The notes beneath the pieces are model-generated. The model made no database searches and was not told the origin of the DNA. It was given only the letters and a program-made list of their open reading frames with translations. A stretch of 32,220 nt of DNA from a virus: positions 1-32,220 of the IMG/VR virus record IMGVR_UViG_3300047994_000599; one strand, written 5' to 3'. Made by a program: the position numbers and the translations under genes. How positions within the stretch are numbered: the stretch's first letter is position 1; each line of letters starts with the position of its first letter. Below are positions 1 to 32,220 of this stretch, one piece after another.

Positions 1-627
1 GTGACAGCTAAGGCTTATGACAGCGGGCGGCAGCTAGAGGTTCATCTCGGCCCCGAAAAGGCCAAACAGGTGAGTAATCTTCTGCTGCAAGGTGAAAAGA
101 TATCAAACCTCGTGGAGCGCATCCAAGGTGAGTGGAAACTCATGCTGGATAAAAAGCCCGAGACCGTCCGCACGATCCTGTACCGCTACAACCGGGGTGT
201 GACGAAGAAACAGACCGTGAAGCGGGTGATCGATACCGTCACCGTATCGAAGCACGTTAAAGTCACAACTCTGACTGAGCTGGCCGACCTGTGTGCAAAG
301 CAGAAGAAGCGTATCGAGAAGGCCCTGACGATGGAGGACAGGGCACCTCTTTTGCTCGAAGCCGCGTCGCGCGAAATGCGGTTGCTGAAGGACATGCTCC
401 GGGATCTGGCACTGCTCCAGATCGAGACCGGTATTCTCGCCCGAGCACCAAAGACGATCCAAGGCATGATTAGTGATCCGAGCGGGAGAACAACGCAGTT
501 CGCCTGGTTGGAGAGCGACGAGAATTTGCTGTCGGCCCTGAAAGAAGAGGCTGGCATGCTGGATGACCGAACGCTCGACGGAGAAGCCATCGATGTCGAG
601 GTAAGTGATGACGAGTCTGCTGGATAA
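1..627 (+). CDS. Putative terminase small subunit-like protein
   Basis: This 208-aa reading frame starts with GTG at the first base of the window, so the true start may lie upstream. It sits immediately before TerL and overlaps its start by about 20 bases, the usual place for the small terminase subunit that recognises phage DNA. The N-terminal third (about residues 25-70, with a Glu-Arg-Ile-Gln-Gly-Glu-Trp stretch followed by an Arg/Tyr-rich segment) could be a helix-turn-helix-like DNA-binding unit. Residues 90-150 are a charged amphipathic helix suited to oligomerisation, and the C-terminus is acidic. No family signature is decisive, so the function rests mainly on position. It could instead be an unrelated DNA-binding protein. 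Confidence 0.5.
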   Translation: MTAKAYDSGRQLEVHLGPEKAKQVSNLLLQGEKISNLVERIQGEWKLMLDKKPETVRTILYRYNRGVTKKQTVKRVIDTVTVSKHVKVTTLTELADLCAKQKKRIEKALTMEDRAPLLLEAASREMRLLKDMLRDLALLQIETGILARAPKTIQGMISDPSGRTTQFAWLESDENLLSALKEEAGMLDDRTLDGEAIDVEVSDDESAG

Positions 628-2980
628 AGTAGGGCATAGACTACTCGCCTACGGGGTGTCCGGTAAGATCGTCGTCAAGTTTGCGAGTAAGCTACCGTTC
701 GAAGAACGCGCTCCGTACCTGATTAATGTGATGGAGCATTTCAGGCTGCAGATAACGCGCGGCTTCCGGTGGAAGTTTCCGCCAGTGGACATCCGCACGT
801 TCATTGAGTCTGAAGATTTGCTGAACAAGCCCGGTATCATCTACCCGAAGATCCTGGCCTGTATGGCGGAGGCCAATAACGGGAATTACGTCGAGACGGT
901 GAACACGGGCGGCATCGGTTGCGGAAAGACGACGTTCGCGCTCTACAGCCAGGCCTACCAGCTCTACATCCTCTCCTGCATGGTGAACCCGCAGGCGGAG
1001 TTCGGGCTCGATCCCTCATCCGAGGTTATGATCGTATTCCAGTCCCTGAACTCCCGCCTTGCCAAGACGGTCGATTACCAGCGGTTTCGCAACATGATTG
1101 CGGCCTCCCCGTATTTCAAATCGGTGTTTCCGTTCAGAAAGGATTTGGAGTCAGAGCTGCTGTTCCCGAATCGCATTATCGTCCGCCCCTTATCGGGCGA
1201 TAGCCAGGCGGCGATCGGCCAGAACGTAATCGGTGGGATTATCGACGAGTGCTTCGCGGCAGGTACGCTGGTTGAAACTGTCTCGGGTAAGAAAGCAATC
1301 GAAAAGATCAAGCCTGGTGAAAAGGTAGCGTCCTTCGATGCCGCAGGTCGAAAGGTCTTCAAGCGCGTCCTGCAGTCGAAAAATAATGGGCGCAAGCAAG
1401 TCCTGAAAATTGATCTCGCTTCGGGTAAGTCTATAGTCGTCACCCCAAATCACCCTATTGCGACGTTCAATGGTTGGGTGCCCGCAGGTAGCCTGTTTGT
1501 GGGAAGTGAGGTTTATTGTGCCGGCCCCGAAAGATCCACAAGCCTACAAGATCTGGCGAGAAAGATTAAAGGCTCTGGAGCTGATCGAGGTGAAGCCTTT
1601 GTTCGCTATCAAGAAATGCTTGCTGAAAATGATGGCAGCGAAAGAGTACGCCCTGAAGAATGGTTGGACTTATCGAGTGTTCACGGAGAACGGATTGTCG
1701 GATTTTCCAGTGCCGACCTAGCCGAGGTCTTCAATCTCGAAGTCGAAGGTACGCACAACTACGTCGCGGCCGGTGTAATTGCCCATAATTGCAACTTTAT
1801 GCAGGTGGTGGAGCAGTCCAAGCAGGCGGATGACGGGGGCGTTTATGATCAAGCGAAGGCGATTTACAACTCGATCGTGAACCGCCGGAAATCCCGCTTC
1901 ATGACGAAGGGGCGCCTGGCCGGCCTGCTTTGCCTGGTGTCCTCGAAAAGGTATCCGGGCGAGTTTACAGATCGCAAGCAGCAAGAGGCTCGGGATCAGG
2001 TCGCAGAGAAGGGCTACACGAACATTTATGTGTACGATAAGCGAATCTGGGACGTGAAGCCTGATGGCTCTTATACGGACGAAAGGTTCTACGTCTTCTG
2101 CGGCGACTTCACCCGCAAGCCTCGGATTTTGGATGCCGGAGAGGTTATTGAGGATGAAGATCGCCATCTGACGGTGGCCGTCCCCGTTGAGTTCCTGGAC
2201 GACTTCAAACGTAACATCCTGGATGCCATTCGCGACGTGGCCGGCATGGCAACGCTGGCGATGAACCCGTATATCGGCAACCCTGAAGCCGTCGCGGCGT
2301 CCTTCGGGAAGACGATTTCGATCCTGTCGCGCGATGACGCGGATTTCGTGGATACCTCCGTGCGTATCTACCCCGACCGCATCAAGAATAAGGATGAGCC
2401 GCGCTTCGCGCATGTTGACCTGTCGCTGAGTGGGGACAGCACCGGCGTCGCGGTCGGCTATGTTTCGAAGTTTGTCTGCATGAATCGCAACGGAAATAAA
2501 GAGTATCTTCCGCAAATCGTTTATGACTTCGTGCTGGAGGTGAAGCCGCCAAAGACAGGTGAGATCGAGTTCTCGAAGATCAGGTCACTATTTTACAAGC
2601 TGCGGGAGATCGGCCTGAACCTGAAGTGGATCACCTATGATAGTTACCAGAGCACGGACAGCCTTCAGATACTGGCCACGCAAGGCTTTACGACGGGTAT
2701 CCAATCCATGGACACAGACCCGCGCCCGTATGATTTCCTGAAAGCGGCATTTTATGATGCGCGTGTCTCCTTGCCAGAACAGCAGAAGGCTCTATCTGAA
2801 ATTGTTAGGCTCGAAAGAGACCCGAAGAAGGGTAAGGTGGATCACCCGGCCGACTCAAGCAAAGACCTTAGTGACGCCATCGCGGGCGTGGCTTTTGGAC
2901 TAACAATGCAGCGCGAGATTTGGCATAGACACAACGTTGGAATTGCTGATATTCCGTCGGAACTGCTCGTCTCGAAATAG
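605..2980 (+). CDS. terL: Large terminase subunit (TerL) containing an intein
   Basis: TerL is the ATP-driven DNA-packaging motor and headful/site nuclease that docks on the portal. The 791-residue precursor has a Walker A loop Gly-Gly-Ile-Gly-Cys-Gly-Lys-Thr at residues 102-109 (Lys108) and a Walker B segment ending Ile-Ile-Asp-Glu at 212-215. A 180-aa intein follows from Cys216. After splicing the enzyme would be about 611 aa, normal for TerL. The C-terminal RNase H-like nuclease is visible as His-Val-Asp-Leu-Ser-Leu-Ser-Gly-Asp-Ser-Thr-Gly, then Ile-Thr-Tyr-Asp-Ser-Tyr-Gln-Ser, and near the end Asp-Ser-Ser-Lys-Asp-Leu-Ser-Asp-Ala. Translation can start at GTG 605 or ATG 608; the gene overlaps the preceding one. 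Splicing is essential because the intein interrupts the ATPase active site. Confidence 0.93.
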   Translation: MMTSLLDKVGHRLLAYGVSGKIVVKFASKLPFEERAPYLINVMEHFRLQITRGFRWKFPPVDIRTFIESEDLLNKPGIIYPKILACMAEANNGNYVETVNTGGIGCGKTTFALYSQAYQLYILSCMVNPQAEFGLDPSSEVMIVFQSLNSRLAKTVDYQRFRNMIAASPYFKSVFPFRKDLESELLFPNRIIVRPLSGDSQAAIGQNVIGGIIDECFAAGTLVETVSGKKAIEKIKPGEKVASFDAAGRKVFKRVLQSKNNGRKQVLKIDLASGKSIVVTPNHPIATFNGWVPAGSLFVGSEVYCAGPERSTSLQDLARKIKGSGADRGEAFVRYQEMLAENDGSERVRPEEWLDLSSVHGERIVGFSSADLAEVFNLEVEGTHNYVAAGVIAHNCNFMQVVEQSKQADDGGVYDQAKAIYNSIVNRRKSRFMTKGRLAGLLCLVSSKRYPGEFTDRKQQEARDQVAEKGYTNIYVYDKRIWDVKPDGSYTDERFYVFCGDFTRKPRILDAGEVIEDEDRHLTVAVPVEFLDDFKRNILDAIRDVAGMATLAMNPYIGNPEAVAASFGKTISILSRDDADFVDTSVRIYPDRIKNKDEPRFAHVDLSLSGDSTGVAVGYVSKFVCMNRNGNKEYLPQIVYDFVLEVKPPKTGEIEFSKIRSLFYKLREIGLNLKWITYDSYQSTDSLQILATQGFTTGIQSMDTDPRPYDFLKAAFYDARVSLPEQQKALSEIVRLERDPKKGKVDHPADSSKDLSDAIAGVAFGLTMQREIWHRHNVGIADIPSELLVSK
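1250..1789 (+). other. Mini-intein in TerL, inserted directly after Walker B
   Basis: The 180-aa intein starts at a catalytic Cys (block A: Cys-Phe-Ala-Ala-Gly-Thr-Leu-Val). Block B carries Thr-Pro-Asn-His-Pro-Ile, block F is Val-Phe-Asn-Leu-Glu-Val-Glu-Gly-Thr-His-Asn-Tyr-Val, and it ends in His-Asn before a Cys at +1 (codon 1790-1792). All residues needed for class 1 splicing are present. At this length there is no in-frame homing endonuclease domain, but the segment between blocks B and F is open in the +1 frame and resembles part of a nuclease there. Insertion at the invariant Asp-Glu of the ATPase is typical of inteins, which favour conserved active-site codons. Confidence 0.93.
1458..1721 (+). 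CDS. Out-of-frame nuclease-like ORF fragment inside the TerL intein
   Basis: This 87-codon frame lies wholly within the TerL intein, in the +1 frame, between splicing blocks B and F. Its central part (about residues 30-80) reads Leu-Ile-Glu-Val-Lys-Pro, then a Lys-rich helix, then Ala-Ala-Lys-Glu-Tyr-Ala-Leu-Lys-Asn-Gly-Trp-Thr-Tyr-Arg-Val-Phe-Thr-Glu. That order of ExK, helix, 'Asn-Gly-Trp' and strand ending Thr-Glu is the C-terminal half of the PD-(D/E)XK fold as seen in TnsA-like nucleases. The N-terminal half bearing the usual Pro-Asp is not visible, and the only start at the 5' end is TTG 1458 (internal ATG 1470) without a clear ribosome-binding site. It is probably a remnant homing endonuclease. 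Whether it is translated is unknown, and the main-frame linker may be all that is made. Confidence 0.4.
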   Translation: MRRSMVGCPQVACLWEVRFIVPAPKDPQAYKIWRERLKALELIEVKPLFAIKKCLLKMMAAKEYALKNGWTYRVFTENGLSDFPVPT

Positions 2981-3016
2981 TAACCAATTTGTGTAATTTG
3001 AAACTAAATTAATACC

Positions 3017-3047
3017 TTACTGGCGTGGCTTACTTTATATAAGTAAG
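3017..3047 (+). promoter_or_regulatory. Candidate promoter with overlapping inverted repeat
   Basis: The gap after TerL holds a perfect 7-bp inverted repeat, CTTACTTTATATAAGTAAG at 3029-3047. Its AT-rich centre overlaps a possible -10 box (TATAAG, 3038-3043), with TTACTG at 3017-3022 about 15 bases upstream. A second short repeat, AGGGT...ACCCT, lies at 3051-3066. The layout fits a promoter overlapped by an operator for the next gene. It could also be a short RNA hairpin. Confidence 0.35.
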
Positions 3048-3085
3048 TACAGGGTTAACGTACCCTCCAAACCAATGAGGATTAT

Positions 3086-3523
3086 ATGCGCGAGGTTATG
3101 CCGCAGAGCGGCGAAGAAGAGTCGTCTGTTGACCTGGTAATTGCCCTTCTAATGGGGGCTTCGACCAAGGCAAGGATCGACTTACCGGACGCTCAGCTAG
3201 ACCTGTTCGAAGACGCGAAAATCATCCTAAAGGATTGTTCGGAAGAACACGCGGAGCGGTGCGTAAGTAGGGCGGCCATCATAGCCCAGCACGCTTTAAG
3301 TGGTCTGGCTGGGTTAGAGCCTGACCAGTTCTTCCTGGGAGCCTGTCTAACTTCGATCGCCATGAAGGCTTTCGACCCAGAGATGAAAAAGGGCTTCAAG
3401 GTGGCCGTTGCCGGCCTTCTGGAACGGGCGAACCAGGACATCGGGGCATCCTTCGAAAAGCTGGCCCTGAAGGCGCTTACTATTGCAACTGATTGCAATA
3501 AAATCAGCAGGCTACCTAATTAA
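3086..3523 (+). CDS. Hypothetical 145-aa protein
   Basis: The protein is not recognised. It is predicted to be mostly alpha-helical and soluble, with an acidic N-terminus (Gly-Glu-Glu-Glu-Ser-Ser) and Ala/Leu-rich helices at about 45-75 and 80-135. The start ATG 3086 has a GAGG ribosome-binding site five bases upstream (3077-3080). It stands between TerL and the dikinase-like gene, apparently as its own short unit, with a candidate promoter upstream and another promoter candidate after its stop. Its last codons contain an imperfect copy of the recurrent TGCAAT-N2-ATTGCA palindrome. Confidence 0.7.
   Translation: MREVMPQSGEEESSVDLVIALLMGASTKARIDLPDAQLDLFEDAKIILKDCSEEHAERCVSRAAIIAQHALSGLAGLEPDQFFLGACLTSIAMKAFDPEMKKGFKVAVAGLLERANQDIGASFEKLALKALTIATDCNKISRLPN
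3484..3497. repeat. Palindrome copy, one mismatch (TGCAACTGATTGCA)
   Basis: This copy of the recurrent palindrome has one arm mismatch. It can also be read as ATTGCAA-CTGA-TTGCAAT (3482-3499), a perfect 7-bp inverted repeat. It lies in the last codons of the 3086-3523 gene, ahead of the dikinase-like operon. Confidence 0.5.
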
Positions 3524-3526
3524 CCT

Positions 3527-3554
3527 TTGATTCCTAGACGACTCATTATATAGT
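3527..3554 (+). promoter_or_regulatory. Candidate sigma70-type promoter
   Basis: TTGATT at 3527-3532 and TATAGT at 3549-3554 are separated by 16 bases, in the 59-base gap before the dikinase-like gene. This is the best bacterial promoter match in the accessory module and would drive the dikinase, CsrA-like and downstream genes. Confidence 0.45.
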
Positions 3555-3562
3555 TCATTTGT

Positions 3563-3576
3563 AACCACGGAGGGTT
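3563..3576 (+). promoter_or_regulatory. GGA-loop hairpin ribosome-binding site (dikinase-like gene)
   Basis: AACC-ACGGAG-GGTT can fold as a 4-bp stem with a six-base loop exposing GGA. The Shine-Dalgarno GGAGG is inside it. The core CACGGAGG matches the CANGGANG logic of CsrA/RsmE targets. The start codon follows at 3583. Confidence 0.6.
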
Positions 3577-3582
3577 CAAAAC

Positions 3583-5580
3583 ATGGCTATCAAACTTTAT
3601 CATTTTGGGGGCGGTAAGGCTGACGGGAGCGCATCTGATATCGCGCTGCTCGGGGGTAAAGGGGCGCATCTGGCAGAAATGTCGAAGCTAGGTATCCCGG
3701 TCCCGCCGGGCTTCACGGTTCCGACGAATTGGTGCGTGGAGTACCAGAAAGATAAGGAAGCCGTTCTGGCCACCGTGATGCAGGACGTGATCCCTGCCTA
3801 CTGGGATCTGGCCGATAAAATGGGTAAGCCTTTCCTGGTCTCTGTTCGCTCCGGCGCGGCAGTAAGCTGCCCAGGTATGATGGACACCATACTAAACGTG
3901 GGGCTGACGATCGATACGCTCCCGCTATTAGCCGAAAAAATCGGTGAAAGGTCGGCATTGGATTGCTACCGCCGATTAATTCAGATGCTGGGAGCCACGG
4001 GTTTTGGCGTCCCTTCGGAGAAGTTCGAAGAAATTCTGACGAAAGCCCGCTTTCGCGCCAAGGTTCAGGAAGACCGGGAGCTGACGGCGGAGCAGCTTAG
4101 CGAAGTGATCGTAGGCTACTCGGCGCTGTTCAAGCTTCACACGGGTAGGGACTTTCCGCAGGCAGTAAACGAGCAGCTTTCCGTGGCCGTGAACGCTGTG
4201 TTTGGTTCCTGGATGAACGACCGGGCTGTAGCCTATCGCGACATGCAGAAGATCGACCATAACATGGGTACGGCCGTCACGGTGCAGGCGATGGTCTTCG
4301 GAAATTATAACGATGACAGCGGCTCGGGCGTGCTGTTCTCCCGCAACCCGACAACCGGGGAGAACGTGATTTTCGGGGAATTTCTTCCTAACGCTCAGGG
4401 TGAGGATGTCGTGGCTGGGGTTCGTACCCCGTTACCTCTCTCCAAGCTGAATGAGATCTGGCCGGCGATCGGGGCGGAAATCGCGGTCACCGTCGCGGGC
4501 CTGGAAGTCCATTACAAGGATATGCTGGACATTGAGTTCACGGTTCAGGACAAGAAGCTGTACATCCTGCAGTGCCGAATCGGAAAGCGCTCGCCGCTGG
4601 CGAAGTTGGTTATCGCTACCCAGTTCGTCCAGGCTGGTCTGCGGCCCGCAGAGACGCTTCGGACGGTCATCACGAAGGCCGACCTGAAGAGCATCCTGAC
4701 GCCCAGCGTGAATCCTACCTTCAAGCAGGAGCCCGACTTCATGGGTATCGCCTCGAATAACGGGGTGGTGAAGGGGTGGGCGGTAATAACCGCCGATGAG
4801 GCGGTGGCAGCAGCCAAGGCCGGGGAGACTGTGATCCTAGTCCGGGACGAAACCGACCCCGACGATATCCAGGGTATGAACGCGGCGATCGGCATCCTTA
4901 CCAAGACAGGCGGAGCAACCTCCCATGCGGCCGTGGTGGCTCGGGCCTTGAATAAGCCTTGCGTGGTGGGTTGCACGGCCCTTCCGCACGACCTGGAAAG
5001 CCTGAAGGGGCGTCTGGTGACCATAGACGGCACGACGGGCCGCGTATGGTTGGACGTGGATGTCCCGGTCACTGCAGGCGGATCGGTCCCCGAGCTGGCT
5101 CTGGTGGCTGAGCAGTTCCTGAAAGTGGACCAGATGACGCTGGCAGGACCGTACTCGAAAGGGTACGCTGTTTATGACGATAAGATGAACATGGATAATG
5201 TGAGCCTGTGCGATATCCGTAGCTATGTTCCAAGCGGCGACACCGATCTGGAGGTTTTCTTCCCGCAGCCCGACTTGATAGCTAAGCCGGGCACACCTAC
5301 CCTTAGTTCCTGGCCGGACATTAGTTACATCGTTCCTCCTAGCTGGGAGGGCGTGGGTGCCAGTCAGGGCTGGAAGCTTGCCTCCACAGAGAAGGCAGGC
5401 AGCCTTGAAGAGATGCTTGACAAGAAGACCGTGAGTGCAACTCCTGATTTGATTAACTTCCTCGGAGAAGAAACTTTCGGAAAGCTGTATAGTGCTCTGA
5501 AAAAGGCCGGATTTGCTGACACCTTACGAATCGTTTACCCTCCTGAGTATATTCTGTTCACGGAACTCATGGAGGGTTGA
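3583..5580 (+). CDS. PPDK-like protein lacking the PEP/pyruvate domain
   Basis: The first ~505 residues match pyruvate phosphate dikinase, which moves the beta-phosphate of ATP onto a swinging histidine and then onto pyruvate. Visible ATP-grasp landmarks are Gly-Gly-Lys26-Gly-Ala-His-Leu-Ala-Glu-Met, Val-Ser-Val-Arg89-Ser-Gly, Asn-Ala-Gln-Gly-Glu-Asp-Val-Val-Ala-Gly, Asp-Ile-Glu318-Phe and Gln330-Cys-Arg. The phosphohistidine domain has Gly-Gly-Ala-Thr446-Ser-His448-Ala-Ala-Val-Val-Ala-Arg, so both the catalytic His and the regulatory-type Thr are kept. Family members run to about 870-900 aa. Here the C-terminal TIM barrel that binds PEP and pyruvate is absent, replaced from about residue 510 by roughly 155 residues I do not recognise, which may be an alternative acceptor domain. 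It probably cannot make PEP alone. The gene opens a unit with the CsrA-like gene and has a GGA-hairpin ribosome-binding site. Confidence 0.88.
   Translation: MAIKLYHFGGGKADGSASDIALLGGKGAHLAEMSKLGIPVPPGFTVPTNWCVEYQKDKEAVLATVMQDVIPAYWDLADKMGKPFLVSVRSGAAVSCPGMMDTILNVGLTIDTLPLLAEKIGERSALDCYRRLIQMLGATGFGVPSEKFEEILTKARFRAKVQEDRELTAEQLSEVIVGYSALFKLHTGRDFPQAVNEQLSVAVNAVFGSWMNDRAVAYRDMQKIDHNMGTAVTVQAMVFGNYNDDSGSGVLFSRNPTTGENVIFGEFLPNAQGEDVVAGVRTPLPLSKLNEIWPAIGAEIAVTVAGLEVHYKDMLDIEFTVQDKKLYILQCRIGKRSPLAKLVIATQFVQAGLRPAETLRTVITKADLKSILTPSVNPTFKQEPDFMGIASNNGVVKGWAVITADEAVAAAKAGETVILVRDETDPDDIQGMNAAIGILTKTGGATSHAAVVARALNKPCVVGCTALPHDLESLKGRLVTIDGTTGRVWLDVDVPVTAGGSVPELALVAEQFLKVDQMTLAGPYSKGYAVYDDKMNMDNVSLCDIRSYVPSGDTDLEVFFPQPDLIAKPGTPTLSSWPDISYIVPPSWEGVGASQGWKLASTEKAGSLEEMLDKKTVSATPDLINFLGEETFGKLYSALKKAGFADTLRIVYPPEYILFTELMEG
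5564..5578 (+). promoter_or_regulatory. GGA-loop hairpin ribosome-binding site (CsrA-like gene)
   Basis: AACTC-ATGGA-GGGTT can form a 5-bp stem (one U-G pair) with GGA in the loop. It lies over the Shine-Dalgarno of the CsrA-like gene (start TTG 5584) and within the last codons of the dikinase-like gene. CATGGAGG fits the CANGGANG consensus, which suggests self-regulation. Confidence 0.6.
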
Positions 5581-5583
5581 ACA

Positions 5584-5874
5584 TTGGCGCTAGTATTGTC
5601 ACTTCGGGTGGACGAAGGCTTTTATGTCGGGGACGAGCAGTTTGCCGTCCGCTCGATTGAGTCCACCAGCAAGTTCGTGCTAGAGCGGAAGAAGGACGGT
5701 GTTCTCTTCACAGTGGTTGAAGGTCGCTCGGTCGAGATCCTTTCGGGCGTGTCCGTAACACAGGGTATAAGAGCCCAGGCAGACTTGGCCAGAGTGGCAA
5801 TAGAAGCCCCAAGGTCGGTTCGAATTCTGCGCTGGGACCACTACCTTGCAGAGCAGGAAAAGAAGAAACCGTAA
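5584..5874 (+). CDS. CsrA/RsmA-like RNA-binding protein with an insertion
   Basis: CsrA-family dimers bind GGA-containing hairpin loops over ribosome-binding sites and alter translation. The N-terminus, Leu-Val-Leu-Ser-Leu-Arg-Val-Asp-Glu-Gly then Val-Gly-Asp-Glu, aligns with the first strands of CsrA. Residues about 69-88 (Ala-Arg-Val-Ala-Ile-Glu-Ala-Pro-Arg-Ser-Val-Arg-Ile-Leu-Arg) align with the last strand, which carries the RNA-binding Arg near 'Ala-Pro-x-x-Val-x-Val-x-Arg'. Between them are about 40 extra residues (roughly 27-67), so the 96-aa protein is longer than the usual ~60-70. The start is TTG 5584, seven bases after GGAGGG, and the stop overlaps the next ATG by one base. Several neighbours have hairpin ribosome-binding sites of the kind CsrA recognises. 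The assignment is from motif pattern and not a search. Confidence 0.68.
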   Translation: MALVLSLRVDEGFYVGDEQFAVRSIESTSKFVLERKKDGVLFTVVEGRSVEILSGVSVTQGIRAQADLARVAIEAPRSVRILRWDHYLAEQEKKKP

Positions 5875-6167
5875 TGGCTTTTGAATGGGAAACCATCGAA
5901 ATATCGCCGAAGGCGCTGGAAGATGCGGCTTCGGTGGGGTTGCAAGGTGACTTGCAGACAAAGGTACGGAACTTGCTTCGTTTCTCCGTCCCCTTCTCCC
6001 ACCCGCAAGGCAACCGGCGTTTCAAAGAGGTGATGTTGTTGGTGAAGGATAACGTCCTGCAATCAATTGCACCGATCGCCGAAGATCCGAAGAAAATAGC
6101 TTTGGACGAGAAGAACTGGAGGAAGTACCAAGCCAAGCACCCAGGGGCGCAACGTATCGTTAAGTAG
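5874..6167 (+). CDS. Hypothetical 97-aa protein
   Basis: I do not recognise this small basic protein. Its start ATG overlaps the stop of the CsrA-like gene (TAATG), so the two are translationally coupled. It has a central amphipathic helix, a strand-like hydrophobic stretch near residues 52-64 and a Lys/Trp-rich C-terminus. A perfect copy of the recurrent palindrome (6058-6071) lies inside the coding region. Coupling suggests it acts together with the CsrA-like protein, but nothing in the sequence shows how. Confidence 0.65.
   Translation: MAFEWETIEISPKALEDAASVGLQGDLQTKVRNLLRFSVPFSHPQGNRRFKEVMLLVKDNVLQSIAPIAEDPKKIALDEKNWRKYQAKHPGAQRIVK
6058..6071. repeat. Palindrome copy, perfect (TGCAATCAATTGCA)
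   Basis: This perfect copy of the recurrent 14-bp palindrome (6-bp arms, CA centre) is inside the 5874-6167 gene, about 120 bases before the first phosphatase gene. Confidence 0.6.
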
Positions 6168-6176
6168 ATTTCTTAC

Positions 6177-6192
6177 TAACCATGGAGGGTTA
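6177..6192 (+). promoter_or_regulatory. GGA-loop hairpin ribosome-binding site (first phosphatase)
   Basis: TAACC-ATGGAG-GGTTA folds as a 5-bp stem with loop AUGGAG. It contains the Shine-Dalgarno and matches CANGGANG. The start codon is ATG 6194 or 6197. Confidence 0.65.
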
Positions 6193-6193
6193 A

Positions 6194-6799
6194 ATGATGA
6201 CTGAAAACTTTAAGACCGGCTTCCGCAAACCGAATCCGACTGGCTACCTTGTGCTGGACTTCCCGCACGGGCCGATGACTGTTGTGGGTGGTCCTTTCGA
6301 CGCCTATATCGCTGGCATTGGCGTGTGCTTGGAGGAAGAGTCGGCTTTGGCTGGCGAGGCGCAAATTCTGTTCCCGATCCATGACTTCACTGCCCCGAAG
6401 GTTGAAGATCTGGAGCGACTTATTGCCGATATCATCGTTGCCCACGCGGCGGAGCCAAACGAGCCGGTGTTCGTTGGATGCCGTGGCGGCTTTGGTCGCA
6501 CGGGCACCGTTGTCGCGGCTCTGGTAAAGTACGCCCAGGAGATGACGGCCGAAGAGGGTGATGCTCTTCTCGACCCGATCAAATACACCCGCCAGAATTT
6601 CAACCCGAATGCGGTGGAAACTCAGCCGCAGGCCAATGTCGTTCGAGCGTTGAACGTCAATACCGTGCTGGAGCTGGTCGAGGGTATGCGTGGTGACGAG
6701 AAGGCCCCAGAGGTCGTTGAGACGGTTGTTGATCCGAATGCTGGATTGAATTTTTTCCAGCGTGCGGCTCGCAATTTCCTTGATCTTGTCTGGGGGTAA
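6194..6799 (+). CDS. Dual-specificity/tyrosine phosphatase-like protein 1
   Basis: Cys-based phosphatases of this fold remove phosphate from Tyr, Ser/Thr, or small phospho-molecules. The signature loop is Gly-Cys96-Arg-Gly-Gly-Phe-Gly-Arg102-Thr-Gly (Cys-X5-Arg), preceded by Val-Phe-Val. A general-acid candidate is Asp64 in Phe-Pro-Ile-His-Asp-Phe-Thr-Ala-Pro. The position before Cys is Gly where classical enzymes have His, which may change cysteine acidity or substrate range. The 201-aa protein is normal in length and has a C-terminal tail of about 60 residues ending in an amphipathic Phe/Trp-rich helix that might touch a membrane or a partner. It is one of two such enzymes in the module. 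The substrate is unknown; host phosphoproteins or the phospho-His dikinase-like protein are possible. Confidence 0.82.
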   Translation: MMTENFKTGFRKPNPTGYLVLDFPHGPMTVVGGPFDAYIAGIGVCLEEESALAGEAQILFPIHDFTAPKVEDLERLIADIIVAHAAEPNEPVFVGCRGGFGRTGTVVAALVKYAQEMTAEEGDALLDPIKYTRQNFNPNAVETQPQANVVRALNVNTVLELVEGMRGDEKAPEVVETVVDPNAGLNFFQRAARNFLDLVWG

Positions 6800-6832
6800 G
6801 TTAGTCTAGTCTTTCGTTACCAAATTACCGCA

Positions 6833-6846
6833 AACCATGGAGGGTT
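6833..6846 (+). promoter_or_regulatory. GGA-loop hairpin ribosome-binding site (341-aa gene)
   Basis: AACC-ATGGAG-GGTT forms a 4-bp stem with loop AUGGAG, immediately upstream of ATG 6849. The core is identical to that of the first phosphatase gene. Confidence 0.65.
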
Positions 6847-6848
6847 GA

Positions 6849-7874
6849 ATGTCGGTTATGTATCCATCGGATTGTCTCGCCTATCATATGGCGAGGCCTT
6901 TGTTCCGGCAGATGGACGTAAGTTCGGTTGCTTGCAGCGTGTATGCCCAGCAGATGAAGCAGTTCGACGTGCAGGGGTTGAATACAGAACCCCTGCCGGA
7001 GATTGATGCGCTTCGTTTCTATCAACTGAACCACGCGCTGGCGCTCATTCAGCAGAAGTTCCATCCTTTGGAGCCTTTGCCAAAAGAGTACCAGGATTTG
7101 GTGACGGAGTTTTTCGAGCAGACCAGCATCGCTGTGCGGAGGGCGATCTTCTACTTGATTATCATTTGCACTCGCGAGACCAGGCACCTGCACGCGAAGT
7201 CTGCCTGGACGCCGAAGCTGAGCAAGAAATACGGCGCGAAGGTTGCGGAGTATGTCTGCAGCCTTCCCGACGATCCAAAGACGGCGATGGGTATGTTCAA
7301 GAAAAACCCACCGGATGCCGCGATCGGGCCTTATGTGGAGGCTATCTACGAAGTGTTCAACTCCGGTAGCTGGTCTACTAATTACGGGGGAAAGAAATGG
7401 GCAGCCGTGACGGATTGCCTACGTTCCTTCGTGACGGGCAACTACTCGATGGTGATGTTGCTCGATACGATGTGGACGCTGAGCCATAATACAGGCCCGA
7501 TTTTCAATAAAGGGGATTTGTACAGCCACCATTTGGGTGGAAACTATCTCGTAAAAATCCTGGACGTTCAGCGCGCCGGTATGATCCCGACATTCATCGC
7601 CGACAAGGGTGAAGACCATACGCTGAATACCCTTCTGGCAAAGACACCTGATCTCTTGGATACGAACAAGAGAATTCATGAACTTTTCGATCTGCCGCGT
7701 ATCATGGATTGGGCGAAGGTTAATGAGCTGGGCTCTGTTCAGCAATACGACGCCGAAGGCTACGCGAATGGCCACAAGCCTTACAAGCCGATACCGCCGA
7801 AGCCGAAAGTCCCGATGTTCACCGTATACAACGGGTTCGATCTTCCTTACGCCAAACTGCAGAGGGCCGCATAA
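6849..7874 (+). CDS. Hypothetical 341-aa protein in the phosphatase cluster
   Basis: The protein is not recognised. It is soluble-looking, rich in helix, Tyr, His and Lys, with no signal peptide. Stretches that look conserved or functional are Thr-Arg-Glu-Thr-Arg-His-Leu-His (near residue 110), Gly-Gly-Lys-Lys-Trp-Ala-Ala-Val (near 180) and Leu-Ser-His-Asn-Thr-Gly-Pro-Ile-Phe-Asn-Lys-Gly (near 215-226), which could be active-site loops. The last 50 residues are Pro/Lys-rich. It lies between the two phosphatases, with only a one-base gap to the second, so the three are probably co-expressed. ATG 6849 is used because it follows a strong GGAGGG site. Confidence 0.75.
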   Translation: MSVMYPSDCLAYHMARPLFRQMDVSSVACSVYAQQMKQFDVQGLNTEPLPEIDALRFYQLNHALALIQQKFHPLEPLPKEYQDLVTEFFEQTSIAVRRAIFYLIIICTRETRHLHAKSAWTPKLSKKYGAKVAEYVCSLPDDPKTAMGMFKKNPPDAAIGPYVEAIYEVFNSGSWSTNYGGKKWAAVTDCLRSFVTGNYSMVMLLDTMWTLSHNTGPIFNKGDLYSHHLGGNYLVKILDVQRAGMIPTFIADKGEDHTLNTLLAKTPDLLDTNKRIHELFDLPRIMDWAKVNELGSVQQYDAEGYANGHKPYKPIPPKPKVPMFTVYNGFDLPYAKLQRAA

Positions 7875-7875
7875 T

Positions 7876-8622
7876 ATGGCATACCCCCACGATTTCGAAG
7901 ATCATAGCTGGAAGGATGACCCGGCCGCAGCGTTCGAGAAGATTGCGAAAGGGTTCTCCAACACGACACCCACCGCGACAGGGTTTAGCGCGAGCAGTCA
8001 GCAGTCAAAGGGAGGCAGCTATAAGACTGACTACACCAGTTCTGATCGCTGCTACCATAAACACCCGCCTTTGCCTCTGGGTGAGGGCTTGGTGATCTAT
8101 GGAGGCTCCTGCTGGAGCCCCGTTGTGAAAGACGCGGATATTTATATCGGTCTCGACGCAGGAATGAGCGAAACCGAGAAGCGTTTCCCCTGGACGCCAG
8201 GGCATGAGATCCGGTTCGTAATCACTGACACCCAGGCCCCGAAGAACCCCGCCGATTTCAAGAAACTTGTCGGCTGGACGGCGGAGCAGATACGTGGAGG
8301 CGCAAAGGTGCATGTGGGCTGCATCGGCGGTCATGGTCGCACGGGCTTGCTCCTGTCGGCTCTGGTATCGGTGATGCTGCCCGGCGAGGCTGACGCCATC
8401 AGCTACGTTCGGAAGAATTACTGCCAGAAGGCTGTGGAGTCCTCCGTGCAGGTAGATTTCCTGGTGAAGCATTTCGGTGTGAAGCCTGCTTCTGGGTCGA
8501 AAAATTATTCCAGCCTGAGCAATACCGGAAGCAACGTGACGACGATACCTCCCTCAAAATTCAAGGTACAGCACATTGCGAGTGATACGTGCATGTGGGG
8601 GAAGTCGGGGGCCGCGAAATAA
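7876..8622 (+). CDS. Phosphatase-like protein 2 (Cys-X5-Arg)
   Basis: The signature loop Val-Gly-Cys149-Ile-Gly-Gly-His-Gly-Arg155-Thr-Gly-Leu marks a second PTP/DSP-fold phosphatase. Asp118 in Ile-Thr-Asp-Thr-Gln-Ala-Pro sits where the general acid is expected. ATG 7876 is chosen because it directly follows the stop of the preceding gene; longer in-frame extensions run into that gene. The 248-aa protein has a Ser/Thr-rich N-terminal 60 residues and a Ser/Asn-rich C-terminal tail ending Cys-Met-Trp-Gly-Lys-Ser-Gly-Ala-Ala-Lys. It is not a recent copy of the first phosphatase, since little aligns outside the active-site loop. Confidence 0.78.
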   Translation: MAYPHDFEDHSWKDDPAAAFEKIAKGFSNTTPTATGFSASSQQSKGGSYKTDYTSSDRCYHKHPPLPLGEGLVIYGGSCWSPVVKDADIYIGLDAGMSETEKRFPWTPGHEIRFVITDTQAPKNPADFKKLVGWTAEQIRGGAKVHVGCIGGHGRTGLLLSALVSVMLPGEADAISYVRKNYCQKAVESSVQVDFLVKHFGVKPASGSKNYSSLSNTGSNVTTIPPSKFKVQHIASDTCMWGKSGAAK

Positions 8623-8662
8623 AACTTGCCCTAGATAGCTGCAAAGTTAAGATAGGAGCTGC

Positions 8663-8678
8663 AAACCATGGAGGGTTT
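8663..8678 (+). promoter_or_regulatory. GGA-loop hairpin ribosome-binding site (8683 gene)
   Basis: AAACC-ATGGAG-GGTTT folds as a 5-bp stem with loop AUGGAG. The ATG within it (8668) is in frame but is part of the ribosome-binding site; ATG 8683 is properly spaced and preferred. Confidence 0.65.
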
Positions 8679-8682
8679 AACG

Positions 8683-9564
8683 ATGGGCGTAAAAATCACG
8701 ACAGATTTTTTGGATCTGTTGAAACAGAAGCAGATGAACGTGGCGCATTTCGAGCCGTATCTGCAGCAGGGCGTGAAAATCCACGTTCACATGTACATGC
8801 TTCTCGCGGCAGATTCTTCTGGGGAAGTGATCGCAAAGGTCAGCAGCCAGAAAGCGGTGCAGAACAACCTGCCGACGATGGCAGCGGAGTTGCTGACCAA
8901 GCTGAAGCAGTGGGCTTCTAACCCATCTTTCGCGACGCAGAAAGAGGCGGAGAAGAAGCTCGCATATGCTGCGCTCTACGGCATAAGTGCCAAGCAATTG
9001 AAAAAATCAATGTACAAGCCCATGCCGGACGCGGTGACGGTGACGACGATGGGGGCAGGGTCTCCGGTCGATCAGTTTATGGCTGCAGAAGCTGCAGAAG
9101 GCGCGGCACCTGCTATGAGCCTGCTTACCGGAGCTGTTGCGGCCATCCCCGCGCCGATGCATCCAAGCGTTTCTCCGGTAAAAACCGACTATCCGGTACT
9201 CGACCCGAAGCAACCTGTAGCGACCGTGCATCTGCGTGATGCGTGCGGCCTGTACCGCAGGGTGAAGGGTACGGACGAGCATAGCGTTTACTTTCTTCTC
9301 GCAGATTTCGGCGATCTAAAGATGGCCGGCCGCTGGAAAGGAAACGCCTTCTCCGTTCGGTTCGAATCGCCAAACATGAAAAAATACAGCCCGTACCTTA
9401 AGGATATGGGGTTGAAGTCCACGCCAAGCCACGCCTCGGTGCATGTCACCGTGGCTAACGCCGTGGAGGCCCGCAAGCTGGTAGGGGCCATGATCGGTGC
9501 TATCGGGGCCGCTCCGCTCAGCCCGCTCCCGAATGTGGATATGATCATAGGCGTGGGTGCGTAA
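8683..9564 (+). CDS. Hypothetical 293-aa two-part protein
   Basis: I do not recognise this protein. The N-terminal ~110 residues look helical (Lys/Gln/Ala-rich), followed by an Ala/Met/Pro-rich flexible stretch (about 125-165). The C-terminal ~125 residues look like a compact alpha/beta domain (Val-Ala-Thr-Val-His-Leu-Arg-Asp-Ala-Cys, then Tyr-Phe-Leu-Leu-Ala-Asp-Phe). A weak promoter-like pair, TTGCCC (8626-8631) and TAAGAT (8648-8653), lies in the gap upstream, so this may start a sub-operon with the next genes through the polymerase. ATG 8683 is chosen over 8668, which sits in the ribosome-binding site. Confidence 0.7.
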   Translation: MGVKITTDFLDLLKQKQMNVAHFEPYLQQGVKIHVHMYMLLAADSSGEVIAKVSSQKAVQNNLPTMAAELLTKLKQWASNPSFATQKEAEKKLAYAALYGISAKQLKKSMYKPMPDAVTVTTMGAGSPVDQFMAAEAAEGAAPAMSLLTGAVAAIPAPMHPSVSPVKTDYPVLDPKQPVATVHLRDACGLYRRVKGTDEHSVYFLLADFGDLKMAGRWKGNAFSVRFESPNMKKYSPYLKDMGLKSTPSHASVHVTVANAVEARKLVGAMIGAIGAAPLSPLPNVDMIIGVGA

Positions 9565-9565
9565 C

Positions 9566-9799
9566 ATGGATTTCAATCAGCTAGCCGATCTGGACCCAGG
9601 ATCGTTAATCGAAGCCGGGGCCTTACTCCCATCCATCACGAAGGAGAAGGTTGCTCACATTGTTAAGGGCAAGACTACGAACGCCAAGGGCGTCGTGGAG
9701 AGCGTTTCTCTGGAGAGCTACTTCTGCGACATCCTGGTCGTTCGTATCGAGGGTGTTCGCGGCCAGGGCGGCGGCATCAAATGGAGTATCGTGAAATGA
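9566..9799 (+). CDS. Hypothetical 77-aa protein
   Basis: This small unrecognised protein starts one base after the preceding stop (ATG 9566), and its stop overlaps the next start (ATGA, 9796-9799). Residues 1-25 are acidic and hydrophobic, and the C-terminal half looks beta-rich, ending Gly-Gly-Gly-Ile-Lys-Trp-Ser-Ile-Val-Lys. Tight coupling on both sides supports a real gene. Confidence 0.62.
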   Translation: MDFNQLADLDPGSLIEAGALLPSITKEKVAHIVKGKTTNAKGVVESVSLESYFCDILVVRIEGVRGQGGGIKWSIVK

Positions 9800-10200
9800 G
9801 CGCTCTCAGCTTCTATAAACTTGCTGACTTCCTTGGGTTCGCCTTCGAGGTTGATAAACAGAAGATCACCGGCACAGGCAAAATCCGTATGGATATCGGG
9901 CTCTGCAAGCTGGATCTGGTTGCGACCATCAAATATGGGCGTACGAATCTTTACCACACGCATGCCGCCATCTTTATCCAGGCTGGCCTTGATCTCTGCG
10001 TCGGCGTGCTTTCTGATCTCGAAACGAACAAGGCGACGGTTTTGGTTTTCGATAGGCGATACGGCCCGTCTTTGAAGATGCTGGAGGCGATCGACGTAAC
10101 TAAGCCAGAAGACATTAAGGCATTATTCCAGACAGCGAAGCCCCGGTATTTTGAGGGGACGATTGGAAAGCCATTCAAGGCCGTTACCGTAGAGGCTTAA
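9796..10200 (+). CDS. Hypothetical 134-aa protein
   Basis: The product is unrecognised and predicted alpha/beta. The start ATG 9796 overlaps the previous stop (ATGA), and the polymerase ATG follows its stop directly, so it is translated in the replication unit. Features include Phe-Tyr-Lys-Leu-Ala-Asp-Phe near the start, a Tyr-His-Thr-His motif near residue 54 and Asp-Arg-Arg-Tyr-Gly-Pro-Ser near 87. An upstream in-frame ATG (9781) lies inside the preceding gene and is not favoured. Confidence 0.68.
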   Translation: MSALSFYKLADFLGFAFEVDKQKITGTGKIRMDIGLCKLDLVATIKYGRTNLYHTHAAIFIQAGLDLCVGVLSDLETNKATVLVFDRRYGPSLKMLEAIDVTKPEDIKALFQTAKPRYFEGTIGKPFKAVTVEA

Positions 10201-13200
10201 ATGACCAGCATAGTATTTTGGACTTCTGCGTCGGTGCAGGCGATCAAGAAGATCGTCGGCCCTGCACTAAAGCGCTGCCCGGAAACACCCAGCCATAGAT
10301 TCGTCAGTGTCGGTAAGGAACTCTATGTCCCCGCCCCGGACGAAATCTGTCTTGCTATGGGTGATGACGAGATCACTCTGATGGCCGAGGCCGGTATCGT
10401 GCAGAAGAACCGCAAGGCTGAGAGTTTACGAGGCAAGATATATCCGGCCGGTGAGGGGAGAGGGTCGTACATGATCAGCTACTCGCCGGATCTGGTATCG
10501 TTCGATCCAGGGCGAGAGACGGATATCGTCTGGGCGGTGCAATTAACTGCAAGATTTGCGATCACGGGTAGCACCGCCGCCGTGCTGGGTGAGTACCGCT
10601 GGGTGGAGCATTTCGAAGACGAGATAGCCATCATCGAGGCGAAATACGCGCAGACGGGTAAGCCTGTCCCTGTATCCGTGGATACTGAAACCCTTAGATT
10701 GTCCCCGTTCGATAGCGGGAGCCGGGTGGTCGCGATCGGCTTTACCTCGACCGAGGGCAGGGCCGACTGTGCGTACATCTCCGACCTGCAGACCGAAGAG
10801 CAGGCGAAAAAATTCCTGGGATCGGTCAGATGGTTGCTTACCAGCGATAAGGTGAAGCTTCGCCTGGCGCACGGGAAATTCGACTTGGCCTGGGTGGCGG
10901 AGAAGTGGGGCATTGAATGCACCAACTTCAGCATGGACACGCTTTTGGTTGGGTCGATGCTGGACGAGAATCGTTCTAACAGTCTGAAAACACACGTAAA
11001 ACACTATGATGTTTTGCTGGGTGGTTATGATGACGAAATGACCCAGAAGGATATGGAGAACATGGACCGCGTACCGAAGGATAAGCTCCTGCGGTATCTA
11101 GGCGGGGACGTAGACGGCACGCTTCGGATTTCCCGCCATATGATGGAAGAGCTGAAGCAGGTGCCAGAGACGATGAGGCTATACCTCACCATCGTTCACC
11201 CGGCCGCGAAGGTGTTCTCGAAGATCGAGCGAAACGGGATTTTGGTCGATGTCGAGGCCTACAGGGAGCTGAAAAACGACCTTGAGGTCGCCATCACCAA
11301 ACACACCAAAGAAGGGCTAGACCTGCTCCCAGCAAGGCTACAGGCCAAATTTGCAGACAATTTAAGCCTTTCCCGGCCAGCATTGCTGAAGGAGTATTTC
11401 TTCACGCCAGCGGGTTTGAACCTAAAGCCTCGCGTGACGACGGCCAAGAGCGGGGAGCCCTCCACGGCGAAGAGTCATCTGGAGATGTTTCACACGGTCC
11501 CAGAGGCGAAAGCCATGTGCTCCGTGCTGACGGACATCAATCAGGCGAAGAAAGCGCTCAGCACCTACGTCATCGGGTTTCTGGAATGCCTGAAGCCCGA
11601 CGGGAAGTTCCACCCGAGCTACTTCATGCACCAGGGCGACAATGAGTGGGGTGATGATGAAGGCGGTACGGTAACCGGCCGGCTATCGGCGAAAGACCCA
11701 GCCGTCCAGTGCATGGTTGGTGAAACGTTGGTTCTAACAACGGCAGGCTGGAAGCGCTTGGAAAACATGGTTAGTGCTTACGAAAATGGCCAGAGGTTCA
11801 CCGTGCTCACGCATACGGGGGAATGGATGCCTGTAATTGGAAGTTACCGAAATGGCGTTAAGCCTACCCTAACATTCAAACTTCGGTCGGGCAGGGAGAT
11901 TACCTGCACGCCTAACCATCCTATTTTAACCAGCCACGGTTTTATAAAGGCGGAGCATATCCGGCTTGGCGACCGGGCATTCCAACTTGGGGGGGAAATT
12001 GCCTACAATAGTCAGCTTGACGGGGAAGAAATTTGGAAGGCTTCTCGTGCTGGAGTCCGTAATAACGCCAGGCGGCAGAAGGCAGCGCTGCCAGTGCGAC
12101 TGCGGGAAGATCAGGTTAGTAGTTACGGGCAATCTGACTTCGGGGAACACCACGAGCTGTGGTTGCCAATGGGGGGAGAAGAAGGTCACGCACGGGCACA
12201 AACGGAACGGGCAAGTGTCCCGCACCTACCATGCGTGGTATTCGATGAAAACACGGTGCCGAAACCCGAAATCAAAGGCGTTTTCGGACTACGGAGGCCG
12301 CGGAATTACCTACGATCCTGCCTGGGAGACTTTCGAGGGCTTCCTAAAATATATGGGAGAGTGCGCGCCGGAGTTCGAATTGGAACGCCAGGATGTGAAT
12401 CAAGGTTACAACAAGAACAATTGCTGCTGGATTCATCGAAGCAAGCAAAATTCGAACAAGAGGACCAGCCACCGGCTGACGTTTCAAGATCAAACGATGT
12501 GCGTGGCGGAGTGGGGCCATGTAACTGGCTTAGGGGAGACAGTGAAGCGGAGAATTCAAAAAGGGTGGTCTGTGGAAGCAGCGCTGACGACGCCAAAGCG
12601 GCCTATGAAGCCGGCTTCACAATGGAAGAAATCGTTAACATCACCTTCACAGGGCTCCGCGAAACCTTCGACCTGACGATCGAGGGAAGCCACTCCTTTG
12701 TGGCTAACGGTGTTGTTGTCCACAACACTGTTCCCAAGCGCAACAAATGGGCGAAGAAAATCCGCAAATGCTTGATCGCGCCGGAAGGCTACATGATCCT
12801 GGAGGCCGATAGCGCGCAGGGGGAGCTGAAGCTTACCGCCTGCGTCGCCGAAGAACCCACGATGTTGGATCTGTACATGAACGGAGGGGATCTGCACACG
12901 AAGACAGGCGCAGGGTTGGCGGGTCTCGAAATGGACGAGATGATGGCCTTGAAGGAGAGCGATAAGGATCAGTTCGCGTTGTTCCGTTACAAGGCCAAGG
13001 CCGCGAATTTCGGGTTGATCTACGGTATGGGGGCCGAGGGCTTCCAGCGCTATGCGTGGAATAGCTATGGCCTGGCTCTTACCCTGGAAGAAGCAGAGAA
13101 GATTCGGAGTGCGTTTTTCAACACGTACACGGCCCTGCCGGAATGGCATAAAACATACAAGAACCTCGCCTATAAGCATGGGTTTGTCGTCTCGCCTCTG

Positions 13201-13557
13201 GGCCGTACCCGCCATCTGCCCCAGGTGTGGAGTTCCGATCGCCAGACCGCTTCGAAGGCTGGCCGTCAAGGCATCAATTCACCCATCCAGTCCACGCTCT
13301 CGGATATGCTGTGCTGGGCCTTCGCGGAGATTGATGCCGCATATGGCGATATCATCAAACCAATCGCCTCGATCCACGACGCCGGTTACTGGCTGGTGCC
13401 TGAAGATCGCGTGATGGAGTGCGCTGTGCGCGTGACCGACATCATGGGCAATCTGCCATTCGAGAAAATGGGTTGGACCCCGCAACTGAAGTTCAACGCC
13501 GATGCGACTGCGGGCCGCAACCTGGGCCAGATGGAAGAGCTGAAGCTGGCTGCCTAA
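10201..13557 (+). CDS. Family A DNA polymerase containing an intein
   Basis: This is the replicative polymerase with 3'-5' exonuclease. Exonuclease motifs are Ser-Val-Asp-Thr-Glu-Thr (Exo I), His-Gly-Lys-Phe-Asp-Leu (Exo II) and Tyr-Leu-Gly-Gly-Asp-Val-Asp (Exo III). Polymerase motifs are Thr-Gly-Arg-Leu-Ser before the intein, motif A Asp-Ser-Ala-Gln-Gly-Glu-Leu-Lys-Leu, motif B Lys-Ala-Ala-Asn-Phe-Gly-Leu-Ile-Tyr-Gly and motif C Ile-His-Asp-Ala. The precursor is 1118 aa; removing the 339-aa intein leaves 779 aa, normal for phage enzymes. The N-terminal ~130 residues before Exo I are not recognised. Motif C has Ala where Glu is usual (His-Asp-Glu), which may slow catalysis or alter fidelity. 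Motif A has Gly where Ile is common. Splicing is needed because the insertion separates the TGRLS motif from the rest of the polymerase domain. Confidence 0.95.
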   Translation: MTSIVFWTSASVQAIKKIVGPALKRCPETPSHRFVSVGKELYVPAPDEICLAMGDDEITLMAEAGIVQKNRKAESLRGKIYPAGEGRGSYMISYSPDLVSFDPGRETDIVWAVQLTARFAITGSTAAVLGEYRWVEHFEDEIAIIEAKYAQTGKPVPVSVDTETLRLSPFDSGSRVVAIGFTSTEGRADCAYISDLQTEEQAKKFLGSVRWLLTSDKVKLRLAHGKFDLAWVAEKWGIECTNFSMDTLLVGSMLDENRSNSLKTHVKHYDVLLGGYDDEMTQKDMENMDRVPKDKLLRYLGGDVDGTLRISRHMMEELKQVPETMRLYLTIVHPAAKVFSKIERNGILVDVEAYRELKNDLEVAITKHTKEGLDLLPARLQAKFADNLSLSRPALLKEYFFTPAGLNLKPRVTTAKSGEPSTAKSHLEMFHTVPEAKAMCSVLTDINQAKKALSTYVIGFLECLKPDGKFHPSYFMHQGDNEWGDDEGGTVTGRLSAKDPAVQCMVGETLVLTTAGWKRLENMVSAYENGQRFTVLTHTGEWMPVIGSYRNGVKPTLTFKLRSGREITCTPNHPILTSHGFIKAEHIRLGDRAFQLGGEIAYNSQLDGEEIWKASRAGVRNNARRQKAALPVRLREDQVSSYGQSDFGEHHELWLPMGGEEGHARAQTERASVPHLPCVVFDENTVPKPEIKGVFGLRRPRNYLRSCLGDFRGLPKIYGRVRAGVRIGTPGCESRLQQEQLLLDSSKQAKFEQEDQPPADVSRSNDVRGGVGPCNWLRGDSEAENSKRVVCGSSADDAKAAYEAGFTMEEIVNITFTGLRETFDLTIEGSHSFVANGVVVHNTVPKRNKWAKKIRKCLIAPEGYMILEADSAQGELKLTACVAEEPTMLDLYMNGGDLHTKTGAGLAGLEMDEMMALKESDKDQFALFRYKAKAANFGLIYGMGAEGFQRYAWNSYGLALTLEEAEKIRSAFFNTYTALPEWHKTYKNLAYKHGFVVSPLGRTRHLPQVWSSDRQTASKAGRQGINSPIQSTLSDMLCWAFAEIDAAYGDIIKPIASIHDAGYWLVPEDRVMECAVRVTDIMGNLPFEKMGWTPQLKFNADATAGRNLGQMEELKLAA
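10538..10551. repeat. Palindrome copy, one mismatch (TGCAATTAACTGCA)
   Basis: This copy of the recurrent palindrome has one mismatch in the right arm and lies inside the polymerase gene. It may be a chance match. Confidence 0.3.
11710..12726 (+). other. Intein in DNA polymerase at the TGRLS-proximal site
   Basis: The 339-aa intein starts at Cys504 (block A: Cys-Met-Val-Gly-Glu-Thr-Leu-Val-Leu). Block B has Thr-Pro-Asn-His-Pro-Ile, block F reads Thr-Phe-Asp-Leu-Thr-Ile-Glu-Gly-Ser-His-Ser-Phe-Val, and it ends Val-Val-His-Asn before a Thr at +1 (12727-12729). All splicing residues are present. The main-frame linker between blocks B and F (about 200 residues) resembles no known domain and is rich in Arg, Gly and Gln. 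The same DNA read in the +1 frame encodes a complete HNH endonuclease, so the linker is probably the shadow of that gene. Confidence 0.93.
11966..12676 (+). CDS. HNH homing endonuclease nested out of frame in the polymerase intein
   Basis: In the +1 frame relative to the polymerase this ORF encodes a phage-type HNH endonuclease. Residues 18-30 read Leu-Thr-Gly-Lys-Lys-Phe-Gly-Arg-Leu-Leu-Val-Leu-Glu, the usual N-terminal motif. A Cys cluster Arg-Cys-Gln-Cys-Asp-Cys-Gly (41-47) with Ser-Cys-Gly-Cys (64-67) suggests a zinc site. The HNH core includes Tyr-Gly-Gly-Arg-Gly-Ile (109-114), the Glu-Arg at 140-141 where Asp-Arg is usual, Gly-Tyr-Asn-Lys-Asn-Asn-Cys (147-153) and Gln-Asn-Ser-Asn (161-164). 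Residues 177-210 resemble a C-terminal DNA-binding repeat ending Gly-Trp-Ser-Val-Glu-Ala-Ala-Leu-Thr-Thr-Pro. It fills the space between intein blocks B and F. No ATG opens it; TTG 11966 is listed, while TTG 11987, 11999 or 12017 are possible. It would nick or cut intein-less polymerase alleles to spread the intein. Confidence 0.75.
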   Translation: MATGHSNLGGKLPTIVSLTGKKFGRLLVLESVITPGGRRQRCQCDCGKIRLVVTGNLTSGNTTSCGCQWGEKKVTHGHKRNGQVSRTYHAWYSMKTRCRNPKSKAFSDYGGRGITYDPAWETFEGFLKYMGECAPEFELERQDVNQGYNKNNCCWIHRSKQNSNKRTSHRLTFQDQTMCVAEWGHVTGLGETVKRRIQKGWSVEAALTTPKRPMKPASQWKKSLTSPSQGSAKPST

Positions 13558-13593
13558 GCTCAGCCGATAGGTTGCGCGCATAGGAGTTTGCGC

Positions 13594-15417
13594 GTGGCCA
13601 AAAAACCAGACCCGAATGATACAACGCCTTCCATGGCGGTTACGACCGTCGCGCAGGCGCCGAAGATCGATGATATCGTCGTATCGAGGGCGTTAGAGGC
13701 GGAAGACGAATTCCGTCCGTACTACGATAATGACACGCTTGGCGTGGGGATGTCTCTGATCGAGCCCCCTTACAACCCAGCCACGCTGCAAGCCATCTGT
13801 TCGGAGAACAACACGCTCGGGCCGTGCGTCGATGCCATGGAGGCGAACTGCGACGGCACGGGTTACATCATCGAGAAAGAAGGCGAAGCCCTTCCCGAGA
13901 ATGATGAGGTCGCCACTAAGCTGGAGGAATTCTTCGACGAAGTGTTCCCTGGCCTTTCGTTTACCCAGCTTCGCCGGCAGGTGCGTCGGGATCTGGAGCA
14001 GACCGGCAACGGGTATATCGAGGTGCTTCGCAATATCGAAGGGCAGATGATGTTCCTTCGCTATGTAGCGGCCCGCACTATTCGCGTGATGCGCCTAGAT
14101 GCCCCGATGGTGGTGACGAAGAAAGTCATGCGCTTCGGCCAAGAGGTTGAAGTCCCGACCCTGGTGCGTGAGCGGCGCTTCGCCCAGATGATAGGCTCCG
14201 TATGGATTTACTTCCGGGAGTTCGGGTCCACCCGCCATCTGAACTATGAGACCGGCATCTGGGAAGACAACATGAACCCGCTGCCGTACTCCAAGCGCGG
14301 TACGGAAATCATCCATCTCAAGCTGAACCCTCATTATTACACGCCCTACGGCCTGCCGCGCTGGGAAGGCGCACTGCCCTCGATCTTGGGATCGCGCCGC
14401 GCGGAAGAATATAATTTGGAGTATTTCGAGTCTGGGGGGCTTCCGCCCGCGCTGATTACGCTCTCCGGTGGACGCATGACGGCGAAGGCCCGGCAGTCTC
14501 TGGAGGATCAGTTCAACTCCCGCACGCGCGTCAAGCAACGCATCGCCATACTGGAGACCGAAGTAACATCAGGCACGATCGACAAGGCCGGTGGGGTGGA
14601 CGTGAATGTCCATACCTTCGGGGGTGACCGTCAGAAGGATGGTCTGTTCCAGGAATACGATAAGAATTGCCACGATCGCACCCGCAGGCATTTCCGCCTG
14701 CCTCCGCTTTTCGTGGGTGACATCCAGGCTCAAAACTTCGCGGTTGCCTACACCTCGTATCTGATCGCCGAGAACCAAGTATTCCGCCCGGAGCGTGATA
14801 TCTTCGATGATATGGTGAATCGTGTGCTGATGCCGGCCCTGGGCGGCCAGGGCTACCTGTTCCGCTCGAAGAACCTATCGCTGGCCGATATTCAGACCAA
14901 GTTGGCCGCGCTGCAGATTGCGGGTTCGACCAACCATGTCGATCCGAAGGATATCGTGGAGGCCGTGAACGAGATTGCCGACCTGGATCTCGCCATCACG
15001 GACCAACCCATTCCTCCCCCGCCTGGAGCCGCGCCAGGAGGCATGCAAGCCCCGCAGGTCTCCGATCACTCCCTTCTGACGGGCACGACCGTCCCTGGCT
15101 TCGTCAAGCCCCAGGTGGCTGTCCACGACGGCACAGAGAAGCCTGCCCAGGCCCCAGGAGGCGCGGAGCCGACCCAGAAGTCGGACTGGGACATCCTCGG
15201 CATATGCGACAGCGCCATCGCCTGCATGCGTAAGGCGGATATGGCAGGTGTGACCAAGATCGTGAAAATGGTCGATGATTGGCCGCCGCTGATGCAGCAG
15301 AAATTCCGCCAGGCGCTCGCCCTAAAGCAATACGTCAACACCGATATGGACCCCGAAGGCATGGCCGACCTCGCCGGCTGCACGCTCATGGGCATGATGC
15401 GAAGTGGAGCTGTTTGA
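13594..15417 (+). CDS. Portal protein
   Basis: The portal is the dodecameric ring at one vertex through which TerL pumps DNA and to which the tail attaches. The ~607-aa protein has the PBSX/P2-type portal pattern: Tyr-Asn-Pro-Ala-Thr-Leu with Asn-Asn-Thr-Leu near the start, Thr-Gly-Asn-Gly-Tyr-Ile-Glu-Val, Ile-Ile-His-Leu-Lys then Tyr-Gly-Leu-Pro-Arg-Trp-Glu-Gly-Ala, and Phe-Arg-Leu-Pro-Pro-Leu-Phe-Val-Gly. A Pro/Gly/Ala-rich stretch (about 470-530) leads to a helical C-terminus. GTG 13594 is chosen because AGGAG lies seven bases upstream; TTG 13588 is too close. It follows the polymerase and opens the head module. Confidence 0.88.
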   Translation: MAKKPDPNDTTPSMAVTTVAQAPKIDDIVVSRALEAEDEFRPYYDNDTLGVGMSLIEPPYNPATLQAICSENNTLGPCVDAMEANCDGTGYIIEKEGEALPENDEVATKLEEFFDEVFPGLSFTQLRRQVRRDLEQTGNGYIEVLRNIEGQMMFLRYVAARTIRVMRLDAPMVVTKKVMRFGQEVEVPTLVRERRFAQMIGSVWIYFREFGSTRHLNYETGIWEDNMNPLPYSKRGTEIIHLKLNPHYYTPYGLPRWEGALPSILGSRRAEEYNLEYFESGGLPPALITLSGGRMTAKARQSLEDQFNSRTRVKQRIAILETEVTSGTIDKAGGVDVNVHTFGGDRQKDGLFQEYDKNCHDRTRRHFRLPPLFVGDIQAQNFAVAYTSYLIAENQVFRPERDIFDDMVNRVLMPALGGQGYLFRSKNLSLADIQTKLAALQIAGSTNHVDPKDIVEAVNEIADLDLAITDQPIPPPPGAAPGGMQAPQVSDHSLLTGTTVPGFVKPQVAVHDGTEKPAQAPGGAEPTQKSDWDILGICDSAIACMRKADMAGVTKIVKMVDDWPPLMQQKFRQALALKQYVNTDMDPEGMADLAGCTLMGMMRSGAV

Positions 15418-15677
15418 TGTGGTTCGGATTCACGCAGCCCAAGCAAAAAGGCGACATGACGCTTCCGCCTGGTTCCCCTGGATACCTAGAACCACAGGAA
15501 GGTCCGATGAAGCGGAAGTCTCAGATCAGCCATCCTGGAAGCTGCGAAAGCGCGCATCCAGGTCAGACGCACGATCAATGGCTGGCCAGCGTCACGAAAG
15601 ACGAGGTTAGCGCAATGATCCATACGGGCGATGCGGCCGACCCCGCCAATAACGATCCGCCGAACAAGCCTTGGTAA
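15417..15677 (+). CDS. MWFG-tagged small protein 1 (86 aa)
   Basis: Starts Met-Trp-Phe-Gly-Phe-Thr-Gln, the first of six proteins here sharing Met-Trp-Phe-Gly-Phe/Tyr at the N-terminus. The rest is Pro/Gly/Lys-rich, hydrophilic and probably disordered, with a short helix around residues 54-70 (Asp-Gln-Trp-Leu-Ala-Ser-Val) and an Asn/Pro-rich end. The ATG overlaps the portal stop (TGATG) and has GGAG eight bases upstream. No enzyme motif is visible. Position suggests a minor virion component or internal protein. Confidence 0.7.
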   Translation: MWFGFTQPKQKGDMTLPPGSPGYLEPQEGPMKRKSQISHPGSCESAHPGQTHDQWLASVTKDEVSAMIHTGDAADPANNDPPNKPW

Positions 15678-16747
15678 ACCCGGTCGCCCTTATCGCACTG
15701 GAGAAATCGGCCGCACGCGCTCTGCATCAGGCAATCGAGCCCGAGGCCCGCAGACTCGCCGCTGATGTTGCGCGTGCAATCAATTGCAAAAAAGTCGATG
15801 AGGCGATAGGGCTGCTGGAGGGATTCGATCCGCACCCGGCGATTAAAAAGAGTCTCCCCGCCTACCGGCAGATCGCCGTGTCAGCCGCTATACTGGGCGC
15901 GTCGCAGCTCGTAAAATCGCATGAGACGATGTTCACCCGAGGCCACGGCCTGGATCTGTTGTTCGAGAGCGCCGACAATATGGCCAAGGTTGCGGGCGAA
16001 ATCGCGCAGAACAATGTACGGAGGCTTGGTGCTCGTGCGCTGACTGGCCGTGGCGAGACCCGCAAGTCAGACGTTACCCGGCATATCTTCAAGATTGGAT
16101 GTTGTTCCGCGCACATGATGGTTCGACGGGCTGAGGTGGTTAAGGCAGGTACGATTACGCTGTCAGCGGATGCCACACTCGATCAGTACGCCGATGCGCT
16201 GAACGCCGCCACGCTTAGCGGATCGCGCCTTGCCGCCGACACTGCAGCCAACCTCACTACGACAAGGCTCACAGCCTACGGGTTTCTCGCCCAAGCCCGC
16301 CAAAACGGGGTAACGCGCTATCAGGTATCATCCATCCTTGATGATCGTACCTGCCCTGTGTGCATGTATATGAACGGCAAAGAGCAAGGGGTAGATGAGT
16401 CCTTTGATCGGGTGAGCCGGGGACTGCGCGAGAAGGATAGCTCGAAGATGGCCGATATTCTGCCATGGCCAGGCCAGAGCAAAGCCGACGTGGCTGACCT
16501 TTTCACGATGGACCCGGCTGAGCTGCAGAAACGCGGCTTTACCGTACCGTTCCACCCTGGATGCCGCTGCATTCTGGTTCCGGTGGGTACGGTGGACGAA
16601 ACGATTCGTCCGCAGGAAAAAACTCAGGCGGAACACATCGTACAACCTCATAATTGGTTAGACACGCTTCTTTCCTGGCTGACGGATGGATCACATGGGA
16701 GCACCGATGCCCCCGATCCGCCGGATGATCTGTTTGAGGACGAGTAA
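15671..16747 (+). CDS. MuF-like minor head protein (SPP1 gp7 family)
   Basis: This family forms a minor head component near the portal, involved in head morphogenesis and sometimes ejected with DNA. The C-terminal half shows Arg-Leu-Thr-Ala-Tyr-Gly-Phe-Leu-Ala then Asp-Asp-Arg-Thr-Cys-Pro-Val-Cys, and after a spacer His-Pro-Gly-Cys-Arg-Cys, the typical metal-binding Cys/His signature. The 358-aa length is usual. The N-terminal ~160 residues are helical and Ala-rich. Start TTG 15671 overlaps the previous stop but has no good Shine-Dalgarno, so translation may depend on coupling. A perfect copy of the recurrent palindrome is inside the coding region. Confidence 0.83.
   Translation: MVNPVALIALEKSAARALHQAIEPEARRLAADVARAINCKKVDEAIGLLEGFDPHPAIKKSLPAYRQIAVSAAILGASQLVKSHETMFTRGHGLDLLFESADNMAKVAGEIAQNNVRRLGARALTGRGETRKSDVTRHIFKIGCCSAHMMVRRAEVVKAGTITLSADATLDQYADALNAATLSGSRLAADTAANLTTTRLTAYGFLAQARQNGVTRYQVSSILDDRTCPVCMYMNGKEQGVDESFDRVSRGLREKDSSKMADILPWPGQSKADVADLFTMDPAELQKRGFTVPFHPGCRCILVPVGTVDETIRPQEKTQAEHIVQPHNWLDTLLSWLTDGSHGSTDAPDPPDDLFEDE
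15775..15788. repeat. Palindrome copy, perfect, inside MuF-like gene
   Basis: TGCAATCAATTGCA occurs within codons for Ala-Ile-Asn-Cys-Lys, near the 5' end of the MuF-like gene. Confidence 0.55.
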
Positions 16748-16773
16748 ACTCAGGCCGATCCTAGGAGTGTGAA

Positions 16774-17193
16774 ATGACTTTGAACCTGTCCGACGCTGTG
16801 GGGACTGAGCCTGAGAAGACGCACTCGTCTTTCATGTCGAAGCTGCGTTCAGGGTTGTCGAACCCCTTCATTTTGTTGGCTTTGCTTGGCGGGGCTTACG
16901 GTATAGCCTCTGACTTTCTGCATTTGCAGTGGGGTCAGGCCGATATCGTACAGACCCTGCAGCAGGTTTCGACCCAGGTGCAGAACAACGCTCAGAAGGA
17001 TGATGAGTTGACCAACCAGCTCGTCCAGTTGCAGCAAGCGGAAGCCGATTCCGAGCAGGAATCGAAGAACGAGAATACCCAGGTGCTCAGCTCAATCGAC
17101 CGTATGCAGAATGACATTGATATTCTGAATCGGTCCATTAACGGCGACGGCCGCCCGGCCATATTCATCGCCCCTCATATGCAGGACCAGTAA
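16774..17193 (+). CDS. Single-pass membrane/coiled-coil protein
   Basis: This 139-aa protein has one hydrophobic segment (about residues 31-50, Pro-Phe-Ile-Leu-Leu-Ala-Leu-Leu-Gly-Gly-Ala-Tyr-Gly-Ile-Ala) after a positively charged N-terminal region. A long Gln/Asn/Asp-rich coiled coil follows to about residue 120. It has AGGAG upstream of ATG 16774. Candidates are a holin-type lysis protein, a membrane-penetrating ejection protein or a tail/neck accessory. The head-gene context and lack of a neighbouring endolysin argue against a simple holin. Function unresolved. Confidence 0.7.
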   Translation: MTLNLSDAVGTEPEKTHSSFMSKLRSGLSNPFILLALLGGAYGIASDFLHLQWGQADIVQTLQQVSTQVQNNAQKDDELTNQLVQLQQAEADSEQESKNENTQVLSSIDRMQNDIDILNRSINGDGRPAIFIAPHMQDQ

Positions 17194-17197
17194 GACG

Positions 17198-17668
17198 ATG
17201 TGGTTTGGTTTTCAGAAAGCTGACGCAAAGCAATCTGCCAAAGGCAAAGGCCCGAAGGCCGCGATGGGGACCAACGATCCAGGTCCGACCCCCGAACCCC
17301 CGACGCCGGCCCAGCAGCAAATGGCTGCCGATGAGCAGATGAAGGCAGGTCTTGCTGCGGCGGAGAACGCCCAGACGATCGCCCAGCATCAGCAGGCCGC
17401 GAAATGGCACCATACGCTTGCGGCCTATACGCAATATGTGAATCCAAAAATGGCACAGGCCCATGAAGATGCGGCGATGATGCACCATCAGCATGTGCTC
17501 GCGAAGCAGAAGCTGAATAAGGAGGCTGGCGTTCACCAGCCCGACGCCGAGAAGGCGTACCGGGATCAGCTACAAGCTACCAGCGGTGAATCCCGCCTTC
17601 GCAGTATGGCTGTGAATAAACAGTTCCCGTACCAGAATGGTATGTGGGGTAAAGCGTCGGCGGCTTAA
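17198..17668 (+). CDS. MWFG-tagged protein 2 (156 aa)
   Basis: Begins Met-Trp-Phe-Gly-Phe-Gln-Lys. Its first 21 coding bases equal those of the 23699 gene. Residues 9-45 are Lys/Gly/Pro-rich and disordered, and 46-125 form an Ala/Gln/His/Met-rich helical stretch. The C-terminus is Met-Trp-Gly-Lys-Ala-Ser-Ala-Ala, echoing the end of the second phosphatase. No catalytic motif is seen. The four-base gap to the membrane protein and three-base gap to the next tagged gene show co-translation. The composition resembles internal or scaffold-associated virion proteins. Confidence 0.72.
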   Translation: MWFGFQKADAKQSAKGKGPKAAMGTNDPGPTPEPPTPAQQQMAADEQMKAGLAAAENAQTIAQHQQAAKWHHTLAAYTQYVNPKMAQAHEDAAMMHHQHVLAKQKLNKEAGVHQPDAEKAYRDQLQATSGESRLRSMAVNKQFPYQNGMWGKASAA

Positions 17669-17671
17669 GAA

Positions 17672-19285
17672 GTGTGGTTCGGTTATCACGTTGCCTTCAA
17701 AAAAGGCAATCCTTATCACGACGCCCAAGGACTGTTCGCTAGTGCGGACGGTTCAGGTGCGGGTAAGGTCAGCGTGTCGCACGGCCCGCATGAGTATTTC
17801 GTCGAATACGACGAGAAGGGGGCGGTTTCAAAAGTTCACGGAAAGTATGCCGCGTACCCTGGAAAAAGCTTCGTTATACACGACGCTGAAAAAGGTAAAG
17901 CACCTGGGGCTGTAGCCCAGCAGGTCATCGACAAAGCCGAAGCCCTTCGTTCAAGCCCAACTGAAGAAAAGTCTTCGAGCGACCTTCCCACATTCACGCC
18001 AGAACAGGCTCGTATGGCCTTGGCCCAGTCACTTTACGCGCCCCAGCTTCTACAAAACGATCCGGAAAAAACGGCGGCGGCCTTGGTGTTGATGCACATA
18101 AATGGTAACGGACCGCAGCTTGATTTGGGCACGTCGATGGATCTTAGTCGCACTGGACTTTTTAGTCGCGACAAGCCCCCCTTAACGCAAGAAGACCTTG
18201 ATCGGATTGTTCCGCAAAGTGCGAATAACCTAGCGCCCGATATGTACAATAGTACGTCGGCCATTGAGCTTTTAGGCTCCATTAAAGATGCCAGCCTGCA
18301 GTCCACGATAGCCCAGGCTGCCGTAGCAAAAATAAATGAGACTTACGCCAAAGCAGACGGCCCTCTGTCAGGAACCGGGCCGAATGGCTTCGCGCAAGCG
18401 ACTAGCTTAGGGAAACAGTTGATGGTGGAAAGCGCGGGCGCGAGGCGGGTGTTGAATGAGGCAGCTTCTTTATTTGGAGGCCCTGCTTTGGATCAAGCCG
18501 CTGACACGCTTGACAAAGAAAACCTAGACAGGGTTGACCGCTTGAAAATGTTCTCTTCCGACTACAATACGTTCAAGCCAGCATTCGTCTCATCCTGGAC
18601 GGTGGCTGGAGGGACTTCGGCTTACGCGAGGGCATACTCTGCATTGCAGGACTTCGGGGCGAACGATGGTAAAGATTTGTGGATGGGCTCCGATAAGCAG
18701 GGATCGTACAGTACAGCCGCTCAAGCGGCACTAGAGCCTTCGGCGAACATGCGTTCCAATCTGGAGCAGATGTATCAGGAGACCCAAGACTTCTATTCTG
18801 CTAAATTTAAAGGGGCTGATTTGGCTGGTAAAGAATTGGTGTTAATGCGCGGTGTTGGCGGCAATGCGCAAGCTTATACCCCGGCACCCGTAGAGTCCTG
18901 GACGACTGACAAAGCAACTCCCGACCGTTTCGGTAAAATGATGGGTAATGCCGTGAGTAGCAGAGGTATGACGCAGACAGAGTATAGCGTGTTGACCACA
19001 CGCACGAATTACAAGAACGTGTTCGCCACCTATGAATCCCTGAAAGGGTTCTTCCCGCCGGAGTCCGATCTGAAAGGCAAGAAGGAATTTATCGTCTTTG
19101 GCGGTGGTCTCGATAATATCGAGTCCGATCTGCGATACGCGACGCGCAAAGCCGATGGTAAAAAAATCCCCATCCTACCGGCCCACAGCCCCGAAGCTCA
19201 GGAACTTCTGGAGAAGGGCAAGTTGGGTGTCGGCCTGTATGAGGAAGAAGTCGGCCGTGAGTGGAAATCGCCATCCAAGGAGTAA
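17672..19285 (+). CDS. MWFG-tagged probable ADP-ribosyltransferase (537 aa)
   Basis: Starts Met-Trp-Phe-Gly-Tyr-His from a GTG codon. Residues about 385-495 look like an R-S-E-type ADP-ribosyltransferase, which moves ADP-ribose from NAD to a target. They read Leu-Val-Leu-Met-Arg-Gly-Val-Gly (Arg of strand 1), Glu-Ser-Trp-Thr-Thr-Asp-Lys-Ala-Thr (Ser-Thr-Thr motif), then a stretch ending Lys-Lys-Glu-Phe-Ile-Val-Phe-Gly-Gly where the ExE motif belongs. The first Glu of ExE is Lys here, so activity or target may differ. The N-terminal ~70 residues contain a His/Tyr/Gly-rich module (Ser-His-Gly-Pro-His-Glu-Tyr-Phe-Val), and the middle is helical. Its place among head genes recalls phage ARTs such as T4 Alt, packed in the head and ejected. 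Confidence 0.6.
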   Translation: MWFGYHVAFKKGNPYHDAQGLFASADGSGAGKVSVSHGPHEYFVEYDEKGAVSKVHGKYAAYPGKSFVIHDAEKGKAPGAVAQQVIDKAEALRSSPTEEKSSSDLPTFTPEQARMALAQSLYAPQLLQNDPEKTAAALVLMHINGNGPQLDLGTSMDLSRTGLFSRDKPPLTQEDLDRIVPQSANNLAPDMYNSTSAIELLGSIKDASLQSTIAQAAVAKINETYAKADGPLSGTGPNGFAQATSLGKQLMVESAGARRVLNEAASLFGGPALDQAADTLDKENLDRVDRLKMFSSDYNTFKPAFVSSWTVAGGTSAYARAYSALQDFGANDGKDLWMGSDKQGSYSTAAQAALEPSANMRSNLEQMYQETQDFYSAKFKGADLAGKELVLMRGVGGNAQAYTPAPVESWTTDKATPDRFGKMMGNAVSSRGMTQTEYSVLTTRTNYKNVFATYESLKGFFPPESDLKGKKEFIVFGGGLDNIESDLRYATRKADGKKIPILPAHSPEAQELLEKGKLGVGLYEEEVGREWKSPSKE

Positions 19286-19314
19286 TCGGGCCTTCCTAGG
19301 CACCGGCCGCCATT

Positions 19315-19328
19315 TGCAATCAATTGCA
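19315..19328. repeat. Palindrome copy, perfect, intergenic
   Basis: TGCAATCAATTGCA lies between the ART-like and protease genes. A GC-rich hairpin, GCGCG-TAATTT-CGCGC (19339-19354), follows directly before the ATG at 19356, where no close Shine-Dalgarno is present. AAGGG at 19328-19332 could serve if the hairpin folds. Confidence 0.65.
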
Positions 19329-19355
19329 AGGGTAAGACGCGCGTAATTTCGCGCC

Positions 19356-19958
19356 ATGATCATCCGCAAACAGTTCAAGAAATTCGACGACGAGAAGCAG
19401 ATCCTCTTCGCAGAGGTTTACGCCCCAGGTGTACCTGACTCGCAGGGCGATTACATGACTGCCGATGAGATCGAGAAGATGGCCCACGCTTTTATGCGGA
19501 ACGGCAATCTCAAAGGAATTGATCGCGATCATGACCAGGCTGCAATCCACAATGACTGTGTGGTGGAGAGCTTTATTGCTCGCCCTGGCGATCCCGATTT
19601 TATCCCCGGCTCCTGGGTCGTAGGGATTCACGTACCTGACCCGCTGCAGTGGCAGGCGGTCAAGGATGGGAAATACAACGGCCTTTCGATGGACGGCGAC
19701 GCCGAGCGTATCGAAAAAACCATCACCCTTAATGTTCCAGAACGGCTCGAAGGCATTACCAGCGTGACGCGCGGGCACGAGCACCGATTCGTGGTCGGCT
19801 ATTCAGATGCGGGCGGTATCTCCGGCATCACAGATGAGGTCGAAGGGCACCACCACACAATTTCGCGCGGAACCGTCACCGATGAAGCTGATGGCCACAC
19901 GCACCGTTTTTCATACGTGGAGCAGATAAGTGGGCCAGCGGACGATCAAGGCAAATGA
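19356..19958 (+). CDS. XkdF-like prohead serine protease with His-rich tail
   Basis: The N-terminal ~130 residues match the XkdF-type putative phage protease: Phe-Ala-Glu-Val-Tyr-Ala-Pro-Gly-Val-Pro-Asp-Ser-Gln-Gly-Asp, Met-Thr-Ala-Asp-Glu-Ile, Ile-Asp-Arg-Asp-His-Asp, Val-Val-Glu-Ser-Phe-Ile, Gly-Ser-Trp-Val-Val-Gly, and Gly-Lys-Tyr-Asn-Gly-Leu-Ser-Met-Asp-Gly. Such proteases cleave scaffold and capsid during maturation. His in Asp-Arg-Asp-His and Ser in Gly-Leu-Ser are catalytic candidates. The C-terminal ~60 residues carry three Gly-His-x-His motifs (Gly-His-Glu-His, Gly-His-His-His, Gly-His-Thr-His), perhaps metal binding. The gene overlaps the next by about 29 bases. Confidence 0.72.
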   Translation: MIIRKQFKKFDDEKQILFAEVYAPGVPDSQGDYMTADEIEKMAHAFMRNGNLKGIDRDHDQAAIHNDCVVESFIARPGDPDFIPGSWVVGIHVPDPLQWQAVKDGKYNGLSMDGDAERIEKTITLNVPERLEGITSVTRGHEHRFVVGYSDAGGISGITDEVEGHHHTISRGTVTDEADGHTHRFSYVEQISGPADDQGK

Positions 19959-20979
19959 ACTGCGCGACGTGAACGTAAAACTTATCTCGTTGGTGAAGCG
20001 CGGTGCGAACCGTCTCCCGATACGAGTTATGAAAGGGGATACCGCCGTGCTCGATCTAGGCAGTTATTTTATCCGTAAGTCTGACGACGACACCGGCGAA
20101 ATGATGAAGCGTGAGGCCAAGAAGAAGTCTGATCTGCAGGCTGCCATTGGCCTTCTTCAGCAGAACGGTTTCGGCGTGATCAAGCTGGAGACCGCGAAGT
20201 CCGAACCCGCCGATGACGGTGTTGGCCGCGATGAAGGCAAGAACCCGGCAGACGGTTCCGATGCGGGTGGCCCGCGTGACGATGGCACTTCCGGCACCGA
20301 TGATCATGGCGACTCCCTCGATGGTGCAGACGCAGATGCCGGTGGGCTCCGTGACAATGGCACGGATGGATCGAAGGCCCCTTTGACCAATGATTATGTG
20401 CCGGTGAATAAGGCCGAGAAGGAAGCGGTTGCTGCCGCTCTCGCCGCCATCCGCAAGGGCGAAGCCACGCCGGTCAAGAAAGGTAGCAAGAAGAAGCCCG
20501 CTGCCGCTTCGATCGCTGCCGATGCTTCCGCCACACAGGCCGATCCTGTGCAGTGCGCCGATGCTTCTGACGATCCGAACCCGAATGAAATGGCGGGCGG
20601 TGACGGCGAGGACGGCGAGGGCTCCGACCCGGATGCTGACGACGATTCCGTTCAGGAAGTCACGCATCAGAAGGGCGACAAGAAGGGGATGAAGAAATCC
20701 GAAACCCCGGACATCGCTACCATCATCCAGGCCGCGTTCAAGAAGCACGAAGATGCCCTCACCGGGTTTGTGCGTGAGCAGATCGGCGGGCTGCAATCGC
20801 AGATCAAAGAGATCGATCAGCGCGTGCAGAAGAGCGAGGAGGCATCCTCGACTGTTGCAAAACGCCTGACGGGTATCGTTCCGGCCCAGGCACCGGGCGA
20901 AGGCAGTGGCGCGGTGCGTAAGACGGATAACTTCCTGCCACCGCCGCTGGATACTGGTTACACCAACGGCCGTCGTTAA
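19930..20979 (+). CDS. Scaffold-like protein with XkdF-type N-terminal motif
   Basis: The first ~35 residues (Val-Lys-Leu-Ile-Ser-Leu-Val-Lys-Arg-Gly-Ala-Asn-Arg-Leu-Pro-Ile-Arg) resemble a segment usually found in XkdF-family proteins. The middle (about 85-255) is very acidic, Asp/Gly/Ala-rich and low in complexity, with a repeated Asp-Ala-Gly-Gly-x-Arg-Asp-x-Gly-Thr unit. The C-terminal ~90 residues form a coiled coil (Gly-Leu-Gln-Ser-Gln-Ile-Lys-Glu-Ile-Asp). Acidic, coiled-coil and directly before the major capsid gene is the profile of a scaffolding protein. It starts at GTG 19930 inside the protease gene. The pair may be a split of a single XkdF-type ancestor. Confidence 0.65.
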   Translation: MGQRTIKANELRDVNVKLISLVKRGANRLPIRVMKGDTAVLDLGSYFIRKSDDDTGEMMKREAKKKSDLQAAIGLLQQNGFGVIKLETAKSEPADDGVGRDEGKNPADGSDAGGPRDDGTSGTDDHGDSLDGADADAGGLRDNGTDGSKAPLTNDYVPVNKAEKEAVAAALAAIRKGEATPVKKGSKKKPAAASIAADASATQADPVQCADASDDPNPNEMAGGDGEDGEGSDPDADDDSVQEVTHQKGDKKGMKKSETPDIATIIQAAFKKHEDALTGFVREQIGGLQSQIKEIDQRVQKSEEASSTVAKRLTGIVPAQAPGEGSGAVRKTDNFLPPPLDTGYTNGRR

Positions 20980-21006
20980 TCGACCTTTACGAAGAGGACT
21001 GACACA

Positions 21007-22002
21007 ATGAGTGGAAATCGCGAACTGCTTCGTAAGGCCGACCTTACGATTTCTGAACTGATCGCCAACGGTGGTTATCTGCAGCCGGAAGACTCCGCTG
21101 TATTCCTCCGCAAGCTGATCTATGAGCCGACCATCCTGCGCTCCGCGCGTGTGGTGGAGATGCTTGCACCGCAGCGCAAGATCAACAAGATCGGCTTCGG
21201 CTCCCGCATCATGCAGGCCGCCGTGAGCCAGACCGCGTTGAGTCAGGAACAGCGCGCCCAGCCGACGACCTCGGTGATCGAGCTGAACACCCAGGAAATC
21301 ATGGCGACGGTCTACCTGCCGTATGAAGTCGTGGAAGATAACATCGAGCGCGCAACCGCCGCCGATAACGCCCCGCCGAACAGCCGTGGCCCCGGTGGTC
21401 TGAAAGAGACCATCCTGGCGCTCATTGCCGAGCGTGCGGCGCTCGACCTCGAAGAGCTTTGCCTCTTGGGGAACACGAACTACGCGGCCGGCCCGATGCT
21501 TCAGGGCAGCGACGCCGACACCATCGCGTATATGTCGCTGTTCAATGGCTGGCTGAACCTCTCGCAGGGTGGCCACGTCTATGACGCTCAGAACGCGAAT
21601 CTGGACAAGTCGATCTTCCGCAACCTGAAGATCAACATGCCCAAGCAGTACCTGCGCGTGCTGCCGCAGATGAGCTACCTGACCTCGCCGAACATCGAGA
21701 CGATGTGGCGTGACAGCCTCGCCAACCGTGGCACCGCCCTCGGTGACGCGACGCTGACCGGGACTGCACCGGTGCCGGCCTACGGCATTCCTCTGCTCTC
21801 CGGCGCCCTGATGCCCGACAACCAGATTCTTCTGACCAACCCGAAGAACTTGATCGTCGGTATCCAGCGTCAGTTCAGCCTCGAATTCGACAAGGATATC
21901 CAGGCGCGTACCTACATCATCGTTCTGACCGCGCGTGTTGCGGTTCAGGTCGAAGAGACCGACGCGACTGCCCTGGCGATCAACGTCGCCCTGGGCGACT
22001 AA
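21007..22002 (+). CDS. Major capsid protein (HK97 fold)
   Basis: The 331-aa protein builds the icosahedral shell. Its pattern fits HK97-fold capsid proteins of the PBSX/XkdG kind: an N-arm (Leu-Arg-Lys-Ala-Asp-Leu-Thr), Ile-Tyr-Glu-Pro-Thr-Ile-Leu, an E-loop-like stretch, Leu-Pro-Tyr-Glu-Val-Val-Glu-Asp-Asn-Ile-Glu, Ile-Ala-Glu-Arg-Ala-Ala-Leu-Asp-Leu-Glu-Glu and a C-terminal beta-rich part with Asn-Leu-Ile-Val-Gly-Ile-Gln-Arg. Strong codon bias to C/G endings, AGAGGA upstream of the ATG and a terminator right behind all suit high expression. No long N-terminal delta domain is visible, consistent with a separate scaffold gene. Confidence 0.87.
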   Translation: MSGNRELLRKADLTISELIANGGYLQPEDSAVFLRKLIYEPTILRSARVVEMLAPQRKINKIGFGSRIMQAAVSQTALSQEQRAQPTTSVIELNTQEIMATVYLPYEVVEDNIERATAADNAPPNSRGPGGLKETILALIAERAALDLEELCLLGNTNYAAGPMLQGSDADTIAYMSLFNGWLNLSQGGHVYDAQNANLDKSIFRNLKINMPKQYLRVLPQMSYLTSPNIETMWRDSLANRGTALGDATLTGTAPVPAYGIPLLSGALMPDNQILLTNPKNLIVGIQRQFSLEFDKDIQARTYIIVLTARVAVQVEETDATALAINVALGD

Positions 22003-22028
22003 TCCACGGAAATACCCGTGTTATACAG

Positions 22029-22063
22029 AGGGCGGTATCGAAAGGTGCCGCCCTTTAGTTTTT
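22029..22063 (+). terminator. Rho-independent terminator after the capsid gene
   Basis: AGGGCGG (22029-22035) pairs with CCGCCCT (22048-22054) around a 12-base loop, followed by TTAGTTTTT. It would end or attenuate transcripts just after the major capsid gene, raising capsid relative to downstream genes. Confidence 0.8.
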
Positions 22064-22065
22064 CA

Positions 22066-22079
22066 AACAATGGAGTGTT
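22066..22079 (+). promoter_or_regulatory. GGA-loop hairpin ribosome-binding site with compensatory stem
   Basis: AACA-ATGGAG-TGTT keeps the AUGGAG loop seen in the accessory module, but the closing pair is A-U instead of C-G. This paired change supports the folded RNA form. Start codon ATG 22083 follows. Confidence 0.6.
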
Positions 22080-22082
22080 AAC

Positions 22083-22331
22083 ATGCCTGTTGCCATTTTG
22101 ACCAAAGCCCGTGACTACCAGAACAAATCGATGTTCCCGAAAGCCAAGGATGGAAAAATCCTGAAGGGTGAGCGTGTTCAGGTTACGGAGGATGAAGCTT
22201 CGCACCTGTTCGATACCGGACTGTTCGAGATCATCGAAGACGGCGCACCGCCGAAACGCGGTAATGTCAAGGTGACCCCCAAGGGCGTCATCAAGGGTGC
22301 CGTGGAAACGGAAAAATCGGTAGGAATCTAA
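22083..22331 (+). CDS. Hypothetical 82-aa head-module protein
   Basis: A small unrecognised, basic, strand-rich protein (Leu-Lys-Gly-Glu-Arg-Val-Gln-Val-Thr-Glu-Asp-Glu-Ala, then Phe-Glu-Ile-Ile-Glu-Asp). The position between capsid and connector genes suggests a minor head or connector accessory. Its ribosome-binding site is a GGA-loop hairpin like those of the accessory module, unusual for this region. Confidence 0.7.
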   Translation: MPVAILTKARDYQNKSMFPKAKDGKILKGERVQVTEDEASHLFDTGLFEIIEDGAPPKRGNVKVTPKGVIKGAVETEKSVGI

Positions 22332-22335
22332 TCAG

Positions 22336-23010
22336 ATGCAACTCGCCGCCTACACGGATCTATTGAGTCAGCTTGCGCTTGACCCGAATAACCCGGATTA
22401 CGTGCAGGCGGCGATCACCGAGCTGGACAACGCCACGCTGCAGCTTGAGAACGACCTCGACACAGATTTCGATCTGATCACCGGGAAGGTCGATATCTTC
22501 AAGCCATACCCGAATGAGGTGCTGAGTAAGCTCCGCTTAAAGCGTGGCTTCATCACGTCAGGTTCAGTGACCGCGATGTATGCGCGCACGCCAGAAGCGT
22601 GGTTCCTGAACATGTCGGCCAACATCACCCCGATCCTGGAGATCGATTACGAGCGAGGCTCATTCTGGGTGAATGGTGCCGTATCGCCGCTGTTCGGTGA
22701 CTACAACTACATCTTCTCTGCCCAGTATGGTCAGACGCCGTTTTACGGTATCCCCGGCTCGTACTGGCAGGTGACGTACAGTGCAGGCTTTCCGGTGAAT
22801 GCCGACAATATCGACCAGTACGACCCCACGCAAGTACCGGACTGGCTGCAGAAGCTGGCGTTGCTTCGTGCTCGCATCGGTATGGGCTCGCACCCGTCTG
22901 TCGTAACGGCGGGCCAGACCTTCAACTCGAAGTCTCTGGAAGCGTCCTACGAGGCGGTTGTTTCGAAGAAATCCTGTTACGCCCCGGATTGCATTCTACC
23001 GAGGCTGTAA
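22336..23010 (+). CDS. Head-tail connector/adaptor-like protein
   Basis: The 224-aa protein stands where siphoviruses keep the gp6/gp15-type adaptor that joins the portal ring. The N-terminal ~50 residues are helical (Tyr-Thr-Asp-Leu-Leu-Ser-Gln, Ala-Ala-Ile-Thr-Glu-Leu-Asp-Asn-Ala). A beta-rich part follows (Gly-Ser-Tyr-Trp-Gln-Val-Thr-Tyr-Ser-Ala-Gly-Phe-Pro), with a typical adaptor-like helix Pro-Asp-Trp-Leu-Gln-Lys-Leu-Ala-Leu-Leu-Arg-Ala. Identification is by position and shape. Confidence 0.6.
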   Translation: MQLAAYTDLLSQLALDPNNPDYVQAAITELDNATLQLENDLDTDFDLITGKVDIFKPYPNEVLSKLRLKRGFITSGSVTAMYARTPEAWFLNMSANITPILEIDYERGSFWVNGAVSPLFGDYNYIFSAQYGQTPFYGIPGSYWQVTYSAGFPVNADNIDQYDPTQVPDWLQKLALLRARIGMGSHPSVVTAGQTFNSKSLEASYEAVVSKKSCYAPDCILPRL

Positions 23011-23658
23011 ATGGTAACGACAGTCACCGCAGAGTTTAAGGGCAAACGCTATAACTCCGCTGCGGACGGTCTTCGCGCTCTTGCCCAGGATATCTCAGCG
23101 GATTTTGAACGGGCTGGCCCGGCATTGCGAGGGGAGCTGCAGTTCTACCTTAATGCAGTAGCCTTGGCGATGGAGAAGCGTCATAGCTCGCCATGGCAGC
23201 CTGGCACATCGGCCCCGCAGCACCTGTACAAGCGTTCCGGCAAGCTGGTGCAATCCATCAAGGATAGCGTTACGGTATCTGGCCAGAAGTTCGATGACAT
23301 AGAAGGCCGTATCGGTTCATCGCTCGTCTACGCGAACATCCAGGAATACGGCGGGGATATCGTACCCAAGAACTCGAAGTATCTCGCCATCCCCTTGCCG
23401 GCCGCGATGGATTCGAGGGGTATTCCTTTGATGGCATCGCCGCGTGATTGGGCGAATACCTTCGTCGCCAAAAGCAAAGCTGGGAATCTGCTGATCTTCC
23501 AGAAGAAGGGAAAAGACATCATCCCGCTCTACGTTTTGAGGAGCAAGGTGACGATCCCTCCGCGTCTGGGTTTGGGTGACACATTACGCACCGGTGCAAG
23601 CTCATTCGTCGATAGGGCAATGACCGCCATGTTAAAAGCGATGGTCGATAACGCCTGA
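23011..23658 (+). CDS. Head completion/virion morphogenesis protein (gpG/gp10-like)
   Basis: The 215-aa protein contains Tyr-Lys-Arg-Ser-Gly-Lys-Leu, Tyr-Ala-Asn-Ile-Gln-Glu-Tyr-Gly-Gly, Tyr-Leu-Ala-Ile-Pro-Leu-Pro and near the end Lys-Val-Thr-Ile-Pro-Pro-Arg. This is the pattern of Mu gpG/HK97 gp10-like neck proteins that complete the head-tail interface. It starts immediately after the preceding stop (TAA then ATG). Confidence 0.7.
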   Translation: MVTTVTAEFKGKRYNSAADGLRALAQDISADFERAGPALRGELQFYLNAVALAMEKRHSSPWQPGTSAPQHLYKRSGKLVQSIKDSVTVSGQKFDDIEGRIGSSLVYANIQEYGGDIVPKNSKYLAIPLPAAMDSRGIPLMASPRDWANTFVAKSKAGNLLIFQKKGKDIIPLYVLRSKVTIPPRLGLGDTLRTGASSFVDRAMTAMLKAMVDNA

Positions 23659-23668
23659 TGGGCGTTGT

Positions 23669-23682
23669 TGCAATCAATTGCA
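23669..23682. repeat. Palindrome copy, perfect, intergenic
   Basis: TGCAATCAATTGCA fills the short gap before the third tagged gene (ATG 23699). It is flanked by GGCG and CGCC, which extends its symmetry. Confidence 0.65.
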
Positions 23683-23698
23683 CGCGCCGAGGTGTACG

Positions 23699-23935
23699 AT
23701 GTGGTTTGGTTTTCAGAAAACGCTGTCACTGCCGGATAAAACGCCGAAACCTCGGGCGATGGACGGAAGCTTTGTCAGCCTGAACAATGATTCCGGGCTC
23801 GACCATAAGAACATGAAGCTGACCTTTGGCAGCAATGACGGTGCGCCGCAGGATGGTGATACGCCGCCCTGGAGCACACCCGCCGCGATTGCTCTTGATG
23901 GGTTCAGCCTGCCGCCTGCAGCATCGGAGCATTAA
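23699..23935 (+). CDS. MWFG-tagged small protein 3 (78 aa)
   Basis: Begins Met-Trp-Phe-Gly-Phe-Gln-Lys with the same first 21 coding bases as the 17198 gene, then diverges completely. The rest is Pro/Asp/Gly-rich and likely disordered (Asn-Asp-Ser-Gly-Leu-Asp-His, Gly-Asp-Thr-Pro-Pro-Trp). ATG 23699 is chosen because GAGGTG lies upstream and the palindrome occupies the longer in-frame extension. No function is visible. Confidence 0.7.
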   Translation: MWFGFQKTLSLPDKTPKPRAMDGSFVSLNNDSGLDHKNMKLTFGSNDGAPQDGDTPPWSTPAAIALDGFSLPPAASEH

Positions 23936-23937
23936 GC

Positions 23938-24414
23938 ATGTGGTTCGGGTATCGCTTCGAAAAGGATGACGGTGTTCAGCCCGCGCTTGAGCGTCTGGCC
24001 GCCATCAAGAATGCGCCGAAGGCGATGCGCTTTTGGAACAAGCCAGGTGACCCCGAGGTGAAGACCGAAGACCTCGGATTCGCCAAGCCGGGCGATGATG
24101 GCCGACCGAAGGTTTTCATCGCCGAAGACCGCGCCGCGCACGAGATCAAGAGCGTGCCTTTGCACAAGATCGTTGCTCAGCAGCCGACCGTAGTGCGGAG
24201 CAAGGTGGTGGAGAAGATTGCCAATCCTGTTGGTGGCCCGCCGATCGTACACGCCGCGCCTGACGGAAAGTATTACGTCGAGGATGGCCATCACCGCATT
24301 GCGGCGGCCATGCTGCGCGGGCGTAAATCGATCACCGCCGTCGTGCATCGCTGGCAGAATACGCAGACCGGTCTGACGCAAGCCGGGGCGCTTCCCGGTC
24401 AAGGAGGCGGCTAA
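23938..24414 (+). CDS. MWFG-tagged ParB/sulfiredoxin-fold protein
   Basis: Begins Met-Trp-Phe-Gly-Tyr-Arg. The C-terminal half (about residues 75-145) carries Pro-Pro-Ile-Val-His-Ala, then Tyr-Tyr-Val-Glu-Asp-Gly-His-His-Arg-Ile-Ala-Ala-Ala-Met-Leu-Arg-Gly. The Asp-Gly-His-His-Arg motif is typical of the ParB/Srx superfamily, whose members bind or hydrolyse nucleotides or cut DNA. The N-terminal 70 residues are Lys/Pro/Asp-rich. At 158 aa there is room only for the tag and this domain; a helix-turn-helix is not seen, so it is not a partition protein. It may be an effector placed in the virion. Confidence 0.65.
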   Translation: MWFGYRFEKDDGVQPALERLAAIKNAPKAMRFWNKPGDPEVKTEDLGFAKPGDDGRPKVFIAEDRAAHEIKSVPLHKIVAQQPTVVRSKVVEKIANPVGGPPIVHAAPDGKYYVEDGHHRIAAAMLRGRKSITAVVHRWQNTQTGLTQAGALPGQGGG

Positions 24415-24415
24415 A

Positions 24416-24769
24416 ATGTGGTTCGGTTTTCATAAGGCTGCCCAGGCTCCGATGAAGCATAATGCGGTAATCGATCCCGCAAGCGCGCCCTCCCAGACGC
24501 CAGCACCGAAACGCACGGGGCCGGGTCCAGGCAAATCCACCGGTGCCCCGGCAGGGTTGAACGCACGTCAGAGTGCCGGGGACAGTTCGAACAATGATCA
24601 GGACGAGCAGTTCATCGCCCGTAGCCCGCAGCTCGACAGCCAGGACAAAACCGATACGCGACTGACCCAAGACCCGGATGAAAGCACCAGCTCCGTTGCT
24701 TGGTGGTCGATCGGGTCTCTCGGGGAGCAGGCGCTGCACGATCTCGATAACTTGCAGCCGGACGAGTAA
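24416..24769 (+). CDS. MWFG-tagged protein 4 (117 aa)
   Basis: Begins Met-Trp-Phe-Gly-Phe-His-Lys. The remainder is Pro/Ser/Asp/Gln-rich and probably unstructured, with a Ser-Val-Ala-Trp-Trp-Ser-Ile-Gly segment near residue 95 and an acidic C-terminus. AAGGAGG precedes the ATG, and the stop overlaps the next start by one base. It is the third tagged gene in a row in this cluster. No enzyme motif is seen. Confidence 0.7.
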   Translation: MWFGFHKAAQAPMKHNAVIDPASAPSQTPAPKRTGPGPGKSTGAPAGLNARQSAGDSSNNDQDEQFIARSPQLDSQDKTDTRLTQDPDESTSSVAWWSIGSLGEQALHDLDNLQPDE

Positions 24770-25296
24770 TGTCAGGATCTATTGCCCCGACCCCGAACCT
24801 GTCGATCCGCGAACAGGCGCTTGAGGCGCTGGTTACGCTGTTCAAGACCATGACAACGACACTGCCGGTGGATGACCCGTACCCTATTCAATTCGATTTC
24901 GTTCAGCGTGCGCCGCTGGATGAGAAGAGCTGGCAGAAGCGTTACACGATGGGTGTGCATGACGTGGTGGAGAAGCCTGACATCCAGGCCTCTGTCACGT
25001 ATCGCAAGCTTGCTGTGGTATGTGAGTTTCGCTGCCAGTTATACGCCTCGCCCGGTAATGGCGCTCCGCCAGAAGATCCGTCTGTTGTTGGCAACATGAT
25101 GCTAGGGGCGCTGCAACGCAGGCTCTACGACAACAGCACGGGGCTCGGGAATAATCTCGGGGGTCTGATCGTATACATGGAAGAAACAGGTAACGAGATT
25201 TTCGTGACTGACTTCGAGAAGCGTCAGCTTTCCGGGGCGTTGTTCATCGATCTGTATTACCGCACGCGCACGACCGATCCTCGCTTCCAAAGCTGA
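24769..25296 (+). CDS. Tail terminator/completion-like protein
   Basis: The 175-aa alpha/beta protein sits just before the tail genes, where tail terminator (gpU/gp17-like) proteins are found. Features include an N-terminal helix (Arg-Glu-Gln-Ala-Leu-Glu-Ala-Leu-Val-Thr-Leu), strands around Leu-Ala-Val-Val-Cys-Glu-Phe-Arg-Cys-Gln-Leu, and Ala-Leu-Phe-Ile-Asp-Leu-Tyr-Tyr-Arg-Thr near the end, a common closing strand in these proteins. Based on position and fold pattern. Confidence 0.5.
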   Translation: MSGSIAPTPNLSIREQALEALVTLFKTMTTTLPVDDPYPIQFDFVQRAPLDEKSWQKRYTMGVHDVVEKPDIQASVTYRKLAVVCEFRCQLYASPGNGAPPEDPSVVGNMMLGALQRRLYDNSTGLGNNLGGLIVYMEETGNEIFVTDFEKRQLSGALFIDLYYRTRTTDPRFQS

Positions 25297-25311
25297 TCGT
25301 CAAACGTACCG

Positions 25312-25323
25312 GCAATTAATTGC
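25312..25323. repeat. Palindrome copy (GCAATTAATTGC core), intergenic
   Basis: A perfect 12-bp palindrome with the same arms (GCAAT...ATTGC) and TA in the centre, in the 109-base gap before the 25406 gene. A hairpin GGGG-TAATTTTG-CCCC (25369-25384) follows, with a TAATTT loop similar to the one before the protease gene. Confidence 0.6.
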
Positions 25324-25405
25324 ACGGCACCGGCGCATTCTGGCACTCGTAATGTGCGGTCATCCGAAGGGGTAATTTTGCCCCGCGCCAAATAGAGGTG
25401 CTTCG

Positions 25406-26212
25406 ATGACCGCTCAGATTCTCCCGTCCCATTTTTATGGTTCCGCCCGCGTCTATGACTCGACCCCGCAGGGTCTGACCGCGTTGATGCGTGGCATCAG
25501 CCAGAACCTGGCCCAGATCGCCGCTTCCTCGATTACCCCGCTGGTCGATGACACGGGTGCGAACCCGGCCGCGCCGACCGCTGCGGTTGCGGTCCCGGTC
25601 CCCGTCGCGAGCACGATCACCGGTGCGACCGGGCTTGCCGAAGCTGATCTCGACGCTGCTGCTGCAACCGCAGTGCAGGCGCTGGCCGACGTGGTGGGTC
25701 AGATCAACTCCATCCTGGCGAAAGTGCCGGCCTTCGGTGCTCTGACCGGCCCTGTGGGCTTTGTCCCGTCGAATACCGTGGCAGCCATCACGCAGGTATT
25801 CACCGGCAAGAGCGCTGCGTTGGCCCCGCAGGCCGCACTCTCGACCTGGCTGTCCTCGTTCATCAGCGCCTATGAGCAGACCCGTTACTGGGTGAACAAG
25901 CTGGCGACCGCCACCAACGTTCCGCATGTGACCGGCTCCGCGCTCGGCACGGTGAACGTCGCGCAATGGCCGCAGGCTCCCGTCAACGTCGGTGCGCCGA
26001 ACCAGAACGCGAATTTCTCCGGCACGATCGGCGTACCGGCCTTGCCGATCTCGGCAACCGACGCAACCGGCAACGGGGACTCCGTGCTGGCTACCGCTGC
26101 TGATGCACTGTTCGTGGCCATCACCACGGACATCAGTGCGCTGGTGACGGTCCTGAACTCCGTGGTCGGCCACTCGGCCACGACCTTCGTGGTGAACACG
26201 GTCGCAGCCTAA
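25406..26212 (+). CDS. Ala/Val/Thr-rich structural protein, unknown
   Basis: The 268-aa protein is unrecognised. It is rich in Ala, Val, Thr, Pro and Ser, has almost no Lys or Cys, and has strongly C/G-ending codons like the capsid and tail tube genes, which suggests a highly expressed virion part. An Ala/Pro/Val-rich linker is at residues about 50-75, with hydrophobic helices at 80-105 and 210-235. GAGGTG precedes the ATG. It might be a decoration protein or a tail component. Confidence 0.65.
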   Translation: MTAQILPSHFYGSARVYDSTPQGLTALMRGISQNLAQIAASSITPLVDDTGANPAAPTAAVAVPVPVASTITGATGLAEADLDAAAATAVQALADVVGQINSILAKVPAFGALTGPVGFVPSNTVAAITQVFTGKSAALAPQAALSTWLSSFISAYEQTRYWVNKLATATNVPHVTGSALGTVNVAQWPQAPVNVGAPNQNANFSGTIGVPALPISATDATGNGDSVLATAADALFVAITTDISALVTVLNSVVGHSATTFVVNTVAA

Positions 26213-26248
26213 CGCGACCGGCACCCAAGGTAGGAAAGGAACCATTCG

Positions 26249-27511
26249 ATGACCGCTTATGTAGCGCCAAAGCTTACCCGCCGTACCGTATTGATGGCCG
26301 CCTTCGAGAGCACCTACGGTACGGCGGCAGTCTTCAACCCCGCGACGGATGCCCTGCTGATCGATGACGTGAGCTATTCCACGAAATTCGATTACCTGGA
26401 GCGGAAATACCTGTCTCCCTCGCTGTCCCGTCGCCCGCATGTTGTTGGCGATAAGTCCGCGAGCATGAAGTTCACGGTGGAGCTGGCCCTGAATGGGTTG
26501 GTTAACAGCGGGGATATCGCCAACCTGCCCGTGATCGGCCGGCTGTTCGAGGCGTGCTCGATGACGGCCGTAGGGCAGGCGGACGGCTGGTCTACCGCAG
26601 TGAATGCGGTGGCCATCCCGACCGGCTCTGACGCTGTTGAATTCGTCACCTCGGGTACGATCGAAGCCCCGTCCATCGTGGGTTACACGATCCTCTGCAC
26701 CGAGGGTGGTGTTTCCGGGACCGCACAGGTCTCGATCATGCCGCACGACCCGAACCTCGACGCCGCTCAGGTCAATCAGACGCTCACCAGCGGCTCCGCG
26801 CTGACGGTAGGGTCTCTCGGCCTTAAGGTCACGCCCACCTTCACAGGTAGCCTTGTGGTTGGTCAGAGCTGGTTCGTGGCAGCCATGCCCCCCGGCATCG
26901 CGCTCACACCGATCAGCGCAGGCGCCCCGTCGCTCTCGCTGGAGTTCTTCGTGGACGGCTCCTTGCACCTCATGACGGGGTGCTACGGCACGTTCTCGAT
27001 CAAGGCCGATGGGTCTAAGCTGGTTACGGTCGATTTCGAGTTCATGGGTTTCTACGATCCGTATGTGGATCAGGCCCTGCCGACCCCGACGTACAACACG
27101 TTGCCCCCGCCGGTGTTCCTTGGCGCTTCGCTCGCTCTGGGTTCATTCCAGCCGATCGTCACCAGCCTGACCTTCGATATCGGGGTGAAGGTGGAGGAGC
27201 GCAACAGCGTGAACTCCCCCACGGGCCTGTACGGCATGATCATCACGGAGCGTGAGGCTAAGGGCGGTCTCGACCCCGAAGCCACGTCAGCCGCCTCCCA
27301 GGACTTCTGGGATGCTATGGCAAACGCCGCGTCGGTCCCGCTGCTTTGCACGATAGGCACCCAGGCGGGTAACCGTCTTGGTATCGTCGCCCCGAACATG
27401 CAGTACACGGGCCTGACCTATAAGGATCGCAACTCGATCCGCGCCTACGACGCCTCCCTGGCATTTAACCAGGTGGTCGCCGACGACGAAGTAATTCTCC
27501 ATATGCACTAA
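26249..27511 (+). CDS. Major tail tube protein
   Basis: The 420-aa protein is beta-rich and Gly/Thr/Val-rich, begins with Pro-Lys-Leu-Thr-Arg-Arg-Thr-Val-Leu-Met-Ala-Ala-Phe-Glu-Ser-Thr-Tyr-Gly-Thr and has Ser-Leu-Ser-Arg-Arg-Pro. This is a pattern seen in large siphovirus tail tube subunits with two duplicated-looking domains. High-expression codon choice, a good AAGGA site and the G/GT chaperone and tape-measure genes downstream support it. The middle (130-215) could be an inserted surface domain. Confidence 0.72.
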   Translation: MTAYVAPKLTRRTVLMAAFESTYGTAAVFNPATDALLIDDVSYSTKFDYLERKYLSPSLSRRPHVVGDKSASMKFTVELALNGLVNSGDIANLPVIGRLFEACSMTAVGQADGWSTAVNAVAIPTGSDAVEFVTSGTIEAPSIVGYTILCTEGGVSGTAQVSIMPHDPNLDAAQVNQTLTSGSALTVGSLGLKVTPTFTGSLVVGQSWFVAAMPPGIALTPISAGAPSLSLEFFVDGSLHLMTGCYGTFSIKADGSKLVTVDFEFMGFYDPYVDQALPTPTYNTLPPPVFLGASLALGSFQPIVTSLTFDIGVKVEERNSVNSPTGLYGMIITEREAKGGLDPEATSAASQDFWDAMANAASVPLLCTIGTQAGNRLGIVAPNMQYTGLTYKDRNSIRAYDASLAFNQVVADDEVILHMH

Positions 27512-27520
27512 GGATACCCT

Positions 27521-27538
27521 CGTGCAATCAATTGCACG
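27521..27538. repeat. Palindrome copy, best extended, intergenic
   Basis: CGTGCAAT-CA-ATTGCACG has 8-bp arms, the longest of the family. It lies 12 bases before the ATG at 27550, with GGGG-TTTT-CCCC between them. As RNA it could form a 7-bp stem with a UCAA loop followed by GGGUUUU. Confidence 0.7.
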
Positions 27539-27549
27539 GGGTTTTCCCC

Positions 27550-27732
27550 ATGGAGATTAAACTTTACTGCATCACCACGCCCGAGGACGAACTGCTTGCG
27601 GTGAAGCTGACCAGATCAGCCGCCCAAGCAGTCGCCAAGGTCTTCGCCCCGGCAAAAGTAGTGCCAATGCGGGCTGATAAAGTGGAAGCAGTGACCTCCG
27701 TAAACCCGTCCCTCCGCAACGCTGAAAATTAG
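27550..27732 (+). CDS. Hypothetical 60-aa protein
   Basis: A small unrecognised protein starting Met-Glu-Ile-Lys-Leu-Tyr-Cys, Lys/Ala/Val-rich, probably alpha/beta. ATG 27550 is preferred to TTG 27532, which lies in the palindrome. No strong Shine-Dalgarno is seen, and a small GGGG-TTTT-CCCC hairpin abuts the start, so expression may be weak or controlled. Could be spurious, but codon use looks normal. Confidence 0.5.
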   Translation: MEIKLYCITTPEDELLAVKLTRSAAQAVAKVFAPAKVVPMRADKVEAVTSVNPSLRNAEN

Positions 27733-27791
27733 GGTTGCCCAGGCTCGACAACCTGCGGTAATCAGACTTCATTAAGTAAAGCGGGTGCGTA

Positions 27792-28142
27792 ATGAAGGTG
27801 TTAAAGGGGTTGGGCTTGTCGCTAGCTGTGCTAGTAGTCCTATTCTACGGACTGGGGGCTGTAGGTAACATGTTAGGGCCGCCTAAACCTACCCAGGCAG
27901 AAATCGACGATAGTTGTAGTTCGGCGGGAGCCGAGGCTTACGCGGATGCAGTTGCTCAGTCTGCGGGGCAACCAGAGGACGCCTTGAAAAACGATCTGGC
28001 TCAAGAGGCGGGGTATCCGCCAGCGGCGGATTTTAACAACAGGCTTACAATACTGGACTATGTTTATAGCCATCCTGGGATAGATCCACAGGACGCTGAC
28101 AGTGCGATAACGAAATCATGTGAAGCGACAAACTCGCCCTAG
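27792..28142 (+). CDS. Membrane-anchored or secreted small protein
   Basis: The 116-aa protein has a positively charged start (Met-Lys-Val-Leu-Lys) and a hydrophobic segment at residues 7-26 (Leu-Gly-Leu-Ser-Leu-Ala-Val-Leu-Val-Val-Leu-Phe-Tyr), acting as an N-terminal membrane anchor or uncleaved signal. A soluble domain with two Cys (about residues 42 and 110) follows and may form a disulfide in the periplasm. No lipobox is evident. Such small morons sometimes change host surface or exclude other phages. Function unknown. Confidence 0.65.
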   Translation: MKVLKGLGLSLAVLVVLFYGLGAVGNMLGPPKPTQAEIDDSCSSAGAEAYADAVAQSAGQPEDALKNDLAQEAGYPPAADFNNRLTILDYVYSHPGIDPQDADSAITKSCEATNSP

Positions 28143-28149
28143 AGTAATC

Positions 28150-28647
28150 TCAAATTCTATTCCACGTACAAAACTTCCAAGGTTGTGTGTCTTCTAAAGG
28201 CGTGATCTGAAGGTGGGGCAGTAGCAAAGGCTTTGCCTGTAGTAAGGTTTGTATGTTTTCTTCGCGAACGAAGCACCAAACACCCAGCGACCAAGACTCC
28301 GGCACTCCAGAGTCTCTATGAACAACTCGTTTTATATCATTCCAATTTAAGGCGAATTCGCTGAGCTTCTTGGTCAGAGCCCTCATGCCTTTTGAGTACG
28401 TCACCTCGCACAAGTAAATGGATTGCTCTGCGAAATTGACGGCCAGAATATCGATATACCAATACCTCCCCCGAATTGAGCTTTGGGAGACTGGTTCGAT
28501 CTGAAGAAGAAATTCAGGATTTATGAAGGTCTGACGGTTTGCCCGTAGGTACTCAGAAACAACGCCTTGGTAGTAATCCAAATCGGTAACTCCGCGAATC
28601 GCGATTCGCGGATAGTATCGCGGTTTTAGAATGAAAAATAAATGCAC
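28150..28647 (-). CDS. Minus-strand moron-like protein, possible PD-(D/E)XK fold
   Basis: The only convincing gene on the minus strand, 165 aa, inserted between tail genes and therefore moron-like. The middle reads Trp-Tyr-Ile-Asp-Ile-Leu-Ala-Val-Asn, then Ile-Tyr-Leu-Cys-Glu-Val-Thr-Tyr-Ser-Lys. Spacing of Asp and Glu-x-Thr on neighbouring strands resembles the PD-(D/E)XK nuclease core, with Thr in place of the usual Lys (a Lys follows three residues later). The C-terminal part is Trp-rich. The start GTG 28647 has no clear Shine-Dalgarno and lies inside an imperfect palindrome copy. The DNA is more AT-rich than its surroundings, fitting separate acquisition. It could be a defence or superinfection-exclusion gene. 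Confidence 0.7.
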   Translation of the reverse strand: MHLFFILKPRYYPRIAIRGVTDLDYYQGVVSEYLRANRQTFINPEFLLQIEPVSQSSIRGRYWYIDILAVNFAEQSIYLCEVTYSKGMRALTKKLSEFALNWNDIKRVVHRDSGVPESWSLGVWCFVREENIQTLLQAKPLLLPHLQITPLEDTQPWKFCTWNRI

Positions 28648-28656
28648 TTAATTGCA
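28643..28656. repeat. Palindrome copy, one mismatch, at the moron start
   Basis: TGCACTTAATTGCA overlaps the GTG start of the minus-strand gene, next to AATTGCAATT (28650-28659), itself a palindrome. A bound protein here would block expression of that gene. Confidence 0.45.
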
Positions 28657-28713
28657 ATTATTAATTGACCGAAGCTCGGGGTTAGTTACGGTAAGCAAGT
28701 CCCAAAACAGGGA

Positions 28714-28746
28714 CACCTCCTAGCTACAACTAGGAGGTGCGGTTTT
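28714..28746 (+). terminator. Strong hairpin terminator
   Basis: CACCTCCTAG (28714-28723) pairs perfectly with CTAGGAGGTG (28730-28739) around CTACAA, followed by CGGTTTT. A smaller hairpin, GTCCC-AAAACA-GGGAC, lies just upstream (about 28699-28714). It separates the moron region from the next + strand genes. The two hairpins could also be the 3' end of a short RNA. Confidence 0.75.
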
Positions 28747-28771
28747 AACCTTCCTCTATGAGAGACACCTC

Positions 28772-29014
28772 ATGTCAGAACCCAGAGTCAGCGTATATAC
28801 GCCCTTCGCCTCGGTCAAGGTCAAGGGTCAATTGTTCGAACTTCAGTTTGACGTGGTAGGTAGCCAGCCAGGCTTCCATGCCCATAACAACGAATCAGGT
28901 GTTGGGATTTTCATTCCGCTCGAAGAAATCCTGAACCATTCCCAGCTTACGGATCATATGAAGCTTGCTCTGATGGAAGAGCCGCGCGTATGGTCCAACA
29001 TGGAGGTGGTGTGA
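28772..29014 (+). CDS. Hypothetical 80-aa protein
   Basis: A small unrecognised, mainly beta protein (Arg-Val-Ser-Val-Tyr-Thr-Pro-Phe-Ala-Ser-Val-Lys-Val) with a C-terminal helix. It follows the terminator, so it needs its own promoter or read-through. Its stop overlaps the next ATG (TGATG), so the two genes are coupled. Confidence 0.62.
   Translation: MSEPRVSVYTPFASVKVKGQLFELQFDVVGSQPGFHAHNNESGVGIFIPLEEILNHSQLTDHMKLALMEEPRVWSNMEVV
28995..29009 (+). promoter_or_regulatory. Possible GGA-loop ribosome-binding site (weaker stem)
   Basis: CCAAC-ATGGA-GGTGG contains CATGGAGG (CANGGANG) over the Shine-Dalgarno of the 29014 gene. The stem has one mismatch, so this is a weaker member of the set. 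Confidence 0.35.
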
Positions 29015-29541
29015 TGCACAACACCCGCCAATTGATCTTAGCCCGACGCCTCATGCACCAGGGGTCGGAAAGCTTTGTGAAACTCGGAAAGGTGCTTCGT
29101 TACGCCCGCGATCTGGGAGATTTCAAGACGTTCATCGCGGAGCTACCGATTGCGTACCGAAAGGCAATGTACCTGATTAAAATAGCGGAGCTGGTCGAGA
29201 CCTCTAAGCTTTCAGCGATGGAGGTGGCAGCACTAGGCTGGACAAAGCTGGCGGTGATCACTAGCTGGGATAAACCTATGACGAAAACCAGGCTAAAAGT
29301 TGTCGTCAGGTTCGCTCACGAGAACACTGTCGAGAGCCTAAAGGCGTTTGTCGGGTCGAAGAAATCCACAAAGATCAGGACGAAAACCTTTCGTCTCTCG
29401 GCCGAACAATCCAACACATTGGAAAGCGCTCTAGCAAAAGCCGGCCTGATCCCGAAAGGGGACCGTGCTAGGTTTCTGATGAAAATCATGGATGATTATG
29501 TATCAAGGCATACTACGCATTTGCAATTGATTGCAGCTTAA
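29014..29541 (+). CDS. Hypothetical 175-aa helical protein, possibly DNA-binding
   Basis: An unrecognised basic, helical protein. Residues about 15-75 (Lys-Leu-Gly-Lys-Val-Leu-Arg-Tyr-Ala-Arg-Asp, then Tyr-Arg-Lys-Ala-Met-Tyr-Leu-Ile-Lys-Ile-Ala-Glu-Leu) and Leu-Gly-Trp-Thr-Lys-Leu-Ala-Val-Ile resemble helix-turn-helix modules of phage regulators. Residues 120-160 are Lys/Arg-rich with a possible ribbon-helix-helix (Lys-Thr-Phe-Arg-Leu-Ser-Ala-Glu-Gln). ATG 29014 follows GGAGG and overlaps the previous stop. The last codons contain a perfect palindrome copy in reverse orientation. A regulator acting on these palindromes is an attractive but untested idea. Confidence 0.65.
   Translation: MHNTRQLILARRLMHQGSESFVKLGKVLRYARDLGDFKTFIAELPIAYRKAMYLIKIAELVETSKLSAMEVAALGWTKLAVITSWDKPMTKTRLKVVVRFAHENTVESLKAFVGSKKSTKIRTKTFRLSAEQSNTLESALAKAGLIPKGDRARFLMKIMDDYVSRHTTHLQLIAA
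29522..29535. repeat. Palindrome copy, perfect, reverse orientation
   Basis: TGCAATTGATTGCA is the exact reverse complement of the common form. It overlaps the end of the 29014-29541 gene, ahead of the tail chaperone genes. The gap 29542-29668 shows no gene. Confidence 0.65.
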
Positions 29542-29668
29542 ACACAAAGCCCTCGGTTGGTTCCGCATAGGTGCCGCCGGGGGTTTTCTGCGTCCGAGTA
29601 TCCAGAACGACAGCTAGATTCCCTCCCGATGCCCTTGAGGCAGCAGCAGCACCCACGGGAGCAGTTAA

Positions 29669-30079
29669 ATGGCAGTTCGCGGCCTCACGATGTCTTCGAC
29701 CAAAACCCACGTCTATTCTGGCGACGCCGATGCAGGCACGCCGAACGAGACCAAATTCATTCTCAAACCGATCGACGTTTTCATCCAGACGGCCGTTTTC
29801 GACGCCGGGTTGAATCTCTCGGATGAGACGGCGAACACCTTCAAAGTTTATCGCATGAATCTCGAATCCGTTCGCTTCGGCTTGGCGGGTTGGGAGAATT
29901 TCATCGACGAGAAGGGTAATCAGGTCGAGTTCAAAACCTCGGATATTCTGGTGACTGGTAAGAGGTACAGCGCGGTTGATCCCGACCTGTTGCGGCTGCT
30001 TCCGTTCGCTGTGATTAGCGAACTAGCCCGCGAGATTCGCAATCTCAGCAAAGTCACGGAAGACGAAGCAAAAAACTGA
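29669..30079 (+). CDS. Tail assembly chaperone G
   Basis: The 136-aa protein occupies the place between tail tube and tape measure and ends at a classic slippery sequence, as in lambda gpG. It is acidic and mixed alpha/beta, ending Asp-Glu-Ala-Lys-Asn. G-type chaperones coat the tape measure during tail assembly and are not part of the final virion. GGGAGC precedes ATG 29669; ATG 29690 is a second possible start. Confidence 0.8.
   Translation: MAVRGLTMSSTKTHVYSGDADAGTPNETKFILKPIDVFIQTAVFDAGLNLSDETANTFKVYRMNLESVRFGLAGWENFIDEKGNQVEFKTSDILVTGKRYSAVDPDLLRLLPFAVISELAREIRNLSKVTEDEAKN
30070..30076 (+). other. Programmed -1 frameshift site A AAA AAC
   Basis: The heptamer is in the correct phase (gcA AAA AAC then TGA in the zero frame). 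A hairpin AGGGC...GCCCT (30083-30098) starts six bases downstream, an ideal distance for ribosome pausing. After slippage, reading continues Leu-Arg-Lys-Gly-Val-Met into the next frame. Confidence 0.85.
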
Positions 30080-30453
30080 GAAAGGGCGTCATGGCCCTCA
30101 TACTCCTGGATGACAGGAGTTGTGAGGGCTGCACCGTCCAGCAGCAAAAGATATTTGGCTGTGACGCCCACGAAGACCCCCCAGGCAGTGGACTCTGGAA
30201 AGGTGCTGCAATAGCCCCGGTCAGTTTGTTCGGGGAGACACAGTGGCAGTGCCCTCGCCGGCCGATCAAGGACAACCCCGGCTACTGGCGAGATCTGTTC
30301 AACTACTGGCGTGCATTCAAGACAGGTTTGCTTCCAGACGAAGGAGCGATCGGTGCCCAGTCGTATAGAGGATGGACGCTTCTGACGCTGCTCGACGCCT
30401 ATGTGAGTGAGGCCGAGGGAGAACGTATCAGGCAGATTTCGAAGGGTAAGTGA
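30076..30453 (+). CDS. Tail assembly chaperone T extension (G-T frameshift product)
   Basis: This frame is open from the slippery site and would be made as a fusion to chaperone G by -1 frameshifting; an internal ATG at 30091 gives a 120-aa version. It contains a Cys pattern Cys-Glu-Gly-Cys then Cys-Asp and later Gln-Cys-Pro that could bind metal, and a Trp/Tyr-rich helix near the end. G-T fusions bridge the tape measure and tail tube subunits during lambda-type tail assembly. The tape-measure ATG follows four bases after the TGA stop. Confidence 0.78.
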   Translation: MRKGVMALILLDDRSCEGCTVQQQKIFGCDAHEDPPGSGLWKGAAIAPVSLFGETQWQCPRRPIKDNPGYWRDLFNYWRAFKTGLLPDEGAIGAQSYRGWTLLTLLDAYVSEAEGERIRQISKGK

Positions 30454-30456
30454 TCG

Positions 30457-32220
30457 ATGGCCGTGACCGCCAGTGCAGGTAATCTGAACTTCACCATCAC
30501 GGTCACTGATGAGACCAAGGGTGCCATCAAGAACATCGGGGCCAGTGTCTCCAGTAGCGCTGGTGCCCACGATAACGCTGCGGAATCGGCTGCTGAACAC
30601 GCCGCAGCGCTTGGTGCCGTTGACGCCTCCGCAAAAAAGACGACATCGACGATCGGCAAATTGTGGGAAGCATTTGCTGGCGCGAAGACAGTCGAGTCCG
30701 CCACTGAAGCGGTAGAGCACGCTTTGGAAGGAATGGGCAGCAAGACCGTAGAGGCTGCCGTGGGAGTCAAGGTTCTCCGAGCAGGGCTGGTGGATCTTGG
30801 CGAGCACTTCAGCGAGGCCACAGCCGAACTTGGCGTTGCGGGTGAAGTGCTAAAAGACTTTGGCATAAAAGGTTTGATTGTCGGCGCGGTCGTGCTGAGT
30901 GTTGGCGACTACATCAAAGATGCCATAGAGGACTTCGCCGCATTTCAGGCGATGGGTGTTAAACTAAATGCTAATTTAGCCTCGATAGGTCAGCAAGGTA
31001 AAGTAACGGCGGCTGACATGGAGGATATGGGCGAGACCCTTTCCAGAACGACGATATTCAACCCTGCCCAAATTATGCAAGCAGGGGTTCAACTTTCTCA
31101 GTTTGCTAACCTGTCACGGGATCAGATCAAAGAGCTGACGCCGGTTATTCTGGATTTTGCCGCAGCCACAGGCACGAGTGCCGCCAATGCCGCCCAGACT
31201 TTAGGGCAAGCGCTTATCGACCCAGAGCGCGGAGCAATGCTGCTTGAGCGGCAGCTTCGTAACGTGACGGAAGCCCAGCGTGAGCAAATCAAACTTGCTG
31301 AGGAAGCAGGTGACTACGACAAAGCGAGGGCCATTCTGATCGAGGATGTAACCGCGCGCTATAATGGCCAAGCCACCGCTTTGGACCAGGGTGTCGGCCC
31401 CGCGTTTATGGACGCTTCGAAACAGGCTGGTTACTTCTTTGAAAAACTAGGGGAGGACATTGGCGGCACTATCGTTGCCGTGACCGATATGACCGGTGTG
31501 TTCCAATCGTTCGCCAGCATGTGGGCGGATATGAGCAGCGCCTTGCCGAGTCCTACCCAAAGCGCTTCGGCTTTGAAGGAGCAGCTTTATCGTGCCCAGC
31601 ATGACACTCGGGGAGGCGGTCCCGACCAAAGCCTGATCCAATCGCTGAAGTCGCAATTGGCGCAGGTTCAGGATACGGGGCAGTACGGTGCCGGAGCGTC
31701 AGACGATACAACCAAGATATTGGATACGGCCAACAACGACGCAACAGCTTTGGCCCCCGACGGGAATAAAAGGGCTGAGACCGTCGCCCAAATCAGCGAT
31801 ATGCAGAAGGCTCTACAGATCCTTCAACAGCAGAAGGATCAGCTTTCTAAAGATCCTGTGCTGAACTCTGCGGCACTTGCTTCAAATCAAAGCGAGATTG
31901 GTCAATTAACCCAGGGTCTGAATTACGCTAAGGGCGCCATCGAAGCGATGCGGGATGGTATGGCGGAGTTCGGCCAAGCTACGCAGTTGGCTGTCGATAA
32001 AGCATCTCTGTTTGGTGGCCAAGCCAAAGTATTCGACGCGCAGATAGAAGCTGCGAAGGATTTGTCGAAACAGATTAAGGGGACCGAAGACGATTGTATC
32101 CGATGCGAGCTTCCCCACGGTTTTGGACGAGATTATGGCACCACGAGCTTTTGGTCAGGGTCTTGCGTAGCGCTCTTCCATATAGAATTCCCGGATTTCT
32201 GGGACGACCAACGGGATATC
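30457..32220 (+). CDS. Tape measure protein, 5' part (runs off window)
   Basis: At least 588 codons, open to the window end. The protein is Ala/Gln/Asp-rich and helical with hydrophobic segments around residues 128-150 (Phe-Gly-Ile-Lys-Gly-Leu-Ile-Val-Gly-Ala-Val-Val-Leu). It includes a lambda-gpH/prophage tail-length pattern (Asp-Phe-Ala-Ala-Ala-Thr-Gly-Thr-Ser, Ala-Leu-Ile-Asp-Pro-Glu-Arg-Gly). It sets tail length and is ejected with the DNA. From about residue 546 the composition changes to Cys/Trp/Phe-rich in this frame, while the +1 frame reads smoothly to a stop at 32168-32170, so a frameshift near 32080 is possible. Confidence 0.85.
   Translation, partial: MAVTASAGNLNFTITVTDETKGAIKNIGASVSSSAGAHDNAAESAAEHAAALGAVDASAKKTTSTIGKLWEAFAGAKTVESATEAVEHALEGMGSKTVEAAVGVKVLRAGLVDLGEHFSEATAELGVAGEVLKDFGIKGLIVGAVVLSVGDYIKDAIEDFAAFQAMGVKLNANLASIGQQGKVTAADMEDMGETLSRTTIFNPAQIMQAGVQLSQFANLSRDQIKELTPVILDFAAATGTSAANAAQTLGQALIDPERGAMLLERQLRNVTEAQREQIKLAEEAGDYDKARAILIEDVTARYNGQATALDQGVGPAFMDASKQAGYFFEKLGEDIGGTIVAVTDMTGVFQSFASMWADMSSALPSPTQSASALKEQLYRAQHDTRGGGPDQSLIQSLKSQLAQVQDTGQYGAGASDDTTKILDTANNDATALAPDGNKRAETVAQISDMQKALQILQQQKDQLSKDPVLNSAALASNQSEIGQLTQGLNYAKGAIEAMRDGMAEFGQATQLAVDKASLFGGQAKVFDAQIEAAKDLSKQIKGTEDDCIRCELPHGFGRDYGTTSFWSGSCVALFHIEFPDFWDDQRDI

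Follow-up and report, generated by a model that had tools for sequence, protein, structure and literature searches.

Hairpins in which an ANGGAX hexaloop is set directly on a stem are high-affinity ligands of CsrA and RsmE (PMC4005645), and residue R44 of CsrA is essential for RNA binding (PMC3791407). In Pseudomonas aeruginosa, the CsrA relative RsmN (RsmF), which contains an internal insertion, uses R62 to bind ANGGAN loops (PMC3791407). CsrA-family genes are also carried by mobile elements, including F116, DC1, RsmM and RsmQ of pQBR103 (PMC7366521, PMC8450108, PMC9928087), and ORF99 of Vibrio phage J26 is annotated as CsrA in a paper that names the gene only (PMC12038007). Of the phage homologues, so far only the genes have been recorded, with a conjectured role in host reprogramming, and no phage-side target set is described for them in the literature that we searched. 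The RegA protein of phage T4, which is small and acts at the ribosome-binding site (RBS) to repress many phage mRNAs, provides a functional parallel to the phage regulator proposed below; however, it is an unrelated protein, and its operators are AU-rich and unstructured (PMC3014915).

The DNA analyzed here (the window) is 32,220 nt of one strand, positions 1 to 32,220 of the IMG/VR virus record IMGVR_UViG_3300047994_000599. From the sequences of the window and its relatives, we propose with good confidence that these phages possess their own Csr-type translational regulon, in which a divergent CsrA-like protein would turn down a set of genes whose RBSs are embedded in ANGGAG hairpins. Unlike RsmM and the proteins of F116 and DC1, which are very similar to CsrA of bacteria and for which an action on the host has been proposed, and unlike CsrA itself, this regulator is a divergent phage-borne protein whose predicted targets are the phage's own genes. 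A first-pass annotation of the window had suggested a small phage regulon; a regulon is still our preferred reading, but it would be neither small nor confined to this phage. It is seen again across a large clade, and in the four phages whose genes were listed individually each genome has about 7-16 hairpin RBSs.

The CsrA-like protein and its gene cassette

The genes relevant to the proposed regulon are as follows.

3583..5580, + strand: ppdK, PPDK-like (pyruvate phosphate dikinase N-terminal and mobile domains; Pfam PPDK_N 8e-46, PEP-utilizers 4.8e-24), proposed target
5584..5874, + strand: gene for the CsrA-like protein, proposed regulator, 96 aa, TTG start (Pfam CsrA, profile, AF2)
6194..6799, + strand: PTP1, dual-specificity/tyrosine phosphatase-like (Pfam Tc-R-P 3.4e-10, PTP-SAK 4.2e-8), proposed target
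6849..7874, + strand: phrog_20946 protein, helical (phrog_20946 E 1.3e-62), proposed target
7678..8622, + strand: PTP2, second phosphatase-like gene, longest ORF (Pfam Tc-R-P 0.0035, phrog_17568 4.9e-26)
8683..9564, + strand: conserved hypothetical gene, start 8683 or 8668 (phrog_25950 E 2e-4; orthologues in relatives), proposed target
22083..22331, + strand: 82-aa hypothetical gene (no confident family match), proposed target

The true start of PTP2 is probably near 7878. For the phrog_20946 protein, the AF2 model has a pLDDT of 91.6 and the structure search found no clear PDB match. Synteny of the cassette of ppdK, the csrA-like gene, the tyrosine phosphatases and phrog_20946 extends to RcZahn and to phages of Rhizobium, Stenotrophomonas and Vibrio. 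Using the phrog_20946 alignment, we retrieved 80 related IMG/VR loci, 75 of which encode the CsrA-like protein; IMG/VR searches with a single CsrA-like or a single PPDK protein gave no matches.

The product of the gene at 5584 had been described as CsrA-like in the first-pass annotation, and the profile matches together with the retention of the key arginine support this. Against the Pfam CsrA family (PF02599), the protein scores 25.4 bits (E 1.4e-5), just short of the 27-bit cut-off, and the VH2 relative reaches 28.2 bits. Among the 12 matches of the family profile to PDB sequences, 11 are CsrA, RsmE or RsmN, and the hhalign comparison to CsrA gives 94.5% (E 7.5e-8). Against TIGR00202, the canonical csrA equivalog, the protein scores 24.4 bits, far below the cut-off of 70.1. 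Both conserved halves of CsrA are present, including the AP..I.R segment, in which R83 is the equivalent of R44, the residue with which the C-terminal helix of CsrA begins; the position aligned with CsrA R6 lacks this arginine. Nearly all relatives have R or K as the R44 equivalent, which is lost in the SIO-2/J26 clade.

The AF2 model of the 5584 protein (pLDDT 93.3) consists of nine strands and a C-terminal helix (residues 84-94), and differs from CsrA, to which the sequence similarity is weak, by about 40 extra internal residues that form an all-beta insertion. In the comparison of the model with known structures, RsmN is the best CsrA-family match (Z 5.0; 37% identity and rmsd 1.9 over 51 residues) but has only rank 5, below CcsBA and other unrelated beta proteins, which we treat as shared beta arrangements. 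In a Foldseek search of PDB, nothing matched the same model at E below 0.001, RsmF appearing at E 0.25. The insert of RsmN is a helical one of 16 residues between strands 2 and 3, and RsmN is without the C-terminal helix, whereas the phage protein has a longer, all-beta insert and keeps the helix, which places it outside the RsmN/RsmF type. We regard the 5584 product as CsrA-like but divergent, with a modeled beta insertion, and as a putative RNA-binding protein.

Hairpins at ribosome-binding sites

The six RBS hairpins with a GGA loop that had been noted in the window were confirmed, with their positions and stems, by a scripted check:

3563..3576, + strand: AACC-ACGGAG-GGTT, candidate operator before ppdK (3583)
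5564..5578, + strand: AACTC-ATGGA-GGGTT, weak pentaloop hairpin before the csrA-like gene (sequence and fold; one G-U pair)
6177..6192, + strand: TAACC-ATGGAG-GGTTA, candidate operator before PTP1 (6194)
6833..6846, + strand: AACC-ATGGAG-GGTT, candidate operator before 6849
8663..8678, + strand: AAACC-ATGGAG-GGTTT, candidate operator before 8683
22066..22079, + strand: AACA-ATGGAG-TGTT, candidate operator before 22083 (sequence; no orthologues to compare)

As had been stated, CANGGANG is contained in five of these sites, all except that of 22083. The sites of 3583, 6194, 6849, 8683 and 22083 have exact stems of 4-5 bp and an A-N-G-G-A-G hexaloop over the Shine-Dalgarno sequence, from which the 5584 site, which overlaps the 3' end of ppdK, departs because of its pentaloop and G-U pair. 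The autoregulation that this site had been taken to imply is not supported as a general feature, as the window site is non-canonical and a hairpin precedes only 3 of 38 csrA-like genes. No canonical hairpin was found before PTP2 in the window. The gene at 8683 has an alternative in-frame ATG at 8668, inside the loop, so that the hairpin spans the initiation region whichever start applies. Mini-ORFs (ATG GAG GGT TGA/TAA), which could be read from the ATGGAG loops at several window sites, were rejected because the ATG-less AAGGAG and ACGGAG loops are together commoner than ATGGAG.

On the + strand of the window there are only six A.GGA. hexaloops with a stem of at least 4 bp, and five of them directly precede a gene start. 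With automatic start choice, 4 of the 18 GGA-containing RBSs have such a stem, versus 0.2 expected from non-RBS GGAs; the 8683 hairpin is missing from this count because 8668 was chosen as the start. The folding energy of single hairpins is no better than that of shuffled sequence (z -0.9 to +1.1) and was uninformative; the case stands on position, register and covariation among relatives.

In the 80 IMG/VR loci, we counted 130 hexaloop stems of at least 3 bp (16.9 expected) and 65 of at least 4 bp (5.0 expected). Any excess in these loci is small or absent for heptaloops, tetraloops, the second hexaloop register and one of the pentaloop registers, which makes the register exact. Among 325 A.GGAG RBSs taken without selection for a stem, the pairing matrix has diagonal z values of 15.1, 9.3, 11.6 and 5.7, with little signal elsewhere. 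For 33 orthologous phrog_20946 RBSs, selected for the loop only, 78.8% of the cells are paired (48.6% in shuffled sets), double changes number 43 (20.6) and covariation is 0.673 (0.212); sliding by one base makes the signal collapse. The compensatory stem changes proposed from the window are thus attested by covariation across relatives, which is far stronger evidence than the window alone. Position -2 of the loop is A in 96% of the hairpin RBSs compared to 38% of other RBSs, N is free and the final base is G, which matches the published high-affinity ANGGAX ligand (PMC4005645). The predicted phage ligand resembles that of CsrA also in placing the loop over the Shine-Dalgarno sequence.

Another possibility is that the stems act free of protein, as hairpins around the Shine-Dalgarno sequence that tune translation in a generic way or respond to temperature. 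All hairpins do overlap that sequence, and their stems are short and weak. However, loop length and register are exact, although mere tuning would not need a fixed loop; A at -2 prevails, although rRNA pairing does not require it; and structural genes and unrelated phages lack the hairpins. We consider protein-free stems quite improbable.

Almost all loops end in GGAG, the motif that RegB-type endoribonucleases cut in early mRNAs, as in T4. Neither the A at -2 nor the stem is required for RegB. RNA structure was reported to protect against the enzyme, and SELEX indicated that it requires neither further bases nor a structure (PMC3014915). A search for the RegB family (PF10715), which had no positive control, gave matches in 0 of 8 relatives, and we regard this explanation as extremely improbable.

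The dyads are also inverted repeats near gene starts and could be DNA operators or promoter elements read as double-stranded DNA; DLP5 has other palindromes just upstream of its motif. A DNA operator would keep its arms, whereas here the arms vary freely around a fixed centre, even within one genome: in RcZahn, those on AAGGAG are CATC, GAGC, GACC, TCGCC and GGC. As the dyads, moreover, lie on the Shine-Dalgarno sequence in the coding direction, recognition as DNA is scarcely credible.

Proposed target genes and reader of the hairpins

The hairpins are limited, as had been claimed, to a specific gene set. They precede ppdK in 31 of 59 unique relatives, PTP1 in 27 of 50, phrog_20946 in 35 of 61, PTP2 in 16 of 45 and the 8683 family in 19 of 60 orthologues; polA, with 5 of 50, is near background, and none was found at 24 portal and 12 terL RBSs. 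Counter to the preferred reading, many relatives have no hairpin at any given gene, and DLP5, which encodes the CsrA-like protein, has stems of just 2 bp (CA/TG) around its repeated CAATGGAGTG. The contrast between targets and non-targets persists after thinning the phages to 43 groups. The hexaloop excess is absent in the unrelated phages KVP40, 16-3 and RcapNL and, differently from the phages described here, at the RBSs of the canonical-CsrA phages F116 and DC1. Our scan of phage genomes and IMG/VR loci revealed no CsrB-like sponge (at least three ANGGAN hairpins within 250 bases); the sole cluster of this type, in locus L038, lies in a repeat and was judged not convincing.

When the R44 equivalent is R or K, hairpins occur at 146 of 300 cassette genes, versus 3 of 28 in phages without R/K. 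J26 ORF99 belongs to the same protein family and has the same place in the cassette, with PPDK and a phosphatase as neighbors, but in J26 and its subclade the R44 equivalent is lost and no hairpins were found at cassette genes. Both are lost in locus L059 as well, whereas L048 has hairpins with Ser at this position. The co-loss amounts to few events, being essentially that of one Vibrio clade plus L059.

The hairpins might instead be read by host CsrA/RsmA, tying phage auxiliary genes to host physiology. Their loops suit any CsrA, and CsrA is present in many gammaproteobacterial hosts and in two of the four bacterial MAGs that hold relatives. However, the phages richest in stem-loops include Rhizobium and Rhodobacter phages, and CsrA occurs in only 42 of 192 genomes sampled from the class alphaproteobacteria; Sinorhizobium meliloti, for one, was reported to be without chromosomal csrA (PMC7366521), which also counts against a host reader. 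Furthermore, the csrA-like gene adjoins the targets in nearly all relatives, and hairpins are absent from unrelated phages that infect these host genera. A response to host CsrA, as suggested by the first-pass annotation, is possible, but given that close relatives infect alphaproteobacteria, where CsrA is infrequent, host CsrA is an improbable main reader.

The proposed regulon

Under the preferred reading, a phage-encoded Csr-type regulon, the gene downstream of ppdK would supply a divergent CsrA-family RNA-binding protein, and the mRNAs of non-structural genes (PPDK-like, phosphatases, phrog_20946, the 8683 family and, elsewhere, HerA/AAA ATPases) would present the A-N-G-G-A-G hexaloop stem at their RBSs. 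Bound to the loop GGA, the protein would mask the Shine-Dalgarno sequence and keep the 30S subunit off, so that a rising level of the regulator would jointly lower expression of the target genes. What the sequences document is the hairpins with their covariation and gene specificity, their co-occurrence with the csrA-like gene, and the conserved key arginine; from these we infer direct protein-RNA binding, repression rather than activation, and this timing.

The family offers a regulator along with its likely operators, which can be recognized by eye and tested using short RNAs, and its culturable members infect Rhodobacter (for example RcZahn), Rhizobium (for example RHph_Y1_11), Stenotrophomonas and Vibrio. 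Its natural protein-operator pairs (ANGGAG hexaloop, as in the window and RcZahn; AGGA tetraloop, as in KarBoss and VH2; and the clade that lost R44) may serve for studying the evolution of CsrA specificity. The regulon would place a phage PPDK and two phosphatases under common control, and it appears fairly likely that this phage clade has a self-contained Csr system that controls its own auxiliary metabolism and signaling genes independently of host CsrA.

The gene block and its relatives

The window is a 32 kb tailed-phage fragment, from a virus record, with genes that include terL, polA, portal and head. The interval between terL and polA holds a block in the following order (window positions):

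3583, PPDK-like gene (ppdK)
5584, 96-aa ORF with a TTG start (csrA-like)
between 5584 and 6194, 97-aa ORF
6194, phosphatase (PTP1)
6849-7874, phrog_20946 protein
between 6849 and 8683, second phosphatase (PTP2)
8683, hypothetical gene

A-N-G-G-A-G hexaloop hairpins with stems of 4-5 bp lie on the Shine-Dalgarno sequences of five genes (3583, 6194, 6849, 8683 and 22083), and only six A.GGA. hexaloops with stems of at least 4 bp occur on the entire + strand of the window; the site before 5584 has a pentaloop instead, and one G-U pair. Given that the single-hairpin folding energies are ordinary, the window alone makes only a suggestive case. Both terL and polA contain intein splicing domains (605-2980 and 10201-13557; Pfam Intein_splicing, 2e-11 and 3.2e-11), and four different genes (17198, 17672, 23938 and 24416) have in common an N-terminal (M/V)WFG(F/Y) peptide, perhaps a shared signal. 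The phrog_20946 protein, strongly conserved in these phages, yields a confident helical model (pLDDT 91.6) for which no clear PDB match was found.

The block order is shared with Rhodobacter phage RcZahn, Rhizobium phages RHph_Y1_11 and RHph_TM16, Stenotrophomonas phages DLP5, Summit and DLP3, and many Vibrio phages. A phrog_20946 profile search gathered 80 IMG/VR loci, 75 of which encode the csrA-like protein as detected by HMM; the other five are mostly short or contig-edge fragments, and one without a match, locus L059 (6890-7808), still has a csrA-like frame that ends ...NAPAYRIQLIKA and lacks the key arginine. The gene that follows csrA-like in DLP5 and DLP3 is deposited as a 'transcriptional repressor' (DLP5 7191-7589 and counterparts) and overlaps the csrA-like frame in DLP5. 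The PTP2 counterparts in these phages are annotated as thymidylate synthase despite belonging to a phosphatase-like family.

The CsrA-like protein

The window protein scores 25.4 bits against Pfam CsrA (cut-off 27) and its counterpart from Vibrio phage VH2 scores 28.2. In a PDB-sequence search with a profile of 48 relatives, CsrA, RsmE and RsmN/F accounted for 11 of the 12 matches, with alignments that take in the N-terminal strand region as well as the C-terminal AP..I.R segment; hhalign against a small, manually typed CsrA alignment gave 94.5% (E 7.5e-8). The AlphaFold2 model (pLDDT 93.3) has nine strands and a C-terminal helix. In the structure comparison, RsmN scores highest within the CsrA family (Z 5.0; 51 residues superposed at 1.9 A with 37% identity), but it ranks below several unrelated beta proteins. 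The position of the extra 35-40 residues, between strands 1 and 2 or 3 and 4, depends on the aligner, because the GxxxxVGDxxxxV and later VEI..GVSVT segments both resemble strands 2-3. Our reading of the protein goes no further than a relative of CsrA that carries a beta insertion. Three loci have a cysteine-rich, zinc-ribbon-like C-terminal tail on this protein (L040 6983-7363, L049 6847-7284, L056 6778-7173).

Hairpins across the phage clade

The GGA-loop hairpins, originally noticed in one genome, are real and extend to a large phage clade. Among 895 GGA-bearing ribosome-binding sites (RBSs) in the IMG/VR loci, with expectation drawn from 36,888 non-RBS GGAs, hexaloop stems of at least 3 bp number 130 (16.9 expected) and those of at least 4 bp 65 (5.0 expected); AGGAG pentaloops exceed expectation as well (54 vs 14.9), with little or no excess in the remaining loop registers. 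Most loops are AAGGAG, ATGGAG or ACGGAG; in published work, CsrA/RsmE bind with high affinity to an ANGGAX hexaloop set directly on a stem (PMC4005645). A count of base pairing over 325 A.GGAG RBSs chosen blind to the stem gave a strong pairing excess over permutation on the diagonal (z 15.1, 9.3, 11.6 and 5.7). Orthologous phrog_20946 RBSs, chosen by loop only, show two-sided changes in all four pairs, and the signal collapses at a one-base slide. In RcZahn, the identical AAGGAG loop is carried on the arms AACC, TAGG, CATC, GAGC, GACC, GGC and others; freely varying arms on a fixed loop are the hallmark of a hairpin that is recognised in the RNA by its loop.

Hairpins were counted at the RBSs of ppdK (31/59), PTP1 (27/50), phrog_20946 (35/61), PTP2 (16/45) and orthologues of 8683 (19/60), and were not found at portal (0/24), terL (0/12) or the 97-aa family (0/23); polA is near background (5/50) and the csrA-like gene rarely has one (3/38). 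The contrast stays after thinning to 43 phage groups at 50% identity (targets 60/172 vs others 6/87). In full genomes, hairpins also precede a HerA-like ATPase gene in RcZahn and, in Y1_11 as well as KarBoss, an AAA ATPase gene of phrog_10401; the DLP5 gene preceded by AACCAATGGAGTGTT is the counterpart of a Summit gene annotated as AAA-ATPase.

At 7 to 16 genes, Vibrio phages VH2, KarBoss and LV6 have a tighter hairpin, GTC-AGGA-GAC or GGC-AGGA-GCC, with weaker covariation because one stem dominates each genome. In DLP5, CAATGGAGTG recurs at 14 sites on the + strand (one mismatch allowed), with a closing stem of CA/TG only. Palindromes upstream of a GGAGT motif, possibly promoters or operators, occur in DLP5, DLP3 and Summit; those of DLP5 (before 944, 8091 and 9996), e.g. 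TACGATA..CGTATCGG, immediately precede this ribosome-binding motif. The SIO-2/J26/VHS1 Vibrio clade lacks both the R44-equivalent arginine (R83 in the window) and hairpins at cassette genes. L059 has likewise lost both: no GGA hairpin was found at the cassette RBSs looked at, and phrog_20946 has CCC-AAGAG-GGG instead. Locus L048 is the exception, with Ser at this place and hairpins at 3/3 target genes. In a small control set, no hexaloop excess was found in Vibrio phage KVP40, Rhizobium phage 16-3 and Rhodobacter phage RcapNL, nor in two phages with canonical CsrA, F116 and DC1; thus, the hairpins track the divergent csrA-like family rather than phages generally or every csrA-bearing phage.

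A predicted phage Csr regulon

In the established CsrA mechanism, the protein sits on the loop GGA and hides the Shine-Dalgarno sequence, and CsrA can also stabilise or activate targets. Binding of the csrA-like protein to the loop GGA would similarly hide the Shine-Dalgarno sequence, so that the hairpin-bearing genes would most likely be repressed; stabilisation or activation, as also known for CsrA, is conceivable. Because the csrA-like start lies no more than a few tens of bases from the ppdK end in many relatives, ppdK repression could lower the amount of regulator via translational coupling. Host CsrA, where present, could also read these sites; it is encoded in only 42 of 192 sampled alphaproteobacterial genomes, yet some of the longest stems occur in phages of alphaproteobacteria.

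Phage CsrA homologues have been reported previously and taken to act on the host (PMC7366521, PMC8450108), and the J26 genome paper names the cassette CsrA gene without operators or targets (PMC12038007); the literature searched, which covered few subscription journals, contained no description of covarying hairpins at phage RBSs for a CsrA-like protein. The favoured reading of the hairpins and the divergent CsrA-like protein is a Csr regulon owned by the phage, with binding and the direction of control being predicted.

What the first reader, a model, noticed from the sequence alone, without database searches (positions are those of the whole stretch)
11710..12726. Complete HNH endonuclease encoded out of frame inside the polymerase intein
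Between intein blocks B and F the +1 frame encodes a full phage HNH enzyme with zinc Cys cluster, HNH core and C-terminal DNA-binding repeat. The polymerase frame stays open across the same DNA. Intein endonucleases are normally fused in frame. Here one DNA stretch serves as intein linker in one frame and as an apparently conserved nuclease in the other, so both reading frames seem to be under constraint.
Basis: partly seen in the sequence, partly recalled or inferred. Interest (0 to 1): 0.8.

Follow-up and report, generated by a model that had tools for sequence, protein, structure and literature searches.

The report
Hidden nuclease inside a polymerase intein
A self-splicing insert in a phage DNA polymerase gene hides a complete DNA-cutting enzyme in a different reading frame of the same DNA, and the same double-coded layout recurs in at least ten other environmental phages, so it is a conserved alternative way to build a mobile intein rather than a sequencing mistake.

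Summary
Window 11710-12726 is a 339-aa intein in a family A DNA polymerase (ORF 10201-13557, open throughout). Inside it, at +1, lies a complete phage HNH nuclease (start about 11999, stop 12674-12676; phrog_374, E 9e-48). Ten further distinct viral contigs carry an HNH in the same PolA intein; all are +1 and in all the polymerase frame is open, so sequencing indels are excluded. The nuclease frame is the protein-coding one under purifying selection (codon-position divergence 0.41/0.37/0.62). The polymerase frame is held open by synonymous choice: of 156 NNY codons that could create a stop none ends in T, against 302 of 562 elsewhere, and 13 free-standing homologues have 1-28 stops in that frame. 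The shadow linker is predicted disordered and shows little constraint beyond staying open. In most relatives a Shine-Dalgarno and start codon for the nuclease sit at one place, written inside the Hint motif LxxGDxCY; this window has only TTG. I infer a homing endonuclease translated from its own internal start. Other inteins show the layout with unrelated nucleases (FoX3 helicase, LAGLIDADG; Clown TerL, HNH), and split versions exist. Nearest precedent: the ShiLan domain, which is not an intein.

The parts
10201..13557 (+). Family A DNA polymerase precursor ORF (N-extein 10201-11709, intein 11710-12726, C-extein 12727-13557)
   Evidence: DNA_pol_A E 3e-51, DNA_pol_A_exo1, Intein_splicing; one open frame
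11710..12726 (+). Intein, 339 aa in polymerase frame; Cys1, TPNH block B, terminal His-Asn, Thr at +1
   Evidence: TIGR01445 and TIGR01443 above cut-off; Foldseek to Mtu RecA / Ssp DnaB mini-inteins; intein-less homologue L002 reads ...AIQ|TVPKR
11710..12000 (+). N-terminal Hint splicing domain (intein residues 1-97)
   Evidence: AlphaFold pLDDT 92-96 for residues 1-90; blocks A 11710-11748 and B 11905-11928
12001..12561 (+). Shadow linker: polymerase-frame translation of the nuclease gene (intein residues 98-284)
   Evidence: pLDDT <50 across 98-284; in relatives frame-0 identity is mostly as expected from the HNH coding alone
12562..12726 (+). C-terminal Hint splicing segment (blocks F and G; residues 285-339)
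   Evidence: pLDDT 81-95 from about residue 290; RETFDLTIEGSHSF 12658-12699 and NGVVVHN 12706-12726
11999..12676 (+). HNH endonuclease gene in the +1 frame (TTG 11999 preferred; TTG 11987 or 11966 possible; stop TGA 12674-12676)
   Evidence: phrog_374 E 9e-48; start analysis
11989..11998 (+). GGGGGGGAAA: Shine-Dalgarno-like G run just before TTG 11999; the only G7 (or C7) run in the window
   Evidence: duplex energy -10.5 kcal/mol in the stretch upstream of TTG 11999; run count
12089..12166 (+). Zinc-type Cys cluster of the nuclease (CxCxCG 12089-12106, CGC 12158-12166)
   Evidence: sequence and alignment with L020 and L094
12290..12430 (+). HNH core motifs (YGGRGI 12290-12307, ERQDVNQGY 12383-12409, NNCCW 12416-12430)
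   Evidence: YGGRGI and core residues aligned with the relatives

Best explanation
This is a mobile intein whose homing endonuclease is not fused in frame. It is a separate gene lying in the +1 frame between Hint blocks B and F. Reading the polymerase frame gives the precursor: the Hint halves fold and splice out, and the nuclease region is translated as a long disordered linker. The nuclease is made from the same mRNA by internal initiation, at a start codon with a Shine-Dalgarno that in relatives is embedded in the codons of the Hint motif LxxGDxCY. It would then cut intein-less polymerase alleles at the Q|T site and drive copying of the whole intein. The polymerase frame is kept free of stops by synonymous choice in the nuclease gene. 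SHOWN: intein and HNH by homology, phase and recurrence, stop avoidance, purifying selection on the HNH frame in relatives, patchy distribution. INFERRED: splicing, internal initiation, cleavage and homing.
For: Ten further distinct contigs (L020, L021, L022, L027, L028, L029, L094, L101 partial, L102, L106) have the HNH at +1 with the polymerase frame open. Synonymous shuffles: summed log10 P(open) = -41 over ten genes; 0 T / 156 C at NNY codons that could make a stop against 302 T / 260 C elsewhere. Thirteen free-standing homologues have 1-28 stops in the equivalent frame, embedded ones 0 of 10. Divergence by HNH codon position 0.41/0.37/0.62 over all pairs; frame-0 identity 0.26. Shine-Dalgarno plus ATG about 8 nt apart at intein nt 266-284 in L020, L021, L022, L027, L028, L029, L094, L106. 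Hint folded, linker not. Mobility: L002 lacks the intein though its polymerase is 71% identical in the best segment; L029's polymerase C-part is 21-29% identical to the others but its Hint 43-64% and its HNH falls in the 7-member clade.
Against: No expression, splicing or cleavage data. In this window the nuclease start is only a TTG and no ATG is available. Shine-Dalgarno energies of -5.5 or lower occur in 26% of positions of the same inteins, so the energy alone is weak; the shared position and ATG carry the argument. No close relative of the window's HNH was found, so selection on this particular copy is inferred from base composition by codon position and intact motifs. The HNH model had no PDB match with E below 0.001.
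Confidence: 0.8

Rival explanations
1. Programmed frameshifting or transcriptional slippage (the G7 run at 11989-11995) joins the Hint N-part to the nuclease, so the nuclease is made as a fused shunt product rather than from its own start.
For: G7 lies exactly where the frames would be joined and is the only such run in the window.
Against: The relatives have no such run at this place; most have Shine-Dalgarno plus ATG there instead. The needed shift is +1 (or one base less in the RNA).
Confidence: 0.09
2. The nuclease of this particular copy is decaying or silent: the selfish phase is over, and the open polymerase frame is all that matters now.
For: No ATG at the conserved position; no near relative to test selection; degraded stages exist elsewhere (L105 keeps a short HNH remnant, L023 is a mini-intein).
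Against: The ORF and HNH motifs are intact; the coding-type G+C pattern (0.47/0.49/0.66) sits in the HNH frame.
Confidence: 0.1
3. Sequencing or assembly error: two compensating indels hide an ordinary in-frame intein endonuclease.
For: A homopolymer stands at the junction.
Against: Ten other distinct contigs show the same phase, no in-frame case of this HNH was found at this site, and three contigs from different metagenomes are identical over the overlap (L102-L104).
Confidence: 0.01

Closest known systems
ShiLan domain and Pacc40 gp60 insertion (out-of-frame HNH in actinobacteriophage DNA methylases; PMC11855218, also Applejack in PMC12613952)
   Same: HNH nuclease hidden in another frame of an insertion that leaves the host ORF open; patchy distribution; internal initiation proposed.
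   Different: The authors find no intein or intron there; here the host element is a canonical Hint intein and the HNH sits at the usual endonuclease site. ShiLan is described as third frame, GTG start, no detectable ribosome binding site; here +1, with Shine-Dalgarno plus ATG in most relatives.
Canonical endonuclease-bearing inteins
   Same: Hint domain with the endonuclease between blocks B and F.
   Different: There the endonuclease is a domain of the intein in the same frame. A conventional example sits in the same gene in L093 and L099: the neighbouring intein has in-frame NUMOD4/HNH_3 matches.
Split inteins in fractured genes with free-standing homing endonucleases (Dassa et al. 2009, known to me from citations in PMC6801210 and from memory)
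   Same: Endonuclease made as its own protein between the intein halves.
   Different: Here the host frame is not interrupted. Split relatives exist: L024 (15 polymerase-frame stops, HNH +1) and Pectobacterium phage Amona (LAGLIDADG gene overlapping both halves).
Free-standing phage HNH endonucleases of phrog_374 / phrog_3377
   Same: Same protein family, 35-49% identity to phage genes.
   Different: Free-standing, and never open in the frame equivalent to the polymerase frame in the 13 genes examined (1-28 stops).

Membership tests
Intein (Hint, class 1) | N- and C-terminal splicing motifs with Cys1, block B Thr/His, terminal His-Asn and Cys/Ser/Thr at +1 | tested here: met
Intein (Hint, class 1) | Hint fold | tested here: met
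   pLDDT >90 for most of both halves; Foldseek E about 1e-7 to mini-inteins
Intein (Hint, class 1) | Catalyses splicing | not testable with these tools
   needs expression
Canonical homing intein | Endonuclease in the same reading frame as the Hint domain | tested here: not met
   HNH is +1 in all 11 lineages
Phage HNH endonuclease (phrog_374) | Profile match and HNH core motifs | tested here: met
   E 9e-48; motifs aligned; no Pfam HNH hit
Phage HNH endonuclease (phrog_374) | Site-specific cleavage of the intein-less allele | not testable with these tools
   needs purified protein
Group I intron with HNH gene | Intron RNA structure | tested here: not met
   no Rfam match in the window at gathering thresholds
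ShiLan-type hidden HNH insertion | Out-of-frame HNH with open host frame | tested here: met
ShiLan-type hidden HNH insertion | No splicing domain | tested here: not met
   complete Hint domain present
Fractured gene / split intein | Host frame interrupted between the intein halves | tested here: not met
   polymerase frame open; met in L024 and Amona

The most novel reading that the evidence does not exclude
Out-of-frame, self-initiating homing endonucleases are a general second architecture of phage inteins, reached repeatedly by unrelated nucleases (phrog_374 HNH, HTH-HNH_3, phrog_1271 HNH, LAGLIDADG_2) in polymerase, terminase and helicase inteins. They could be a bridge from contiguous to natural split inteins, because once the nuclease has its own start, stops in the host frame need only a second internal start to give a fractured gene.
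Probability: 0.5. Interest if true: 0.85.

Novelty: new variant of a known kind. Interest (0 to 1): 0.74.

Why it matters
Intein endonucleases are described as in-frame domains. Here the nuclease is an independent overlapping gene, so protein splicing and homing are uncoupled while sharing one DNA. That makes several questions directly testable: how a nuclease invades an intein, how overlapping genes stay viable (here by a simple rule, no T at the third position before AA, AG or GA), and how split inteins may arise. It also means that intein surveys reading only the host frame will have called such elements large inteins without endonuclease.

Tried and rejected
Single-sequence searches of viral contigs with the HNH and with the whole intein found no relative; a DNA-level search of phages found nothing. 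A pattern for the insertion site and Hint-N / C-intein alignments found the relatives instead. One genome-contig scan gave no PolA member. Conservation of the shadow linker beyond openness: five of 26 non-independent pairs exceed the shuffle at P<0.05 with small excess, and there is no consistent composition bias, so it is not claimed. One origin for all embedded HNHs: the tree puts seven in one starred clade and window, L020 and L094 elsewhere, but the AU test does not reject one clade (p 0.16), so multiple HNH acquisitions are suggested, not shown. PDB fold search of the HNH model gave no match under E 0.001. Idea that +2 is impossible: every embedded PolA HNH tested has a Met followed by K, T or I, which forces TGA in a +2 host frame, but some free-standing relatives lack it, so this explains the +1 bias only in part.

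Full report
OBSERVATION. The window is an IMG/VR viral contig of 32,220 bases. The ORF 10201-13557 is a family A DNA polymerase (DNA_pol_A E 3e-51, exonuclease domain). It contains an intein from Cys1 (11710) to Asn339 (12726), followed by Thr; the N- and C-terminal intein models match above their cut-offs. A relative, L002, has the same polymerase without the intein and reads AIQ|TVPKR across the site. In the +1 frame of the intein lies an HNH endonuclease (TTG-started ORF 11966-12676, 236 aa; phrog_374 E 9e-48). G+C by codon position in this stretch shows the coding pattern in the HNH frame (0.47/0.49/0.66), not in the polymerase frame. So the description is right, though the nuclease occupies about 11999-12676 rather than the whole intein.

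RECURRENCE. A pattern for the insertion site (TGRxS...P..Q|C..G.T) and two intein alignments pulled relatives out of IMG/VR. Ten further distinct contigs carry an HNH at the same place in the same PolA intein: L020 (=L011), L021 (=L006), L022 (=L014), L027, L028 (=L010), L029, L094, L101 (3' part only), L102 (identical to L103 and L104 over the overlap, from three metagenomes) and L106. All are at +1 and in all the polymerase frame is open. Related states are a mini-intein (L023), a short HNH remnant (L105) and split forms (below). Two compensating sequencing errors in every one of these is not credible.

WHICH FRAME IS CONSTRAINED. Across pairs, divergence at HNH codon positions 1, 2, 3 is 0.41, 0.37, 0.62; mean identity is 0.49 in the HNH frame and 0.26 in the polymerase frame. 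Shuffling codon pairs that encode the same residues reproduces the polymerase-frame identity in most pairs; a few show a small excess. Hydropathy and hydrophobic fraction of the shadow linker show no consistent departure from shuffles. What is constrained is openness. Own-codon shuffles predict 2.8-11.6 stops per gene; observed 0 in ten genes, summed log10 P = -41. Every stop in this phase needs a T at an HNH third position before AA, AG or GA, which is always removable by a synonymous T-to-C change; in the ten genes 156 of 156 such NNY codons end in C, against 260 of 562 elsewhere. Free-standing phage homologues, the natural control, have 1-28 stops there.

STRUCTURE. AlphaFold with the eight-row alignment gives pLDDT above 90 for most of both Hint parts and below 50 for residues 98-284; Foldseek matches the model to Mtu RecA and Ssp DnaB mini-inteins. 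The HNH model has mean pLDDT 76 but no PDB match with E below 0.001. This is the picture expected if the linker is a by-product and the +1 protein is the folded one.

HOW THE NUCLEASE IS MADE. In L020, L021, L022, L027, L028, L029, L094 and L106 an ATG stands at intein nucleotide 266-284 with a G-rich Shine-Dalgarno about 8 nt before it, for example AAAGGAGAtatttgttATG in L029. In most of them these bases are at the same time the codons of the Hint motif LxxGDxCY. L102 has TTG or ATG candidates nearby. The window is the weakest case: TTG 11999 behind GGGGGGGAAA, or TTG 11987 or 11966. Similar Shine-Dalgarno energies are not rare in these inteins (26% of positions at -5.5 or lower), so the argument rests on shared position plus start codon. 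I infer internal initiation. Frameshifting at the G7 run is possible only for this copy.

MOBILITY. L002 lacks the intein although its polymerase is the closest found (71% in the best segment, 62% over the C-extein). L029's polymerase is very divergent (21-29% to the others over the C-part) yet its Hint is 43-64% identical to theirs and its HNH belongs to the same clade; intein and nuclease appear to travel together. The embedded HNHs form one strong clade of seven, with window, L020 and L094 outside it; several HNH acquisitions are suggested but one origin is not rejected (AU p 0.16). Homing itself is inference from the family.

NOT ONLY THIS INTEIN. The intein in the helicase of the isolated Xanthomonas phage FoX3 is open in the helicase frame (N and C intein models) and has a LAGLIDADG_2 endonuclease in +2 (E 9e-22). 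The TerL intein of Gordonia phage Clown has an HNH at +1 (HNH_3 E 4e-6, phrog_1271 E 2.5e-31). L050, a UDG-PolA protein with an intein at another site, has HTH plus HNH_3 at +1 behind GGAGG and GTG. L025 has a probable second-site PolA intein (Hint judged by eye, no model match) with an HNH at +1. Shuffle P(open): 0.008 FoX3, 0.027 Clown (weak, high G+C), 0 of 20,000 for L050 and L025. Split counterparts: L024 (HNH at +1, 15 stops in the polymerase frame, halves in one frame) and Pectobacterium phages Amona, Ymer and Abuela (LAGLIDADG gene overlapping both helicase halves, which share a frame). This suggests, but does not show, a path from out-of-frame nucleases to split inteins.

COMPARISON. 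The nearest published case is the ShiLan domain, an out-of-frame HNH in phage methylases that its authors could not assign to any splicing element (PMC11855218); Applejack carries a methylase with an out-of-frame HNH (PMC12613952). Canonical inteins carry the endonuclease as a domain in the same frame; in L093 and L099 such an intein, with NUMOD4/HNH_3 in frame, sits just upstream of the one studied here. My literature searches found no intein with an out-of-frame endonuclease, but a cited preprint on actinobacteriophage inteins with 'non-canonical architecture' (10.1101/2025.01.02.630785) is not held and may describe some. I therefore call it a new variant of a known kind.

Noticed in passing
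window 1250-1789: A second intein, a 180-aa mini-intein without endonuclease, in the ORF 605-2980 (terminase-like); N- and C-intein models match.
   Followed up: partly
L003 2501-3442 (Xanthomonas phage FoX3): Helicase intein with a LAGLIDADG_2 endonuclease in the +2 frame of an open helicase ORF.
   Followed up: partly
L004 2348-3502 (Gordonia phage Clown): Terminase intein with an HNH endonuclease in the +1 frame.
   Followed up: partly
L050 3161-3721: UDG-PolA fusion with an intein carrying HTH plus HNH_3 at +1 behind GGAGG and a GTG start.
   Followed up: partly
L131 2075-5185, L132, L133 (Pectobacterium phages Amona, Ymer, Abuela): Split helicase intein whose LAGLIDADG gene overlaps both halves in another frame; the halves share a frame with 13 stops between them.
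   Followed up: partly
L024 1474-4671: PolA intein split by 15 polymerase-frame stops, HNH at +1; candidate C-half starts GTG 3544 and ATG 3616.
   Followed up: partly
L025 3278-5344: Site-1 PolA intein is a split mini-intein without HNH; a probable second intein at GNFG|C carries an HNH at +1.
   Followed up: partly
L093 and L099, upstream of the intein studied: Tandem inteins about 12 residues apart in one polymerase: the upstream one with in-frame NUMOD4/HNH_3, the downstream one with HNH at +1.
   Followed up: partly
window 6194-6799 and 7678-8622: Two ORFs that both match the same thymidylate synthase PHROG (phrog_17568).
   Followed up: no
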